Assembly (NCBI RefSeq): GCF_014189855.1 | Contig: NZ_BJFN01000006.1 | Location: forward strand, 186,001 to 250,000 | Direction: 5' to 3' | Length of the DNA stretch: 64,000 nucleotides | From: Buttiauxella sp. A111 | GTDB taxonomy: Bacteria; Pseudomonadota; Gammaproteobacteria; Enterobacterales; Enterobacteriaceae | Shown here: one piece after another, positions 1-64,000 of the stretch | How positions within the stretch are numbered: the stretch's first letter is position 1 | How the letters are laid out: each line of letters starts with the position of its first letter | Program-made: the position numbers and the translations under genes | The notes under the pieces: generated by a model | Seen by the model: only the letters and a program-made list of their open reading frames with translations | Databases searched by the model: none | Told to the model about the DNA's origin: nothing

Positions 1-166
<166 letters not shown>

Positions 167-202
167 TCCGCGCAAAAACTGAACGAACATAAACGAATTT
201 AA

Positions 203-1858
<1,656 letters not shown>

Positions 1859-1896
1859 TTGCCCTGACACTCTCGTGCTAAAAGCACCGTGTTAAG

Positions 1897-1933
1897 AAAA
1901 CCCTCAGGCAGAAATGTCTGAGGGTTTTTTCTT
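1897..1933 (+). terminator. Intrinsic terminator of groESL
   Basis: The stem AACCCTCAG pairs with CTGAGGGTT around a short loop and is followed by a run of T. It lies about 40 bases after the groEL stop codon, so it should end the groESL transcript before yjeI. Confidence 0.85.
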
Positions 1934-2015
1934 TTTGGTCGCAGTCTGGTATAAGGTCATACCGGGGCGACAATGGCCCACTACACTGAATACGGCATTG
2001 ATTACGGGGAACAAC

Positions 2016-2369
2016 ATGCGCATAAAAGTTTCAGCAGGAATGGCTGTGGCAGCATTGCTGCTGGCAGGGTGCAGTACCAGCAATGATCTGAGTACCGCCG
2101 GGCAGAGCGTTCGTTTTGTTGAGGAAAAACCGGCCAGTAACTGCCAACTGTTAGGCACCGCTACCGGTGAACAAAGCAACTGGTTGTCTGGGCAGCATGG
2201 CGATGAAGGCGGTTCTATGCGTGGTGCGGCAAATGCCCTGCGTAATAACGCTGCGGCAATGGGTGGGAACGTGCTGTATGGCGTGAGCAGCCCGACTCAA
2301 AACTTGCTGTCGAGCTTTGCGCCAACTGCGAGCAAAATGACCGGCCAGGTTTATAAGTGCCCGAACTGA
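2016..2369 (+). CDS. yjeI: YjeI-like small lipoprotein (DUF4156)
   Basis: 117 residues. The ATG at 2016 is chosen because it follows a GGGGAA ribosome-binding sequence and starts a lipoprotein signal peptide (MRIKVSAGMAVAALLLAGC). The lipobox is LAGC, with the lipidated cysteine at residue 19. The in-frame upstream ATG at 1914 would extend into the groEL terminator and is rejected. The mature part keeps the SNWLSGQHG and RGAANALRNNAAAMGGN segments of E. coli YjeI. The function is unknown. It is probably anchored to the periplasmic face of a membrane. Confidence 0.88.
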   Translation: MRIKVSAGMAVAALLLAGCSTSNDLSTAGQSVRFVEEKPASNCQLLGTATGEQSNWLSGQHGDEGGSMRGAANALRNNAAAMGGNVLYGVSSPTQNLLSSFAPTASKMTGQVYKCPN

Positions 2370-2385
2370 TTTTTGTGTAAAACAA

Positions 2386-2535
2386 CCCTCACCCCGACCC
2401 TCTCCCTGAGGGCGAGGGAGAAAACCGTGCAATTCTCTCTCATGTGGTCGAGGGAGAAACCGTACAATTCTCTCTCATGTGGTCGAGGGGGAGTCGTGCA
2501 ATTCCCTCTCCTGTGGGAGAGGGTTAGGGTGAGGG
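2386..2535. repeat. Mosaic hairpin repeat, copy A
   Basis: A 150-base element bounded by perfect inverted ends, CCCTCACCC (2386-2394) and GGGTGAGGG (2527-2535). Inside are four G/C-rich hairpin modules of the CCCTCTCC/GGGAGAGGG type, separated by spacers ending in CAATT. Two modules starting at 2435 and 2470 are near-identical 35-base tandem copies. It fills the gap between the convergent genes yjeI and epmB, ending six bases from the epmB stop. Related copies lie at 12368, 35722 and 52295. Confidence 0.85.
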
Positions 2536-2541
2536 CCGCAA

Positions 2542-3570
2542 TCAATTTTGCCGTAGCTGCAAATCCAACGGTGTTTTACTCGGTTCACCGCCAATTTCAC
2601 GTGCCAGCTTCGGCACCATATAGCCTGAAATCAACGTCAGCAGTTCACGCATAATCAATCTTGCTTCGTCGTCACTCACCATAAAGTGTGCCGCGCCTTG
2701 TACTTTATCCAGCACGTGCAGGTAGTAAGGCATAACGCCGGAATCAAACAGCGCATTGCTTAACTCCGCGAGGGTCTGCGCATTGTCGTTCACGTCGCGC
2801 AGTAACACGCTTTGGTTGAGTAGCGTCACACCAGCCTTGCGTAAATGGCTCATGCTGGCTCTAAATTCATCCCCAATCTCATTGGCATGGTTGATATGGT
2901 TAACCAAAATAACCTGCAACCGGGAGCGAGCAATGCGTGTAACCAGCGTTTCAGTGATACGAGCCGGGATAACAATCGGCAAGCGGCTATGAATACGCAG
3001 GCGCTTGATATGCGGGATAGCTTCGATTTCGGTGATTAACCAGTCGAGCTCGTGATCCTTCGCCATCAGCGGATCGCCACCAGAGAAGATAATTTCATCC
3101 AGTTCCGGGTGTTCGCTGATGTAGTTAATGGCTGCTTGCCAGTTACGTTTGTTGCCCTGATTTTCGGAATACGGGAAATGGCGGCGGAAACAATAACGGC
3201 AGTTGACGGCACAGCCACCTTTAACCAGCAACAACGCCCGGTTGCGGTATTTGTGCAACAGGCCTGGAACAACACTGTGCTGCTCTTCGAGCGGATCGGT
3301 ACTAAAGCCGGGGGCGGCAATAAATTCCTCCCTGGAAGTCAGTACCTGGCGCAACAATGGGTCATTTGGGTTGCCTTTTTCCATGTGCGCGACAAAAGAT
3401 CGCGGCACACGCAAGGCAAAAAGTCGACGTGCATCACGTCCCGCCAACAACTCTTTGTCGGCGTCCAGCTCTAAAATATGCAGCAGTTCATCAGGATCGG
3501 TTATAACATCGGCAAGTTGCGTTAACCAATCTTCTCTGCGGGGGGGATTTAGGGTTACAATGTGTGCCAT
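2542..3570 (-). CDS. epmB: EF-P--(R)-beta-lysylation enzyme EpmB (lysine 2,3-aminomutase)
   Basis: 342 residues, the same length as E. coli EpmB (YjeK). This radical-SAM, PLP-dependent enzyme converts (S)-alpha-lysine to (R)-beta-lysine, which EpmA attaches to Lys34 of EF-P. The radical-SAM cysteines are visible as CAVNCRYC (C120, C124, C127), followed by the IIFSGGDPL segment. The gene is divergent from its substrate's gene efp, with start codons 40 bases apart. Its 3' end almost touches repeat copy A. The partner epmA is at 11.4 kb in this window. Confidence 0.96.
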
Positions 3571-3610
3571 TTTTTGGCTAAGCTACCAATTAACAATTTC
3601 AGAGGGCCTT

Positions 3611-4177
3611 ATGGCGACTTATTCTAGCAACGATTTTCGTGCCGGTCTTAAAATCATGTTCGAAGGCGAACCTTACGCAGTCGAATCCAGTGAATTCGTG
3701 AAACCAGGTAAAGGCCAGGCCTTTGCTCGCGTTAAAATGCGCCGCCTGCTGACAGGCACCCGCGTTGAGAAGACCTTCAAATCTACCGACTCCGCTGAAG
3801 GCGCAGACGTTATCGATATGAACCTGACTTACCTGTACAACGACGGTGAGTTCTACCACTTCATGAATAACGAAACCTTCGAGCAGCTGGCAGCTGATGA
3901 GAAAGCGATTGGTGACAACGCTAAATGGATGCTGGATCAGGCCGAGTGTATCGTGACCCTGTGGAACGGCCGTCCAATCGCAGTACAGCCACCAAACTTC
4001 GTAGAGCTGGAAATCGTTGAAACGGATCCAGGTCTGAAAGGTGATACTGCTGGTACCGGCGGTAAGCCTGCAACACTGTCTACTGGTGCTGTGGTTAAAG
4101 TACCTTTGTTCGTTCAGACTGGCGAAGTCATCAAAGTTGACACTCGCTCTGGCGAATACGTTTCTCGCGTTAAGTAA
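3611..4177 (+). CDS. efp: Translation elongation factor P
   Basis: 188 residues. EF-P binds between the P and E sites and rescues ribosomes stalled on polyproline. The start ATG at 3611 follows AGAGGG. Residue 34 is the modified lysine, in the loop KPGKGQAF, and the three OB-type domains run to the terminal YVSRVK. An upstream frame extension from 3203 is the antisense side of epmB and is discarded. Promoters for efp and epmB must share the 40-base gap or lie inside epmB. Confidence 0.98.
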
Positions 4178-4238
4178 TACGTGATGGTTGGCGGTGGGGC
4201 GTTTGACGCATCACCGCCGATTGCTAAAGGCAGGGAAG

Positions 4239-4373
4239 ATGAGCCGTTTAATTAAACATTTACTTTTCATCACGTTGCTAACCACGATTCTGACGGGCTG
4301 TAACGCCACCCGCGGCTTTGGCGAAGACCTGAAACACCTTGGCGGCGCTATTGAGCGCGCAGCAAACAAATAA
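4239..4373 (+). CDS. ecnA: Entericidin A lipoprotein (antidote)
   Basis: 44 residues. The ATG at 4239 follows GGCAGGGA and begins a lipoprotein signal ending in the lipobox LTGC. The mature peptide NATRGFGEDLKHLGGAIERA matches the entericidin A pattern (E. coli 41 residues). In E. coli EcnA is described as the antidote to the bacteriolytic EcnB. The upstream ATG at 4188 would add a non-signal extension and is not used. ecnB follows 102 bases downstream and the LuxR-type ecnR converges from the right. Confidence 0.9.
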   Translation: MSRLIKHLLFITLLTTILTGCNATRGFGEDLKHLGGAIERAANK

Positions 4374-4475
4374 TTTCCAACACTCCTAAAAATCTGCTTT
4401 TTCCGTCAGCCTGCCATTTTTTGACTATGCTTTAACTGCTATACACAAACAAAATCGTCAAAAAAGGATACGGTC

Positions 4476-4622
4476 ATGATTAAGAAAACTATTGCAGCGT
4501 TTTTTTCTCTCATAGTGCTTTCGTCATTATTGACTGCATGTAATACGACTAAAGGCATGGGTGAAGATATTCAAGATGGTGGTCAAGCGATTTCTGGTGC
4601 AGCAACAAAAGCACAGAATTAA
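4476..4622 (+). CDS. ecnB: Entericidin B lipoprotein (toxin)
   Basis: 48 residues, read directly from the sequence: [19 protein letters not shown], then lipobox LTAC with the lipidated cysteine at residue 22, then [20 protein letters not shown] and a short tail. This is almost the E. coli EcnB sequence. EcnB is a membrane lipopeptide linked to stationary-phase cell lysis. An AAGGA ribosome-binding sequence precedes the start. In E. coli it is RpoS-dependent; no promoter is assigned here. Confidence 0.93.
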
Positions 4623-4632
4623 TATATTAGCG

Positions 4633-4666
4633 GACGGTACGGTATTCATGCCGTACCGTTGTTAAT
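4633..4666. terminator. Hairpin between convergent ecnB and ecnR
   Basis: A perfect 9-bp stem, ACGGTACGG (4634-4642) with CCGTACCGT (4651-4659), sits between two convergent stop codons. T-rich bases follow only loosely on the plus strand, so it is a probable bidirectional terminator of moderate strength. Confidence 0.55.
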
Positions 4667-4669
4667 TCA

Positions 4670-5257
4670 TTATTGCTGATGCTGTTCTATGAACAATGAA
4701 AATCGATTGTTTATCCCGAGTTTCATCCGGATATTTCGTTTGTAGGTATATACCGTCTTAGTGCTAATTCCCATCATGTTGGCAATAAAATCATTGTTGG
4801 CCTCATCGGTCCATAATTTTAATATCCGTTCTTCCCGCAGCGTGAGCAAGGGAGAGGTATACTGACGCTTAGAGTAAAACGGAGGGCGGGAGCTAAGCTG
4901 TGCCTGAATAGCCGCATAAAGTTCAGGTAACGGCAGTGATTTACTTAATATAGAGTGCGAGCCTTGTGATAAGCAGTATTCTTCAATCTTCTCGTGTCGA
5001 ATACTATTAAATATCATTAGGCGAATAGATTTTCCACAAGCTGAATAAATAGATGAGAGTTGCTGGATATTATGTAATGAGTTGGCGAAGCTAGTAAAGT
5101 CGGCAATAACAAGGTTTGGCCGCCATTGTATTATTTTTTCGCGAGCTAAAAGCAAATTGTCTGTTTCAACAATAGAGAATGCCATATTGTTGCTCAGCCA
5201 GCTTTTAAAACCTTGTCGACTATAATGACATCGGTCCACTAACAATATCTTATGCAT
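4670..5257 (-). CDS. ecnR: LuxR-family regulator EcnR of the entericidin locus
   Basis: 195 residues. The N-terminal about 120 residues look like a degenerate response-regulator receiver: LLVD at residues 5-8 has one acidic residue where a pair is usual, and D53 sits in NLVIADF. The C-terminal part (about 135-190) is a LuxR-type helix-turn-helix, LTLREERILKLWTDEANND then ISTKTVYTYKRNIRMKLG. E. coli K-12 has no gene here, whereas Citrobacter and Enterobacter carry ecnR at this position, so the name rests on context and family. It converges on ecnB. The missing acidic pair suggests phosphorylation may not control it; that is inference. Confidence 0.72.
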   Translation of the reverse strand: MHKILLVDRCHYSRQGFKSWLSNNMAFSIVETDNLLLAREKIIQWRPNLVIADFTSFANSLHNIQQLSSIYSACGKSIRLMIFNSIRHEKIEEYCLSQGSHSILSKSLPLPELYAAIQAQLSSRPPFYSKRQYTSPLLTLREERILKLWTDEANNDFIANMMGISTKTVYTYKRNIRMKLGINNRFSLFIEQHQQ

Positions 5258-5496
5258 ACTTACCGTTCGCGTGACTCACTATTACAGCCTTTTCTGAATG
5301 TTCGAGAAAACATTATAATATGAAGAAAACTGCTGAAATGAATTGTGGATTTACGGGTTAATTAGCAGTCAATTCTTGGCTTAGCGTCAGCGTACCCCCA
5401 CACGTGGCAACTAAACGTTACTGGTTTGTTGGCAGCAAAGTGTCATTTTGGTTTTTCTGCGCGTGATGGGTTGCTAGAATCATCGCCTCACCAGCC
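5258..5496. other. Intergenic region between ecnR and the gdx leader
   Basis: About 240 bases between the divergent ecnR and gdx genes. The ecnR-proximal part is AT-rich and should hold the ecnR promoter and the gdx promoter. No strong sigma-70 hexamer pair or clear repeat could be assigned by eye. Confidence 0.4.
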
Positions 5497-5552
5497 TTAG
5501 GGGACGACCCTTAAGCGCTTCTTGATTTCCGGGGACGGCCCCATTGCTGGAG
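5497..5552 (+). promoter_or_regulatory. Guanidine-II (mini-ykkC) riboswitch
   Basis: Two small hairpins have the class-defining ACGR tetraloops. P1 at 5497-5514 has a 7-bp stem closing ACGA (GGGG-ACGA-CCCT core). P2 at 5531-5542 is GGGG-ACGG-CCCC. A TGGAG ribosome-binding sequence (5548-5552) follows P2 and the gdx ATG is at 5559. The paired loops dimerise around guanidinium, which in this class frees the ribosome-binding site. The downstream gene is a guanidinium exporter, which fits exactly. Confidence 0.92.
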
Positions 5553-5558
5553 CTGTTT

Positions 5559-5876
5559 ATGGCCTGGTTGATTCTTGTTATTGCTGGTTTATTAGAAGTT
5601 GTCTGGGCTGTCGGCCTGAAGTATACCCACGGTTTTACCCGCTTGTGGCCTAGCGTTATCACGGTGGTAGCGATGATTGTCAGCATCGTGTTGCTGTCAT
5701 GGTCGATGAAAACCTTGCCGACCGGCACGGCATACGCTATCTGGACAGGTATTGGTGCTGTGGGTGCTGCGACGACGGGTATCTTGCTGTTAGGCGAATC
5801 AGCAAGCCTGGCCCGCATTGCGAGCCTGGCGCTGATTGTCCTCGGGATTATTGGCCTGAAAATCAGCACGCATTAA
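5559..5876 (+). CDS. gdx: Guanidinium exporter Gdx (SugE, SMR family)
   Basis: 105 residues, the same as E. coli SugE/Gdx. It is a four-helix small multidrug resistance protein of the inner membrane that exports guanidinium against protons as a dual-topology dimer. The essential glutamate lies in the first helix ([18 protein letters not shown]), and the SMR signature [16 protein letters not shown] is present. The ATG at 5559 is used rather than the upstream in-frame ATG at 5544, because only 5559 has the TGGAG site correctly spaced. blc converges 11 bases downstream. Confidence 0.95.
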
Positions 5877-5887
5877 GAGCCATCCCA

Positions 5888-6415
5888 TCAGTGCTGTTTA
5901 ATCCACAGAAGTTTTTCCACCGGGAAGCCCTGTTGTGTCGCGATCTTCAGCATTTGCTCTTTCACCTCAGGGCTGATGGTTGGCGTGCGTGACAATATCC
6001 ACAGATAGTCCTTATCCGGCCCGCACACCAGTGCGTGTCGGTAATCTTTATCTATCGAAATCACGTTGTAACCACCGTAAAACGGCCCATAGAACGAAAC
6101 TTTAAGTGACGCACGGCTTGGGTCACCCGTGAAATAGGCTTTGCCAATACTTTGCTGCCACATCTGCCTGTCCGGGTTAAAACCTCTATTTATCACTCGA
6201 AGACCGCCATCATCCATGGCGCTGTACGTGGCTGTCACTTGCTCCAGTCCGCTTTCAAATTTGTGGTCAAGTCTGGCAATTTCATACCACTTGCCGAGAT
6301 ACCGTTTAGCATCAAAATTATTAACCACCGTGGTGCCTGGTGGTGGAGTCGGGGTGCTACAAGAGACGACGAGAAACGCAACTGCAATGGTGGTGATAAT
6401 CGGCCAGATGCGCAT
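5888..6415 (-). CDS. blc: Outer-membrane lipocalin Blc
   Basis: 175 residues. A lipoprotein signal ends in VVSC with the lipidated cysteine at residue 19. The lipocalin motif follows (KRYLGKWYEIARLDHKFE, around residues 37-54), then the eight-stranded barrel and the C-terminal helix. Blc binds lysophospholipids at the outer membrane and is stress-induced in E. coli. It follows ampC on the same strand with an intrinsic terminator between them. Confidence 0.95.
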   Translation of the reverse strand: MRIWPIITTIAVAFLVVSCSTPTPPPGTTVVNNFDAKRYLGKWYEIARLDHKFESGLEQVTATYSAMDDGGLRVINRGFNPDRQMWQQSIGKAYFTGDPSRASLKVSFYGPFYGGYNVISIDKDYRHALVCGPDKDYLWILSRTPTISPEVKEQMLKIATQQGFPVEKLLWIKQH

Positions 6416-6484
6416 AGAAAAATCCTTGTCTGTTTTTGCTAAGTGTAGATTGTGGTGGGGAAAATGCGGGGAATGGCTGGAAAT

Positions 6485-6506
6485 AAAAAGGCCTGCTGCG
6501 CAGGCC
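6485..6506 (-). terminator. ampC intrinsic terminator
   Basis: Read on the minus strand, GGCCTGC pairs with GCAGGCC around GCA and is followed by five T. It lies nine bases after the ampC stop and separates ampC from blc. Confidence 0.85.
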
Positions 6507-6514
6507 CGTTTGTT

Positions 6515-7756
<1,242 letters not shown>

Positions 7757-8116
7757 TTAGAGAGTAATTACACCGATAAAGGTCACAACGGTCAAGATCG
7801 CCGCAAGACCGTAGAACACCCACTTGCCAGATGGCACGTGAATTTTCAGGTCGTGCATCGCATGGTGAATACGGTGTAGCCCGCACCACAGCGGCAGAAC
7901 AATCATCAGGAAGATGAACAAGCGGCCAATCAGACTTTGAGAAAATGCCAGCACACGCTCATAGCCCAACGCATCGCCCGGGAACAGACCCAGCGGCAAC
8001 ATAATACCAACCAGCAACACGATGACGGGTGCGATGATCGCCCCCCACATACCGCCTGCGCCAAACAGACCCCAGAATACCGGCTCGTCGGAGCGTTTTG
8101 GATTTGGATTAATCAT
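7757..8116 (-). CDS. frdD: Fumarate reductase membrane anchor FrdD
   Basis: 119 residues with three hydrophobic helices. With FrdC it anchors the FrdAB dimer to the inner membrane and forms the menaquinol site. The opening segment [16 protein letters not shown] is typical. It is the last gene of frdABCD, nine bases after frdC. Its final codons overlap the ampC promoter. Confidence 0.97.
7761..7788 (-). promoter_or_regulatory. ampC promoter inside the frdD coding end
   Basis: On the minus strand TTGTGA (7788-7783) and TACTCT (7766-7761) are separated by 16 bases. They occupy the same place as the E. coli ampC -35 (TTGTCA) and -10 (TACAAT), within the last codons and stop of frdD. The -10 is poor and the spacing is one base short of 17, which fits weak basal expression. 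Confidence 0.6.
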
Positions 8117-8125
8117 GACGTCCCC

Positions 8126-8521
8126 TTACCAGAACAGTGCAACAAACAGAATGACGACAGTGGCGACAGCCGTCACCGCCCACAATCCTTTAATCACCGG
8201 CTCAGGGCCCATTTTCTCATCTTTAATGATGATATTGGCGGCCTTCGGTGCCAGTTCAAACCATGTTTTGGTATGCAGTAAAGCAGCCGCTAAGGTGATC
8301 AGATTGAGGATAACCACAATCGGGTTCTGCAGAAAACTGACAAATCCCGCCCAGCTTTCAGGGCCGCTTTTCAGTGAAAACAGACCGCAGATAAGCAGAA
8401 TGCTGAACCAGACGGTCGGCACGGCTGTACCTTCGCGAATCATATAAAAACGGTAGAAGCCCAGCTTTTGCCACCAGGTCGGAGTCATCGTCCGTACATA
8501 TGGCTTACGTTTCGTAGTCAT
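8126..8521 (-). CDS. frdC: Fumarate reductase membrane anchor FrdC
   Basis: 131 residues, three membrane helices. FrdC contributes the quinol-binding glutamate (near residue 30, in [11 protein letters not shown]) and anchors the catalytic dimer. It starts [10 protein letters not shown], ten bases after frdB, and is nearly identical in layout to E. coli FrdC. Confidence 0.97.
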
Positions 8522-8531
8522 TTTGCACTCC

Positions 8532-9269
8532 TTAGCGTGGTTTCAGGGTGGCAATCAAAAAGTCTTTCGAACTTTCGACTTTACCCTGCTGGATGGCCGC
8601 TGCCGGATCGACGTGTTTCGGGCAAACTTCGGAGCAATAGCCCACGAAAGTACAGCTCCAGACGCCGTTCTGGCCGTTTAACTGCGCCATACGCTCTTTC
8701 TTGCCATGGTCGCGGTTATCCAGGTTGTAACGATGAGCAAGCGTAATGGCCGCTGGGCCAATGAACTCAGGATTCAAACCAAACTGAGGGCAAGCCGCGT
8801 AGCACAAGCCACAGTTGATGCAGCCGGAGAACTGATGGTATTTCGCCATCTGTGCTGGCGTCTGGGTGTTTGGCCCCTGATCTGGCGTGCGCGGGTTGCC
8901 GATGATGTACGGCTTAATGGCTTCCAGGCTTTCGATAAAGTGGGTCATGTCGACCACCAGATCGCGCTCGATAGGGAAGTTGCCCAGCGCTTCAACCTTC
9001 ATGCCCTGTGTGTATTCACGCAGGAAGGTTTTACAGGCCAGTTTAGGCACGCGGTTGACCATCATGCCGCAAGAGCCGCAGATAGCCATACGGCATGACC
9101 AGCGGTAGGTCAGGTCTGGTGCCAAATTGTCTTTGATGTAGCCCAGCGCATCAAGCAACGAGGTTTGCTCGTCATAAGGCACTTCATACATTTCGCTGTG
9201 CGGCTTGCTATCCGTTTCCGGGTTGTAGCGCACAATTTCAATCTTCAGAGTTTTCATCGCATCAGCCAT
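8532..9269 (-). CDS. frdB: Fumarate reductase iron-sulfur subunit FrdB
   Basis: 245 residues. It carries the [2Fe-2S] cysteines C59, C64 and C67 ([14 protein letters not shown]) and the ferredoxin-type motifs [12 protein letters not shown] and [12 protein letters not shown] for the [4Fe-4S] and [3Fe-4S] clusters. Electrons pass from menaquinol through these to FrdA. The ATG at 9269 overlaps the frdA stop by eight bases, indicating coupled translation. The longer frame from 9311 lies inside frdA and is rejected. Confidence 0.97.
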
Positions 9270-11055
9270 TCGACGTCTCCTTCTTCTTATCGGCCGCTTC
9301 TGCTTCCGCACCGTAGACGCGTTTAGCCGGTGGCAAAGTCGTGATTTTCACATCGCTGTATTCCAGGCGCGTGGTTCCATTTGCGTCACGGAATGCGAGA
9401 GTATGTTTCAGGAAATTCACGTCATCACGCTCGGTACAACCTTCGTCTAAGCGCTGGTGTGCCCCACGAGACTCTTTACGTGCCATCGCCGAGTGCGCCA
9501 TACATTCCGCCACATTCAGGCCGTGGCCCAACTCGATGGTGTAGAGCAAATCGGTATTAAACACGCTGGAGGTGTCAGTGATGCGCACGCGTTTGAAGCG
9601 ATCTTGCAGCTCAGCCAGCTTATCGATAGTTTTCTGCATCAGTTCTGGAGTGCGATAAATACCGCAACCTTCTTCCATCGACAGACCCATTTCATCGCGG
9701 ATCTTCGACCAGTTTTCAGTACCTTCCTGATTAACCAACTTCTTCAGACGCGTTTCTACGTCAGCGGCTTGTGCATTCAGCGCGGCATCATTAGCAGGTT
9801 GCGCTTCGTTCGCACGACGCATCGCACTTTCACCCGCCATACGGCCAAATACAACCAGCTCAGCAAGGGAGTTAGAACCCAGACGGTTTGCCCCGTGCAA
9901 GCCAACTGAAGAGCATTCGCCAACGGCAAACAGCCCTTTGATACGGCTTTCACATTGGCTATCCGTTTCGATACCCCCCATGGTGTAGTGCGCGGTAGGA
10001 CGAACCGGAATCGGTTCTTTTACCGGGTCTACGCCGACATAGGCTTTTGACAGCTCACAGATGAATGGCAGACGTTCGAGGAGTTTTTTCTCACCCAGGT
10101 GACGCAGGTCGAGATAAACCACATCGCCGCGTGGCGTTGGAACGGTGCGGCCAGCACGCCATTCGTGCCAGAAAGCTTGAGAAACTTTATCGCGCGGACC
10201 GAGTTCCATGTATTTGTTACGTGGCTCGCCCAGCGGAGTTTCAGGCCCCATGCCGTAATCTTGCAGATAGCGATAGCCATCTTTGTTGACCAGAATACCG
10301 CCTTCACCACGGCAGCCTTCCGTCATCAGAATGCCGGAACCTGGCAGGCCAGTAGGGTGATATTGCACGAATTCCATATCACGTAGCGGTACGCCGTGGC
10401 TTAACGCCATACCCATACCATCGCCGGTCACGATGCCGCCGTTGGTGTTGTAGCGGTAAACACGACCCGCACCGCCGGTTGCCATCACCACAGCATTTGC
10501 GCGGATCTGCACCAGCGTACCTTCCATCATATTCATGGCGACCAGGCCACGTGCTGCCCCGTCATCAACCAGAATATCGAGCACGAAATGCTCGTCAAAA
10601 CGTTGGATTTGCGGGAACTGCAATGAAGTCTGGAACAGGGTGTGGAGCATGTGGAAGCCGGTTTTATCCGCGGCAAACCAGGTGCGCTCAATCTTCATGC
10701 CCCCAAAGCGACGCACGTTGACTGAACCGTCCGGGCGACGGCTCCACGGGCAACCCCATTGCTCAAGTTGAGTCATTTCAGTTGGGCAGTGGTGGACGAA
10801 GTAGTCGACCACATCCTGCTCACACAACCAGTCACCACCAGCAACGGTGTCATTAAAATGGTATTCGAAACTGTCGTGATCCTGCGCAACGGCGGCAGAA
10901 CCCCCTTCGGCGGCCACGGTGTGGCTACGCATCGGGTAGACTTTGGAGATCAGAGCAATTTTGGCTTGTGGATTGGCTTGTGCTGCCGCGATGGCAGCTC
11001 GTAAGCCCGCTCCGCCAGCGCCTATTATGGCGAGATCGGCTTGAAAGGTTTGCAC
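9262..11055 (-). CDS. frdA: Fumarate reductase flavoprotein subunit FrdA
   Basis: 597 residues. It reduces fumarate to succinate as the terminal step of anaerobic respiration. It has an N-terminal dinucleotide fold ([13 protein letters not shown]), the covalent-FAD histidine in [10 protein letters not shown] (residue 45), and catalytic segments such as HPTGLPGSG and [10 protein letters not shown]. The start is the GTG at 11055 preceded by GGAGG, the same non-ATG start as in E. coli. The frame extending to 11112 lacks a ribosome-binding site. Confidence 0.97.
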
Positions 11056-11384
11056 GACATTCCTCCAGATTTTAGTTATTCCGCTTAGCTGATTTAACCA
11101 AAGGTAGTTCACCGATACGGCGCTAGCTATAGCGAAAGGGTTATCCCTGCTCCTTTGTAGGTAGCGGATTATAGCCGTAGGCTTACTATGGAAATTTGAC
11201 GTGTTCGATTTTTTTGCTGTTCAGTGCAGCAATTAATTAATTTTGGTGATGAGTTATGTCACGAAATTCAAATTAGTACCGCCAGATCGGTGCGGCTGGC
11301 GATGAAAAATTACTGCGCAAAATTTGTCTCCCTAATACGTTGCGAGTAGACTTCTCCGCCTTGTTTGAATACGGAGACATCCAC
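11056..11384. other. Divergent frdA-epmA intergenic region
   Basis: 329 bases between the divergent frdA and epmA starts. The left half holds the FNR-type frd promoter and its long leader. The right part should carry the epmA promoter, but no convincing hexamers were recognised. An inverted GCCAGATCGG/GTGCGGCTGGC-like stretch near 11281-11300 is the only other structure seen. Confidence 0.5.
11168..11209 (-). promoter_or_regulatory. frd promoter with FNR box
   Basis: An FNR-like half-palindrome, ATCGA-N4-GTCAA on the minus strand (11209-11196), lies with its centre 32 bases upstream of a perfect TATAAT (11173-11168). That is the class II spacing expected of an anaerobically activated promoter. 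The position relative to frdA and the sequence ATCGAnnnnGTCAAATTT closely follow the E. coli frd promoter. Confidence 0.78.
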
Positions 11385-12362
11385 ATGAGCGAAACGGCCA
11401 CCTGGCAGCCGAGCGCATCCATCCCCAACCTGTTGAAACGCGCCGCGATCATGGCGGTTATTCGGCGTTTTTTTGCCGACCGCGGTGTACTGGAGGTGGA
11501 AACACCCTGCATGAGCCAGGCTACGGTAACGGACATCAATCTGTTCCCGTTTGAAACCCGTTTTGTTGGCCCAGGCCACGCTCAGGGCGTCAATTTGTAC
11601 CTGATGACCAGCCCGGAATATCACATGAAACGCCTACTGGCGGCGGGCGTTGGCCCGGTATTCCAGCTGTGCCGTAGCTTCCGTAACGAAGAGATGGGTC
11701 GCCACCATAATCCAGAATTCACCATGTTGGAGTGGTACCGCCCGCACTACGATATGTATCGTCTGATGAACGAAGTTGATGATTTGTTGCAACTAGTTCT
11801 GGAAACCGATGCTGCCGAGACTCTTTCTTATCAGCAAGCATTCCAGCGCCACCTGGAGATTGATCCGCTTTCTGCGGACAAAAACCAACTGCGCGAAGCG
11901 GCAGCGAAACTTGATTTGAGCAATATTGCCGATCAGGAAGAAGACCGCGACACATTGCTGCAATTGCTTTTCAGCATGGGTGTAGAGCCGCACATTGGTA
12001 AAGACAAGCCGACGTTTGTTTACCACTTCCCGGCAAGCCAGGCCGCACTGGCGCAGATCAGCACCGAAGATCACCGCGTAGCCGAGCGCTTTGAGGTTTA
12101 TTTCCGAGGCATTGAACTGGCGAATGGTTTCCACGAATTAACGGACGCGCGTGAACAGCAACAACGTTTCGAGCAGGATAACCGTAAACGTGCCGCTCGC
12201 GGTTTACCGCAACAGCCAATAGATGTGAATTTGCTGGAAGCGTTGAAAGCCGGATTGCCGGATTGTTCAGGCGTGGCGTTAGGTGTGGATCGTTTGATTA
12301 TGCTGGCGTTGAAGGCTGAAAGACTGGCTGACGTGTTAGCGTTCCCGGTAGACCGGGCATAG
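11385..12362 (+). CDS. epmA: EF-P--(R)-beta-lysine ligase EpmA (GenX/PoxA)
   Basis: 325 residues. It is a paralogue of the class II lysyl-tRNA synthetase catalytic core without the anticodon-binding domain. It activates (R)-beta-lysine with ATP and transfers it to Lys34 of EF-P. Class II motif 2 is visible as [20 protein letters not shown], and motif 3 near the end as [12 protein letters not shown]. The ATG at 11385 follows GGAGA; an in-frame upstream ATG at 11340 is not supported. Repeat copy B begins six bases after the stop. Confidence 0.95.
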
Positions 12363-12367
12363 AACAA

Positions 12368-12482
12368 CCCTCACCCTGGCCCTCTCCCTGAGGGAGAGGG
12401 GATTTACAGTTTTCCCCTTCTCCCCTGAAATAGAGGGTGTACGGTTTTCTCCTTCTCCCTGGGGAGAAGGCCGGGATGAGGG
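12368..12482. repeat. Mosaic hairpin repeat, copy B
   Basis: 115 bases with left end CCCTCACCC and degenerate right end GGGATGAGGG. Three hairpin modules (CCCTCTCCCTGAGGGAGAGGG and two CCTTCTCCC types) are separated by spacers containing ACAGTTTTCC and ACGGTTTTCT. It occupies the whole gap between the convergent genes epmA and mscM. Confidence 0.82.
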
Positions 12483-12490
12483 GGGAACGT

Positions 12491-15400
12491 TTACAAACTC
12501 CCCGGCGTTCTGCCCGCTTTACCTGACGATGTCAGCGTCTTACTACTACGTTGCCCGCCCAAACTATCCAGACGCATCTGGAATGGAGGGAACGGCAGTT
12601 CGATACCGTGTTCGCGGAACCCTTGCAGAATCAGCTGATGAATCTCGTGGCGCAGCGGCATACGGTGGTTCATCTCTGCGGCGTAAATACGCAGTTCAAA
12701 GATTTGAATACCGGCCTGTAAATCCACCAGGAATGCTTCTGGCGCTGGGTTATCAATCACCAGTGAACAACGCTCTGCCGCTTGCAACAGCACCTTCGTT
12801 ACTTCTTCGCTGTTAGCATCGGAAGGTGCCGGGACCGTTAACACCACACGCGTGACGGAGTCCGAGAGTGACCAGTTGATAAACTGCTCGGTGATAAAAG
12901 CCTTGTTAGGGACGATTATCTCTTTGCGGTCCCAGTCGCTGATCGTGGTCGCTCGGGTGTTGATTTTGGTGACGCTACCGGTGAGATCGCGGATTGTTAC
13001 GGTATCGCCAATACGAATCGGCTTTTCAAACAGGATGATCAGGCCAGAGATAAAGTTGGCGAAAATCTCCTGCAAACCAAAACCTAAACCCACACCCAGA
13101 GCGGCGACGAGCCACTGCAACTTCGACCACTCAATACCAATCATTGAGAAGCCCACCAACGTCCCGACCAGCAACAGCAGGTATTTGGTCACGGTGGTAA
13201 TGGCGTAACCTGTGCCCGGTGCTAAATCCAGATGCTGAAGCAGCGCGAGCTCGAGCAGCGCAGGCAGATTACGCACCAGTTGCATGGTGATAATCAGCAC
13301 CAGAATAGCAATCAGCACGGCACCGAGCGTAATCGGTTCAAGGCTTTCCACACCTTGTACCGTTGAGGTCACATCCCACAACGTGATGTTCTCAAGGAAG
13401 CCAAAGGCGGAATGTATTTCTGACCACAATACAATGACCGACAACAGCGCAATCAACATCAGAATCGAACGCACCAGACGCAAGGATTGTACGCTGATGG
13501 TATCCAGATCGATTTCCGGCTCCTCGATGGCTTCCGCCGAACCTTCAGTGCTGTGGGCATGTGCGGGTTCTTCTTCGCCACGGGCACGTTGAGCAAGGAT
13601 TTCCGCGCGGCGATGTTTGGCACGGTCAAATGCCAGACGGCGGCGCTGGATGAGCATCCAACGGCGGAAGATATGGTAAACAACCAGCAACAGGAACCAG
13701 ATAGCGACGGACGTTTCTAGCCTTGCGAGCAACGCTTGCGCAGTGGCCAGGTAGCCGACAGCCGCTGCCAGAATGGCAATTAACGGGGCCGCAAGTAGCA
13801 GGTTCCACAGCATCGTGTTCGCAATGTTTTCGCTATTACCTTGTTTATCCAGATACAGCGGAATACCGGCGCGTTTCAGGCTTAAAGTCACGAGCGCCAT
13901 CGCGCCGCAAATTAAAATAAAGCACAGCCGTCCAAGCGAGTCGGAGAACTCTCGGTCGTTGAGATTATCAAACATAATCAATGCCATAATCAGTGGCACG
14001 ATCAGGCAGATACTCAGCATGTAGTAACGCATGGCGCGAGCCACGCGGTGCTGAGGCCAGCCAAAATGCACAATGAACAAGCCATTCGGACGGGCGAACG
14101 TCGCACAAATCATCACAGCCCACAGCAGTGGAACTGTCGCTGTCACGCCATCACCTATCGCCACCGCCAGGGGGTACGGCCAACCGGCTTGCAGTCCGAA
14201 CCCGAGTGTTGCCCACAGCACCGGCAAAGGCAGCGCCACAAGAATTGACCAGAACACCGTCCGCAACGTTAAGCTGAAATGATCCTGAGTGACCTTGCCA
14301 ACCTTTGCACTGGATCGTTCAAGGAAGGCTGTGAAATGGCGGCGTGAGCTGATACTGAAGCCCACCAGTATTAATGCGCCGAACAACGGCAGCAGGGTTT
14401 CCTTACTGGTCAGCATCATGATGGTAGCGCTGCCGAGCTGGCTGAATGTATCCATCGACACCAGGCGGCGTAAATCCTGCACGATCTCAACCGGCCAGGT
14501 GATACCTATCGGGCTGACATCCGAGGTCCAGAACAGGTAACGGTGGGTCGCCTCGTTCACCTCTTTTAACGCATCTTCAAGCTGGCTGTTCGCCACTTTC
14601 AGTTTGGTCAGTTCGAGAATCAGGTTATCGCCGCCTTGCAGCAGGGAATTGAGCAGTTCGCGCTGGGTACGCAGTTGCGCTTCCAGGATACGATTTTGCT
14701 CGCTGGTGAGCTCCTTGCCATCAGCTTGCCGAATCTGGCGTAATTGCTGCTGCTTGTTTAGCAGGTCTTCGTAATGCAGGCGTTGAACGCGCAATTGGCC
14801 GAGTTCGGTATCCACCTGCTGGGGTTTTGGCATTTCAGGCAAACGAGCAACCTGCGCACGTAATGCTTCGCCCAGAACGTTCGAAACGCCAAGCCATTGT
14901 GACTGCTCGCGTAGCGTGTTCAGTGCCTGACGAACTTGCAACGTCTGGCTGGATGCCTGGCGCTGTTGAGACGCCACTAAATCCATACGCTGAGCTTGTT
15001 GGTTCAGCGCCTGGGATAATTCGCGGTTATTTTTAAACTGCTCAACAATATCTGCGGGCAGGTTTGCGCTGCTTTCTGCCAGCAATTCGGTACTTTCCAG
15101 GGCTTTTTCAGCTTCACGCTGGCGCTGGTTATTAAGTTGGTTACGCAATGCCTGAAGATAAGCATCCAACTGCGTGCTCTGTTTTTGAGCCAGTTCTGCC
15201 CTCAGGCGCGCGAGTTCCTGGCGGTTACTGGCTGACAGTTGCGCCAGCTCCAGTTCATCGACTAGCGCTTTAAGGCGCACGGATTCGGCCTGCAAAGAGA
15301 AACTTTGCGCCTGTGCTAACGGTGTGCTGGTGGCCGGCAGGGTTCCAATCCGGCGTTCAACGTCGTTTAACTGACGGCGCGCATCGGTTTGCTGCTGCGG

Positions 15401-15829
15401 GAGTTGGCTGAGTGAATCAGTGATTTCGCGAGTACGTTCCTGCTCTTGCTGCGCAAGGCGGCTTTTATCCAGCAACTGGCTGCTTACTTGCAGGATTTCC
15501 TGATTCAGCGCATCGGTCGACATGCCTTCCGGCACTTTTTGCGGTTCATCGCTCAGGTTGTTGATCTGTCGGCGTAAGGTGTCAGAGAGCTTGGGGAAAT
15601 TATCTATGACTTGCTGATATTGAGTGGCTCGTTCCAGGGAGACTTTGCGTTCATCAAGCGAATTGAGGGCAGCCTGAAGCGCTTCCACGATTTCAGCGTT
15701 ACCTGGTTTGTCTTTTGCAGACTTAGCTTGTTCAAGTTCCTGGGAGATTTGCCTGGCGTCAGGGGCCGTTGCGGCGTACAGCGGTGAGCTAAGGCACAAA
15801 CCGATCAGAAATGTGATTATCAGGCGCAC
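12491..15829 (-). CDS. mscM: Miniconductance mechanosensitive channel MscM (YjeP)
   Basis: 1112 residues (E. coli 1107). A signal peptide (ending YAA) leads to a large periplasmic, coiled-coil, glutamine-rich region up to about residue 470. Multiple membrane helices follow, then the conserved MscS-type pore and beta domain (GVGLGFGLQEIFANFISGL near 930). It opens under osmotic downshock. The start is a GTG at 15829. It follows psd by 57 bases on the same strand, the conserved psd-mscM operon. A hairpin lies in the gap. Confidence 0.95.
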   Translation of the reverse strand: MRLIITFLIGLCLSSPLYAATAPDARQISQELEQAKSAKDKPGNAEIVEALQAALNSLDERKVSLERATQYQQVIDNFPKLSDTLRRQINNLSDEPQKVPEGMSTDALNQEILQVSSQLLDKSRLAQQEQERTREITDSLSQLPQQQTDARRQLNDVERRIGTLPATSTPLAQAQSFSLQAESVRLKALVDELELAQLSASNRQELARLRAELAQKQSTQLDAYLQALRNQLNNQRQREAEKALESTELLAESSANLPADIVEQFKNNRELSQALNQQAQRMDLVASQQRQASSQTLQVRQALNTLREQSQWLGVSNVLGEALRAQVARLPEMPKPQQVDTELGQLRVQRLHYEDLLNKQQQLRQIRQADGKELTSEQNRILEAQLRTQRELLNSLLQGGDNLILELTKLKVANSQLEDALKEVNEATHRYLFWTSDVSPIGITWPVEIVQDLRRLVSMDTFSQLGSATIMMLTSKETLLPLFGALILVGFSISSRRHFTAFLERSSAKVGKVTQDHFSLTLRTVFWSILVALPLPVLWATLGFGLQAGWPYPLAVAIGDGVTATVPLLWAVMICATFARPNGLFIVHFGWPQHRVARAMRYYMLSICLIVPLIMALIMFDNLNDREFSDSLGRLCFILICGAMALVTLSLKRAGIPLYLDKQGNSENIANTMLWNLLLAAPLIAILAAAVGYLATAQALLARLETSVAIWFLLLVVYHIFRRWMLIQRRRLAFDRAKHRRAEILAQRARGEEEPAHAHSTEGSAEAIEEPEIDLDTISVQSLRLVRSILMLIALLSVIVLWSEIHSAFGFLENITLWDVTSTVQGVESLEPITLGAVLIAILVLIITMQLVRNLPALLELALLQHLDLAPGTGYAITTVTKYLLLLVGTLVGFSMIGIEWSKLQWLVAALGVGLGFGLQEIFANFISGLIILFEKPIRIGDTVTIRDLTGSVTKINTRATTISDWDRKEIIVPNKAFITEQFINWSLSDSVTRVVLTVPAPSDANSEEVTKVLLQAAERCSLVIDNPAPEAFLVDLQAGIQIFELRIYAAEMNHRMPLRHEIHQLILQGFREHGIELPFPPFQMRLDSLGGQRSSKTLTSSGKAGRTPGSL

Positions 15830-15854
15830 GGCACGTCGGTTCCTATAGGTGAAA

Positions 15855-15875
15855 CAGCCCTCGTTATGAGGGCTG
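15855..15875 (-). terminator. Hairpin between psd and mscM
   Basis: A perfect 8-bp stem (CAGCCCTC with GAGGGCTG, 5-base loop) follows psd on the transcribed strand. Only TTT follows it, so it could be a partial terminator or an mRNA-stabilising structure that sets different levels of psd and mscM. Confidence 0.5.
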
Positions 15876-15886
15876 AGGATAACGAG

Positions 15887-16852
15887 TTAAACGTCTGGCT
15901 TGTTTTCTGGCGGTGGGCTGGTTTCCGTTTCCGCTGCAATTTCTGCTTCAGGGATTTCGCTCACTGGCACTTCTGGTTCGTTTCTGAATTCGGTGGAAAT
16001 AGCCAGCGGCTCACCAATCTTCGTGGCTGACAGGTTTTGTAACTGCTCGACCAGATTCACTTTACCTGGGGCGAACAAGTTAATGACCGTCGAACCCAGT
16101 TTAAAGCGACCCATTTCCTGGCCTTTTAACAGGGCCACAGAACCTTCGCTTTCACCCGCAGGCCATGTCCAACGTTTAATAACGCCTTCACGCGGTGGAG
16201 TGATCGTCCCAGCCCAAACGGTTTCGATGCTGCCAACAATGGTGGCACCCACCAGAATCTGCGCCATCGGGCCAAACTCTGTGTCGAACAGGCAGATAAC
16301 GCGCTCGTTACGAGCAAACAGATTCGGTACGTTTTGCGCCGTTAAATGGTTTACGGAGAACAGGTCGCCCGGCACGTAAATCATTTCGCGCAAAATACCG
16401 TTACACGGCATGTGAACGCGGTGGTAGTCGCGCGGTGACAGATACGTCGTAACGAAGCTGCCGTTACGGAACAAATCTGCCATTAAGTAATTACCCGCAA
16501 GCAGGGCTTCAAGGCTGTAGTTGTGGCCTTTTGCCTGCAAGATTTTGTCTTCTTCGATTGGGCCTAACTGGCTGATAACGCCGTCTGCTGGCATCACCAG
16601 TACATTCGGATCGGTATTCACAGGACGAACATCGTCACGCAGCGGGCGTACGAAGAATTCATTGAAGGTGCGATAGCTGGCGGTGTCCGGCTTCTGTGCT
16701 TCCTTCATGTCGACTTTGTAGTATTTGACGAACAGGTCGATAACCAGTTTGGTCAACCAGCCAGCTCGTTTGCTTGCACCCCAGCCTGCCAGGCGAGTTA
16801 GCCAAAGTTTAGGCAGAATGTATTGGAGTGAAAGTTTAAATTTATCTAACAA
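15887..16852 (-). CDS. psd: Phosphatidylserine decarboxylase proenzyme Psd
   Basis: 321 residues. It makes phosphatidylethanolamine at the inner membrane. The proenzyme cleaves itself within LGST: S254 becomes the pyruvoyl group of the alpha chain, matching the E. coli position. The conserved [14 protein letters not shown] segment supplies catalytic His and Asp. The start is a TTG at 16852 with a perfect AGGAGG five bases upstream. An ERIC element sits 17 bases before the start, in the leader or promoter region. Confidence 0.96.
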
Positions 16853-16868
16853 GATAGCCTCCTGGCTA

Positions 16869-16993
16869 ATGCCCGTCGTCTTTCAAGCCGCAGGCGTGTT
16901 GGCTACGTTCGCTCGCCCGAATCACTTACTTATGTAAGCTCATCGGGCCTCGTTCTCTTGCCGCCTTCCTGCAACTCAAAATACATTGGGCAT
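16869..16993. repeat. ERIC element 1 (full length)
   Basis: 125 bases with inverted ends ATGCCC/GGGCAT. It contains the ERIC landmarks CTTTCAAGCCGCAGGCGTGTTGGCT, a central ACTTACTTATGTAAGCT and CCTGCAACTC near the right end (shown here in part). These match the enterobacterial repetitive intergenic consensus in reverse orientation. It lies directly upstream of psd, so it may be transcribed as a long hairpin in the psd leader. Confidence 0.9.
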
Positions 16994-17056
16994 AGAGATA
17001 TATGCGTACACAAAAAGAAAAATGGAGCGCGATTCTAGCGATGCCCAGCTTAATTG

Positions 17057-18112
17057 TCAGCGGTCAGTATCGGAAAAGGTTTTACGCGATTTTACCTCGG
17101 ACATGCTTTCCAGTATGCGATGGTAGTTTTCGAAACGCGTTTCGGCTATTTCCCCACGTTCCACGGCCTCGCGCAGTGCGCAGCCTGGGTCGTTGGTGTG
17201 GCTGCAGTCACGGTATTTGCAATGGCCTAAATAGTCATGGAATTCAGTGAATCCATGGGTCACCTGGTCCGGCTCTAAGTGCCACAAGCCAAATTCACGC
17301 ACGCCTGGGGAGTCGATAACATCGCCGCCGCCTGGGAAATGATACAGACGCGAAGCTGTGGTTGTGTGCTGACCCAAACCGGAGTTGTCAGAAACGTCAT
17401 TGACCAGAATCTGGACTTCTTTAAAACCAAGCAGGTTATTCAGCAGGCTGGATTTACCCACGCCCGATTGCCCGGCAAAAATACTGACGCGCCCAATCAG
17501 CGCTTCTTCCAGCTCTTTCAGGCCTTCTACTTTGTGGCTGGAAACCAACAGCACGCGATAACCAATGCGGCGGTAGATATCCATTTGTTCGTTGACGAAC
17601 TTCAGGCCTTCTTCGTCGAGCAGATCGGTTTTGTTCAGCACCAGCAGCGGTTCAACGTCGAGGGTTTCGCACGCGACCAGATAACGGTCAATAATATTCA
17701 GTGACAGCTCAGGCAAGATTGCGGAAACAACGATGATTTGGTCGATGTTGGCGGCAATCGGTTTTACGCCATCATAGAAATCAGGGCGTGTCAGAACGGT
17801 TTTGCGTTCGTGTACTGCATCAACGATGCCTTTGATTGTGACACCTGTCGCAGCTTCTTTCGCTGGACGCCAGACCACGTTATCGCCGGTTACCAGCGAA
17901 CGGATGGTGCGACGAATATTGCAGCGGTGAATGTCACCACCGGGAGATTCAACATCGGCATGTTGGCCGAAGCGGCTGATTACGCGACCATCGCGCGGCT
18001 CGCCAAACTGAGAGTCGTCAGGATCGGCTTTCTCCACAGTCTGTTTAAGCCGACGCTGGTGGTTTGCACTAACCCGGCGCTGCTGTCCTTTGGAGAGTTT
18101 ATTTTTGCTCAA
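17057..18112 (-). CDS. rsgA: Ribosome small-subunit GTPase RsgA
   Basis: 351 residues. RsgA checks late 30S maturation and releases assembly factors on GTP hydrolysis. It has an N-terminal OB fold and a circularly permuted GTPase: NKTD (G4) comes before GQSGVGKSS (G1). A C-terminal zinc domain has the pattern C-x4-C-x7-C around [12 protein letters not shown]. The start is taken as the TTG at 18112 ([12 protein letters not shown] follows), which has GGAG upstream as in E. coli. A longer frame reaches 18208 but lacks homology. orn is divergent. Confidence 0.94.
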
Positions 18113-18225
18113 TCTTACTGGCTCCTGGTCGCCCGTGATGGGCAAAACCTCTATGATACACACTATTTTATACGAATTAACCCATCGACAAAGGTGGGCT
18201 ACGCACAAGAAGGGTGGAAAATAGC

Positions 18226-18771
18226 ATGAGTGGAAATGAAAACAATCTCATTTGGATTGATTTAGAAATGACCGGCCTGGACCCCGAGCGGGATCGCATA
18301 ATTGAAATTGCCACTCTGGTTACTGATGCCAATTTGAATATCCTCGCCGAAGGGCCAACTATCGCTGTTCATCAGTCTGATGAGCAGTTGGCACTGATGG
18401 ATGACTGGAATGTGCGTACCCATACCGGCAGCGGCCTGGTTGAGCGTGTTAAAGCCAGTACAATGGATGACCGTGCGGCGGAACTGGCAACGCTTGAGTT
18501 CCTGAAACAGTGGGTTCCGGCAAATAGCTCACCAATTTGTGGTAATAGCATAGGCCAGGATCGCCGTTTCCTGTTTAAGTACATGCCTGAGCTGGAAGAG
18601 TACTTCCACTACCGTTATCTGGATGTCAGCACGCTAAAAGAGCTGGCTCGTCGTTGGAAACCTGAAATTTTGGCTGATTTCAAAAAGCAGGGCACTCATC
18701 AGGCAATGGACGATATTCGCGAGTCGGTGGCAGAGTTAGCATTCTACCGTGAGAATTTTATTAAGCTTTAA
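18226..18771 (+). CDS. orn: Oligoribonuclease Orn
   Basis: 181 residues, the same as E. coli. It is a 3'-5' exonuclease that degrades 2-5 nt RNAs (nanoRNAs, pGpG) in the cytoplasm. DEDDh motifs are visible: [11 protein letters not shown] (Exo I), [11 protein letters not shown] (Exo II) and [12 protein letters not shown] (Exo III with the catalytic His). The ATG at 18226 is chosen by homology; the in-frame ATG at 18214 is four codons upstream. Confidence 0.97.
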
Positions 18772-18779
18772 AGCTTACG

Positions 18780-18802
18780 GAAGGAGGCATTTCGCCTCCT
18801 TC
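18780..18802 (+). terminator. Hairpin after orn
   Basis: A perfect 9-bp stem, GAAGGAGGC with GCCTCCTTC, around ATTTC begins nine bases past the orn stop. No long T run follows, so it is either a weak intrinsic terminator or a 3'-end stabiliser. Confidence 0.55.
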
Positions 18803-18875
18803 GTTGATAAAGTAATCATCTTGTTGGTTAAGTAACCACTTGAACATAATTTTTGAAAAAAGTGGTTTGAGGGGC

Positions 18876-18903
18876 TTGCGACTAAAACGATTTCTCGTAT
18901 AAT
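18876..18903 (+). promoter_or_regulatory. Promoter of the tRNA-Gly cluster
   Basis: TTGCGA (18876-18881) and a perfect TATAAT (18898-18903) with 16-base spacing are followed by a GC-rich discriminator (GCGCCTCCC). This is the pattern of growth-rate and ppGpp-controlled stable-RNA promoters. The first tRNA starts 41 bases downstream. Confidence 0.8.
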
Positions 18904-18944
18904 GCGCCTCCCGTACCGATGCAGAATTTGCAGCGTTACACAGA

Positions 18945-19020
<76 letters not shown>

Positions 19021-19087
19021 AATTTGATTACAGCAGTACCACCAAATTCGATGGCTTTTAAGCATCAGCTTAAAAGACGAAGAATAT

Positions 19088-19163
<76 letters not shown>

Positions 19164-19200
19164 AAATTTGATTTGGCTTTTAAAAGCCAGCACCACCCAA

Positions 19201-19276
<76 letters not shown>

Positions 19277-19546
19277 AATTCTTATCTCCAGTACAAATTA
19301 TCCACAACGCTAAGCAGCGTCGGTGGTGGTTTTTACGTTCCTGATAAATTGTTGTAAACAGAGTTATCCACAGCTCGCTTCCTTTCTCTTAGATTGCTAA
19401 TTATTTCTTAACTTTTACATGAATATTTTAAACTATTGATTTTTATCATGTTTTAAATAATTAGAAATGTTAACTCTATCGCTTGACGTTTTTTTTCTTT
19501 TTACGCCATAAGGTGTTCTAATTTTTATTCACATCCTGTGGACATG
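19277..19546. other. AT-rich spacer after the tRNA cluster
   Basis: 270 bases between tRNA-Gly copy 3 and the queG stop. It is markedly AT-rich, with TTATCCAC near 19365 and long T tracts, and unlike the flanking genes in composition. No open reading frame with a credible start, no integrase and no copy of the tRNA 3' end was seen. Processing and termination signals for the tRNA transcript probably lie here. Confidence 0.4.
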
Positions 19547-20686
19547 TCACGCATCACGTTTTAACCCCTTTTCAATGACGCGGACCAGACGCTGTTTTTG
19601 CGGTAGCTGGACTTCCGTAGCATCCGCGCTTCGCTTGGTTAATTGTTGCGCAATCGCCCAGTCAATGTGTTCATCAAGAAGTGGGTGCTCACCTTTTCGC
19701 TGTTGTAACGCTTCCAACATTGTTTCGTCCCAGGGTGCATTGCCCATCGCCACAGCAATATTTCGCAGCCAGCGCAAATGTCCAATCCGTCGAATCGCTG
19801 AACCTTCCGTCACGCGGAGGAAGTAATCTTCACTCCAGCCAAATAGCTCAACGAGTGGCGGTGCATGCAACGCGCGGCGCGGGCTAAAATCGTCTTCTAC
19901 GGTTAATTGCGAAAAACGGTTCCACGGGCAAATCAGCTGGCAATCGTCACAACCATAGATGCGGTTACCTATTAACGGTCTGAACTCTTCTGGAATTGCC
20001 CCTTCCAGTTCAATGGTCAGGTAAGAGATACAACGCCTGGCGTCCACGGTGTAAGGCTCAACAATTGCGCCGGTAGGGCAAATTGTCATGCAGGCCACGC
20101 AGCGCCCGCACTTTTCCTCGATTGCTTCATCAACAGGAAGAGGAATGTCGACCAACAATTCCCCCAGGAAAAAGAACGAGCCTGCTTCTTGATTTAGGAT
20201 AAGTGAGTGCTTACCTGTCCAACCCAAACCGGCCTTTTCAGCCAGAGGGCGCTCAAGAAGCGGCGCTGAATCCACAAAAGGTCTAAAATTCAGCGTGGAA
20301 CAGTGTGACTGGATCATTTCACCCAGTTTTTTGAGCCGATTACGCAGCAGTTTGTGGTAATCGCGTCCCAGGGCATAACGGCTGATATAGCCAATTTTGG
20401 GGTTTTTGAGCGTTGATGCAAACGCGGCATTAGCTGGAAGATAGTTCATCCTCACGCTAATCACACGTAATGTACCGGGGAGCAATTCGTGAGGTCGGGC
20501 ACGCATCATGCCGTGACGAGCCATCCAGTCCATCTCGCCGTGGTATTGTTTATCCAGCCACAACTGAAGCGCGGGCTCACTGGCGGTGAGATCGGTATCG
20601 GTTATCCCCACTTGCTGGAAGCCGAGTTCGATTCCCCACTGTTTAATATTTTGCGCTAATTGATTGAGATCGAGGGGCTGTGACAT
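19547..20686 (-). CDS. queG: Epoxyqueuosine reductase QueG
   Basis: 379 residues (E. coli YjeS). It carries out the last step of queuosine synthesis, reducing epoxyqueuosine in tRNA to queuosine with cobalamin and two [4Fe-4S] clusters. The cluster motifs are CGRCVACMTICPTGAI and YGCDDCQLICPWN. The conserved GYISRYALGRDYHKL and GWTGKHSLIL segments are present. Its ATG (20686-20684) overlaps the divergent nnr ATG (20685-20687) by two bases, through a CATG palindrome. Confidence 0.95.
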   Translation of the reverse strand: MSQPLDLNQLAQNIKQWGIELGFQQVGITDTDLTASEPALQLWLDKQYHGEMDWMARHGMMRARPHELLPGTLRVISVRMNYLPANAAFASTLKNPKIGYISRYALGRDYHKLLRNRLKKLGEMIQSHCSTLNFRPFVDSAPLLERPLAEKAGLGWTGKHSLILNQEAGSFFFLGELLVDIPLPVDEAIEEKCGRCVACMTICPTGAIVEPYTVDARRCISYLTIELEGAIPEEFRPLIGNRIYGCDDCQLICPWNRFSQLTVEDDFSPRRALHAPPLVELFGWSEDYFLRVTEGSAIRRIGHLRWLRNIAVAMGNAPWDETMLEALQQRKGEHPLLDEHIDWAIAQQLTKRSADATEVQLPQKQRLVRVIEKGLKRDA

Positions 20687-22211
20687 GACGGACCTGAGCC
20701 TAAAAATAACCGCTAAAAGTATACCACACTCAGTCTGGTCAGCAGACTGGCTACGTACAGCGGAAAAGCAGGCAGCAGATGACTTAGGATTAACGCTGTA
20801 TGAATTGATGCAGCGAGCGGGAGCGGCGGCGTTTAATCTGGCTCGCGAACTCTATCCACAGAGTCAGCATTGGCTCGTGGTATGCGGGCATGGGAATAAC
20901 GGCGGTGATGGATACGTGGTGGCTCGCCTCGCTCAGGCTGCCGGGATCCGTGTGACATTGTTGGCGCTAGAAAGTGATAAAGCATTGCCAGAAGAAGCCG
21001 CCACTGCGCGGGAAGCCTGGCTGAATGCTGCGGGCGTCATACATGCAGCTGAACATCTCTGGGCTGATGATATCGACCTTGTCATTGATGGCGTGATGGG
21101 AATCGGTCTGAATAGTGCCCCGCGCGAAGCTGCCGCACAGCTTATCGAAAAGTGTAATCAGTGTTCAGCGCCCGTCATAGCGCTTGATATTCCTTCCGGT
21201 TTGCTTGCAGAAACAGGCGAAACACCCGGTGCGGTGATACACGCGTCACATACCCTTACGTTTATTACCCTCAAACCTGGTTTACTGACTGGAAAAGCGC
21301 GTGATGTCGTGGGAACGCTGCATTTCAATGCACTCGGACTTGAAGAGTGGTTGAGCGGACAGACCGCGCCAATTTCTCGCGTGGATAGCGCGCAATTATC
21401 CGGCTGGCTGCACCCAAGAAAACCGACATCGCACAAAGGTAGTAACGGGCGTCTGGTGATTATTGGTGGCGACCACGGAACGGCGGGCGCGATTCGCATG
21501 ACGGGTGAGGCCGCATTACGTGCAGGAGCTGGCCTGGTCAAGGTGTTGACTCGCCTTGAGAACGTCGCTCCATTGCTGACGGCACGTCCTGAATTAATGG
21601 TCCAGGAACTGACACCACATTCACTGGATGAATGCCTTGAATGGGCAGATGTCGTGGTCATTGGGCCAGGTTTAGGATTACAAGAATGGGGAAAAAAAGC
21701 CCTGCAAAAAGTAGAGAACAGCCGCAAACCGATGCTCTGGGATGCCGATGCGTTGAACCTTCTGGCAATCAATCCCGATAAACGTCAGAATCGCGTGATT
21801 ACGCCGCATCCTGGCGAAGCTGCCCGGTTATTAAATTGCTCAATATCTCAAATTGAGAGTGACCGCTTACTTTCAGCTGACCGCCTGGTAAAACGTTATG
21901 GCGGAATTGTGGTCTTAAAAGGTGCCGGTACGGTTGTTGCCAGCCAACACGGTGAATGCGCAATCATTGATGTGGGCAATGCTGGAATGGGCAGTGGTGG
22001 AATGGGGGATGTGCTATCCGGAATTATCGGAGCATTGCTGGCACAGAAGCTAACCCCGTATGATGCAGCTTGCGCTGGATGCGTTGCTCATGGAGCCGCT
22101 GCTGACATGTTGGCCCATCGCTACGGTACACGTGGCATGTTAGCAAGCGACTTATTAACGATGCTTTACCCTTTTGTTAACCCGGATTTGAATAGCAAAG
22201 AAAATGATTAA
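20685..22211 (+). CDS. nnr: Bifunctional NAD(P)HX epimerase/dehydratase Nnr
   Basis: 508 residues. The N-terminal YjeF domain (to about 220; [15 protein letters not shown]) epimerises hydrated NAD(P)H. The C-terminal ADP-dependent dehydratase domain (about 230-500; [30 protein letters not shown]) restores NAD(P)H. It is a metabolite-repair enzyme of the cytoplasm. The ATG at 20685 is selected over the frame start at 20664 because GAGGGG lies upstream and MTD matches the family start. The end overlaps tsaE by eight bases. Confidence 0.95.
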
Positions 22212-22665
22212 TCGAGTTATCGCATTACCTGATGAAGACGCGACATTAGCGTTAGGCGCCTGTCTGGCTAAAGCCTGTGTCGGTGCTACCGTCATTCATT
22301 TGTATGGTGACCTGGGCGCGGGGAAAACCACATTCAGCCGCGGTTTTGTGCAAGCGCTAGGCCATAAAGGGAACGTTAAAAGCCCAACATATACATTGGT
22401 GGAGCCTTACACGCTCGGCGAATTAATGGTGTATCACTTTGATCTGTACCGACTTGCCGATCCAGAAGAACTCGAGTTTATGGGAATTCGTGACTATTTC
22501 ACTAATGACGCTATCAGTCTGGTGGAGTGGCCGCAAAAAGGTCAGGGTGTGCTTCCAGAACCGGATGTCGAAATCCACCTAAGTTACCAGGCTGACGGGC
22601 GCGAAGCGTGTCTGAAAGCAGTTTCCTCATCTGGTGAGTCGTTACTGGCGCGGTTAGCCAAATAA
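22204..22665 (+). CDS. tsaE: tRNA t6A37 biosynthesis ATPase TsaE
   Basis: 153 residues. It is a P-loop ATPase ([15 protein letters not shown], Walker A) that drives turnover of the TsaBDE complex making N6-threonylcarbamoyladenosine at tRNA position 37. The VYHFDLYRL segment is typical. It is translationally coupled to nnr by an eight-base overlap and leads into amiB 13 bases later. Confidence 0.95.
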
Positions 22666-22678
22666 CAAGGATGACGGG

Positions 22679-24016
22679 ATGATCTATCGCGTAAAAAGTT
22701 GGTTGATGGCTGTGTGTATACTGGTGTTGACGTCACAGGTCAGCGCCGCAAATTTGGCAGATATTCAGGTATCAAACGGTGATTCTCAGGCCAGAATCAC
22801 GTTCAGTTTTATTGGCGATCCTGAATATGCATTTTCTCAGGATGATAAGAAAAGCGTTGCTCTGGACATCAAACAAACCGGTGTGATCAAAGGTCTGCCA
22901 TTGCTATTCAGTGGTAATAACCTGGTGAAAAGCATCCGTTCGGGGCAACCGAAAGATAGCGATTCCCTGCGTCTTGTTGTTGATCTCACCGAGGCGGGTA
23001 AAACGCGCGCCGTGAAACAGCAAAATGGTGCTAATTACACAGTGGTGTTCACCATCAATGCTGATGTTCCTCCACCGCCACCTCCGCCGCCAGTCGTGGC
23101 CAAACGCGTTGAAGTGCCAGCGGTTACCCGCTCAACGGAACCAGCAAAAAATCCCTTTAATTCACAAACCGTTACTGGCGCAATAAGTTCGAATACTGCG
23201 ATGCACCCCGCACGTACAGAACACCCTAAGCGTGTCAGCACCCAATCTGATGCTGTCGTAGTCGCTATTGATGCCGGGCATGGTGGTCAAGATCCTGGCG
23301 CAATTGGGCCTGGTGGCACCAAAGAGAAAAATGTCACCATCTCGATTGCGCGTAAACTTCGCTCACTGCTTAATGACGACCCTATGTTTAAAGGCGTGCT
23401 GACCCGCGATGGAGACTATTTCATTTCGGTAATGGGGCGCTCGGATGTTGCTCGTAAGCAGAACGCCAATATTCTGGTTTCGATTCATGCTGATGCCGCA
23501 CCTAATCGTGATGCAACCGGGGCTTCAGTCTGGGTGCTATCAAATCGGCGTGCGAATAGCGAAATGGCGGGTTGGCTCGAGCAACACGAAAAACAATCTG
23601 AGCTACTCGGCGGTGCGGGTGACGTACTGGCCAACAGCCAGGCTGACCCTTATCTCAGCCAGGCGGTACTGGATTTGCAATTCGGCCATTCGCAGCGTGT
23701 CGGGTATGATGTGGCAACCAAAGTGCTGTCGCAGATGCAGCGAGTAGGATCGTTACATAAACGTCGTCCTGAACATGCGAGCCTCGGGGTATTGCGTTCC
23801 CCTGATATTCCTTCTGTGCTGGTGGAAACCGGGTTTATCAGTAATAACTCGGAAGAGCGTCTGCTGGATAGCGATGACTATCAGCAAAAAATTGCCCAGG
23901 CTATTTATCAAGGGTTAAGGGATTATTTCCAGACGCATCCGTTACAATCTGCCCCTGAATCTTCTCAGACCGCACGCTCTGGCGTGGGTATTGATCAGGT
24001 CGCGATTACTCAATAA
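22679..24016 (+). CDS. amiB: N-acetylmuramoyl-L-alanine amidase AmiB
   Basis: 445 residues. A signal peptide ending SAA is followed by the AMIN septum-targeting domain (about 25-130), a proline-rich linker (PPPPPPPP) and the zinc amidase_3 catalytic domain ([17 protein letters not shown] to VETGFISN). It cleaves septal peptidoglycan in the periplasm, activated by EnvC. E. coli AmiB has the same length. Confidence 0.95.
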
Positions 24017-24025
24017 GGATATTTC

Positions 24026-25921
24026 ATGCCGATTCAGGTTTTGCCGCCGCAACTTGCCAACCAGATTGCTGCTGGCGAAGTGGTAGAGCGCCCCGCGTCG
24101 GTGGTGAAAGAGTTGGTTGAGAACAGCCTTGATGCAGGCGCGACGCGGATTGATATTGATATCGAACGCGGTGGCGCCAAGCTTATTCGCATCCGTGACA
24201 ATGGCTGCGGTATTAAAAAAGACGAGCTGGCATTGGCGCTGGCTCGTCATGCCACCAGTAAAATCGCCACACTTGATGACCTGGAGGCCATTATTAGCCT
24301 CGGTTTTCGCGGCGAAGCGCTAGCGAGTATTAGCTCGGTTGCACGGCTGACGCTAACGTCTCGAACCGCTGAACAAAGCGAGGCGTGGCAGGCCTATGCC
24401 GAAGGACGCGAGCAAGCTGTGACGGTGAAACCCGCCGCGCATCCGGTTGGAACTACGCTCGAAGTGCTGGACCTGTTCTACAACACGCCAGCACGTCGCA
24501 AATTTATGCGCACCGAGAAAACCGAATTTAACCACATTGATGAGATCGTCAGACGTATTGCGCTGGCGCGGTTTGATGTGTCGATTAATCTCACGCATAA
24601 CGGCAAAGTGATACGCCAATATCGTGCAGTCGCGGAAGGCGCACCACGTGAGCGACGCCTTGGGGCGATTTGTGGTACCGCGTTTCTCGAACACGCGTTG
24701 GCCATCGAATGGCAGCATGGTGATTTGGCGCTGCGAGGCTGGGTGGCTGAACCGTCAGCGACGACGCCTGCATTAGCTGAAATCCAATACTGCTATGTGA
24801 ACGGACGTATGATGCGCGATCGCCTGATCAACCATGCGATTCGCCAGGCCTGTGAAGATAAACTTGGGGCCCTTCAGCAACCTGCGTTTGTGCTATATCT
24901 TGAAATTGACCCCCATCAAGTGGATGTGAATGTACATCCGGCTAAGCATGAAGTTCGTTTTCATCAGTCGCGCCTGGTGCATGATTTTATCTACCAGGGG
25001 GTGCTGAGCGTCTTACAGCAGCAGAGCGAAAATCGTCTGCCGCTGGAGGAATCAGCCGAAGTTCCGCAGCCGCGCTGGGAACCCGAAAACCGCGTGGCGT
25101 CGGGGCGTAATCAATTTACGACGCCGACTCCTGCGACGGCACATCGCGAAGCGCCATATCGTGAAACTGCACCTCGCAGTTCTGGGCAAAATTTCACTGG
25201 GGATAGTGGCGGTAGCACGAATAAAAGTGCACCGTTGTGGCCCCACGCGGCACCGGGTTTTCAAAAGAAAGAAGGCGCGTTGTACCGCGAATTACTGAAT
25301 ACGCCTGCACCTGCGGTGGAAAATCGTGTTGCTGAGCCTGAAGTATTCGACGTGTTAGATGCACATGCGCAGAGTTTTGGCCGCGTGCTGATGGTTCTTG
25401 CGCCGGATGTCGCCCTATTGGAACGCGATGGCAAATTGATGCTGCTCTCACTGAGCGTCGCTGCGCGCTGGTTGAGAATGGCGCAGCTCGTACCTGGTAG
25501 TGAAGGTGCGCGAGCTCAACCATTACTGATCCCTGTTCGTTTAAAAGTCACCAAAGAAGAGCAGGACGTTTTGGTGAAAAATCAGCCGCTTTTGCTGGAA
25601 ATGGGCATCGAATTTGTTGTGGAGTCGCGTCAAATAACAATTCGCACGGTACCTTTACCTTTGCGTAAACAAAATTTACAAATCTTGATTCACGAACTGC
25701 CAGGATACCTGGCGCAACAGACAGAGGTTAACGCAACACAGATTGCTCAATGGTTTGCTCGTCAAATGGACGGCTCTCATGAGCAATGGAACCAGGCGCA
25801 GGCTATTGCCCTGCTCGCTGATGTGGAGCGCCTTTGTCCGCAGCTGGTGAAATCACCACCTGGCGGTTTGTTACAACCTGTTGATTTACAATTGGCGATG
25901 AACGCCCTGAAACATGACTGA
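24026..25921 (+). CDS. mutL: DNA mismatch repair protein MutL
   Basis: 631 residues. The N-terminal GHKL ATPase has the motifs [18 protein letters not shown] and [11 protein letters not shown] variable linker (about 335-430) leads to the C-terminal dimerisation domain with an intact [19 protein letters not shown] start. MutL couples MutS mismatch recognition to MutH and UvrD. It begins nine bases after amiB and overlaps miaA by eight bases. Confidence 0.97.
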
Positions 25922-26861
25922 AGTTAAGCAAAACCTGCCACAGGCAATTTTTCTGATGGGGCCGACGGCCTCAGGTAAGACAGCGTTAGCCATTAATTTG
26001 CGTAAAACGTTGCCGGTAGAGTTGATAAGCGTCGATTCGGCCCTTATCTATCAAGGGATGGACATCGGTACAGCGAAGCCAACGGCACAAGAACAAGCCC
26101 AGGCTCCGCATCGGTTACTTGATATTCTCGATCCGGCACTGTCTTATTCCGCCGCAGATTTCCGGCGTGATGCGCTGGCTGAAATGGCGGAAATTACCGC
26201 GAGCGGACGTATCCCCTTGTTAGTAGGGGGAACGATGCTCTACTTCAAGGCATTGTTAGAAGGTTTATCGCCGTTGCCATCCGCCGATCCACACGTTAGG
26301 GAGCGGATAGAAAAACAGGCGGCAGAGCAAGGATGGGATGCGTTGCATCGTGAGCTGGCACAGGTTGATCCGGTAGCCGCTGCTCGTATTCATCCAAATG
26401 ATCCACAAAGGCTTTCCCGAGCACTGGAAGTTTTTTTCATTTCGGGTAAAACTTTAACGGAACTGACACAAACGTCAGGAGAAGCTCTGCCTTACCAGGT
26501 GCATCAGTTCGCCATCGCCCCGGCGAGCCGTGAACTGCTCCATCAAAGAATTGAGCAGCGTTTTCATCAGATGTTAGCTTCCGGATTTGAAGCTGAAGTA
26601 CGGGCTCTTTTTGCCCGTGGTGATTTGCATACGGACATGCCTTCCATTCGTTGTGTGGGTTACCGACAGATGTGGTCTTATCTGGCGGGTGAAATTTCAC
26701 ATGATGAAATGGTTTATCGTGGTATTTGCGCGACGAGACAATTGGCTAAGCGACAGATGACCTGGTTGCGAGGTTGGGAAGGGGTTCACTGGTTAGACAG
26801 TGATAATCCGTCTCAGTCTTACAACGAAGTAGTACAGGTAGTTAGTGCGAAGCATCAATGA
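25914..26861 (+). CDS. miaA: tRNA dimethylallyltransferase MiaA
   Basis: 315 residues. It transfers the dimethylallyl group to A37 of tRNAs reading UNN codons, the first step to ms2i6A. The P-loop [10 protein letters not shown] is at residues 17-26, with [16 protein letters not shown] and RCVGYRQMW further on. It is translationally coupled to mutL. In E. coli, heat-shock promoters for hfq lie within this gene; I cannot confirm them here. Confidence 0.96.
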
Positions 26862-26963
26862 ATGTGTACAATTGAATCGTTATGGTGCGCAGTATCTTAC
26901 GCAGTTTTTCAGAGCCTCAGGGTTCTTGAGTTACAAACAACAAGCATATAAGGAAAAGATAGA

Positions 26964-27272
26964 ATGGCTAAGGGGCAATCATTACAAGATCCGTTCTTGA
27001 ACGCACTGCGTCGCGAACGTGTTCCAGTTTCTATTTATTTGGTGAATGGTATTAAGCTGCAAGGTCAGATTGAGTCTTTTGATCAGTTTGTGATCCTGTT
27101 GAAAAACACGGTTAGCCAGATGGTCTATAAGCACGCGATTTCAACTGTTGTTCCGTCTCGTCCGGTATCTCATCACAGCAATAACACCGGTACTAGCGGT
27201 TCTGGCAGCTACCACCATGGTGGAAGTGCGCAAGGTTCTGCGCCACAACAAGACAACGAAGACGCCGAATAA
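26964..27272 (+). CDS. hfq: RNA chaperone Hfq
   Basis: 102 residues, the same length as E. coli Hfq. The Sm core (residues 7-66) contains Sm1 ([19 protein letters not shown]) and Sm2 ([14 protein letters not shown]). A Gly/Ser/His-rich disordered tail follows and ends in acidic DNEDAE. The hexamer pairs small RNAs with mRNAs. The start follows AAGGAAAAG. The 102-base gap after miaA leaves room for its own promoter. Confidence 0.98.
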
Positions 27273-27295
27273 GGCTAACGTTGTTTTTCCAAGCC

Positions 27296-27332
27296 GGGGA
27301 ACCAGGGATGCTGGGTTCCCCGCTGGTCTTTT
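27296..27332 (+). terminator. Hairpin between hfq and hflX
   Basis: The GGGGAACCAG stem pairs with CTGGGTTCCCC (one bulged G) around a 5-base loop. Six T lie about seven bases further on, ending 16 bases before the hflX start. It probably terminates a share of hfq transcripts and lets the rest read into hflX. Confidence 0.65.
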
Positions 27333-27348
27333 TTAAGAGGTTATACGC

Positions 27349-28629
27349 TTGTTTGACCGTTATGATGCCGGTGAGCAGGCGGTGCTGGTACACATCTATT
27401 TTACGCAAGACAAAAATAAAGAAGATCTGGATGAGTTTGAATCCCTGGTCTCTTCAGCTGGCGTCGAAGCGTTAGAGGTCGTTACTGGTAGCCGTAAAGC
27501 TCCTCACCCGAAGTATTTTGTTGGTGAAGGTAAGGCAAGTGAAATTGCCGATGCAGTGAAAGCCACTGGGGCATCGGTCATTTTGTTTGATCATGCGTTG
27601 TCTCCAGCTCAGGAGCGTAACCTCGAAGCGCTGTGTGAATGTCGTGTCGTCGACAGAACCGGCCTGATATTAGATATTTTTGCTCAACGTGCACGTACCC
27701 ATGAAGGTAAGTTGCAGGTTGAACTGGCTCAGTTACGTCACATGGCAACTCGCCTTGTGCGCGGCTGGACCCACCTTGAGCGTCAGGGAGGGGGGATAGG
27801 TTCACGAGGCCCTGGGGAAACTCAGCTCGAAACCGACCGCCGCTTGCTGCGCAATCGGATAATGCAGATCCTTGGTCGCTTAGAACGAGTCGAAAAACAG
27901 CGTGAACAAGGGCGAAGATCGCGTGCCAAGGCTGACGTTCCAACCGTTTCTCTTGTGGGCTACACCAACGCCGGTAAATCCACTCTGTTTAACCAAATAA
28001 CAGCGGCTGACGTGTATGCCGCAGATCAGTTATTTGCCACACTGGATCCAACATTGCGTCGTATTGACGTGGTGGATGTTGGCGAAACCATTCTGGCAGA
28101 TACAGTAGGTTTTATTCGTCATCTGCCACATGACTTAGTGGCTGCCTTTAAAGCGACCTTGCAGGAAACGCGTCAGGCGACATTGTTATTACATGTCATT
28201 GATGCAAGCGACCTCAGGATCCAGGAAAACATTGCCGCGGTTGATACCGTTCTCGAAGAGATTGAGGCCAATGAAATTCCTACGCTGCTAGTGATGAATA
28301 AAATAGATATGTTGGATGACTTTGTTCCGCGTATCGACAGAGATGATGAAAATATGCCGATACGGGTCTGGCTTTCTGCCCAGACCGGTGACGGCGTTCC
28401 ACTGCTTTTCCAGGCTTTGACTGAGCGTTTATCTGGTGAAATTGCACAACATACATTGTGCTTGCCCCCCCAGGCTGGGCGACTGCGAAGCCGTTTTTAT
28501 CAGCTTCAGGCAATAGAAAAAGAGTGGATGGAGGAGGACGGCAGTGTTGGCTTACAAATTCGTATGCCTATTGTTGACTGGCGCCGCCTCTGTAAACAAG
28601 AACCGGCACTCGCTGACTATATTGTCTAG
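27349..28629 (+). CDS. hflX: Ribosome-splitting GTPase HflX
   Basis: 426 residues, the same as E. coli. It splits stalled 70S ribosomes under heat stress. An N-terminal HflX domain (about 1-190) leads to the G domain: GYTNAGKST (G1), DTVGFIRHLP (G3) and NKID (G4). The start is a TTG at 27349 with AAGAGG eight bases upstream. It is followed by hflK and hflC in the same direction. Confidence 0.96.
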   Translation: MFDRYDAGEQAVLVHIYFTQDKNKEDLDEFESLVSSAGVEALEVVTGSRKAPHPKYFVGEGKASEIADAVKATGASVILFDHALSPAQERNLEALCECRVVDRTGLILDIFAQRARTHEGKLQVELAQLRHMATRLVRGWTHLERQGGGIGSRGPGETQLETDRRLLRNRIMQILGRLERVEKQREQGRRSRAKADVPTVSLVGYTNAGKSTLFNQITAADVYAADQLFATLDPTLRRIDVVDVGETILADTVGFIRHLPHDLVAAFKATLQETRQATLLLHVIDASDLRIQENIAAVDTVLEEIEANEIPTLLVMNKIDMLDDFVPRIDRDDENMPIRVWLSAQTGDGVPLLFQALTERLSGEIAQHTLCLPPQAGRLRSRFYQLQAIEKEWMEEDGSVGLQIRMPIVDWRRLCKQEPALADYIV

Positions 28630-28703
28630 CAAGTCAAGGGAATGTCCTGAAGACTTTTTCCCCTTCGGGGGATATCACCGCACAACAAATATGGAGCATA
28701 AAC

Positions 28704-29966
28704 ATGGCGTGGAATCAGCCCGGTAATAACGGACAGGACCGCGACCCGTGGGGAAGCAGCAAACCTGGCGGCGACTCTGGGGAGAAGAAAGGAGGGCGGG
28801 ATCAGGGGCCTCCTGATCTGGATGATATCTTCCGGAAATTAAGCAAAAAACTCGGCGGCCTCGGTGGCGGTAAAAGCGGTGGTGGTGGTACCGGTGGTGG
28901 TTCTTCACAACTTCCGCGTCCTCACGTCGGTGGCCGTATGGTCGGCATCGTTGCTGCTGTAGCCGTGGTTATTTGGGCTGCAACTGGGTTCTATACCATT
29001 AAAGAAGCTGAACGTGGTGTTGTGACGCGTTTTGGTCAATTCAGCCATTTGGTTGAGCCGGGCCTGAACTGGAAACCGACCTTTATTGACAAAGTCACAG
29101 CAGTCAACGTTGAAGCAGTCCGCGAATTGGCGGCTTCTGGTGTGATGCTGACGTCCGATGAGAACGTGGTTCGTGTCGAAATGAACGTCCAGTATCGTGT
29201 GACCGATCCACGCAACTATCTGTACAGCGTAACCAGCGCAGACGACAGCCTGCGACAGGCTACCGACAGCGCACTGCGTGGTGTAATTGGTAAATACACC
29301 ATGGATAAGATCCTCACAGAGGGTCGTACCATCATTCGTAATGATACTCAGCGCGAGCTGGAAGAAACCATTCGCCCGTACAACATGGGTATCACCTTGC
29401 TGGACGTTAACTTCCAGGCTGCTCGTCCGCCGGAAGAGGTGAAAGCTGCGTTTGATGATGCGATTTCCGCACGTGAAAACGAACAGCAATATATCCGTGA
29501 AGCAGAAGCCTATACCAACGAAGTTCAGCCACGTGCTAATGGTCAGGCGCAACGTATTCTTGAAGAAGCTCGTGCTTATAAAACACAGACCGTGTTAGAA
29601 GCGCAGGGTGAAGTTGCTCGCTTTGCCAAGATGTTGCCGGAATATAAAGCCGCACCGGAAATTACCCGTGAGCGTCTGTATATCGAAACCATGGAAAAAG
29701 TGCTTAGCCATACCCGTAAAGTTCTGGTTAACGACAAAGGTGGCAACCTGATGGTTCTGCCTCTGGATCAGATGCTGAAAGGTGGCTCACAACCAGCAGC
29801 AAAGAGTGACACCAGTGCGGCAAACAACTTGTTACGTCTGCCGCCGGCATCCAGCTCTAGCAGCGGTAGCGCCAGCACACAGTCCTCATCAAGTCGGGGC
29901 GATATCATGGATCAGCGCCGTGCCGATGCACAGCGCACTGATAACCAGCGCGTAGGGAGTGAATAA
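28704..29966 (+). CDS. hflK: FtsH modulator HflK (SPFH family)
   Basis: 420 residues. A glycine-rich cytoplasmic N-terminus leads to one membrane helix (about 80-98, MVGIVAAVAVVIWAATGFY). A periplasmic SPFH/band-7 domain and long helices follow, then a serine-rich tail. With HflC it forms a large cage around FtsH and modulates its proteolysis. It starts 74 bases after hflX and ends two bases before hflC. Confidence 0.96.
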   Translation: MAWNQPGNNGQDRDPWGSSKPGGDSGEKKGGRDQGPPDLDDIFRKLSKKLGGLGGGKSGGGGTGGGSSQLPRPHVGGRMVGIVAAVAVVIWAATGFYTIKEAERGVVTRFGQFSHLVEPGLNWKPTFIDKVTAVNVEAVRELAASGVMLTSDENVVRVEMNVQYRVTDPRNYLYSVTSADDSLRQATDSALRGVIGKYTMDKILTEGRTIIRNDTQRELEETIRPYNMGITLLDVNFQAARPPEEVKAAFDDAISARENEQQYIREAEAYTNEVQPRANGQAQRILEEARAYKTQTVLEAQGEVARFAKMLPEYKAAPEITRERLYIETMEKVLSHTRKVLVNDKGGNLMVLPLDQMLKGGSQPAAKSDTSAANNLLRLPPASSSSSGSASTQSSSSRGDIMDQRRADAQRTDNQRVGSE

Positions 29967-29968
29967 CG

Positions 29969-30973
29969 ATGCGTAAGTCAGTCATTGCTTTAATTATCAT
30001 CGTGCTGGTAGTGCTGTTTACCTCGGTCTTCGTGGTACAGGAAGGCGAGCGCGGGATTACGTTACGCTTCGGTAAAGTGTTGCGTGACGATGAAAACAAA
30101 CCCGTGGTCTATGAGCCAGGTCTGCATTTCAAAGTACCGTTTATCGAGTCGGTAAAAACGCTTGATGCGCGTATTCAGACCATGGACAACCAGGCCGATC
30201 GCTTTGTTACCAAAGAGAAAAAAGACCTGATCGTTGATTCTTATATCAAATGGCGTATCAGCGATTTCAGTCGTTACTACCTGGCAACCGGTGGTGGTGA
30301 TGTTTCTCAGGCAGAAGTGCTGTTAAAACGTAAATTCAGTGACCGTCTGCGTTCTGAAATTGGTCGTCTTGATGTAAAAGACATCGTGACTGATTCTCGT
30401 GGCCGTCTGACTCTGGATGTACGTGATGCGCTGAACTCTGGTACCGCGGGCGCTGATGATGAAGTGTCAACACCTGCTGCGGACGATGCCATTGCCTCGG
30501 CGGCTGCACGTGTAACGGCGGAAACCAAAGGCAAAGTGCCAGTGGTGAACCCGAACAGTATGGCGGCGCTGGGTATCGAAGTGGTCGATGTGCGTATCAA
30601 GCAGATCAACCTGCCAGCAGAAGTTTCTGAAGCCATCTACAACCGTATGCGTGCAGAGCGTGAAGCTGTTGCTCGTCGTCACCGTTCACAAGGTCAGGAA
30701 GAAGCTGAGAAGCTGCGTGCTACCGCCGACTACGAGGTCACTCGTACTTTGGCAGAAGCTGAGCGTCAGGGCCGTATTAGCCGTGGTGAAGGTGATGCTG
30801 AAGCTGCCAAACTGTTTGCTGACGCATTCAGCCAGGATCCAGACTTCTATGCCTTTATTCGTAGCCTGCGTGCTTATGAATCAAGCTTCCAGTCTGGCCA
30901 GGACGTGATGGTGTTAAGCCCGGATAGCGATTTCTTCCGCTACATGAAAACACCAGCGAACAGCTCACGTTAA
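29969..30973 (+). CDS. hflC: FtsH modulator HflC (SPFH family)
   Basis: 334 residues, as in E. coli. The N-terminal signal-anchor helix (VIALIIIVLVVLFTSVFVV) is followed by the band-7 domain and a helical C-terminal half. It is the partner of HflK in the periplasmic cage around FtsH. A strong terminator follows, closing the operon that began upstream. Confidence 0.97.
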   Translation: MRKSVIALIIIVLVVLFTSVFVVQEGERGITLRFGKVLRDDENKPVVYEPGLHFKVPFIESVKTLDARIQTMDNQADRFVTKEKKDLIVDSYIKWRISDFSRYYLATGGGDVSQAEVLLKRKFSDRLRSEIGRLDVKDIVTDSRGRLTLDVRDALNSGTAGADDEVSTPAADDAIASAAARVTAETKGKVPVVNPNSMAALGIEVVDVRIKQINLPAEVSEAIYNRMRAEREAVARRHRSQGQEEAEKLRATADYEVTRTLAEAERQGRISRGEGDAEAAKLFADAFSQDPDFYAFIRSLRAYESSFQSGQDVMVLSPDSDFFRYMKTPANSSR

Positions 30974-30989
30974 TCTTCGCGAGTGATAC

Positions 30990-31017
30990 AAGAGCCGGTC
31001 TAACCGGCTCTTTTTTT
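30990..31017 (+). terminator. Intrinsic terminator after hflC
   Basis: A 9-bp stem, AGAGCCGGT with ACCGGCTCT, around CTA is followed by seven T. It ends the tsaE-hflC superoperon. Confidence 0.92.
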
Positions 31018-31036
31018 ATTGGTGTTTGAGGGAAAT

Positions 31037-31234
31037 ATGAATTCGACTATCTGGATGGCATTAGCGTTAGTTTTAGTGCTCGAAGGACTCGGGCCAGTGC
31101 TTTATCCGCGTATGTGGCGCCGAATGATTGCCGCTTTAACTCAGCTTCCCGACAACACGTTGCGCCGTTTTGGTGGCGGACTAGTGGTTGCGGGAGTCGT
31201 TATCTACTATATGTTGAGTCGTATGAGTGGCTGA
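31037..31234 (+). CDS. yjeT: YjeT-like small inner-membrane protein (DUF2065)
   Basis: 65 residues with two hydrophobic segments (IWMALALVLVLEGLGPVLYP and GGGLVVAGVVIYYML). The ATG at 31037 (MNSTIW) follows GGGAAAT and matches the E. coli start. The function is unknown. It lies between the hflC terminator and purA and may be cotranscribed with purA. Confidence 0.9.
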   Translation: MNSTIWMALALVLVLEGLGPVLYPRMWRRMIAALTQLPDNTLRRFGGGLVVAGVVIYYMLSRMSG

Positions 31235-31333
31235 ATATCATTCAGGATACTGATTGTCATTTTGTGGACTAAAAGGGCTGATCATCAGGGAAACCGATGG
31301 TAGAATCCTTTTTTAAGCAAACGGTGATTTTGA

Positions 31334-32635
<1,302 letters not shown>

Positions 32636-32642
32636 TTGTGTG

Positions 32643-32676
32643 ATGGGGTGTGCCTGGCACGCCCCATATTGTTTTC
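32643..32676 (+). terminator. Intrinsic terminator after purA
   Basis: The ATGGGGTGTGC stem pairs with GCACGCCCCAT (one G-T pair) around CTG. It is followed by ATTGTTTT and lies eight bases after the purA stop. Confidence 0.75.
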
Positions 32677-32797
32677 CCCCTGTCGTTTTATCCACCTTCC
32701 CCGTTAAATAAATTAGCCGCCAAACATACGGCTGGTTTATCATCAATATATCGCCACAATGGCGACAAGTGTTTCCCCTCCCACCCAAGAGGTTGAT

Positions 32798-33223
32798 GTG
32801 CAGTTAACGAGTTTTACTGATTACGGTTTACGTGCTTTGATTTATATGGCGTCTTTGCCAGAAGGCAAGATGACTAGCATTTCTGAGGTGACAGAGGTGT
32901 ACGGCGTGTCACGTAATCATATGGTGAAAATCATCAATCAACTCAGCCGTGCAGGCTACGTGACGGCAGTGCGCGGCAAAAACGGTGGCATTCGCCTCGG
33001 CAAACCGGCGGAATCTATCCGCGTTGGTGATGTGGTGCGCGAGCTGGAACCGCTTTCTTTGGTGAACTGTAGTAGTGAGTTTTGTCATATTACACCCGCA
33101 TGTCGCCTGAAACAGGCACTGGCCCAGGCGGTGCAAAGCTTTCTAACAGAGCTAGATAAGCACACGCTGGCCGATTTGGTGGACCAAAACCAACCGCTCT
33201 ACAAATTATTGCTGGTGGAATAA
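32798..33223 (+). CDS. nsrR: Nitric-oxide-sensing repressor NsrR
   Basis: 141 residues, Rrf2 family. The N-terminal winged helix-turn-helix is followed by the three [2Fe-2S]/[4Fe-4S] ligand cysteines C91, C96 and C102 ([12 protein letters not shown]). Nitrosylation of the cluster relieves repression of NO-detoxification genes. The GTG at 32798 is chosen (AAGAGG upstream, [13 protein letters not shown] follows); the ATG at 32759 adds an unrelated extension. It heads nsrR-rnr-rlmB. A matching operator lies before ytfE at 53080. Confidence 0.95.
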
Positions 33224-33262
33224 ATTACGATTTCCTCAGCAGATGACAACGGAGGAACCGCA

Positions 33263-35716
33263 ATGTCAAAAGATCCTTTTCAGGAACGAGAAGCCGAAAA
33301 ATACGAAAACCCGATCCCAAGCCGGGAGTTTATTCTCGCCCATCTCTCCAAACGTGAAAAACCAGCCAATCGTGACGAACTGGCTGAAGAACTCAATATT
33401 ACCGGTGAAGAGCAACTAGAAGCGTTGCGCCGCCGTCTGCGGGCCATGGAACGCGATGGTCAGTTGGTCTTTACCCGTCGCCAGTGTTACGCCCTGCCAG
33501 AACGTCTTGATTTGCTAAAAGGCAAAGTTATTGGCCATCGCGATGGTTTCGGCTTCCTGCGTGTAGAAGGCCGTAAAGACGATCTCTACCTTTCATCTGA
33601 ACAAATGAAAATGTGTATGCATGGCGACATCGTACTGGCGCAACCACTGGGGGCCGATCGTAAAGGTCGCCGCGAAGCGCGTATTGTACGTGTGCTGGAG
33701 CCAAGAACAGGGCAAATCGTTGGCCGCTACTTTACCGATGCAGGCATTGGTTTTGTGGTGCCAGACGACAGCCGTTTGAGCTTCGACATTCTGATCCCAC
33801 CAGAAGAACTGATGGGCGCACGAATGGGCTTTGTAGTGGTGGTTGAACTCACCCAACGCCCAACTCGCCGCACTAAAGCGATCGGTAAAATTGTCGAAGT
33901 GTTGGGCGATAACATGGGCACTGGCATGGCCGTTGATATGGCGCTGCGCACCCATGAAATCCCTTATGTCTGGCCGCCAGAAGTTGAAGCGCAAGTTGCG
34001 TCGTTGAAAGAACAAGTGCCGGAAGAAGCCAAAGTGGGCCGCGTCGATTTGCGTGACCTGCCGCTCGTCACCATTGATGGTGAAGATGCGCGTGACTTCG
34101 ATGACGCCGTGTTCTGTGAGAAAAAACGTGGCGGTGGCTGGCGTTTGTGGGTGGCCATTGCCGACGTAAGTTACTACGTTCGTCCACCAACTCCGCTGGA
34201 CAACGAAGCGCGCAACCGTGGTACGTCAGTCTACTTCCCGTCGCAGGTTATCCCGATGCTGCCGGAAGTGCTGTCCAACGGTTTGTGCTCGTTGAATCCA
34301 CAGGTTGATCGTCTGTGCATGGTTTGCGAAATGACCATCTCTTCGACGGGGCGCCTGACGGGTTCGAAATTCTACGAAGCGGTAATGAGCTCCCATGCAC
34401 GTCTGACCTACACCAAAGTGTGGCATATGTTGCAGGGCGACCAGGAACTGCGTGAGCAGTATGCGCCGCTGGTCAAACACATCGAAGAGCTGCATAACCT
34501 GTATAAAGTGCTGGATGTTTCCCGTGCCGAGCGCGGTGGCATCTCGTTTGAAAGCGAAGAAGCGAAGTTTATCTTCAACGCCGAGCGCCGTATTGAGCGC
34601 GTCGAACAAACCGTTCGTAACGATGCGCACAAGCTTATCGAAGAGTGCATGATCCTTGCGAACATTGCGGCGGCGCGTTTTGTTGAAAAACATAACGAAC
34701 CGTCACTGTTCCGCGATCACGATCGCCCAAGTACTGATGCGATCACCTCGTTCCGTACTGTGTTGGCAGAGCTGGGCCTGGAACTGCCTGGCGGGCAGAA
34801 GCCTGAACCACGTGATTACGCCGAATTGCTGAATTCGATTGCCGATCGTCCGGATCATGAAATGCTGCAAACGATGTTGCTGCGTTCCATGAAACAGGCG
34901 GTTTATGACCCAGAAAACCGCGGTCACTTTGGTCTTGCGCTGCAATCTTATGCGCACTTTACCTCGCCGATTCGCCGTTATCCGGACTTGCTGCTGCACC
35001 GTGCGATTAAATATCTGCTGGCAAAAGAGCAGGGGCACAAAGGCAATAGCACCGAGTCTGGTGGCTGGCACTATGACATGGAAGAGATGCTGCAACTTGG
35101 CCAGCACTGTTCTATGGCGGAACGTCGTGCCGATGAAGCCACTCGTGATGTTTCTGACTGGCTGAAGTGTGACTTTATGCAGGATCAAGTCGGCCAGACC
35201 TTTACCGGGATCATCGCAAGCGTTACCGGTTTCGGCTTCTTTGTACGTCTGACGGACCTGTTCATCGATGGTCTGGTACATGTTTCGTCTCTGGATAACG
35301 ATTACTACCGTTTCGACCAAATTGGGCAACGCCTGATTGGCGAATCTGGTGGTCAGACATATCGTCTGGGTGATCGCGTAGAAGTGCGTGTTGAAGCCGT
35401 CCACATGGATGAACGCAAGATTGATTTTGCTTTGATCTCCAGTACTCGTGCACCACGTGGTGCTGGTAAAACGGAAAAAGACAAAGCTAAAAAAGGTGCT
35501 AACGGCAACGGGCCAAAACGTCGTCAAGGTGGTAAACGCGTAAACTTCGAGCCAGACAGTGCTTTCCGTAAAGAGAAAGGACCTGCCAAACCGAAGAAAG
35601 CGAAAGCTGACAAGAACGAGAAGAAGGAGAAGAAAGCAAAAACTCCGTCTGATAAAACCCGTAAAATAGCCGCAGCGACTAAAGCTAAGCGTGCAGCGAA
35701 AAAGCAACCAAGCTAA
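33263..35716 (+). CDS. rnr: Ribonuclease R
   Basis: 817 residues (E. coli 813). A 3'-5' exoribonuclease that degrades structured RNA and takes part in rRNA quality control and cold shock. The order is an N-terminal helix-turn-helix, two cold-shock domains, the RNB catalytic domain ([13 protein letters not shown] with the metal-binding aspartates), S1 near 640-720, and a lysine-rich basic tail ([19 protein letters not shown] onward). It follows nsrR by 39 bases. Repeat copy C separates it from rlmB. Confidence 0.97.
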
Positions 35717-35721
35717 CACCA

Positions 35722-35840
35722 CCCTCACCCTGGCCCTCTCCCTGAGGGAGAGGGAACCGGATCTGTTTTCTCCCTCTGCTGAGGGATGGGGAACCGGATC
35801 TGTTTTCTCCCTCTCCTGCGGGAGAGGGCTGGGGTGAGGG
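35722..35840. repeat. Mosaic hairpin repeat, copy C
   Basis: 119 bases with perfect inverted ends CCCTCACCC (35722-35730) and GGGTGAGGG (35832-35840). Three hairpin modules of the CCCTCTCC/GGGAGAGGG type are separated by two identical 15-base spacers, AACCGGATCTGTTTT. Unlike the other copies it sits between two co-directional genes, rnr and rlmB, and so would be transcribed as a structured linker in the operon mRNA. Confidence 0.87.
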
Positions 35841-35894
35841 CAACCATATCAGCATTAAACACAGTCGCATCAGCGGCTGAAACGAGTGACATCA

Positions 35895-36626
35895 ATGAGT
35901 GAAATGATTTACGGCATCCACGCCGTCCAGGCGCTACTTGATAACGCCCCCCAGCGTTTTCGGGAAGTCTTTATTCTTAAAGGCCGCGAAGACAAACGTC
36001 TGATGCCTTTAATTCATGCGCTGGAAGCTCAGGGTGTGCCAGTGCAAATGGCAAACCGCCAATGGCTGGATGAAAAATCTGAAGGCGCGGTGCACCAGGG
36101 CATTATTGCTCGTGTGAAACCGGGTCGTCAGTATCAGGAAAATGATATTCCGGACCTGCTTGCCAGTATCGATACCCCGTTCCTGCTCATTCTGGATGGC
36201 GTTACCGATCCCCACAACCTCGGTGCCTGCCTGCGTAGCGCAGATGCCGCTGGCGTGCATGCGGTTATCGTTCCGAAGGATAGATCTGCCCAGTTGAACG
36301 CGACTGCCAAGAAAGTGGCCTGCGGTGCCGCAGAGCACGTTCCGCTTATCAGTGTGACCAACCTGGCTCGGACTATGCGTTTATTGCAGGAATCGAACGT
36401 CTGGATCGTCGGTACAGCGGGTGAAGCTGACCACACTTTATTCCAGAGCAAAATGACTGGCCCAATGGCACTGGTGATGGGCGCTGAAGGTGAAGGCATG
36501 CGTCGCCTGACGCGTGAGCATTGTGATGAGCTGATAAGCATCCCAATGGCCGGGACGGTTTCTTCATTGAACGTCTCTGTTGCGACGGGTATTTGCCTGT
36601 TCGAAGCTGTGCGTCAACGCAGTTAA
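35895..36626 (+). CDS. rlmB: 23S rRNA (Gm2251) 2'-O-methyltransferase RlmB
   Basis: 243 residues. A SpoU-type trefoil methyltransferase that methylates G2251 in the peptidyl-transferase P loop. It has an N-terminal L30e-like substrate-binding domain (about 1-75), then [31 protein letters not shown] and [19 protein letters not shown]. The ATG at 35895 ([11 protein letters not shown]) matches E. coli; the frame start at 35886 adds three residues. Confidence 0.96.
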
Positions 36627-36728
36627 TTCCCAGTGGGGTGCGCTCGCACCCCGCTTTGTGATCCTCCTCCATGCATAACTGCTGTCACCGTCCATACTAA
36701 TGGCATTGCCATAAATGGAGGGAACACG

Positions 36729-38363
36729 ATGCGCTGGCAAACTCATACCGTTTTTAACCAACCAATACCCCTCAATAACAGTAATCTTTTTCTTTCTGAT
36801 ATCTCGTTAACTGAAGCTGTTGCCCGTGAAGGTGCGAGTTGGGATGCTGAGCTTCTGGCGAGTATTGGTCAGCAACTGGGCTCGGCTGAATCACTGGAGC
36901 TCGGGCGGTTGGCAAACACCAATCCTCCCGAATTACTGCGTTACGACGCCAGCGGCGAACGACTCGATGATGTACGTTTTTATCCGGCCTGGCATCTGCT
37001 GATGCAGGGATTGTGTGCCAATCGAGTACACAATTTGCCGTGGCAGGAAGATGCTCGCCAGGGTTCATTCGTTGCCCGTGCCGCGCGTTTTGTTCAGCAC
37101 GCACAGGTGGAAGCAGGCACGTTATGTCCGATAACCATGACTTTTGGTGCGATCCCATTGTTGCAAAAGCATCTTCCTAAGGAGTTTCAGTCGTGGCTGA
37201 AACCGTTACTTAGCGATCGGTATGATGCGCATCTCTCTGCTGGCTCCCAAAAACGTGGCCTGCTGATTGGCATGGGCATGACCGAAAAACAGGGTGGCTC
37301 GGATGTACTCAGCAACACCACGCGAGCGGAAGCTATCGACAAACGTGGCGCAGGTGAAATGTATCGCCTGGTAGGTCATAAATGGTTTTTCTCCGTTCCG
37401 CAAAGCGACGCGCATTTGGTACTTGCTCAGGCGAAAGGCGGACTATCCTGCTTTTTCCTGCCGCGATTTTTACCCGATGGGCAACGCAATCAGGTTCGCT
37501 TTGAGCGCCTGAAAGATAAACTCGGTAATCGCTCAAATGCCAGCAGTGAAGCTGAATTTTTCGATGCAACAGCATGGCTTATCGGCGAAGAAGGCGAGGG
37601 GATTCGCTCGATTCTGCAAATGGGCGGTTATACGCGCTTTGATTGCGCGTTGGGCAGTCATGGCCTGATGCGTCGTGCACTTTCGGTTGCGTTGTATCAC
37701 GCACATCAACGACAAGCATTCGGCAAAACGCTGATCGACTTGCCCATTATGCGCCAGGTGCTTGGGCGTATGGCTTTACAACTTGAAGGCCAAACGGCGT
37801 TTCTGTTCCGTCTGGCGCGCGCCTGGGAATCACCCGGTAACCCGCATGAATTGGCATATAGCCGACTCTTTACCCCAGCCGCCAAGTTCAGCGTCTGTAA
37901 ATCGGGTATCCCGTTTGTTGCGGAGGCGATGGAAGTTCTCGGGGGTATCGGTTATTGCGAAGACAGCGAACTGCCACGTATCTATAGAGAAATGCCGGTG
38001 AACAGTATTTGGGAAGGCTCCGGTAATATCATGAGCCTGGATGTATTGCGTGTTCTGGCCAAACAACCGGGTTCGATGGAAATGTTGCACGCTGAATTTG
38101 ATGAGGTGAAGGGGCAAAACCGGCATTTCGATCGTAGTTGGCGGCAATTGCAACAACGTTTGCATAAACCACAAGAGGAGTGGGGCAGGGAACTCACACG
38201 GCTGCTGGCACTACTGGCAACTGGTGCGCAAGTATTACAACATCTCTCTCCACCGTTGGGCGAGGCATGGTGTCGTATGATGCTGGATTCGCGAGGGGAA
38301 AGTGTATTACCGAATCAAGTATTGACTGATGTGCTGTTGCGAGCGACGGGGCGAACAGGATAG
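36729..38363 (+). CDS. aidB: AidB, acyl-CoA dehydrogenase-like alkylation-response protein
   Basis: 544 residues (E. coli 541). A tetrameric FAD protein related to acyl-CoA dehydrogenases that binds DNA and is part of the Ada response in E. coli. Segments GMGMTEKQGGSDVLSNTTRA, KWFFSVPQSDAHLVLAQ, EVLGGIGYCEDSELPRIYRE and NSIWEGSGNI are kept. The ATG at 36729 follows ATGGAGGG; a frame start at 36633 is unsupported. In K-12 yjfI through yjfC lie between rlmB and aidB; here the gap is only 102 bases. Confidence 0.95.
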   Translation: MRWQTHTVFNQPIPLNNSNLFLSDISLTEAVAREGASWDAELLASIGQQLGSAESLELGRLANTNPPELLRYDASGERLDDVRFYPAWHLLMQGLCANRVHNLPWQEDARQGSFVARAARFVQHAQVEAGTLCPITMTFGAIPLLQKHLPKEFQSWLKPLLSDRYDAHLSAGSQKRGLLIGMGMTEKQGGSDVLSNTTRAEAIDKRGAGEMYRLVGHKWFFSVPQSDAHLVLAQAKGGLSCFFLPRFLPDGQRNQVRFERLKDKLGNRSNASSEAEFFDATAWLIGEEGEGIRSILQMGGYTRFDCALGSHGLMRRALSVALYHAHQRQAFGKTLIDLPIMRQVLGRMALQLEGQTAFLFRLARAWESPGNPHELAYSRLFTPAAKFSVCKSGIPFVAEAMEVLGGIGYCEDSELPRIYREMPVNSIWEGSGNIMSLDVLRVLAKQPGSMEMLHAEFDEVKGQNRHFDRSWRQLQQRLHKPQEEWGRELTRLLALLATGAQVLQHLSPPLGEAWCRMMLDSRGESVLPNQVLTDVLLRATGRTG

Positions 38364-38370
38364 AAATATA

Positions 38371-38413
38371 AAAGCCAGCGCCATACAGTTGAATTAAATG
38401 GTCGCTGGCTTAT
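38371..38413. terminator. Bidirectional terminator between aidB and yjfN
   Basis: AAGCCAGCG (38372-38380) pairs with CGCTGGCTT (38403-38411), with A/T tracts on the outer flanks, between two convergent stop codons. Confidence 0.7.
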
Positions 38414-38689
38414 TTACGCATAAATAATGGCTTGTACACGCCAACCTTCGGCAAGCTGGTTTTCCTGCATTTTAACGATGCGATAGTACGACGCACCATG
38501 CTCATCAGCTTTTAAGGCAATGACTTTTTCCACATCTTGTACGGTACCGGCGATACCATTAACTGAAATCATGCCGATTTCGTTCAAGCCCGTCACACAA
38601 TCTGCGGCAACATCCTCTGCCGATTGCGCCGACGTTGTGATTAGCCCCACGGACAGCAGTAATGACGTTAAGGCAAGCGATCGTTTCAT
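38414..38689 (-). CDS. yjfN: YjfN, YhcN/DUF1471-family periplasmic protein
   Basis: 91 residues. A signal peptide ending SAQSA is followed by a DUF1471 domain (CVTGLNEIGMISVNGIAGTVQDVEKVIALKADEHGAS and YRIVKMQENQ). E. coli YjfN is a member of this small stress-protein family and has been linked to DegP activation. The gene converges on aidB and sits 155 bases from the related bsmA on the same strand. Confidence 0.9.
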   Translation of the reverse strand: MKRSLALTSLLLSVGLITTSAQSAEDVAADCVTGLNEIGMISVNGIAGTVQDVEKVIALKADEHGASYYRIVKMQENQLAEGWRVQAIIYA

Positions 38690-38844
38690 AGTGAGCTCCT
38701 TTAATACTTACCCTAAATCAGTAGGGCATTCCTTCGCGTTAGGTGAACTCCTGGCCTGTCCAGTGGCTGAAGCTCATTGTGCATAACAAACGATCAGTTG
38801 GCGCAAAGCTATGTAAATCTTAATAAAGTAAACACAGCGCTACA

Positions 38845-39174
38845 TTACTTGCGGAACAAAATTGCCTGGGCATACCATTGGCCTGGAATCACCGTCTCAT
38901 CGTTTAACACGATTTGGTAGTAATCCGCTTTCGCAGCAGCAGCTTTCTCTTTTATCACCCGCTCTGAGTCCATTGGAGAGCCGCGTTCGAGTGCTGATAC
39001 TGTCCCTATTTTGGTTAATCCCTGCGTTTGCGAACGCTGAATTTCCTGGGGAGTTCCGGTTACCGGTGGTGCGGGTTGTGGTGTACCCTGTAACACGCTA
39101 CAAGCACTGAGTGCTGTCGCAAGTAGCAAAGCAGATAGCAGTCGCATGATCGTTTCTCGTCTCTTAATAGCCAT
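38845..39174 (-). CDS. bsmA: BsmA (YjfO), biofilm stress lipoprotein
   Basis: 109 residues, the same as E. coli BsmA. A lipoprotein signal ends LSAC. The mature part keeps GTPQPAPPVTGTPQEIQRSQT and the DUF1471-type core ending YYQIVLNDETVIPGQWYAQAILFRK. In E. coli it affects biofilm maturation and peroxide stress. The start is uncertain: ATG 39174 gives the database length, while ATG 39147 gives a shorter, more typical signal peptide. Confidence 0.88.
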   Translation of the reverse strand: MAIKRRETIMRLLSALLLATALSACSVLQGTPQPAPPVTGTPQEIQRSQTQGLTKIGTVSALERGSPMDSERVIKEKAAAAKADYYQIVLNDETVIPGQWYAQAILFRK

Positions 39175-39368
39175 ATTGTAGCCCCGGTTTTTTTCTGGGA
39201 AGAGGGAATGTTCCCATTCTGTTAGCTTCCCCGCGCTTTTTAATCACTTTCGAATGAAAATCGCTAAGCAGATCGCATAGTGAATAATAATCTCTGTAAG
39301 CCTTTGGCTTGCCATGTAGTGAATGCTGGCTTACAAAGGAATGCGCACAATGATACGGAGCGATTCCA

Positions 39369-40094
39369 ATGATAGAAATGTACACTGAACAGTTAGGCGG
39401 TATCGAAGTTCTGCATGCGGTACCTGCCGGGAAAAAAGAGAACACGCTGCCGGTGGTTTTTTTCTATCATGGTTTTACTTCATCCAAACTGGTGTACAGC
39501 TACTTTGCTGTAGCACTCGCTCAGGCCGGCATGCGAGTGATTATGCCCGATGCCGAACAGCATGGTTCCCGCTTCGATGGTGATGACACGGCACGCCTTT
39601 ATCAATTCTGGTCGATTCTCAAACAAAACATTGATGAGTTTTCTCTACTTCACCAGGCACTCTGCGAGAATTATCCTGTCGATGAGCATCGTGTCGCCGT
39701 GGGCGGCGCTTCGATGGGAGGCATGACCGCTCTAGGTATTATGGCGCGTTACCCACAAGTGCGCTGTGTGGCATGTCTGATGGGCTCTGGATATTTCCTG
39801 TCGCTTGGGAAAACACTGTTCCCGCCTCGAGTAGAAGAGCCCGAATCGCTTAACGCACTCGCGGGCTATGACATTAGCCACCAACTGGAAACTCTCGGTA
39901 ACCGGCCACTTATGTTGTGGCACGGCGAGGAAGATGATGTGGTTCCGGCAGCCGAAACATGGCGCTTACAACAGGCGATGATTGAGAAGGGGCTGGATAA
40001 ACAGCTGATCTGTTTACGCGAGCCGGGCGTGAAGCATCGTATTACCCCCTCCGCACTCGCGGCAACAAGCCGCTTCTTTAACACAAATTTATGA
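39369..40094 (+). CDS. yjfP: YjfP-like esterase (alpha/beta hydrolase)
   Basis: 241 residues. An alpha/beta hydrolase with the oxyanion segment FYHGFTSSKLVYSYFAVALAQAG, nucleophile elbow GGASMGG, and a late Asp and His (GEEDDVVP, VKHRITP) completing a catalytic triad. E. coli YjfP is a carboxylesterase. It is eight residues shorter than the E. coli protein, mainly in the lid region. Its stop codon is directly adjacent to the convergent ulaR stop, with no bases between. Confidence 0.9.
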   Translation: MIEMYTEQLGGIEVLHAVPAGKKENTLPVVFFYHGFTSSKLVYSYFAVALAQAGMRVIMPDAEQHGSRFDGDDTARLYQFWSILKQNIDEFSLLHQALCENYPVDEHRVAVGGASMGGMTALGIMARYPQVRCVACLMGSGYFLSLGKTLFPPRVEEPESLNALAGYDISHQLETLGNRPLMLWHGEEDDVVPAAETWRLQQAMIEKGLDKQLICLREPGVKHRITPSALAATSRFFNTNL

Positions 40095-40850
40095 CTAAAC
40101 CAGAATGACTTGCACACCCTGTTCTTCAAGCTTTTTGATGACTTCAGGGTTTGCTTGTTTACCGGTAATGACCAAATCAATTTGTTCTGCCCGGCTAAAT
40201 AGCATTCCAGCACGCTGACCAATCTTTGTGCTGTCGACCAGTACCGCCAGTTTACCCACCACACCCAACATTTTCTGTTCTGCCATGGCAGTCAGCATAT
40301 CTGTTTTATAAAGGCCTTCTGCTGTCAGCCCTTTTCCGCTGGTAAACATCCAGTGTCCCGCGTAGAGCGAGGTTTCATTGTCCTGCGGACCAAGCGTGAT
40401 GGAGTGACTTTTATTGTATTGACCGCCCATGATCACAACACTTTCATGCTCTTGATCGATAAGATAATTTGCCAGTGGCAGGTAGTTAGTGATGATTTGT
40501 ACCGGCTTCCCACAAATTTGCTGCCCAAGCAAAAAAGCAGTTGAGCCACAGTTAATAACGACGCTTTCTCCTGGTTTTACCAGCGCTGAAGCCGCACTGG
40601 CAATACGGCTTTTCTCATCATGATTTTGCGCCAGATGAATGTTCATCGGAGTCCAGCGTGGGCGCTGTTGGCTGATAGCTTCGGCACCGTTACGGACTTT
40701 CTTCAGCCTGCCACTTTCATCCAATTTATTGATGTCGCGCCGTGCGGTTGCTGGCGAAATGGCGAGACGTTCCATCACTTGCTCGACAGTAACAAACCCT
40801 GTTTGCTGTAGCAGTTCGAGCAGTATCTGGTGGCGTTGTGCTTCAGTCAT
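40095..40850 (-). CDS. ulaR: L-ascorbate utilisation repressor UlaR (DeoR family)
   Basis: 251 residues. An N-terminal DeoR-type helix-turn-helix ([26 protein letters not shown]) and a C-terminal sugar-phosphate-binding domain ([17 protein letters not shown]). It represses ulaG and ulaABCDEF until L-ascorbate 6-phosphate binds. It lies downstream of ulaG on the same strand, separated by a terminator. Confidence 0.95.
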
Positions 40851-40921
40851 GCGTGTTTCCGATGGATGATGATTTTTAAAGATGATATTTGAAATAGGAT
40901 GAAATACCTATGAGTAAACTG

Positions 40922-40945
40922 AAAAAGCCGGGTATTACCCGGCTT
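40922..40945 (-). terminator. ulaG terminator
   Basis: An 8-bp stem, AAGCCGGG with CCCGGCTT, around a 5-base loop is followed on the minus strand by TTTTT. It lies just after the ulaG stop and separates ulaG from ulaR. Confidence 0.88.
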
Positions 40946-40949
40946 AACA

Positions 40950-42014
40950 TTAAAGGAAGGATTTAAACGGTAAATCCGGTTCGATCGTAAAGCAGTCCTC
41001 AAACCCGCGTGGATAGTGGTATTCAAACTGATCTTTATCTAATGGCCAGGTAAATTTGCCACCCACTTGCCAGATAAATGGCTTAAAGCCATATTTCAAA
41101 CGATCTTTCTTCATCTCCCACAGCACGCGGATCTCTTGTGGATCAGCCTGGAAGTTTGACCAAATATCATGATGGAATGGGATCACCACTTTGGTGTTCA
41201 AAGATTCAGCCATGCGTAGGATGTCTGAGCTGGTCATTTTGTCTGTAATGCCGCGCGGGTTTTCACCATAGGAACCCAGTGCAACGTCAATCTGATGGTC
41301 GTTACCATGTTTGGCGTAGTAATTGGAATAATGGGAGTCACCGCTGTGATACAGCGAACCGCCCGGCGTTTTAAACAGATAGTTCACCGCCCGTTCGTCC
41401 ATACCATCCGGCAGCACTCCAGCCGCTTTTTCTTCCGCAGGGAGGGTGATCAGAGCGGTGCGATCGAATGCGTCAAGTGCATGAATTTCAATATCTTTCA
41501 CTTTTACGATATCACCTGGTTTCACCATGATGCAGCGCTCACGCGGTACACCCCAGCCAACCCAGATATCAACGCAAGTTTGCGGCCCGATAAATGGCAC
41601 ATCAGAGGCACAGTTCTGCATCACTGCCGCTGCAACGTTCACGTCGATATGATCGTTGTGATCATGAGTGGCAAGTACCGCATCAATACTGCGAATAGCA
41701 AAAGGATCGAGTACAAACGGCGTGGTTCGCAGATTCGGCTGTAACTTCTTCACGCCAGCCATGCGTTGCATCTGATGGCCCGTTTTCATCAGTGGGTTAC
41801 CGTGGCTTTGTTTACCTGTACCGCACCAGAAATCGACACAGATATTTGTCTCTCCCTGTGATTTCAGCCAAATACCGGTACAGCCCAACCACCACATAGC
41901 AAAGGTACCTGGTGCGACCACTTCCTGCTCAATCTCTTCATTTAGCCAGCTACCCCATTCCGGGAAGGTGTTTAGTATCCAGGATTCACGAGTAATGGTT
42001 GCCACTTTGCTCAT
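40950..42014 (-). CDS. ulaG: L-ascorbate-6-phosphate lactonase UlaG
   Basis: 354 residues. A metallo-beta-lactamase-fold enzyme that opens the lactone of L-ascorbate 6-phosphate after PTS uptake. The metal motif is [13 protein letters not shown], and [12 protein letters not shown] and [11 protein letters not shown] follow. It is transcribed away from ulaABCDEF from the shared 381-base control region. Confidence 0.96.
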
Positions 42015-42395
42015 TCAATCTCTCCTCAGTTAATACGGTTTTAATCAAAAATAATCATTTATTGACTTGATATGATTGATACTGACATTAAAAATCATCA
42101 TTGAGAAGTCATTTTTATGTGCGTCATGTCAGGTTTTTAGGTGTTGCTCAGCTGAGACTGGTTTGATTAGTTGTTGCTATAATCATTCAAATAATTGATT
42201 TTTATGTAATTTATCATTTATTTTTTTGATGGCTATTAGCCATATTCTAACCATGGATAATAATTTGCGGCGCATCTCACAAATAATCAAATTCAATCTT
42301 GTTGTGATTATATTTGACGAATAGAGTGAGTGCGAACACAACATCCGCCTGTTTTCTGACCGGGGACAGGGAGCGACTACCCAACGGAGAGCTTT
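42015..42395. promoter_or_regulatory. ulaG-ulaA divergent control region
   Basis: 381 AT-rich bases without a gene. A near-palindrome AATCATTCAAATAATTGATT lies at 42181-42200. Related AATAATCAT motifs occur near 42051 and 42280, and CAAATAATCA (about 42280) faces TGATTATATTTG (42305-42316). These repeats are candidate UlaR operators. TGTGATTATATTTGAC at 42303 is a possible half-conserved CRP site. E. coli uses several UlaR operators, CRP and IHF here. Site assignments are inference. Confidence 0.6.
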
Positions 42396-43793
42396 ATGGA
42401 GACCCTCTACAGCGCCTTTACTATTTTCTTTAATCAGGTAATGACTAATGCCCCTTTACTACTGGGGATTGTCACTTGCCTGGGCTACGTGCTGTTGCGT
42501 AAAAGTGCGAATGTAATCATCAAAGGAACGATCAAAACAATTATCGGTTTTATGTTGCTACAGGCGGGCTCCGGGATTTTGACCGGCACCTTTAAACCCG
42601 TGGTGGCAAAAATGTCAGAGGTCTACGGGATCAACGGCGCAATTTCGGATACCTACGCATCGATGATGGCAACCATCGAAAGAATGGGTGATGCCTATAG
42701 TTGGGTGGGATACGCCGTTTTACTGGCTCTGGCGCTCAATATTGGCTATGTGTTGCTGCGGCGAGTCACAGGGATTCGTACCATCATGCTTACTGGGCAC
42801 ATCATGTTCCAGCAAGCCGGGCTGATTGCGGTGTTCTTCTTTATCCTCGGCTACTCAATGTGGACGACGATCATATGTACCGCCATTCTGGTATCGCTGT
42901 ATTGGGGAATTACCTCCAATATGATGTTCAAACCCACGCAAGCTATTACTGAAAATAGCGGATTCTCCATTGGTCATCAGCAACAATTCGCGTCGTGGAT
43001 TGCCTACAAAATTGCCCCGTATCTCGGCAAAAAAGAGGAAAGTGTTGAGGACCTCAACCTGCCAGGCTGGCTGAATATTTTCCATGACAACATCGTCTCT
43101 ACCGCGATTGTGATGACACTATTCTTCGGGGTCATTCTTTGCTCATTCGGGATTGATGTCGTGCAAGCGATGGCCGGTAAAACTCACTGGACCATCTACA
43201 TCCTGCAAACCGGTTTCCAGTTCGCCGTTGCGATTTTCATCATCGTACAAGGTGTCCGCATGTTCGTTGCGGAACTGTCAGAAGCTTTCAATGGTATTTC
43301 ACAACGGCTCATCCCCGGCGCAGTACTCGCCATCGACTGCGCAGCGATATACAGCTTTGCGCCGAATGCCGTGGTGTGGGGCTTTATCTGGGGAACGATA
43401 GGTCAGCTTATTGCCGTGGGTATTCTGATTGTTCTTGGCTCCTCCATCATGATCATCCCAGGCTTTATTCCTATGTTTTTCTCTAACGCCACGATTGGTG
43501 TGTTTGCAAACCACTTTGGCGGCTGGCGCGCGGCACTAAAAATATGTCTGGTGATGGGCATGATTGAAATCTTCGGCTGCGTTTGGGCTATCAAACTTAC
43601 CGGGCTTAGCGCATGGATGGGAATGGCTGACTGGTCAATTTTAGCTCCACCATTGATGCAAGGGCTTACGTTTGGCCTGTGGTTTATGGGTGTCGTTATC
43701 GTTATTGCACTGATTTACATGTTCTTTGCCGGGCGTACTTTGCGTCAGGAAGAAGATGCTGAAAAACAACTGACAGAATCATCAGCTAAATAA
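42396..43793 (+). CDS. ulaA: L-ascorbate PTS permease EIIC (UlaA)
   Basis: 465 residues with about eleven hydrophobic segments, the IIC membrane channel of the ascorbate phosphotransferase system. It imports L-ascorbate and works with UlaB (IIB) and UlaC (IIA) to phosphorylate it on entry. It is first in ulaABCDEF. The ATG follows ACGGAGAG. Confidence 0.96.
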
Positions 43794-43805
43794 GGAATTG
43801 AGATT

Positions 43806-44111
43806 ATGACCGTACGCATTCTCGCTGTTTGTGGTTGTGGGCAAGGCAGTTCCATGATTATGAAAATGAAAGTGGATCAGTTCCTGACGCAAGAAGGAGT
43901 GGACCATAGCGTCAATAGTTGTGCAGTTGGCGAGTACAAAAGTGAGCTGAGTGGTGCCGACATTATTATCGCTTCAACTCATGTTTCTGGCGAAATCAAT
44001 GTGTCGGGTAACAAGCATGTCGTTGGTGTTCGCAACATGCTTTCTGCCGCCGATTTTGGCCCAAAGTTAATGGACGTGATTCGCGCTCATTTCCCACAGG
44101 ATATTAAGTGA
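43806..44111 (+). CDS. ulaB: L-ascorbate PTS EIIB (UlaB)
   Basis: 101 residues. The phosphocysteine loop [10 protein letters not shown] puts the phosphorylated cysteine at residue 9. UlaB passes phosphate from UlaC to ascorbate bound by UlaA. It lies 12 bases after ulaA. Confidence 0.96.
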
Positions 44112-44120
44112 GGGAAGCCA

Positions 44121-44588
44121 ATGAAACTGCGTGACTCACTAGCACAAAACCATTCTGTACGCTTGCAGGCTGAAGCGAAAACCTGGCAGGAAGCCGTAAG
44201 AATTGGCGTTGATTTGCTGGTGGATGCTGGCGTCGTTGAACCGCGTTATTACCAGGCGATTCTCGACGGAGTCGCACAATTTGGCCCTTATTTCGTGATT
44301 GCACCGGGGCTTGCAATGCCACATGGCCGTCCAGAAGAAGGCGTGAAAAGTACGGGCTTCGCACTGGTGACATTGAAAACACCGCTGGTGTTCAACCACG
44401 AAGATAACGACCCGGTGGATATTCTTATCACCATGGCCGCCGTTGATGCCACCACCCATCAGGAGGTGGGCATCATGCAGATCGTCAATCTGTTCGAAGA
44501 CGAAGACAATTTTGACCGTTTACGTGCCTGCCGTAGTGAGCAGGAAGTTTTGGACTTAATCGACCGCGCTACGGCCGCGGCAGTATAA
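44121..44588 (+). CDS. ulaC: L-ascorbate PTS EIIA (UlaC)
   Basis: 155 residues, PTS EIIA type 2 fold. The phosphorylated histidine is H68 in [11 protein letters not shown]. It takes phosphate from HPr and passes it to UlaB. It lies nine bases after ulaB. Confidence 0.96.
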
Positions 44589-44598
44589 GGAGCTTGGT

Positions 44599-45255
44599 AT
44601 GTCTCAATCTTTACCGATGTTACAGGTCGCACTGGATAACCAGACAATGTCAGATGCTTATAAAACAACGCGCCTGATTGCCGAAGAAGTCGACATTATT
44701 GAAGTGGGTACGATTCTTTGCGTGGGCGAAGGTGTGCGAGCGGTACGCGATCTCAAAGCCCTTTACCCGCATAAGATCGTGCTGGCTGATGCCAAAATTG
44801 CCGATGCCGGGAAAATCCTCTCGCGTATGTGTTTTGAAGCTAATGCAGATTGGGTCACCGTAATTTGTTGTGCCGATATCAACACCACCAAAGGCGCGTT
44901 GGAAGTTGCTCGCGAATTTGAAGGTGATGTGCAAATTGAATTAACCGGTTTCTGGACATGGGAACAGGCGCAAGAATGGCGCGCGGCAGGCATTGAACAG
45001 GTGGTTTATCACCGAAGCCGTGATGCGCAGGCGGCGGGTGTCGCCTGGAGTGAAGCGGATATCACCGCTATTAAACGCCTTTCTGATATGGGCTTCAAAG
45101 TCACTGTAACGGGCGGCCTGGCACTCGAAGATTTGCCGTTGTTTAAAGGCATCCCTATTCATGTGTTTATTGCCGGGCGCAGTATTCGTGATGCGGCAGA
45201 TCCTGTAGAGGCTGCTCGACAGTTTAAACGTTCCATCGCCCAATTGTGGGGATAA
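44599..45255 (+). CDS. ulaD: 3-keto-L-gulonate-6-phosphate decarboxylase UlaD
   Basis: 218 residues (E. coli 216). An OMP-decarboxylase-suprafamily TIM barrel that decarboxylates 3-keto-L-gulonate 6-phosphate to L-xylulose 5-phosphate. The metal and catalytic segment is [16 protein letters not shown], and the phosphate loop is [10 protein letters not shown] with IAGRSIRDA. It has two residues more than E. coli at the N-terminus. Confidence 0.96.
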
Positions 45256-45264
45256 GGAACCATT

Positions 45265-46131
45265 ATGTTGCACAAACAGGTCCCGCTAGGCATCTATGAA
45301 AAAGCACTCCCCGCTGGGGATTGCTGGCAGGTAAAACTGGCGCTCGCCTCTCGCCTGGCGTTCGATTTTGTCGAGATGTCGATTGATGAAACAGACGAAC
45401 GCCTGGCGCGTCTTGACTGGAGCAGTGAACAGAGGCTGGCGTTGGTCCAGGCTGTTGCGGACACAGGCGTTCGCGTTCCTTCAATGTGTCTGAGTGCGCA
45501 CCGTCGTTTTCCATTGGGTAGCGAAGATGATTCTGTGCGAAATCATGGGCTGGAAATTATGCGTAAAGCCATTGAGTTTGCTCAGGATGTAGGTATCCGC
45601 GTGATTCAACTGGCGGGATATGACGTCTATTATCAACAAGCCAATGACGAAACGCGTCGTCGTTTTCGCGAAGGTTTAACTGCCGCTGTGGAAATGGCGA
45701 GTCGTGCACAAGTAACGCTGGCGATGGAGATCATGGATTATCCACTGATGAACTCTATCAGCAAGGCGATGGGCTATGCACATTATCTCAATAATCCGTG
45801 GTTCCAGATCTACCCAGATATTGGCAATTTATCCGCATGGGATAATGACGTGCAGATGGAGTTGGAAGCAGGGAGTGGGCATATCGTTGCCGTACATGTA
45901 AAAGATACTCGTCCAGGGGTATTTAAGAATGTGCCATTTGGAAGCGGTGTGGTGGAGTTTGAACGCTGTTTTGAAACACTAAAACGCAGTGGTTACCGTG
46001 GACCGTATTTAATTGAAATGTGGAGCGAAGCCGCGGCTGACCCGATTGCTGAAGTGACTGCGGCTCGTGACTGGGTACTAGCTCGTATGGCAAGCGCAGG
46101 GCTGCTGGAGGTTGATCATGCAGCAGCTTAA
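45265..46131 (+). CDS. ulaE: L-xylulose-5-phosphate 3-epimerase UlaE
   Basis: 288 residues (E. coli 284). A TIM-barrel epimerase with metal ligands in [21 protein letters not shown] and HVKDTRPG. It converts L-xylulose 5-phosphate to L-ribulose 5-phosphate. Its end overlaps the ulaF start by 14 bases, so translation is coupled. Confidence 0.95.
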
Positions 46132-46804
46132 GCAGCAGGTGTTTGAAGCCAATATGGCGCTTCCGCGCCATGGTCTGGTCACTTTCACGTGGGGTAACGT
46201 CAGCGCTATTGACCGTGAGCGGCAGTGTATTGTCATCAAGCCAAGCGGTGTGGCTTATGAGCAAATGTCTGCCGATGATATGGTGGTAGTCGATATGAAT
46301 GGTGTCGTCATTGAAGGGAAATATCGGCCTTCTTCAGATACGGCAACCCATTTGGCACTTTACAAACAATATCCTGAGCTTGGTGGTGTTGTGCACACCC
46401 ATTCAACACACGCAACCGCATGGGCACAAGCTGGGTTGAGCATCCCCGCATTGGGTACGACTCACGCAGACTACTTTTTTGGCGATATACCCTGCACGCG
46501 AGCGCTAACGGCGCAAGAAGTGCAGGGCGAATATGAGCTAAATACCGGCAAAGTGATTATCGAAACGTTAGGAGAAGGTAACCCACTGCATACGCCAGGA
46601 ATTGTGGTCTATCAGCACGGCCCCTTTGCCTGGGGTAAAGATGTCGATGACGCGGTGCATAACGCGGTGGTTATGGAAGAAGTCGCGCGTATGGCGTGGA
46701 TAGCCCGCGGAATAAACCCTGCGCTCAAGCCTATAGATAGCTATCTGATGAATAAGCATTTTCAACGTAAACATGGCGCTCATGCTTACTATGGTCAACG
46801 CTAA
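46118..46804 (+). CDS. ulaF: L-ribulose-5-phosphate 4-epimerase UlaF
   Basis: 228 residues, class II aldolase/AraD fold. Zinc histidines lie in [14 protein letters not shown] and later (YQHGPFAWG), with the GNVSAID phosphate-binding segment. It yields D-xylulose 5-phosphate for the pentose phosphate pathway, completing ascorbate catabolism. The ATG at 46118 is chosen (E. coli start [12 protein letters not shown]); the in-frame ATG at 46112 is two codons upstream. Confidence 0.96.
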
Positions 46805-46811
46805 AACGTGT

Positions 46812-46838
46812 ATAAAAAAGCCCCCGATTAACGGGGGC
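46812..46838 (-). terminator. Terminator after yjfY, possibly shared with ulaF
   Basis: A 7-bp stem, GCCCCCG with CGGGGGC, around ATTAA is followed on the minus strand by six T. Orientation fits the yjfY transcript; on the plus strand the same hairpin lies 16 bases after ulaF and may slow its transcript too. Confidence 0.75.
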
Positions 46839-46915
46839 AAGTCAAACGTTGGCTTTCTATGTCGTTGTGGTATTCCTGGTGTTAACGCGTTACTTCATTA
46901 CCTCATTGCATTCGG

Positions 46916-47191
46916 TTACCGATAGATGTCCGCGCTAACGCGCATATTGCCGTTACTGCCCGGTTCTCTCATCAGTATTGTGTGGTAGTACTTTGCTCCG
47001 TGTTGATCCGCGTCGTCATTAATCGCGACTTCGGCCTCTTGTTCGGTAGCAAAATTATGATTGATATAAATCACACCTAAGCTCATTACATCATCCATAT
47101 TTTTGGCCTGATGGTTGTCAATTTTGATCGCGGCCGTTGCATTTGAGCTAAGCAAGAGTGCCGCTACAAAGGCATAAGCGATAGTTTTCAT
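46916..47191 (-). CDS. yjfY: YjfY, YhcN/DUF1471-family periplasmic protein
   Basis: 91 residues. The signal peptide (MKTIAYAFVAALLLSSNATA) is followed by a DUF1471 core: NHQAKNMDDVMSLGVIYINH then KYYHTILMREPGSNGNMRV. The ATG at 47191 has GGAG seven bases upstream; the frame start at 47203 lacks a site. It is the third member of this family in the window. The precise function is unknown. Confidence 0.9.
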   Translation of the reverse strand: MKTIAYAFVAALLLSSNATAAIKIDNHQAKNMDDVMSLGVIYINHNFATEQEAEVAINDDADQHGAKYYHTILMREPGSNGNMRVSADIYR

Positions 47192-47947
<756 letters not shown>

Positions 47948-47953
47948 TTTCCA

Positions 47954-48503
<550 letters not shown>

Positions 48504-48532
48504 TCGGTCACGGTCCATTAATACGACTTTGA

Positions 48533-48997
<465 letters not shown>

Positions 48998-49017
48998 TTT
49001 TCGCTAAGGTACACGTT

Positions 49018-49044
49018 AAAACGCCGGCCTCGTGCCGGCGTTTT
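49018..49044 (+). terminator. Intrinsic terminator after rplI
   Basis: A perfect 11-bp stem, AAAACGCCGGC with GCCGGCGTTTT, around CTCGT. It ends the rpsF operon and is symmetric enough to work in both directions. Confidence 0.92.
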
Positions 49045-49087
49045 GCATTCTTAAGCCGCCTGGCTGCAACTCGAATGACTTAGAGCA
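49045..49087. repeat. Short ERIC-like derivative
   Basis: About 43 bases that join ERIC left-end sequence (CTTAAGCCGCCTGG) directly to right-end sequence (CTGCAACTCGAATGACTTAG). The central part of a normal ERIC is absent. It lies between the rplI terminator and the ytfB stop. Confidence 0.6.
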
Positions 49088-49092
49088 AAAAA

Positions 49093-49692
49093 TCAGCGAG
49101 CCCGCGTGAAACTGCCATCCGGTTGGCGTGTAAACAGTACCTGCTGATCGTTTCCGATATCTATAGTGAGCCCCGTCACCACGCCATTCGCATTCTGGCG
49201 AATCTGTACCATTTGCCCGGTTTGCAACGTACTCAGCGGCTTATTGCTACCTTCGACCTGTGCCATTGAATAAACATCAGCTGGCGGTAAATTATGATCG
49301 CGGAAGAGTTGCGCCATGGTTTGCCCGGACTCAACACGGTATGAACGCCATTGCTGGTCAATATCGTTATTGGCATGAGGAACCGGAGCTTGTGTATCAG
49401 CCTGCGGCTGTTCTTCAACGCGTGAAGGTTCGACAGGCGTGGCAGGCGCCGTATTAACCGGCGGATTTACCAGTTCGGCATGTATCGGGGATTGTGATTC
49501 AATAGATAGCTGTGCATCACGCGTGACTGGACGGAGTGGCTCATCAGGCGTTGGCCACAGGAAACCAACCACGACGACCAGTGCCGCAATAATAATGCCA
49601 CGGCGATGCAGAACCGGCAGGGGGTCCATCAGGCGGATGTGATCGGGTGCGTGCCAAATCCGCGCAAGCCAAGGTTTAACAGCGAATCGCAT
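49093..49692 (-). CDS. ytfB: YtfB, LysM-like/OapA-domain cell-division protein
   Basis: 199 residues. A short cytoplasmic N-terminus, one membrane helix (GIIIAALVVVVGFLWP, about 32-47), a Pro/Gln-rich linker, then an OapA/LysM-like domain (YRVESGQTMAQLFRDHNLPPADVYSMAQVEG). E. coli YtfB is a septum-located protein that binds glycans. The ATG at 49692 has GAGGAG eight bases upstream; the frame start three codons earlier touches that site. Confidence 0.88.
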   Translation of the reverse strand: MRFAVKPWLARIWHAPDHIRLMDPLPVLHRRGIIIAALVVVVGFLWPTPDEPLRPVTRDAQLSIESQSPIHAELVNPPVNTAPATPVEPSRVEEQPQADTQAPVPHANNDIDQQWRSYRVESGQTMAQLFRDHNLPPADVYSMAQVEGSNKPLSTLQTGQMVQIRQNANGVVTGLTIDIGNDQQVLFTRQPDGSFTRAR

Positions 49693-49958
49693 CAGCAACA
49701 CTCCTCATATTCACACAATATGCTCTGTAATTTACCCTTTCCATTATAGAACGCTAACTATTTGATGCATTGAACAATCCCGGTTTATGTGACGTTCTAC
49801 CCGTCGCTGTCTCGAACACGCAACCGCCATTTAGCGCTCATTCAAACCATTGTTCCTGTTTCACCTGCATTTGTCACCTTTGCCGTTTTTGCATTTTACC
49901 CGATAGATTGACGCTGCTATGCTGCGGGCTTGCTTTTAAACACATGAAAGGAAAACCC

Positions 49959-50579
49959 ATGACGACCCCTTCTTTTGACAGCGTCGAAGCGCAAGCAAGT
50001 TACGGTATTGGTTTACAGGTAGGTCAACAACTCAGTGAATCTGGTCTGCAAGGTCTGCTGCCAGAAGCGCTGGTCGCTGGTCTGCGTGATGCGCTGGAAG
50101 GGAATGCTCCGGCAGTTCCAGTTGACGTGGTTCATCGCGCACTGCGTGAAGTCCACGAGCGCGCTGATGCCGTTCGCCAGGAACGCCAGAAAGAAATGGC
50201 TGTTGAAGGTCAGAAATATCTGCAAGAAAACAGCAGCAAAGAAGGCGTGAGCAGCACCGAATCTGGTCTGCAATTCCGCGTTCTGACTCAGGGCACTGGC
50301 CCAATCCCGGCACGTAAAGATCACGTTCGCGTGCATTACACCGGTAAATTGATTGATGGCACCGTGTTCGACAGCTCCGTACAACGTGGCGAACCTGCTG
50401 AATTCCCGGTAAGCGGCGTTATTGCGGGTTGGATCGAAGCTCTGACTCTGATGCCAGTTGGCTCAAAGTGGGAACTGACTATTCCTCATAACCTGGCTTA
50501 TGGTGAGCGTGGCGCAGGCGCGTCCATTCCTCCATACAGCACTTTGGTTTTTGAAGTTGAACTGCTGGAAATTCTGTAA
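49959..50579 (+). CDS. fklB: FKBP-type peptidyl-prolyl isomerase FklB (FKBP22)
   Basis: 206 residues, as in E. coli. An N-terminal dimerisation domain (about 1-85), a long helix and a C-terminal FKBP domain ([18 protein letters not shown] to FEVELLEIL). It is a cytoplasmic prolyl isomerase. The ATG at 49959 follows AAAGGAAAA; the frame reaching 49770 has no homology upstream. The 265-base gap before it, shared with divergent ytfB, should hold both promoters. Confidence 0.96.
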
Positions 50580-50590
50580 GCGTTCAAATG

Positions 50591-50613
50591 ACCCCGCTGC
50601 GGCGGGGTTTTTA
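50591..50613 (+). terminator. Intrinsic terminator after fklB
   Basis: CCCCGC pairs with GCGGGG around TGCG and is followed by TTTTTA. It starts 11 bases after the fklB stop. Confidence 0.85.
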
Positions 50614-50874
50614 TTTGTCTGTTAACAAAATTAGCGTGATTTAATCTGGCTTGCGCCTTAATTCTGGGTGTTTTTGTGAAGTATTTCTCGTTATGAAAGC
50701 GATTTCACACTCATTTCAAACAATAAATTAACAATAATCTTCGCTATTAGTATTCATCCCCTAAATATTTACCTACTATCTTTGCGTTCCCCGGAACAAC
50801 ATCACTTCTCTACAATTTTTATAAAGGCCAGAAGAGCCTGAACACAACACAGACAGGTACAGGAAAAATACAAT
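50614..50874. promoter_or_regulatory. cycA upstream region and leader
   Basis: About 260 AT-rich bases between the fklB terminator and cycA. CA-rich stretches occur in the leader (CGGAACAACATCACTTC near 50792 and GAACACAACACAGACAGG near 50838). Such stretches suit pairing with the G/U-rich region of the small RNA GcvB, which represses cycA in E. coli. No promoter hexamers were assigned with confidence. Confidence 0.45.
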
Positions 50875-52287
50875 ATGGTAGATCAGATAAAAGTAGCTGA
50901 CGTAGCTGAAGCTCCGGCTGAACAGTCGCTACGGCGCAATTTAACTAACCGTCACATCCAGCTTATTGCCATTGGTGGTGCAATCGGAACCGGCCTGTTC
51001 ATGGGGTCGGGTAAGACGATTAGCCTCGCAGGACCTTCCATCATCTTCGTTTACATGATCATTGGCTTCATGCTGTTCTTCGTGATGCGAGCGATGGGCG
51101 AGCTGCTGTTATCGAATCTCGAATACAAGTCATTTAGTGATTTTGCGGCGGATTTACTTGGCCCGTGGGCGGGATATTTTACCGGCTGGACGTACTGGTT
51201 CTGCTGGGTAGTCACCGGTATGGCCGACGTGGTGGCGATAACCTCCTACGCGCAATTCTGGTTCCCCGGCCTTTCGGATTGGGTGGCATCGCTTGCCGTC
51301 ATCGTGGTGCTGTTAAGCCTGAACCTTGCCACCGTGAAGATGTTCGGTGAGATGGAGTTTTGGTTTGCGATGATCAAAATCGTCGCCATCGTCGGTTTGA
51401 TTGTTATCGGCCTGGTGATGATTTTGACGAACTTCCATTCGCCGTCTGGCGTTGAAGCTTCCCTCAACAATCTGTGGAACGATGGCGGCTGGTTCCCGAA
51501 AGGTCTTAGCGGTTTCTTCGCGGGCTTCCAGATAGCAGTGTTTGCGTTTGTGGGTGTTGAGCTGGTGGGGACGACTGCCGCCGAAACGAAAGACCCGGAA
51601 AAATCGCTGCCACGCGCCATCAACTCGATTCCGATTCGTATCATCATGTTCTACGTTTTCGCGCTGGTCGTGATTATGTCGGTGACGCCGTGGCGTTCCG
51701 TGGTGGCGGATAAGAGCCCGTTCGTTGAATTGTTCGTGCTGGTGGGCCTGCCTGCTGCCGCGAGTATCATCAACTTTGTGGTGCTGACTTCCGCAGCTTC
51801 TTCAGCTAACAGTGGCGTGTTCTCGACCAGCCGTATGTTGTTCGGCCTGGCACAAGATGGCGCTGCGCCAAAAGCGTTTGGCAAACTGTCTAAGAATGCG
51901 GTTCCGGCGAAGGGTTTAACCTTCTCCTGCATCTGCCTGCTGGGCGGCGTGGTGATGCTTTATGTTAATCCGGACGTGATTACCGCCTTCACTATGATCA
52001 CTACCGTGTCGGCGATTCTGTTCATGTTCGTCTGGACGATTATTCTGTGTTCGTACCTGGTGTACCGCAAACAGCGTCCAGAATTGCATCAGAAATCCAT
52101 CTACAAAATGCCGCTCGGCAAGTTCATGTGTTGGGTTTGTATGGCGTTCTTCGTGTTTGTGATTGTGCTGCTAACGCTGGAACAAGATACCCGCCAGGCG
52201 CTGATCGTGACGCCATTGTGGTTTGTATTGTTGGGTGTGTGCTGGATGTTTATCGGCAAGAAACGCATCGCGGCAATGCGTAAGTAA
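50875..52287 (+). CDS. cycA: D-serine/D-alanine/glycine permease CycA
   Basis: 470 residues (E. coli 470). An amino acid-polyamine-organocation transporter with twelve membrane helices. The family start HIQLIAIGGAIGTGLFMGSGKTI begins near residue 29, and ELVGTTAAETKDPEKSLPRAI marks the conserved mid segment. It is a proton symporter of the inner membrane. Repeat copy D follows eight bases after the stop. Confidence 0.96.
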   Translation: MVDQIKVADVAEAPAEQSLRRNLTNRHIQLIAIGGAIGTGLFMGSGKTISLAGPSIIFVYMIIGFMLFFVMRAMGELLLSNLEYKSFSDFAADLLGPWAGYFTGWTYWFCWVVTGMADVVAITSYAQFWFPGLSDWVASLAVIVVLLSLNLATVKMFGEMEFWFAMIKIVAIVGLIVIGLVMILTNFHSPSGVEASLNNLWNDGGWFPKGLSGFFAGFQIAVFAFVGVELVGTTAAETKDPEKSLPRAINSIPIRIIMFYVFALVVIMSVTPWRSVVADKSPFVELFVLVGLPAAASIINFVVLTSAASSANSGVFSTSRMLFGLAQDGAAPKAFGKLSKNAVPAKGLTFSCICLLGGVVMLYVNPDVITAFTMITTVSAILFMFVWTIILCSYLVYRKQRPELHQKSIYKMPLGKFMCWVCMAFFVFVIVLLTLEQDTRQALIVTPLWFVLLGVCWMFIGKKRIAAMRK

Positions 52288-52294
52288 CAGAAAA

Positions 52295-52382
52295 CCCCCC
52301 TCTCCCTCAGGGAGAGGGCTGGGTTGAGGGTTGTTTAGACTAAATTCCCCCTCATCCCAACCTTCTCCCACCGGAGAAGGAG
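52295..52382. repeat. Mosaic hairpin repeat, copy D (rearranged)
   Basis: 88 bases between the convergent genes cycA and ytfE. The first half is a hairpin (CCCTCTCCCTCAGGGAGAGGG) followed by a right-end-like GGGTTGAGGG. After a 16-base AT-rich spacer comes a left-end-like CCCCTCATCCC followed by another hairpin (CTTCTCCCACCGGAGAAGG). The usual end order is therefore inverted compared with copies A to C. Confidence 0.75.
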
Positions 52383-52389
52383 ATAACGA

Positions 52390-53052
52390 CTATTCTCCAG
52401 CTAACGCGCGTGGAAACAGCACGTTATTCTCAAGACTGATGTGATTCATCAAATCATCAATCAGCTCATTAATCCCGTTATACATGGCTTTCCATGTGGT
52501 GCAGGCTTCTGGCGGTGGTGTCACGTTATTGGTGGTGTGTTTGATAACGTCCAGCAATTCACCGGCTTCGTCATGCTCGCTTTCCATCACGCTAATTGGG
52601 CCATTCGCCTGTGTCCCCATCCCTTGCTTGATCATCGGGAACAGGATTTGTTCTTCTTTCATCATATGGCTGCTCAGTTCCTGATGCAGCATAGTGAGAT
52701 ATTTCGCCAGGCCTTTCGGCACATTCGGTTTATCTGCGTGTACACGCTCAACTTTTGTTGCCTGAAGAATCAGTTCTGGTAGTTGTTCGCGGTGGCGGTC
52801 GTGATAGCGCACGATGATGTGGTCGATGATTTCGGCCAACGGTGCGGCACGCCACTCTTTCTCGATAGGCTCTTCAGCAAGGGCAGCGAGTTCAGCTTCA
52901 ATCGCCTCCAGATCCAACTCTTTACGGGTCGCTGCACGCTCAAGCGTTTGCTTCCCGCCGCAGCAGAAATCGAGATCCAATTTACGGAACAGCGCAGAAG
53001 CGCGTGGGATGGTTAAAGCCAGTTCACCTAAAGGTTGGTCGCGGAATGCCAT
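52390..53052 (-). CDS. ytfE: Iron-sulfur cluster repair di-iron protein YtfE (RIC)
   Basis: 220 residues, as in E. coli. An N-terminal ScdA-type domain ([21 protein letters not shown]30 and C31) is followed by a hemerythrin-like four-helix domain with His/Glu iron ligands ([61 protein letters not shown]). It repairs NO-damaged Fe-S clusters. An NsrR operator lies 28 bases upstream of its start. Confidence 0.96.
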
Positions 53053-53079
53053 GAGAAGATACCTCGTTGTCGATAATAT

Positions 53080-53102
53080 AAGATGTATATTAAATGCATC
53101 TT
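53080..53102. promoter_or_regulatory. NsrR operator upstream of ytfE
   Basis: AAGATGTATAT and AAATGCATCTT form a 23-base near-perfect palindrome around a central T. This is the NsrR consensus AAGATGCATTTnAAATGCATCTT with minimal change. It lies 28 bases before the ytfE start, where a bound repressor would block transcription, and would relieve under nitric oxide. Confidence 0.9.
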
Positions 53103-53136
53103 TAAGTCGGCGCTATGACTATTTCGAGGTAAGGCG

Positions 53137-54111
53137 TTATTTATCCGTTGTTATAACCACCTCAGCGAGCGTGTTTTTCTGTGGCTTTGTCATCACGGCC
53201 ATCACCACACCCGCCACCAAACAAACAATGCCCAGCAACGTGAGTAACGGTGGCCAGCTTTGGCGCAACATAAAGGTGTAAGCCAGTCCAGCCAGCGTTT
53301 CGAAGACGATTAGCGGGCCAACGATAACAGTCGGCAAACGTTGGCTGGCAATATTCCAGCAAAGCGCACCCAGCCAGGAACAAAATAGTGCAATGGCTAA
53401 CATAAGGGTTAAAAAGACCTCCGGACGCGGCCCGAAGGGGAGGGTAAAGTCGCTGTGTGTGCGTGACATCCACAGGCAAACCGCGATGTATCCGAGGAAT
53501 GAGAACGGCAATATAGAAAGCCCTTGCGCCGTCGCCCACATCAGTGGATTTTTATCCGGATTTTCACGTAACCAACGCGCATTTCGTAGCGCATACCACG
53601 CCCAGCAAATCACGGAAATAAATGCCAGCCCTATCCCACTAACATAACGCCACCAGCTAAATTCGAGCTCCCCGCTACGCAATTCAGCGGTATTCACCAT
53701 CACCAGTCCCAGCGCGATAATTACCAGCGCAGGTGCCAGGCGGTGCCACGGGAGTTTTCCATCGCGTTTGCTGTAAAGCAGATTGGCAAACACCGGAATG
53801 ACAACAGGTAGTGTGCCGATAATCATGGTGGATATCGGGGCTCCGGTGCGCTGAATCGCACTGGCCAGGCACACGTAATAAATGAGATTACCGACGGTGG
53901 AGAGTTTAAGCGCCGTGAACCAATCCTCGCGGCACAACTGGCGCAGGCGTTGGCGTCCAAACCAGGCCAAAGGCAGAGCAATGAATCCCAACGCCAGGTA
54001 GCGTCCGGTTGATTGCATCGCGGCAGGGTAGTCAGGAACAATCAGTGGCCCGACAAAAATCAGCCCCCACATCAACCCCGCAAGCAGGGCGTACAGTACA
54101 CCAGTTAACAT
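53137..54111 (-). CDS. ytfF: YtfF-like DMT-superfamily permease (EamA)
   Basis: 324 residues (E. coli 321) with ten predicted membrane helices in two EamA repeats. Conserved stretches are ALLAGLMWGLIFVGPLIVP and LASAIQRTGAPISTMIIGTLP. The substrate is unknown. It lies downstream of an AraC-type regulator in the same orientation, with an 80-base gap. K-12 lacks that regulator here. Confidence 0.9.
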   Translation of the reverse strand: MLTGVLYALLAGLMWGLIFVGPLIVPDYPAAMQSTGRYLALGFIALPLAWFGRQRLRQLCREDWFTALKLSTVGNLIYYVCLASAIQRTGAPISTMIIGTLPVVIPVFANLLYSKRDGKLPWHRLAPALVIIALGLVMVNTAELRSGELEFSWWRYVSGIGLAFISVICWAWYALRNARWLRENPDKNPLMWATAQGLSILPFSFLGYIAVCLWMSRTHSDFTLPFGPRPEVFLTLMLAIALFCSWLGALCWNIASQRLPTVIVGPLIVFETLAGLAYTFMLRQSWPPLLTLLGIVCLVAGVVMAVMTKPQKNTLAEVVITTDK

Positions 54112-54191
54112 TTTCTTGTTTTTCCACTTAACTCTTTGCGTAGAGTGTAGGTGTGATGAGACTAAAAATATTGTACCAGCTTGCGGTGTAT

Positions 54192-55016
54192 CTAACGGGC
54201 GACCTGTTTTTGGTAACGCACAGGTGTGATGCCATAACGCTGGGAAAAGGCGCGTGTAAGGTGAGCCTGGTCAGTTAATCCGCTGGCAGCAGCCACTTGC
54301 GCGGCAGGCATACCGCTCGTCAGAAACTGTTTTGCACGCCACAGGCGAATCGCCATCAACATCTGATGCGGCGTAACGTGGAAATGCGCTTTAAACATGC
54401 GTTGAAAGTGGTAAGGACTCAGCGAAACGACAGCGGCAAGTTCCTCGAGTGTCACCGGATGCATATAGTTATCGTGAAGATAGTCCCGAATTTGCTCAAA
54501 ACGATGCGGCGAACCAGGGGAGCCAGATGGGAGATGACGTGCGTACGGTTGAAACGTTTCGATGAGATTGAGTAGCAGGCCTTGCTGCGCCAGCGAATCA
54601 CTCTCGCGCCATAGTCCATTAATCAGGTGTGAAATGTGCCCCGCGCGCAGCGGATCGTGATTGACCACTTCGCTAAACGACCAGTTGCGTGAACCCGTCA
54701 CCGCCTCAAGAATTTCCGGCTCGAGGTAAATCATGCGGTACTGCCAGCCGTCTTCGGTTGCCGCTTCTCCTGTGTGGAGTTCGTCGGGGTTCATTAATAC
54801 TAAAGAGTCGGTAGCGGCGACATGCTGGACGCCACGATAGCGAAAACGCTCAGCACCCCATGTCACGGTCCCAATACCAAACGCTTCGTGGGTGTGAGGC
54901 TCAAAAGCGTAACGCGAAATATGAGCATGATACAGCTCAACGCCGGGCAACTGCGGCAAATGCCGAAATTGGGCGCTGTCTTTCTTATCGTGGAACTGCT
55001 CAGGAACACCTTGCAC
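54192..55016 (-). CDS. AraC-family transcriptional regulator next to ytfF
   Basis: 274 residues. An N-terminal AraC-type cupin (about 1-160, HTHEAFGIGTVTWGAERFRY) leads to two C-terminal helix-turn-helix motifs (about 175-270; VTLEELAAVVSLSPYHFQRMFKAH and MPAAQVAAASGLTDQAHLTRAF). The start is a GTG at 55016 after GGAGAG. The family includes regulators of amino-acid exporters, so control of ytfF is a reasonable inference. A perfect palindrome lies 17 bases upstream of its start. Confidence 0.85.
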   Translation of the reverse strand: MQGVPEQFHDKKDSAQFRHLPQLPGVELYHAHISRYAFEPHTHEAFGIGTVTWGAERFRYRGVQHVAATDSLVLMNPDELHTGEAATEDGWQYRMIYLEPEILEAVTGSRNWSFSEVVNHDPLRAGHISHLINGLWRESDSLAQQGLLLNLIETFQPYARHLPSGSPGSPHRFEQIRDYLHDNYMHPVTLEELAAVVSLSPYHFQRMFKAHFHVTPHQMLMAIRLWRAKQFLTSGMPAAQVAAASGLTDQAHLTRAFSQRYGITPVRYQKQVAR

Positions 55017-55032
55017 GTTTCACTCTCCGCTC

Positions 55033-55059
55033 GGACATCCCTGTAGTATAGGGATGTCC
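55033..55059. promoter_or_regulatory. Perfect 10-bp palindrome before the araC-type gene
   Basis: GGACATCCCT (55033-55042) and AGGGATGTCC (55050-55059) form a perfect inverted repeat with a 7-base loop. It lies between the qorB stop and the araC-type start. No T run follows on the minus strand, so it is a poor terminator. It may be an operator or an mRNA hairpin in the regulator's leader. Confidence 0.5.
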
Positions 55060-55081
55060 TGGTTTAACGGAAAGTTAACAA

Positions 55082-55930
55082 TTACAGTGCAGCGCGAATG
55101 CTTTCTTCGAGCGTGGTGGTTGGGCGGCCGATCAGTGCGCTGAGCTGGTGGCTGTCATCAAACAGGCCACCTTTAGACGCTCCGACATCGGAGTTTGCTA
55201 ACAGCGCCGCTAACCCTTCTGGCAAGCCTGCACCCAGCAATGCTGCTTTAAAATCAGCTTCTGGCAGGTTCTGATACACCACAGTTTTGCCACTTTGTTT
55301 AGTCAGTTCCGCGGTGAGTTCGGACAGCGTCCAGCCATGGTCGCCTGCCAGCTCGTAAACTTTCCCGCCTTGATTTTCCAACGTGATCACTTTGGCTGCG
55401 GCTGCTGCGTAATCCGCGCGGGTTGCCGATGCAATTTTTCCGTTCCCGGCGCTACCAATAAACGCGCCGTGTTGCAGAGCTGGCGGTACGCTGGCGAGAT
55501 AGTTTTCGGTGTACCAACCGTTGCGCAGCAGCACAAATGGAATGCCCGACTCATTGAGCATTTTCTCTGTCGCAATATGTTCATCTGCCAGGCCCAATGG
55601 GGATGAATCCGCATGCAGCAGGCTGGTGTAAGCAATCAGTTTCACGCCCGCTTCTTTCGCGGCTTCGATTACGTTGCGATGCTGAACTGCACGTTGGCCC
55701 ACTTCGCTTGAAGAGATCAGCAGCAGTTTTTCAACGCCCGCAAGAGCCTGCACCAGCGCGGCTTTATCTTCATAACTGGCAGCACGAACCTGAACGCCAC
55801 GTTCAGCAAACGGCTTTATTTTTGCTGGGTTACGCACAATAGCCACCAGTTGGTCTGCCGCTACGGTTTTCAATAATTCTTCAACAACGAGTTGGCCCAG
55901 TTGGCCGGAAGCACCGGTAATTGCGATCAT
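55082..55930 (-). CDS. qorB: NAD(P)H:quinone oxidoreductase 2 QorB (YtfG)
   Basis: 282 residues (E. coli 286). An NmrA-like Rossmann protein: MIAITGASGQLGQLVVEELL at the N-terminus binds NADPH. It reduces quinones. The ATG at 55930 follows AGGAGA; the long frame extension to 56197 is the antisense of ytfH and is rejected. It is divergent from the HxlR-type regulator ytfH, a pairing typical of a regulator and its target. Confidence 0.93.
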   Translation of the reverse strand: MIAITGASGQLGQLVVEELLKTVAADQLVAIVRNPAKIKPFAERGVQVRAASYEDKAALVQALAGVEKLLLISSSEVGQRAVQHRNVIEAAKEAGVKLIAYTSLLHADSSPLGLADEHIATEKMLNESGIPFVLLRNGWYTENYLASVPPALQHGAFIGSAGNGKIASATRADYAAAAAKVITLENQGGKVYELAGDHGWTLSELTAELTKQSGKTVVYQNLPEADFKAALLGAGLPEGLAALLANSDVGASKGGLFDDSHQLSALIGRPTTTLEESIRAAL

Positions 55931-55981
55931 GGTAAATCTCCTGTGGGGGTTCTGGTTAAGTTGTGTCACACTATCACCAGC

Positions 55982-55998
55982 ACTAACTTTTAGTAAGT
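55982..55998. promoter_or_regulatory. Candidate YtfH operator between qorB and ytfH
   Basis: ACTAAC-TTTTA-GTAAGT is an imperfect palindrome (one mismatch per arm) in the 91-base divergent gap. HxlR regulators usually bind such palindromes near their own and their neighbour's promoter. The assignment is by position and symmetry only. Confidence 0.4.
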
Positions 55999-56021
55999 AC
56001 GCACAAAAAGGTAAGTATGAA

Positions 56022-56417
56022 ATGAGTGAAATTGAAAACCGTGTGCCGTCGTTAACTGAGCAAATGCGTAACGGCAATTTGTTCGCTGAACAATGCCCAT
56101 CGCGAGATGTGCTTAAGCACGTCACCAGTCGCTGGGGCGTATTGATTCTGGTGGCATTGCAGGGCGGGACGCATCGCTTTAGCGACCTGCGCCGCAAAAT
56201 GGGCGGGGTGAGTGAAAAAATGCTCGCGCAAACGCTGCAGTGGCTGGAGGCGGATGGTTTTGTGAATCGAAAATCGTACCCGGTTGTGCCGCCGCATGTG
56301 GAATACAGCCTGACGCCGATGGGTTATGAGGTGAGCGAAAAAGTGGCTGAGCTTGCCGACTGGATTGAAGGGAATTTGCCAAAAGTGATGGCGTCCCGAA
56401 GCGAACGGGACGCCTGA
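56022..56417 (+). CDS. ytfH: HxlR-family transcriptional regulator YtfH
   Basis: 131 residues. A winged helix of the HxlR type: CPSRDVLKHVTSRWGVLILVAL, then FSDLRRKMGGVSEKMLAQTLQWLEADG, and the wing RKSYPVVPPHVEYSLTPMG. One conserved cysteine is C24 (AEQCPSRD), as in redox-sensing relatives. The ATG at 56022 is preferred; an ATG at 56017 is out of frame and stops at once. It probably controls the divergent qorB. Confidence 0.9.
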   Translation: MSEIENRVPSLTEQMRNGNLFAEQCPSRDVLKHVTSRWGVLILVALQGGTHRFSDLRRKMGGVSEKMLAQTLQWLEADGFVNRKSYPVVPPHVEYSLTPMGYEVSEKVAELADWIEGNLPKVMASRSERDA

Positions 56418-56471
56418 TAGCCTTCATCTTTCAAGTGGCCGCCTTCCTGCCACTCGAAATCTATTGGCTAT
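56417..56471. repeat. Short ERIC-like element between ytfH and cpdB
   Basis: 55 bases with inverted ends ATAGCC (56417) and GGCTAT (to 56471). ERIC left-end sequence (CATCTTTCAAGTGG) is joined to right-end sequence (CCGCCTTCCTGCCACTCGAA) with the centre missing. It begins at the last base of the ytfH stop and ends four bases before the cpdB stop, filling a convergent gap. Confidence 0.72.
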
Positions 56472-56475
56472 TAAA

Positions 56476-58407
56476 TTACTTGCTTAAATCCAGCTGATAA
56501 ATCGCAAAACCGATTTCATCGGTAGCGACGTTCTTCATCGGATACTGACCTTTATCTTTGATAAACGCGGCGGCTTTGTCACTAGGTGAAGTTTCAAAGC
56601 GAATATCTAATGGCTGCTTGCTATGAATCGGAGCCAGGCGCCAGTTGTTATCGGCAGCAGGGTGGATCTCTTTGCTCGCAGTGATCCAGTTTGCCAGCAC
56701 CGAGCGGTTCTCATCCGGGGAGGCGAACGCGATATGGCTATCGCCCGTACCGGCAAATTTTCCGCCGTAGGCACGATAGTTATTGGTCGCTACCAGGAAG
56801 GTCGCATTCGGGTCGATTGGTTTACCTTTAAACGTCAGCTCTTTGATTCGCTCAGCTTTCGGATTCACCATCTGGCATTCGCCGTCGTAGCGAGCCGGTT
56901 GCGACACATCAATCTGGTAATCCACGCCGTCGATGACATCGAAGTTATAGGTACGGAAACCGTCCCAGTTAATCAGCGACTGCGGCTTAGTGCTGTTCAC
57001 ATCAATCTGATTAAACTGCCCGGCAGAACACTCCAGCCACTCTTTTACCTCTTTGCCACTGGCTTTCACCACCACCAGAGTGTTTGGATAAAGGTACAAA
57101 TCAGCTGCGTTGCGGAAGGTTAACTGGCCTTTTTCCACTTCGACAAAACTGGCTGGATCGTTTTTACGCCCACCGACTTTAAACGGTGCTGCGGCAGAGA
57201 GAACCGGCAGATTAGCCAGATCCGGGTCGCCCTGAATGTATTTTTCAACGTAAGCCGTTTGGGCGTTATTCACCACCTGTACGGTTGGGTCGTCCTGCAC
57301 CAGCGCCAGATAGCTGTACATATTGTCGGATGATTTTCCGATTGGTTTGCTGACAAACTCACGTGTAGCGTCGTGATCGTGCTTCAACACTTTCACCAGT
57401 TTTGTATCTTCAGGCACCAGGGCTTTCTTCGCCACGCTATCGTAAATCGGGCGTGCTTCCGCTTTGCTGCTCGTGACTTTCCACGCACCGCTGTCGTTAT
57501 TCAGCACCAAATCAACCACGCCGAGATGGTCGCCCCACATACCAGGCATCACCGCAGGAATACCGTTGAGGGTGCCTTTCTCAAGATCGACACCTTTAAT
57601 ATTGGCAAAATCTTTACCAGGGAAAACGGCGTGTGCGTGGCCAAACAGAATGGCATCAACGCCCGGAACTTCGCTGAGGTAATAAACCGAGTTTTCCGCC
57701 ATGGCGTGATACGGGTCGCTGGAAAGGCCAGAGTGGGCGACAACCACCACTAAATCAGCACCTTGCTTACGCATCTCTGGCACATATTGGCGGGCTGTTT
57801 CGGTAATATCTTTAACCGTGACCTTGCCTTCCAGGTTGGTTTTATCCCACGTCATAATTTGTGGCGGAACAAATCCGATATAGCCGATGCGCAGCGTCTG
57901 TTCTTTGCCGTCTTTATCTTTCACGGCAGTTTCTTTAATCACGTAAGGGGTGAACAGCGGCTTATTGGTTTTGGCGTCAATAACGTTGGCATTCACATAC
58001 GGGAATTTTGCGCCAGACAGCGCCATCTGCAGGTAATCAAGGCCATAGTTAAACTCGTGATTGCCTAAGTTACCCACCGCGTAATCCAGCGTATTCAGCG
58101 CCTTATAAACCGGGTGGATATCGCCTTTTTTCAGGCCCTTTGCCGCCATGTAATCGCCTAGTGGGCTGCCCTGAATCAGGTCTCCGTTATCAACCAGAAC
58201 GCTGTTTACTGTCTCACCCCGGGCGGCATTAATGAGACTCGCGGTACGCACCAGCCCGAATTTCTCTGTTGGTGTGTCTTTGTAGTAATCGAAATCCATC
58301 ATATTGCTGTGGAGATCGGTCGTTTCCAGGATACGCAGGTCAACTGTTGCCGCATGAACGCTGGTAGTAACCAGCATGGCAACAACCGTTGCACTAAACT
58401 TAATCAT
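56476..58407 (-). CDS. cpdB: Periplasmic 2',3'-cyclic-nucleotide phosphodiesterase/3'-nucleotidase CpdB
   Basis: 643 residues (E. coli 647). The signal peptide [19 protein letters not shown] precedes a calcineurin-type metallophosphatase domain ([31 protein letters not shown]) and a C-terminal 5'-nucleotidase domain (about 350-640). It hydrolyses 2',3'-cyclic nucleotides and 3'-nucleotides in the periplasm. The ATG at 58407 is used; a GTG frame start at 58437 lacks signal-peptide logic. Confidence 0.96.
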
Positions 58408-58609
58408 GATAAAGGTCCTTTTCTCGAGATAGGCCACAAAAGACTATGTATATAAACGTTGTTGCTTACAAAAATGTGAAGTGTGCCAGAAATGAGAATC
58501 GTTAAACCGGAATCGCTTCACAGATAGCGCAACCAGGTGCAATGAGATATAAATAAAACAACAGGTTATTCGCGCGATGCTGCGTGTGAAACACAACATG
58601 AGGTGCAGA

Positions 58610-59350
58610 ATGCTAGAAAAAATTTGCCAACTGGCGCGCGAAGCGGGAGCCGCCATTATGGATGTTTACCAGGGTGTGAAACCGCTGGAGGCGACGAAAA
58701 AACTGGATGACTCACCCGTGACTGCGGCCGATATTGCGGCTCACACCATTATCCTGAAAGGGCTGCAAGCGCTCACCCCAGAGATACCCGTGCTTTCAGA
58801 GGAAGATCCGCAGACGTGGGAAACGCGCCAACATTGGCAGCGCTACTGGCTGGTAGACCCGCTGGATGGTACTAAAGAGTTCCTGAAACGTAACGGGGAA
58901 TTCACCGTCAATATCGCCCTGATTGAGCAGGGGAAAGCGGTGTTGGGCGTGGTGTATGCGCCGGTTCTAAACGTGATGTATAGCGCGGCTGAAGGTAAAG
59001 CCTGGAAAGAGGAAAATGGCACACGTAACCAAATCCATGTGCGCGATGCACGCCCGCCGTTGGTGGTGATTAGCCGATCGCACGGCGATGACGAACTCAA
59101 AGAGTATCTTCATCAACTGGGTGAACACCAGACAACGTCTATCGGTTCATCGTTGAAGTTCTGTCTGGTGGCTGAAGGGCAGGCGCAGCTTTATCCGCGC
59201 TTCGGGCCAACCAACATCTGGGATACCGCGGCAGGCCACGCGGTTGCATCAGCAGCAGGTGCGCACGTTCATGACTGGCAGGGTAAGTCTCTTGACTACA
59301 CCCCGCGCGAGTCATTCTTAAACCCAGGTTTCCGGGTTTCTATTTACTAA
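58610..59350 (+). CDS. cysQ: 3'(2'),5'-bisphosphate nucleotidase CysQ
   Basis: 246 residues, as in E. coli. It is a Mg-dependent, Li-sensitive phosphatase that removes pAp formed during sulfate assimilation. The metal motifs are [20 protein letters not shown] and WDTAAGHAV. The ATG at 58610 after AGGTG matches the family start; the frame start at 58577 adds eleven unlikely residues. It is divergent from cpdB, which also hydrolyses 3'-nucleotides. Confidence 0.96.
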
Positions 59351-59354
59351 GCAA

Positions 59355-59912
59355 CTATTTACTTAGTAATTCGCGCAGCAGGCTCATGACCTGCTGCACT
59401 TCTTGCTGCGTCAATGCGCCATCCTTCGCAAACTGCACGCGTCCTTCTTTATCCAGCACCACAATCGCTGAACTGCCGGTTTCGAGCAGCCAGGATTTTT
59501 GCGCCACGCCGTTGCTGTCGACGATAAATTGCGACCACGGATACTGAGTCTTATTGTTCTCAAGGCTGCTGCGGACGAACATCCCGGTGCCGACGATGGC
59601 ATCATCGGTGTTCACAATCGTGGTGGTTTGATAGCGGTCATGGGGGAATTTTGCCGCCTTAATCGCTTCAATCAGCCCCGCATTTTTCTCTTTCGCACTG
59701 GAGCGCCCGGCAATATGTTGCACCACTCGCACTTTTCCCACCAACTGCGCACTATTCCAGTTTTTGTAGCTAAACTTATCATTGTCGAGCATCAACTCAC
59801 CTTTATCCGTAATACCAATAGGTGAGACTCGCTGATTTTTCTCGAAATTATGTGCCGATGCTGCAAGAGGCAACAGCAGCAAGGCAAGCGCAAGGGTTGT
59901 GCGTAGGGACAT
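59355..59912 (-). CDS. ytfJ: YtfJ-like periplasmic protein (thioredoxin-like fold)
   Basis: 185 residues (E. coli 184). A signal peptide ending ASA is followed by a thioredoxin-like domain (GKVRVVQHIAGRSSAKEKNAGLIEAIKAA, then SSAIVVLDKEGRVQFAKDGALT). No CxxC motif is present, so it is unlikely to be a disulfide oxidoreductase. The function is unknown. It converges on cysQ, whose stop lies four bases away. Confidence 0.9.
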   Translation of the reverse strand: MSLRTTLALALLLLPLAASAHNFEKNQRVSPIGITDKGELMLDNDKFSYKNWNSAQLVGKVRVVQHIAGRSSAKEKNAGLIEAIKAAKFPHDRYQTTTIVNTDDAIVGTGMFVRSSLENNKTQYPWSQFIVDSNGVAQKSWLLETGSSAIVVLDKEGRVQFAKDGALTQQEVQQVMSLLRELLSK

Positions 59913-60250
59913 GATGACTCCTTATCTTATTATTGACTAAAAATAGCAGGTGATCCGACCACTCGTCGCGACGTTTTAAGCATATGTGCTGAATAGCTTT
60001 CTGTCCCGCAAGAGCAATGCCAGTTTGAGAGATACAACACATATCCCTATTTTTTGAAGGCTTAAACTAAGATTTGTTTACATTTGAAAAGATTATTCTG
60101 AGATTTTGTAATAATACCGTAAATAAGATTGTGCAAACTAGGTGTCGATTTGCATATGGACTATAGTTTCCAGGCACCAAATTTTTCGCCTCGTTTTGTC
60201 GGACCAAATGTGGAACCGCAGGGGCGTTAACACTGCAGGAGAAAAAAAGA
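59913..60250. other. Divergent ytfJ-ytfK intergenic region
   Basis: 338 bases without a gene. The ytfK-proximal half is AT-rich and ends in a GGAG ribosome-binding site. E. coli ytfK is PhoB-dependent, but I could not find a convincing pair of pho-box repeats by eye. No repeat or terminator was recognised. Confidence 0.4.
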
Positions 60251-60457
60251 ATGAAAATTTTCCAACGGTACAACCCGCTTCAGGTGGCGAAGTACGTGAA
60301 AATCCTGTTCCGTGGACGGTTGTACATCAAGGACGTTGGCGCTTTTGAATTTGATAAGGGTAAAATTCTTATTCCAAAAGTGAAAGATAAGCAGCATCTA
60401 TCTGTTATGTCTGAAGTAAACCGCCAGGTACTGCGTATGCAGGCGGAAATGGCGTAA
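60251..60457 (+). CDS. ytfK: YtfK, SpoT-stimulating stringent-response factor
   Basis: 68 residues, nearly identical to E. coli YtfK ([20 protein letters not shown] to the tail [10 protein letters not shown]). In E. coli YtfK binds SpoT and favours (p)ppGpp accumulation under phosphate and fatty-acid limitation. The start has GGAGAAAAA upstream. ERIC element 2 begins at the last base of its stop codon. Confidence 0.94.
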
Positions 60458-60583
60458 ATACCCGTCATACTTCAAGCCGCAGGTGCGTTGGCTCGCCCTC
60501 TCACTCCAGTCACATAATGGATTATGCTCCTGGAGATTCGTGGACTTCGCCGCCATCCTGCAACTCGAATTATTTAGGGTATT
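60457..60583. repeat. ERIC element 2 (full length)
   Basis: 127 bases with inverted ends AATACCCG/GGGTATT. Landmarks are CCCGTCATACTTCAAGCCGC, GTGCGTTGGCT, a central palindrome around CATAATGGATTATG in place of the usual ACTTACTTATGTAAG core, CTCCTGGAGATTCG and CCTGCAACTCGAATTA. It abuts the ytfK stop and lies between it and the accessory all-like operon. Confidence 0.92.
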
Positions 60584-60598
60584 AAATTGAAGTATAAA

Positions 60599-60632
60599 AA
60601 ACGGCACCCGAGGGTGCCGTTAGTGTTTTTTA
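60599..60632. terminator. Bidirectional terminator between ytfK and the all-like operon
   Basis: AACGGCACC pairs with GGTGCCGTT around CGAG. T-rich stretches flank it on both strands (TGTTTTTTATT on plus, TTTTTTATACTTC on minus). It separates the ytfK transcript from the end of the allS-like gene. Confidence 0.82.
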
Positions 60633-60648
60633 TTCAACGGAGTCTGGC

Positions 60649-61587
60649 CTAAGGAATATAGCCTGCAGGCCGGTCAATATTCTCAAGAAAGCCTCGTATC
60701 GCCTCATCGTGATGCTGAAAACGCGTCACAATTTCCCGTATCGCTTTACCCGAACCGGCAGATTTCCAGGCCAGCGAAAGCTGCGATGGCTGACGTGCGC
60801 GCTCAACCTGCCGGGTGATGAGCTGCCCGCTATCAATCCACGGCTGGCAAATGTTTGCCGGTAAAAAACCAATCCCTAATCCCTTTAGATGACACTCCAG
60901 CTTGGTGCTCACATCGGGCACTTTTATCTCTTTTTGCCCAGGCAGCAACCAGGCGACGCGGCGCGTCAGGGTGCGCGACGTATCGTCGATATTAATAGCG
61001 GGATAGCGACGCAGCCTGTCTTCGCTGATGACCTTCTCTTCATTAAGCGCAAGCGGGTGATTTGGTGCGATGACAAACAACCATGAGATTTCCCCCAGCG
61101 TATGCAAAGAGATATTGTTCGACAGCGATTCAGATCCCGTCACGCCGATGGCAAGGTGGAAATCGTCGTACAGCAGGGCATCCCAGACCCCCATATAAAC
61201 CTGACGGGAGAGCTGAAATTGGGTGAAAGGAAAATGTTGATGCAGCCAGGCCAGGAATGTTGCCGCCACGTGCGGTTGGTAGAGCAGGTTATTGACCACA
61301 ATATTCACCTGCGTCTCGACACCCGCGTTGATCTGCTGCAGTTCGTTTGGCATGGCATCCACCCAGCTTAGCCACTGCCGACAGTGCTCCAGCAAATGCT
61401 TACCCGCAAGTGTCAGGTTAACGGTTCGCGTGGTGCGCATAAACAATTGCGTGCCGACATGCTCTTCGAGCGTTTTAATCCGGTAGCTTATTGCGGCGGG
61501 CGTCTTGTGCAGTACGGCGGCGGCCTGGGAGAAGCTCTCTGTTTCTGCCACCTTAATAAAAGTACGAATCGTTTCATGATCCAGCAT
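60649..61587 (-). CDS. AllS-like LysR-family transcriptional activator
   Basis: 312 residues. The N-terminal LysR helix-turn-helix is at about 17-40 (ESFSQAAAVLHKTPAAISYRIKTLEE), followed by a substrate-binding domain. Segments such as NELQQINAGVETQVNIVVNN, FTQFQLSRQVYMGVWDALLY and RTLTRRVAWLLPGQKEI closely resemble E. coli AllS, the activator of allantoin-catabolism genes. Here the gene is last in the operon it probably controls, four bases after the allH-like stop. E. coli allS is instead divergent from allD. The effector is unknown. Confidence 0.82.
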   Translation of the reverse strand: MLDHETIRTFIKVAETESFSQAAAVLHKTPAAISYRIKTLEEHVGTQLFMRTTRTVNLTLAGKHLLEHCRQWLSWVDAMPNELQQINAGVETQVNIVVNNLLYQPHVAATFLAWLHQHFPFTQFQLSRQVYMGVWDALLYDDFHLAIGVTGSESLSNNISLHTLGEISWLFVIAPNHPLALNEEKVISEDRLRRYPAINIDDTSRTLTRRVAWLLPGQKEIKVPDVSTKLECHLKGLGIGFLPANICQPWIDSGQLITRQVERARQPSQLSLAWKSAGSGKAIREIVTRFQHHDEAIRGFLENIDRPAGYIP

Positions 61588-61591
61588 AGGC

Positions 61592-62410
61592 TTACCCTTT
61601 TTCAGTCTCTTTCATCCAACGCAAAGCGGTCACAAAGCCGATGAGCGTATCTGCGCCTGAGGTATGTCCATGCGCAAGCAAATGTTTTATGGCAGAACGG
61701 CTATCGCGTCCGGTAGCAAGGCTTCGTAGCAGGCGCAGCAAAGGTGTTGAAAATAGCCCTTGTACAGCATTGTCCAGAAAAGTGCAGCTTACGGATGTTG
61801 TCAGCAAAAGAAGCTGATCGAAGGGGGGTAAAAAGCGGGAAAAAGTCGGCAATGAATGTAAATGTCCATGACAGAAAAGGGCGGCCATCGCCCCCGTCAG
61901 CATATCGTCCCCGGAAGGCGTCAGGCCGGGACCCAAGCCAATCAGGTTGCTCCAGTTAGGTTTACCGCCTGCCTGCCAAAGCGCGATTCCTTCACGCAGG
62001 GTGATGAGATGCGGATGGTCCATGCGCTGGTACGCTTCGTTAATCGGGCCGACCAGGCCGGTCTGCACAGTACAAAAACGGAGGTCGGGTAGAGAGAGTT
62101 GTTCGTAACTCGAGGTCGAAAGATCTAACGTTCTTCGGGCGCAGAGGTCCAGGCCACCGCCAACCAGACGTTCTCCTTTCACACACAGCAAACTTGTGGC
62201 ATTGAGCCTTTCGCTCAGCCTTTCAAAATCGTTAGTGCGAAAAACCCATCCGGTGGGACTACAGCCTTTGCCGAAGCGGTGCAACGTCAGCAATTTCTCC
62301 TGTGAATCGGTCAGGTTGATGGCCTGGCTAAAGCGGCTGTGCAGCCGATACTCTGCACCCTGAAGCAGAGGGGAGTTGCTGCGGGCGAGGGCCTGAATGG
62401 ATAAAAGCAT
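61592..62410 (-). CDS. AllH-like DUF2877 protein (YlbF homologue)
   Basis: 272 residues from ATG 62410 (GAGAG upstream; E. coli YlbF is 271). A GTG at 62455, directly after the allG-like stop, would give 287 residues and cannot be excluded. The DUF2877 core GLGPGLTPSGDDMLTGAMAAL and the C-terminal LAHGHTSGADTLIGFVTAL are clear. In E. coli, AllF, AllG and AllH together form oxamate carbamoyltransferase, which phosphorolyses oxalurate to oxamate and carbamoyl phosphate. A subunit role is inferred from context. Confidence 0.8.
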   Translation of the reverse strand: MLLSIQALARSNSPLLQGAEYRLHSRFSQAINLTDSQEKLLTLHRFGKGCSPTGWVFRTNDFERLSERLNATSLLCVKGERLVGGGLDLCARRTLDLSTSSYEQLSLPDLRFCTVQTGLVGPINEAYQRMDHPHLITLREGIALWQAGGKPNWSNLIGLGPGLTPSGDDMLTGAMAALFCHGHLHSLPTFSRFLPPFDQLLLLTTSVSCTFLDNAVQGLFSTPLLRLLRSLATGRDSRSAIKHLLAHGHTSGADTLIGFVTALRWMKETEKG

Positions 62411-62455
62411 AGCCAGTCTCTCAGGGGTGACCATCGTCACCCCAATGGATAACAC

Positions 62456-63718
62456 TTATGCGGTGATATGGTGGGCCTGAGCCAGCGCTTCGAGAGCTTT
62501 TTCGAAGCATGGCAAAGGTGCACGTACGGTCCCTGCGCCAACCTGACCCACTCCTGCTTCGCGGTGAGCAATCCCGGTGTTAATTAGTGGCGTAATGCCT
62601 GTTTCCACCACGCGGCGGATATCGAGGCCCATACACGCGCCCTTGAAGTTCCAGCTTGGGATTTGCAGCAGCGGGTTGTGGTCGAGATAAATTTCCGTCA
62701 TCTCTTCCGAGGTTTCCAGTGCGGCTTCCATTCCACCAGCACCGACAAAACGCGTCACGCCAGGTGCAGCAATCATTGCCGCACCGCCAATGCCCAGCGT
62801 TTCGGTAATTGCACTGTCGCCGATGTCTGGGTTGGCATCATCCTGGCTATAGCCAGTGAAGAACAGACCCTGCGGCGTGTTCACCGGAGCGGTAAACCAG
62901 CGGTCGCCCAGGCCACTGACGCGGATCCCGAAATCACGCCCGTTGCGCGTCATCGCCGTGACAATCGAGCCCGCTTTGATTTGCGCAGCAGCATCCATCA
63001 CCGCCTTGCTGTACGCCATTGCCAGGTTGAGGAAAAACTGGTCGGTGACGCTCAGGAATTGCATCACTTCTGCCAACTGAGCTTTAGGACGATCCAGTTG
63101 TACGATAAACGGTGCCAGAGTACGCATTAACAGCGCGGAAGATGCGATGTTTCGCTGGTGGAACTCGTCCCCCATGGTAATGGCCTGTGCCATTAATGCG
63201 GTCAGATCGATTCCGTTATCAATACTGGAAAGCGCTTCCTGCAACACTGGAGCAAGGGTGTCGCGCATCCAGCGCAGGCGTTTTTGCACGTCTTCACCGT
63301 AGGCACCGAAGCGCATCACTTTGCCAATACCTTCGTTGAGGTTGCAGCAGGCGTGGTTACCGTGAACAGCATTTTTCACTTCCAGCACCGGCATGTGCGC
63401 GGAGGTGATGCCGCCCATCGGGCCGACGGCGCTGACGTGATGGCAAGGGATAAACTCGATTTCGCCGCAAGCGAGCATCGCCTCGGCTTCTTCTTCGCTG
63501 CTCGCCCAACCCTCAAACAGCGTGGCTCCGAGGCAGGCGCCACGCATTGGGCCTGTCATGTCAGCCCAGGCAATAGGTGGGCCAGCGTGAAGCAGTTTTT
63601 TGCCCTGCGCTAGTTCGGGAATGGCATGGTGTGCCAGGCGAACGCCCGTCCAATGTGGGCGAGCCGCTTTAATGCGTTCGATGATTGCCGCGTTGGCTTC
63701 AGAAATAGAAGAATACAT
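62456..63718 (-). CDS. AllG-like DUF1116 protein (YlbE homologue)
   Basis: 420 residues, about the length of E. coli YlbE/AllG. Conserved stretches are GKKLLHAGPPIAWADMTGPM, EFIPCHHVSAVGPMGGITSA, NLNEGIGKVMRFGAYGEDV, GDEFHQRNIASSALLMR and GVGQVGAGTVRAPLPCFE. The ATG at 63718 follows AGAGG and lies 13 bases after the fdrA-like stop. It is most likely a subunit of oxamate carbamoyltransferase or of a related carbamoyl-transferring complex. Confidence 0.85.
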   Translation of the reverse strand: MYSSISEANAAIIERIKAARPHWTGVRLAHHAIPELAQGKKLLHAGPPIAWADMTGPMRGACLGATLFEGWASSEEEAEAMLACGEIEFIPCHHVSAVGPMGGITSAHMPVLEVKNAVHGNHACCNLNEGIGKVMRFGAYGEDVQKRLRWMRDTLAPVLQEALSSIDNGIDLTALMAQAITMGDEFHQRNIASSALLMRTLAPFIVQLDRPKAQLAEVMQFLSVTDQFFLNLAMAYSKAVMDAAAQIKAGSIVTAMTRNGRDFGIRVSGLGDRWFTAPVNTPQGLFFTGYSQDDANPDIGDSAITETLGIGGAAMIAAPGVTRFVGAGGMEAALETSEEMTEIYLDHNPLLQIPSWNFKGACMGLDIRRVVETGITPLINTGIAHREAGVGQVGAGTVRAPLPCFEKALEALAQAHHITA

Positions 63719-63731
63719 AACCGAACCTCTT

Positions 63732-64000
63732 TTAATTTAATTGTTTTAACAGACTGGCAAGATGCGCGTTGCCACCGGCAACAGGTGCCCATTGATACTG
63801 AACAACCGGAACGCCAGTGCTTTGCAAATCCAAAGCAAAGCTGCGTAAACCGATGTTGATAACTTTTGCGCCATCCAAAAGCGCAGGGCGCGGCAGGACC
63901 GACGAGGCTGGTTTGCGCGTAATGAGATGGCACGCCAGCAGCAACGCTTCCTCCAGTGTATTCATCACTACAATGTCTGCATTAAGCAGCGCATCGGCCT
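63732..64000 (-). CDS. FdrA/AllF-like protein, C-terminal part (cut by window edge)
   Basis: An open frame enters from the right edge with no stop and ends at 63732. About 89 residues are visible: the stretch ADALLNADIVVMNTLEEALL, then the C-terminal domain VINIGLRSFALDLQSTGVPVVQYQWAPVAGGNAHL. The latter resembles the terminal domain of FdrA-family (CoA-ligase-like) proteins. Its position directly before DUF1116 and DUF2877 genes supports an AllF subunit. The catalytic N-terminal domains are outside the window, so the identification is provisional. Confidence 0.65.
   Translation of the reverse strand, partial: ADALLNADIVVMNTLEEALLLACHLITRKPASSVLPRPALLDGAKVINIGLRSFALDLQSTGVPVVQYQWAPVAGGNAHLASLLKQLN

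Follow-up and report, generated by a model that had tools for sequence, protein, structure and literature searches.

A six-gene island between ytfK and ytfL of Buttiauxella as a probable stand-alone module for oxalurate utilisation

What can an oxamate carbamoyltransferase operon do at a site away from the allantoin genes? This question is raised by the right end of the window, the whole stretch of 64,000 nucleotides from Buttiauxella sp. A111 that was analysed, where a preliminary description had placed FdrA-like, AllG, AllH, and AllS-like genes beyond ytfK.

Gene content, borders, and distribution

This gene set and its position were confirmed, the genes lying on the minus strand and adjoining ytfK. 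Extension of the sequence rightward on L004, where the description had advised looking for a kinase or a carrier, indicated that the first gene of the operon encodes an MFS carrier and that a carbamate kinase gene, divergent to it, is followed by ytfL. The features are as follows, with the window numbering continued past the edge according to the ORF list of L004.

60594..60632, no strand: terminator-like hairpin, flanked by an A-run on one side and a T-run on the other
60629..60648, no strand: left border of the island; the empty-site alignment of same-genus genomes stops at 60628
60649..61587, minus: AllS-type LysR regulator gene, 312 aa, last gene of the operon
61592..62455, minus: allH, third subunit of oxamate carbamoyltransferase, 287 aa
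62456..63718, minus: allG, subunit of oxamate carbamoyltransferase, 420 aa
63732..64000, minus: allF (fdrA), 3' part, cut by the window edge; the whole gene runs to 65399 (L004:1733-3400)
65415-66638, minus, past the window: MFS carrier gene
66950-67870, plus, past the window: carbamate kinase gene
from 67905, minus, past the window: ytfL

The genes were intact in the L004 ORFs, and the gap between the LysR gene and allH was 4 bases. The three subunits AllF, AllG, and AllH are encoded together, all scoring above the cut-offs of their models (NCBIfam FdrA, 858.8 bits, cut-off 433; Pfam AllG, 334 bits, cut-off 27; Pfam AllH, 96.7 bits, cut-off 25), and among the NCBIfam models AllG and AllH had no match at E 0.001. 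AllG has a relative with a solved structure (3CLQ); a search for such a relative of AllH found none. The kinase exceeded the cut-off of the NCBIfam equivalog NF006926 (475 bits, cut-off 416) and fell just under that of TIGR00746 arcC (353.5 versus 358.25 bits), and the regulator exceeded that of the NCBIfam AllS equivalog (508 bits, cut-off 372).

The six genes form an island of about 7.3 kb between ytfK and ytfL. In three genomes of the same genus (G019, G165, and G250) this site was empty and clean, the alignment to it picking up again at 67901 (G019 and G250) or 67918 (G165). Composition gave no mark of foreign origin, the GC content being 0.535 in the island and 0.507 and 0.54 in the flanks. 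The preliminary description had set an ERIC element and a terminator between ytfK and the cluster. The hairpin was supported by its folding energy (-16.8 kcal/mol, z -2.8, with 2 of 200 shuffles equally good); all except its last bases are also present at the empty site, and it is therefore host sequence, which serves ytfK and perhaps the island. The ERIC-like stretch at 60458-60600 had diverged copies at window positions 16869-16983 (72%) and on L080, L059, and L038 (76-81%). It was aligned at the empty site in G165 and G250 and unaligned in G019, so that this element was ruled out as an island border and assigned to the ytfK side.

The six genes occurred in identical order in 25 of 295 sampled genomes of the family, the order being fixed in all 24 fetched genomes and our own. 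Six or more sites were occupied by the island when 32 of 33 oriented loci were compared; our own was omitted, since its AllS end is not on L004. The block is spread over many enterobacterial genera. No match to the island carrier protein was found at E 1e-100 in a plasmid collection of 72,556 records.

Relation to the allantoin pathway

We consider it probable that the island is a portable, self-sufficient module for oxalurate utilisation. Proton symport through the MFS carrier would bring in oxalurate or a closely similar ureido acid; AllF, AllG, and AllH would cleave it by phosphorolysis to oxamate and carbamoyl phosphate; and the divergently encoded kinase would convert carbamoyl phosphate and ADP to ATP, ammonia, and CO2. 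We infer the reaction from that of the E. coli enzyme, and the compound transported and the direction of transport are likewise predictions. The enzymes themselves are already known as AllFGHK of E. coli; what is new is that they occur in a portable form together with a carrier and a regulator of their own. If the proposed module is real, oxalurate would be an external nutrient, more than just an intermediate, and the six-gene block would offer a compact test system.

A complete allantoin operon immediately to the right was named beforehand as one of two observations that would speak against the preliminary interpretation. It was looked for on L004 and was absent; ytfL was reached instead, and the genes seen there rule out a hidden allantoin operon. 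In the genome itself, the best matches to AllB (281.8 bits, cut-off 357.85), AllC (258.2 bits, cut-off 597.75), and AllD (144.1 bits, cut-off 496.2) were all under the cut-offs, which places the island outside an allantoin (all) locus, and AllD, AllB, or AllC above cut-off was found in none of the 25 island genomes. Judged by these three proteins, the bacteria seem to lack the usual allantoin pathway. A weaker AllC-like match in 10 of the 25, including our own (236-302 bits, cut-off 597.75), counts against the proposed module. Across the 295 genomes, the lack of any overlap between island and AllD was not significant (P = 0.10), and smaller assumed totals of 200-240 gave P values of 0.03-0.05.

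Alternatively, the genes could be a remnant of an allantoin locus that this genome once had, moved to a new site and left without a stand-alone function. That the enzymes have homologues in the E. coli operon and that the two divergent promoter regions contain similar elements would agree with this. However, in a tree of AllF and AllG from 71 chosen loci, the allFG of three Buttiauxella genomes with a K-12-type all locus fell in the all-locus clade, whereas the window genes grouped apart from them, with Cedecea and other islands. Furthermore, the gene order, the divergent kinase, and the added carrier were constant in 25 genomes, the genes were intact, and the empty site was clean. A relocated all locus was rejected on the tree and the empty site, and we regard this origin as highly improbable. 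Stand-alone oxalurate use, raised in the preliminary description, was supported by this tree together with the missing allantoin genes; the second observation named beforehand, a phylogeny with these genes as simple orthologues in a relocated but intact all locus, was likewise not made.

Candidate substrate of the enzymes

According to PMC11326118, E. coli AllFGH is a proven oxamic transcarbamylase whose function was assigned only in 2024. Compared with AllFGHK of a laboratory E. coli strain that carries a K-12-type locus, the island AllF, AllG, AllH, and kinase showed identities of 62, 75, 37, and 61%; against the two other sets in this genome the values were 42, 50, 28, and 37% and 36, 46, 32, and 39%. 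We then considered the columns that are invariant in AllD-linked proteins (28-29 proteins, from 28 of 38 AllD-bearing named loci and L105). In 30-31 islands, 97.8% (AllG), 99.4% (AllF), 98.0% (AllH), and 98.8% (kinase) of these were kept and the genome's own paralogues kept 59-81%, a conservation that is due in part to kinship, the islands being closer to the AllD-linked proteins than to those paralogues. One substitution at these columns, I to V in AllG, was common to the islands. Since the invariant residues are nearly all kept, the substrate of the island enzymes is most likely still oxalurate, and the different carbamoyl donor suggested earlier was left unsupported.

A module for another carbamoyl compound, with FGH enzymes of shifted specificity, nevertheless deserves weighing. 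With no AllD above cut-off, an internal source of oxalurate is not evident; the genome's two other FGH-like sets have an amidohydrolase and a BiuH-like hydrolase as neighbours, an arrangement suggesting that this enzyme family can change substrate; and AllH, at 37% to E. coli, is poorly conserved. Such a shift is nonetheless improbable in view of the near absence of consistent substitutions at the invariant columns, the regulator score above the AllS equivalog cut-off, and the position of the islands in the tree among AllD-linked clusters, apart from the paralogues of this genome.

AllFGHK without upstream purine genes also occurs near biuH in nitrifiers, for which PMC12625717 proposes oxalurate use by cross-feeding. 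As described there, however, these are other organisms in which the neighbours are biuret-type genes and a cytosine permease, a gene company resembling the C10 set of this genome and not the island.

Carrier and regulator

The best-scoring relative of the carrier with a solved structure was DgoT, a proton/galactonate symporter (PDB 6E9N, 6E9O), at only 60 bits overall. The carrier scored 190.8 bits with the D-galactonate transporter model TIGR00893 (cut-off 395); it is a relative and no member, and its substrate is presumably another. D46, R47, R126, and E133 of DgoT corresponded to D, R, R, and E in 41 of 41 carrier matches of at least 85% identity, some genomes being counted twice; R126 is presumably one of the key residues. 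The island carrier thus has the residues of a DgoT-type proton-coupled SLC17/ACS anion transporter. PMC6532931 and PMC10149257 state that Asp46 and Glu133 of DgoT are required for net proton-coupled flux and that Arg47 touches the carboxyl.

Many other AllFGH-linked carriers lack the proton-coupling residues that the island carrier keeps. DRRE carriers were found in 21 of 80 named loci, and none of the 21 had AllD; a search with six peptide patterns from the island AllG had yielded 302 relatives, of which these 80 were the best, and they therefore lean towards close relatives. When carrier type and AllD were compared by Fisher's test across 82 loci, the result was 3e-8, which is descriptive only because the loci are related to each other. 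Carriers related to that of the island adjoin AllFGH in 10 of 38 AllD-bearing loci, and these read [GAST]-R-W-Q, with the protonatable residues lost.

Precursor-product antiport is known from arginine fermentation. By comparison, the enzymes might act on oxalurate alongside an MFS protein whose main task is to export oxamate or to swap external oxalurate for internal oxamate. The related carriers in AllD-bearing loci, where oxalurate can arise inside and uptake would be less needed, would agree with this, as would the term dead-end product applied to oxamate in PMC11326118. On the other hand, those carriers are the ones without protonatable residues, whereas the island carrier keeps DRRE, and according to PMC10149257 the E133Q form of DgoT performs exchange without net flux. 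We therefore regard mainly export or exchange by the island carrier as unlikely.

Returning to uptake by symport, a published-literature search found no oxalurate transporter described. We tentatively suggest, at somewhat below even chances, that the island is a mobile module which produces carbamoyl phosphate without a deiminase and carries an oxalurate/H+ symporter of its own, and that AllFGH carriers fall into two classes distinguishable by sequence: D-R-R-E for proton-coupled uptake at loci with no means of making oxalurate close by, and [GAST]-R-W-Q or D-R-R-Q for proton-uncoupled oxalurate/oxamate exchange. DRRE may be nothing more than a trait inherited from the ancestor of this carrier family, and it does not identify the substrate. 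The contrast of DRRE and RWQ carriers provides a directly testable rule for symport versus exchange in this transporter family, and the two classes, if real, would imply a hidden oxalurate trade between microbes.

Arginine and agmatine fermentation modules combine a carrier, a catabolic transcarbamylase, and a carbamate kinase, yielding one ATP. The island has a like combination; however, it has no deiminase, and its transcarbamylase is unrelated and has three subunits (PMC11326118). Compared with E. coli allFGHK and AllS, as described in PMC11326118 and PMC12535856, the four enzyme proteins are homologous and residue-conserved and the regulator is of AllS type. The island differs in having the MFS carrier first, a divergent kinase, AllS inside the operon, and no AllD, AllC, AllE, or AllB nearby, whereas E. 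coli allK comes after allH and allDCE lies next door.

The island AllS was 61% identical to AllS of an E. coli strain with the K-12-type locus. In an alignment, the divergent promoter region between carrier and kinase resembled its E. coli counterpart, with similar elements common to both; no AllS site could be assigned there from this alignment. The operon is putatively controlled by AllS as well as through CRP-like and ArcA-like sites; according to PMC12535856, binding by K-12 AllS shows no response to oxalurate. With an AllS-type activator within the operon, probably controlling its own operon, the module would need neither AllR nor the allantoin locus. The position of the regulator at the 3' end, remarked on in the preliminary description, was constant in 24 of 24 fetched genomes and our own, which fits putative autoregulation.

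Gene content and borders of the ytfK–ytfL interval

The window covers positions 186001-250000 of contig C6. At its right end it carries, on the minus strand, allF (cut by the edge), allG, allH, and a LysR gene adjoining ytfK. Rightward extension of the locus completed allF and revealed an MFS carrier gene 15 bases ahead of it, followed 311 bases further by a carbamate kinase gene on the opposite strand and then by ytfL. The genes below were named from family models.

LysR gene, minus strand: AllS model, 508 bits (cut-off 372)
allH, minus strand: AllH model, 96.7 bits (cut-off 25)
allG, minus strand: AllG model, 334 bits (cut-off 27)
allF, minus strand: AllF/FdrA model, 858.8 bits (cut-off 433)
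Carbamate kinase gene, strand opposite to the MFS carrier gene: 475 bits (cut-off 416)

The models, the coordinates, and the extended locus confirmed the allFGH set with an AllS-type LysR gene beside ytfK described previously, and the rightward search proposed with it yielded both a kinase and a carrier gene, with no allantoin gene between ytfK and ytfL.

Three congeneric genomes (G019, G165, and G250) have ytfK and ytfL side by side. The left-flank alignment to this empty site stops at 60628 and restarts at 67901 in G019 and G250 (10 bases intervening) and at 67918 in G165 (27 bases), in window numbering continued past 64000. Because the alignment breaks and restarts at these borders, the six-gene block is an island of about 7.3 kb. 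Its base composition does not differ notably from that of the surroundings. The ERIC-like repeat beside ytfK (60458-60600) is shared by the empty sites of G165 and G250, not by that of G019, and is therefore host sequence.

Of 295 family genomes, 25 (the own genome counted) encode the carrier with at least 84% identity, and all 24 other carrier-bearing genomes fetched held the six genes in unchanged order. Neighboring genes in 32 oriented loci, among which two genomes were entered twice, indicated at least six insertion sites: mscS at the AllS end in 23, including E. coli GF4, and otherwise ytfK/ytfL (3), argI together with a YhcH-family gene (2), hpt/can (1), a Limnobaculum-type site (2), and one further site (1). 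The block occupies the same ytfK/ytfL site in two Cedecea loci (L015 and L016) and in L107 and L108. Among the best 80 of 302 AllG relatives, 16 loci had the full block and L047 a cut one. In E. coli the block was present in 3 of 5426 genomes (at least 99.9% identity), and that of GF4 adjoins insertion sequences and a frameshifted mscS. A search of 72,556 plasmid records gave no match to the carrier at E 1e-100. The AllFGH enzyme is already known; no earlier description of a portable six-gene arrangement that brings along a carrier and a regulator was found in the literature searched.

Enzyme descent and allantoin genes

AllF, AllG, AllH, and the kinase of the island showed 62, 75, 37, and 61% identity to those of the K-12-type all locus of an E. 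coli laboratory strain (L105), and lower identity to two other sets of the own genome: 42, 50, 28, and 37% to the set on C10, and 36, 46, 32, and 39% to that on C3. The islands came out as a single group when AllF+AllG from 71 loci were placed in a tree (support 0.99 without G032, 0.59 with it), and allFG from three Buttiauxella all loci grouped apart from them in the K-12-type clade; the placement expected of simple orthologues from a relocated all locus was thus not seen.

At columns invariant in AllD-linked proteins, the islands retained 97.8% (AllG), 99.4% (AllF), 98.0% (AllH), and 98.8% (kinase) and the own paralogues 59-81%, figures that partly reflect overall relatedness. This retention argues against a new carbamoyl donor. 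The different donor suggested in the preliminary description was accordingly not borne out and appears unlikely, and the island enzymes probably catalyze the same reaction as their AllD-linked relatives. AllH (window 61592-62455 and relatives) diverges much faster than its partners, with 51% identity to Cedecea L015 vs 81% for AllF and 92% for AllG; a search for a solved-structure relative of AllH found none.

AllD exceeded the cut-off in 25 of 295 family genomes, none of which carries the island; given these counts, zero overlap has a chance probability of P = 0.10, and exclusion is therefore not proven. AllB and AllC stayed below the cut-off in all 25 island genomes and exceeded it in two of three island-free genomes of the same genus. 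A weaker AllC-like match (236-302 bits, cut-off 597.75) occurred in 10 of the 25, including the own genome. With no allantoin genes at the locus and AllB, AllC, and AllD below the cut-off in the 25 island genomes, the earlier suggestion of stand-alone oxalurate use is supported, and a module that would use oxalurate on its own is the best reading of the sequences.

Carrier and promoter

The best-scoring solved relative of the carrier was DgoT (60 bits). At DgoT positions D46, R47, R126 (also a functional residue), and E133, DRRE was found in 41 of 41 matches of at least 85% identity (some genomes counted twice), and likewise in the carriers of L130, L049, and L087. Other AllFGH-linked carriers (at least 42% identity) had [GAST]RWQ or DRRQ. 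In DgoT, Asp46 and Glu133 are required for net proton-coupled flux, Arg47 touches the substrate carboxyl, and E133Q retains exchange only (PMC6532931, PMC10149257). Among the best 80 of 302 AllG relatives, AllD accompanied DRRE carriers in 0 of 21 loci, Q-only carriers in 10 of 27, and neither type in 28 of 32, the loci spanning at most about 21 kb, so that AllD may lie elsewhere in those genomes. DRRE may be the ancestral state; it therefore supports proton coupling, not substrate identity. L088, L089, and L090 each have one DRRE and one DRRQ carrier, perhaps a symporter beside an exchanger.

Between the carrier and kinase genes, TGTGA-N6-TCA was retained in 30 of 31 distinct intergenic sequences (shuffles, 0.24 in 33); a -10-like hexamer follows it after 29 bases in 24 sequences and after 27 bases in three. 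The 29-base spacing would put the center of the motif near -41.5, as in class II CRP promoters. Since these sequences are related, the conservation is a footprint and not independent evidence. An element in the same region, ATTATTAGA...TTTTTTAATAAT, resembles part of an ArcA-bound E. coli stretch. The position of AllS as the last gene of the operon would allow autoregulation; binding of E. coli AllS is reported to be unresponsive to oxalurate (PMC12535856). In the E. coli allD-allF intergenic region (L105:18917-19232), a CRP-like TGTGATATTCATCACC lies within the ArcA-bound stretch, and the available text of that report contains no discussion of CRP.

Related gene sets

A second FGH-like set of the own genome (C10; L005:5521-13797) includes a carbamate kinase, a cytosine-permease-type carrier, a LysR gene, and a hydrolase resembling BiuH (275.6 bits, below the cut-off of 370). 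Comparable gene company is seen in nitrifiers, where allFGHK has been reported without upstream purine genes (PMC12625717). Speculatively, the C10 set might phosphorolyse allophanate. The third set (C3; L006:5604-15429), which combines FGH-like genes with those for an amidohydrolase, a carbamate kinase, a permease, and a LysR regulator, resembles the E. coli yah cluster. An intermediate form occurs in Leminorella grimontii (L079), where AllS, AllH, an RWQ-type carrier, and AllD stand beside allF, allG, and the kinase; AllB, AllC, and AllE were not seen in the fetched locus, and its pathway may start from ureidoglycolate.
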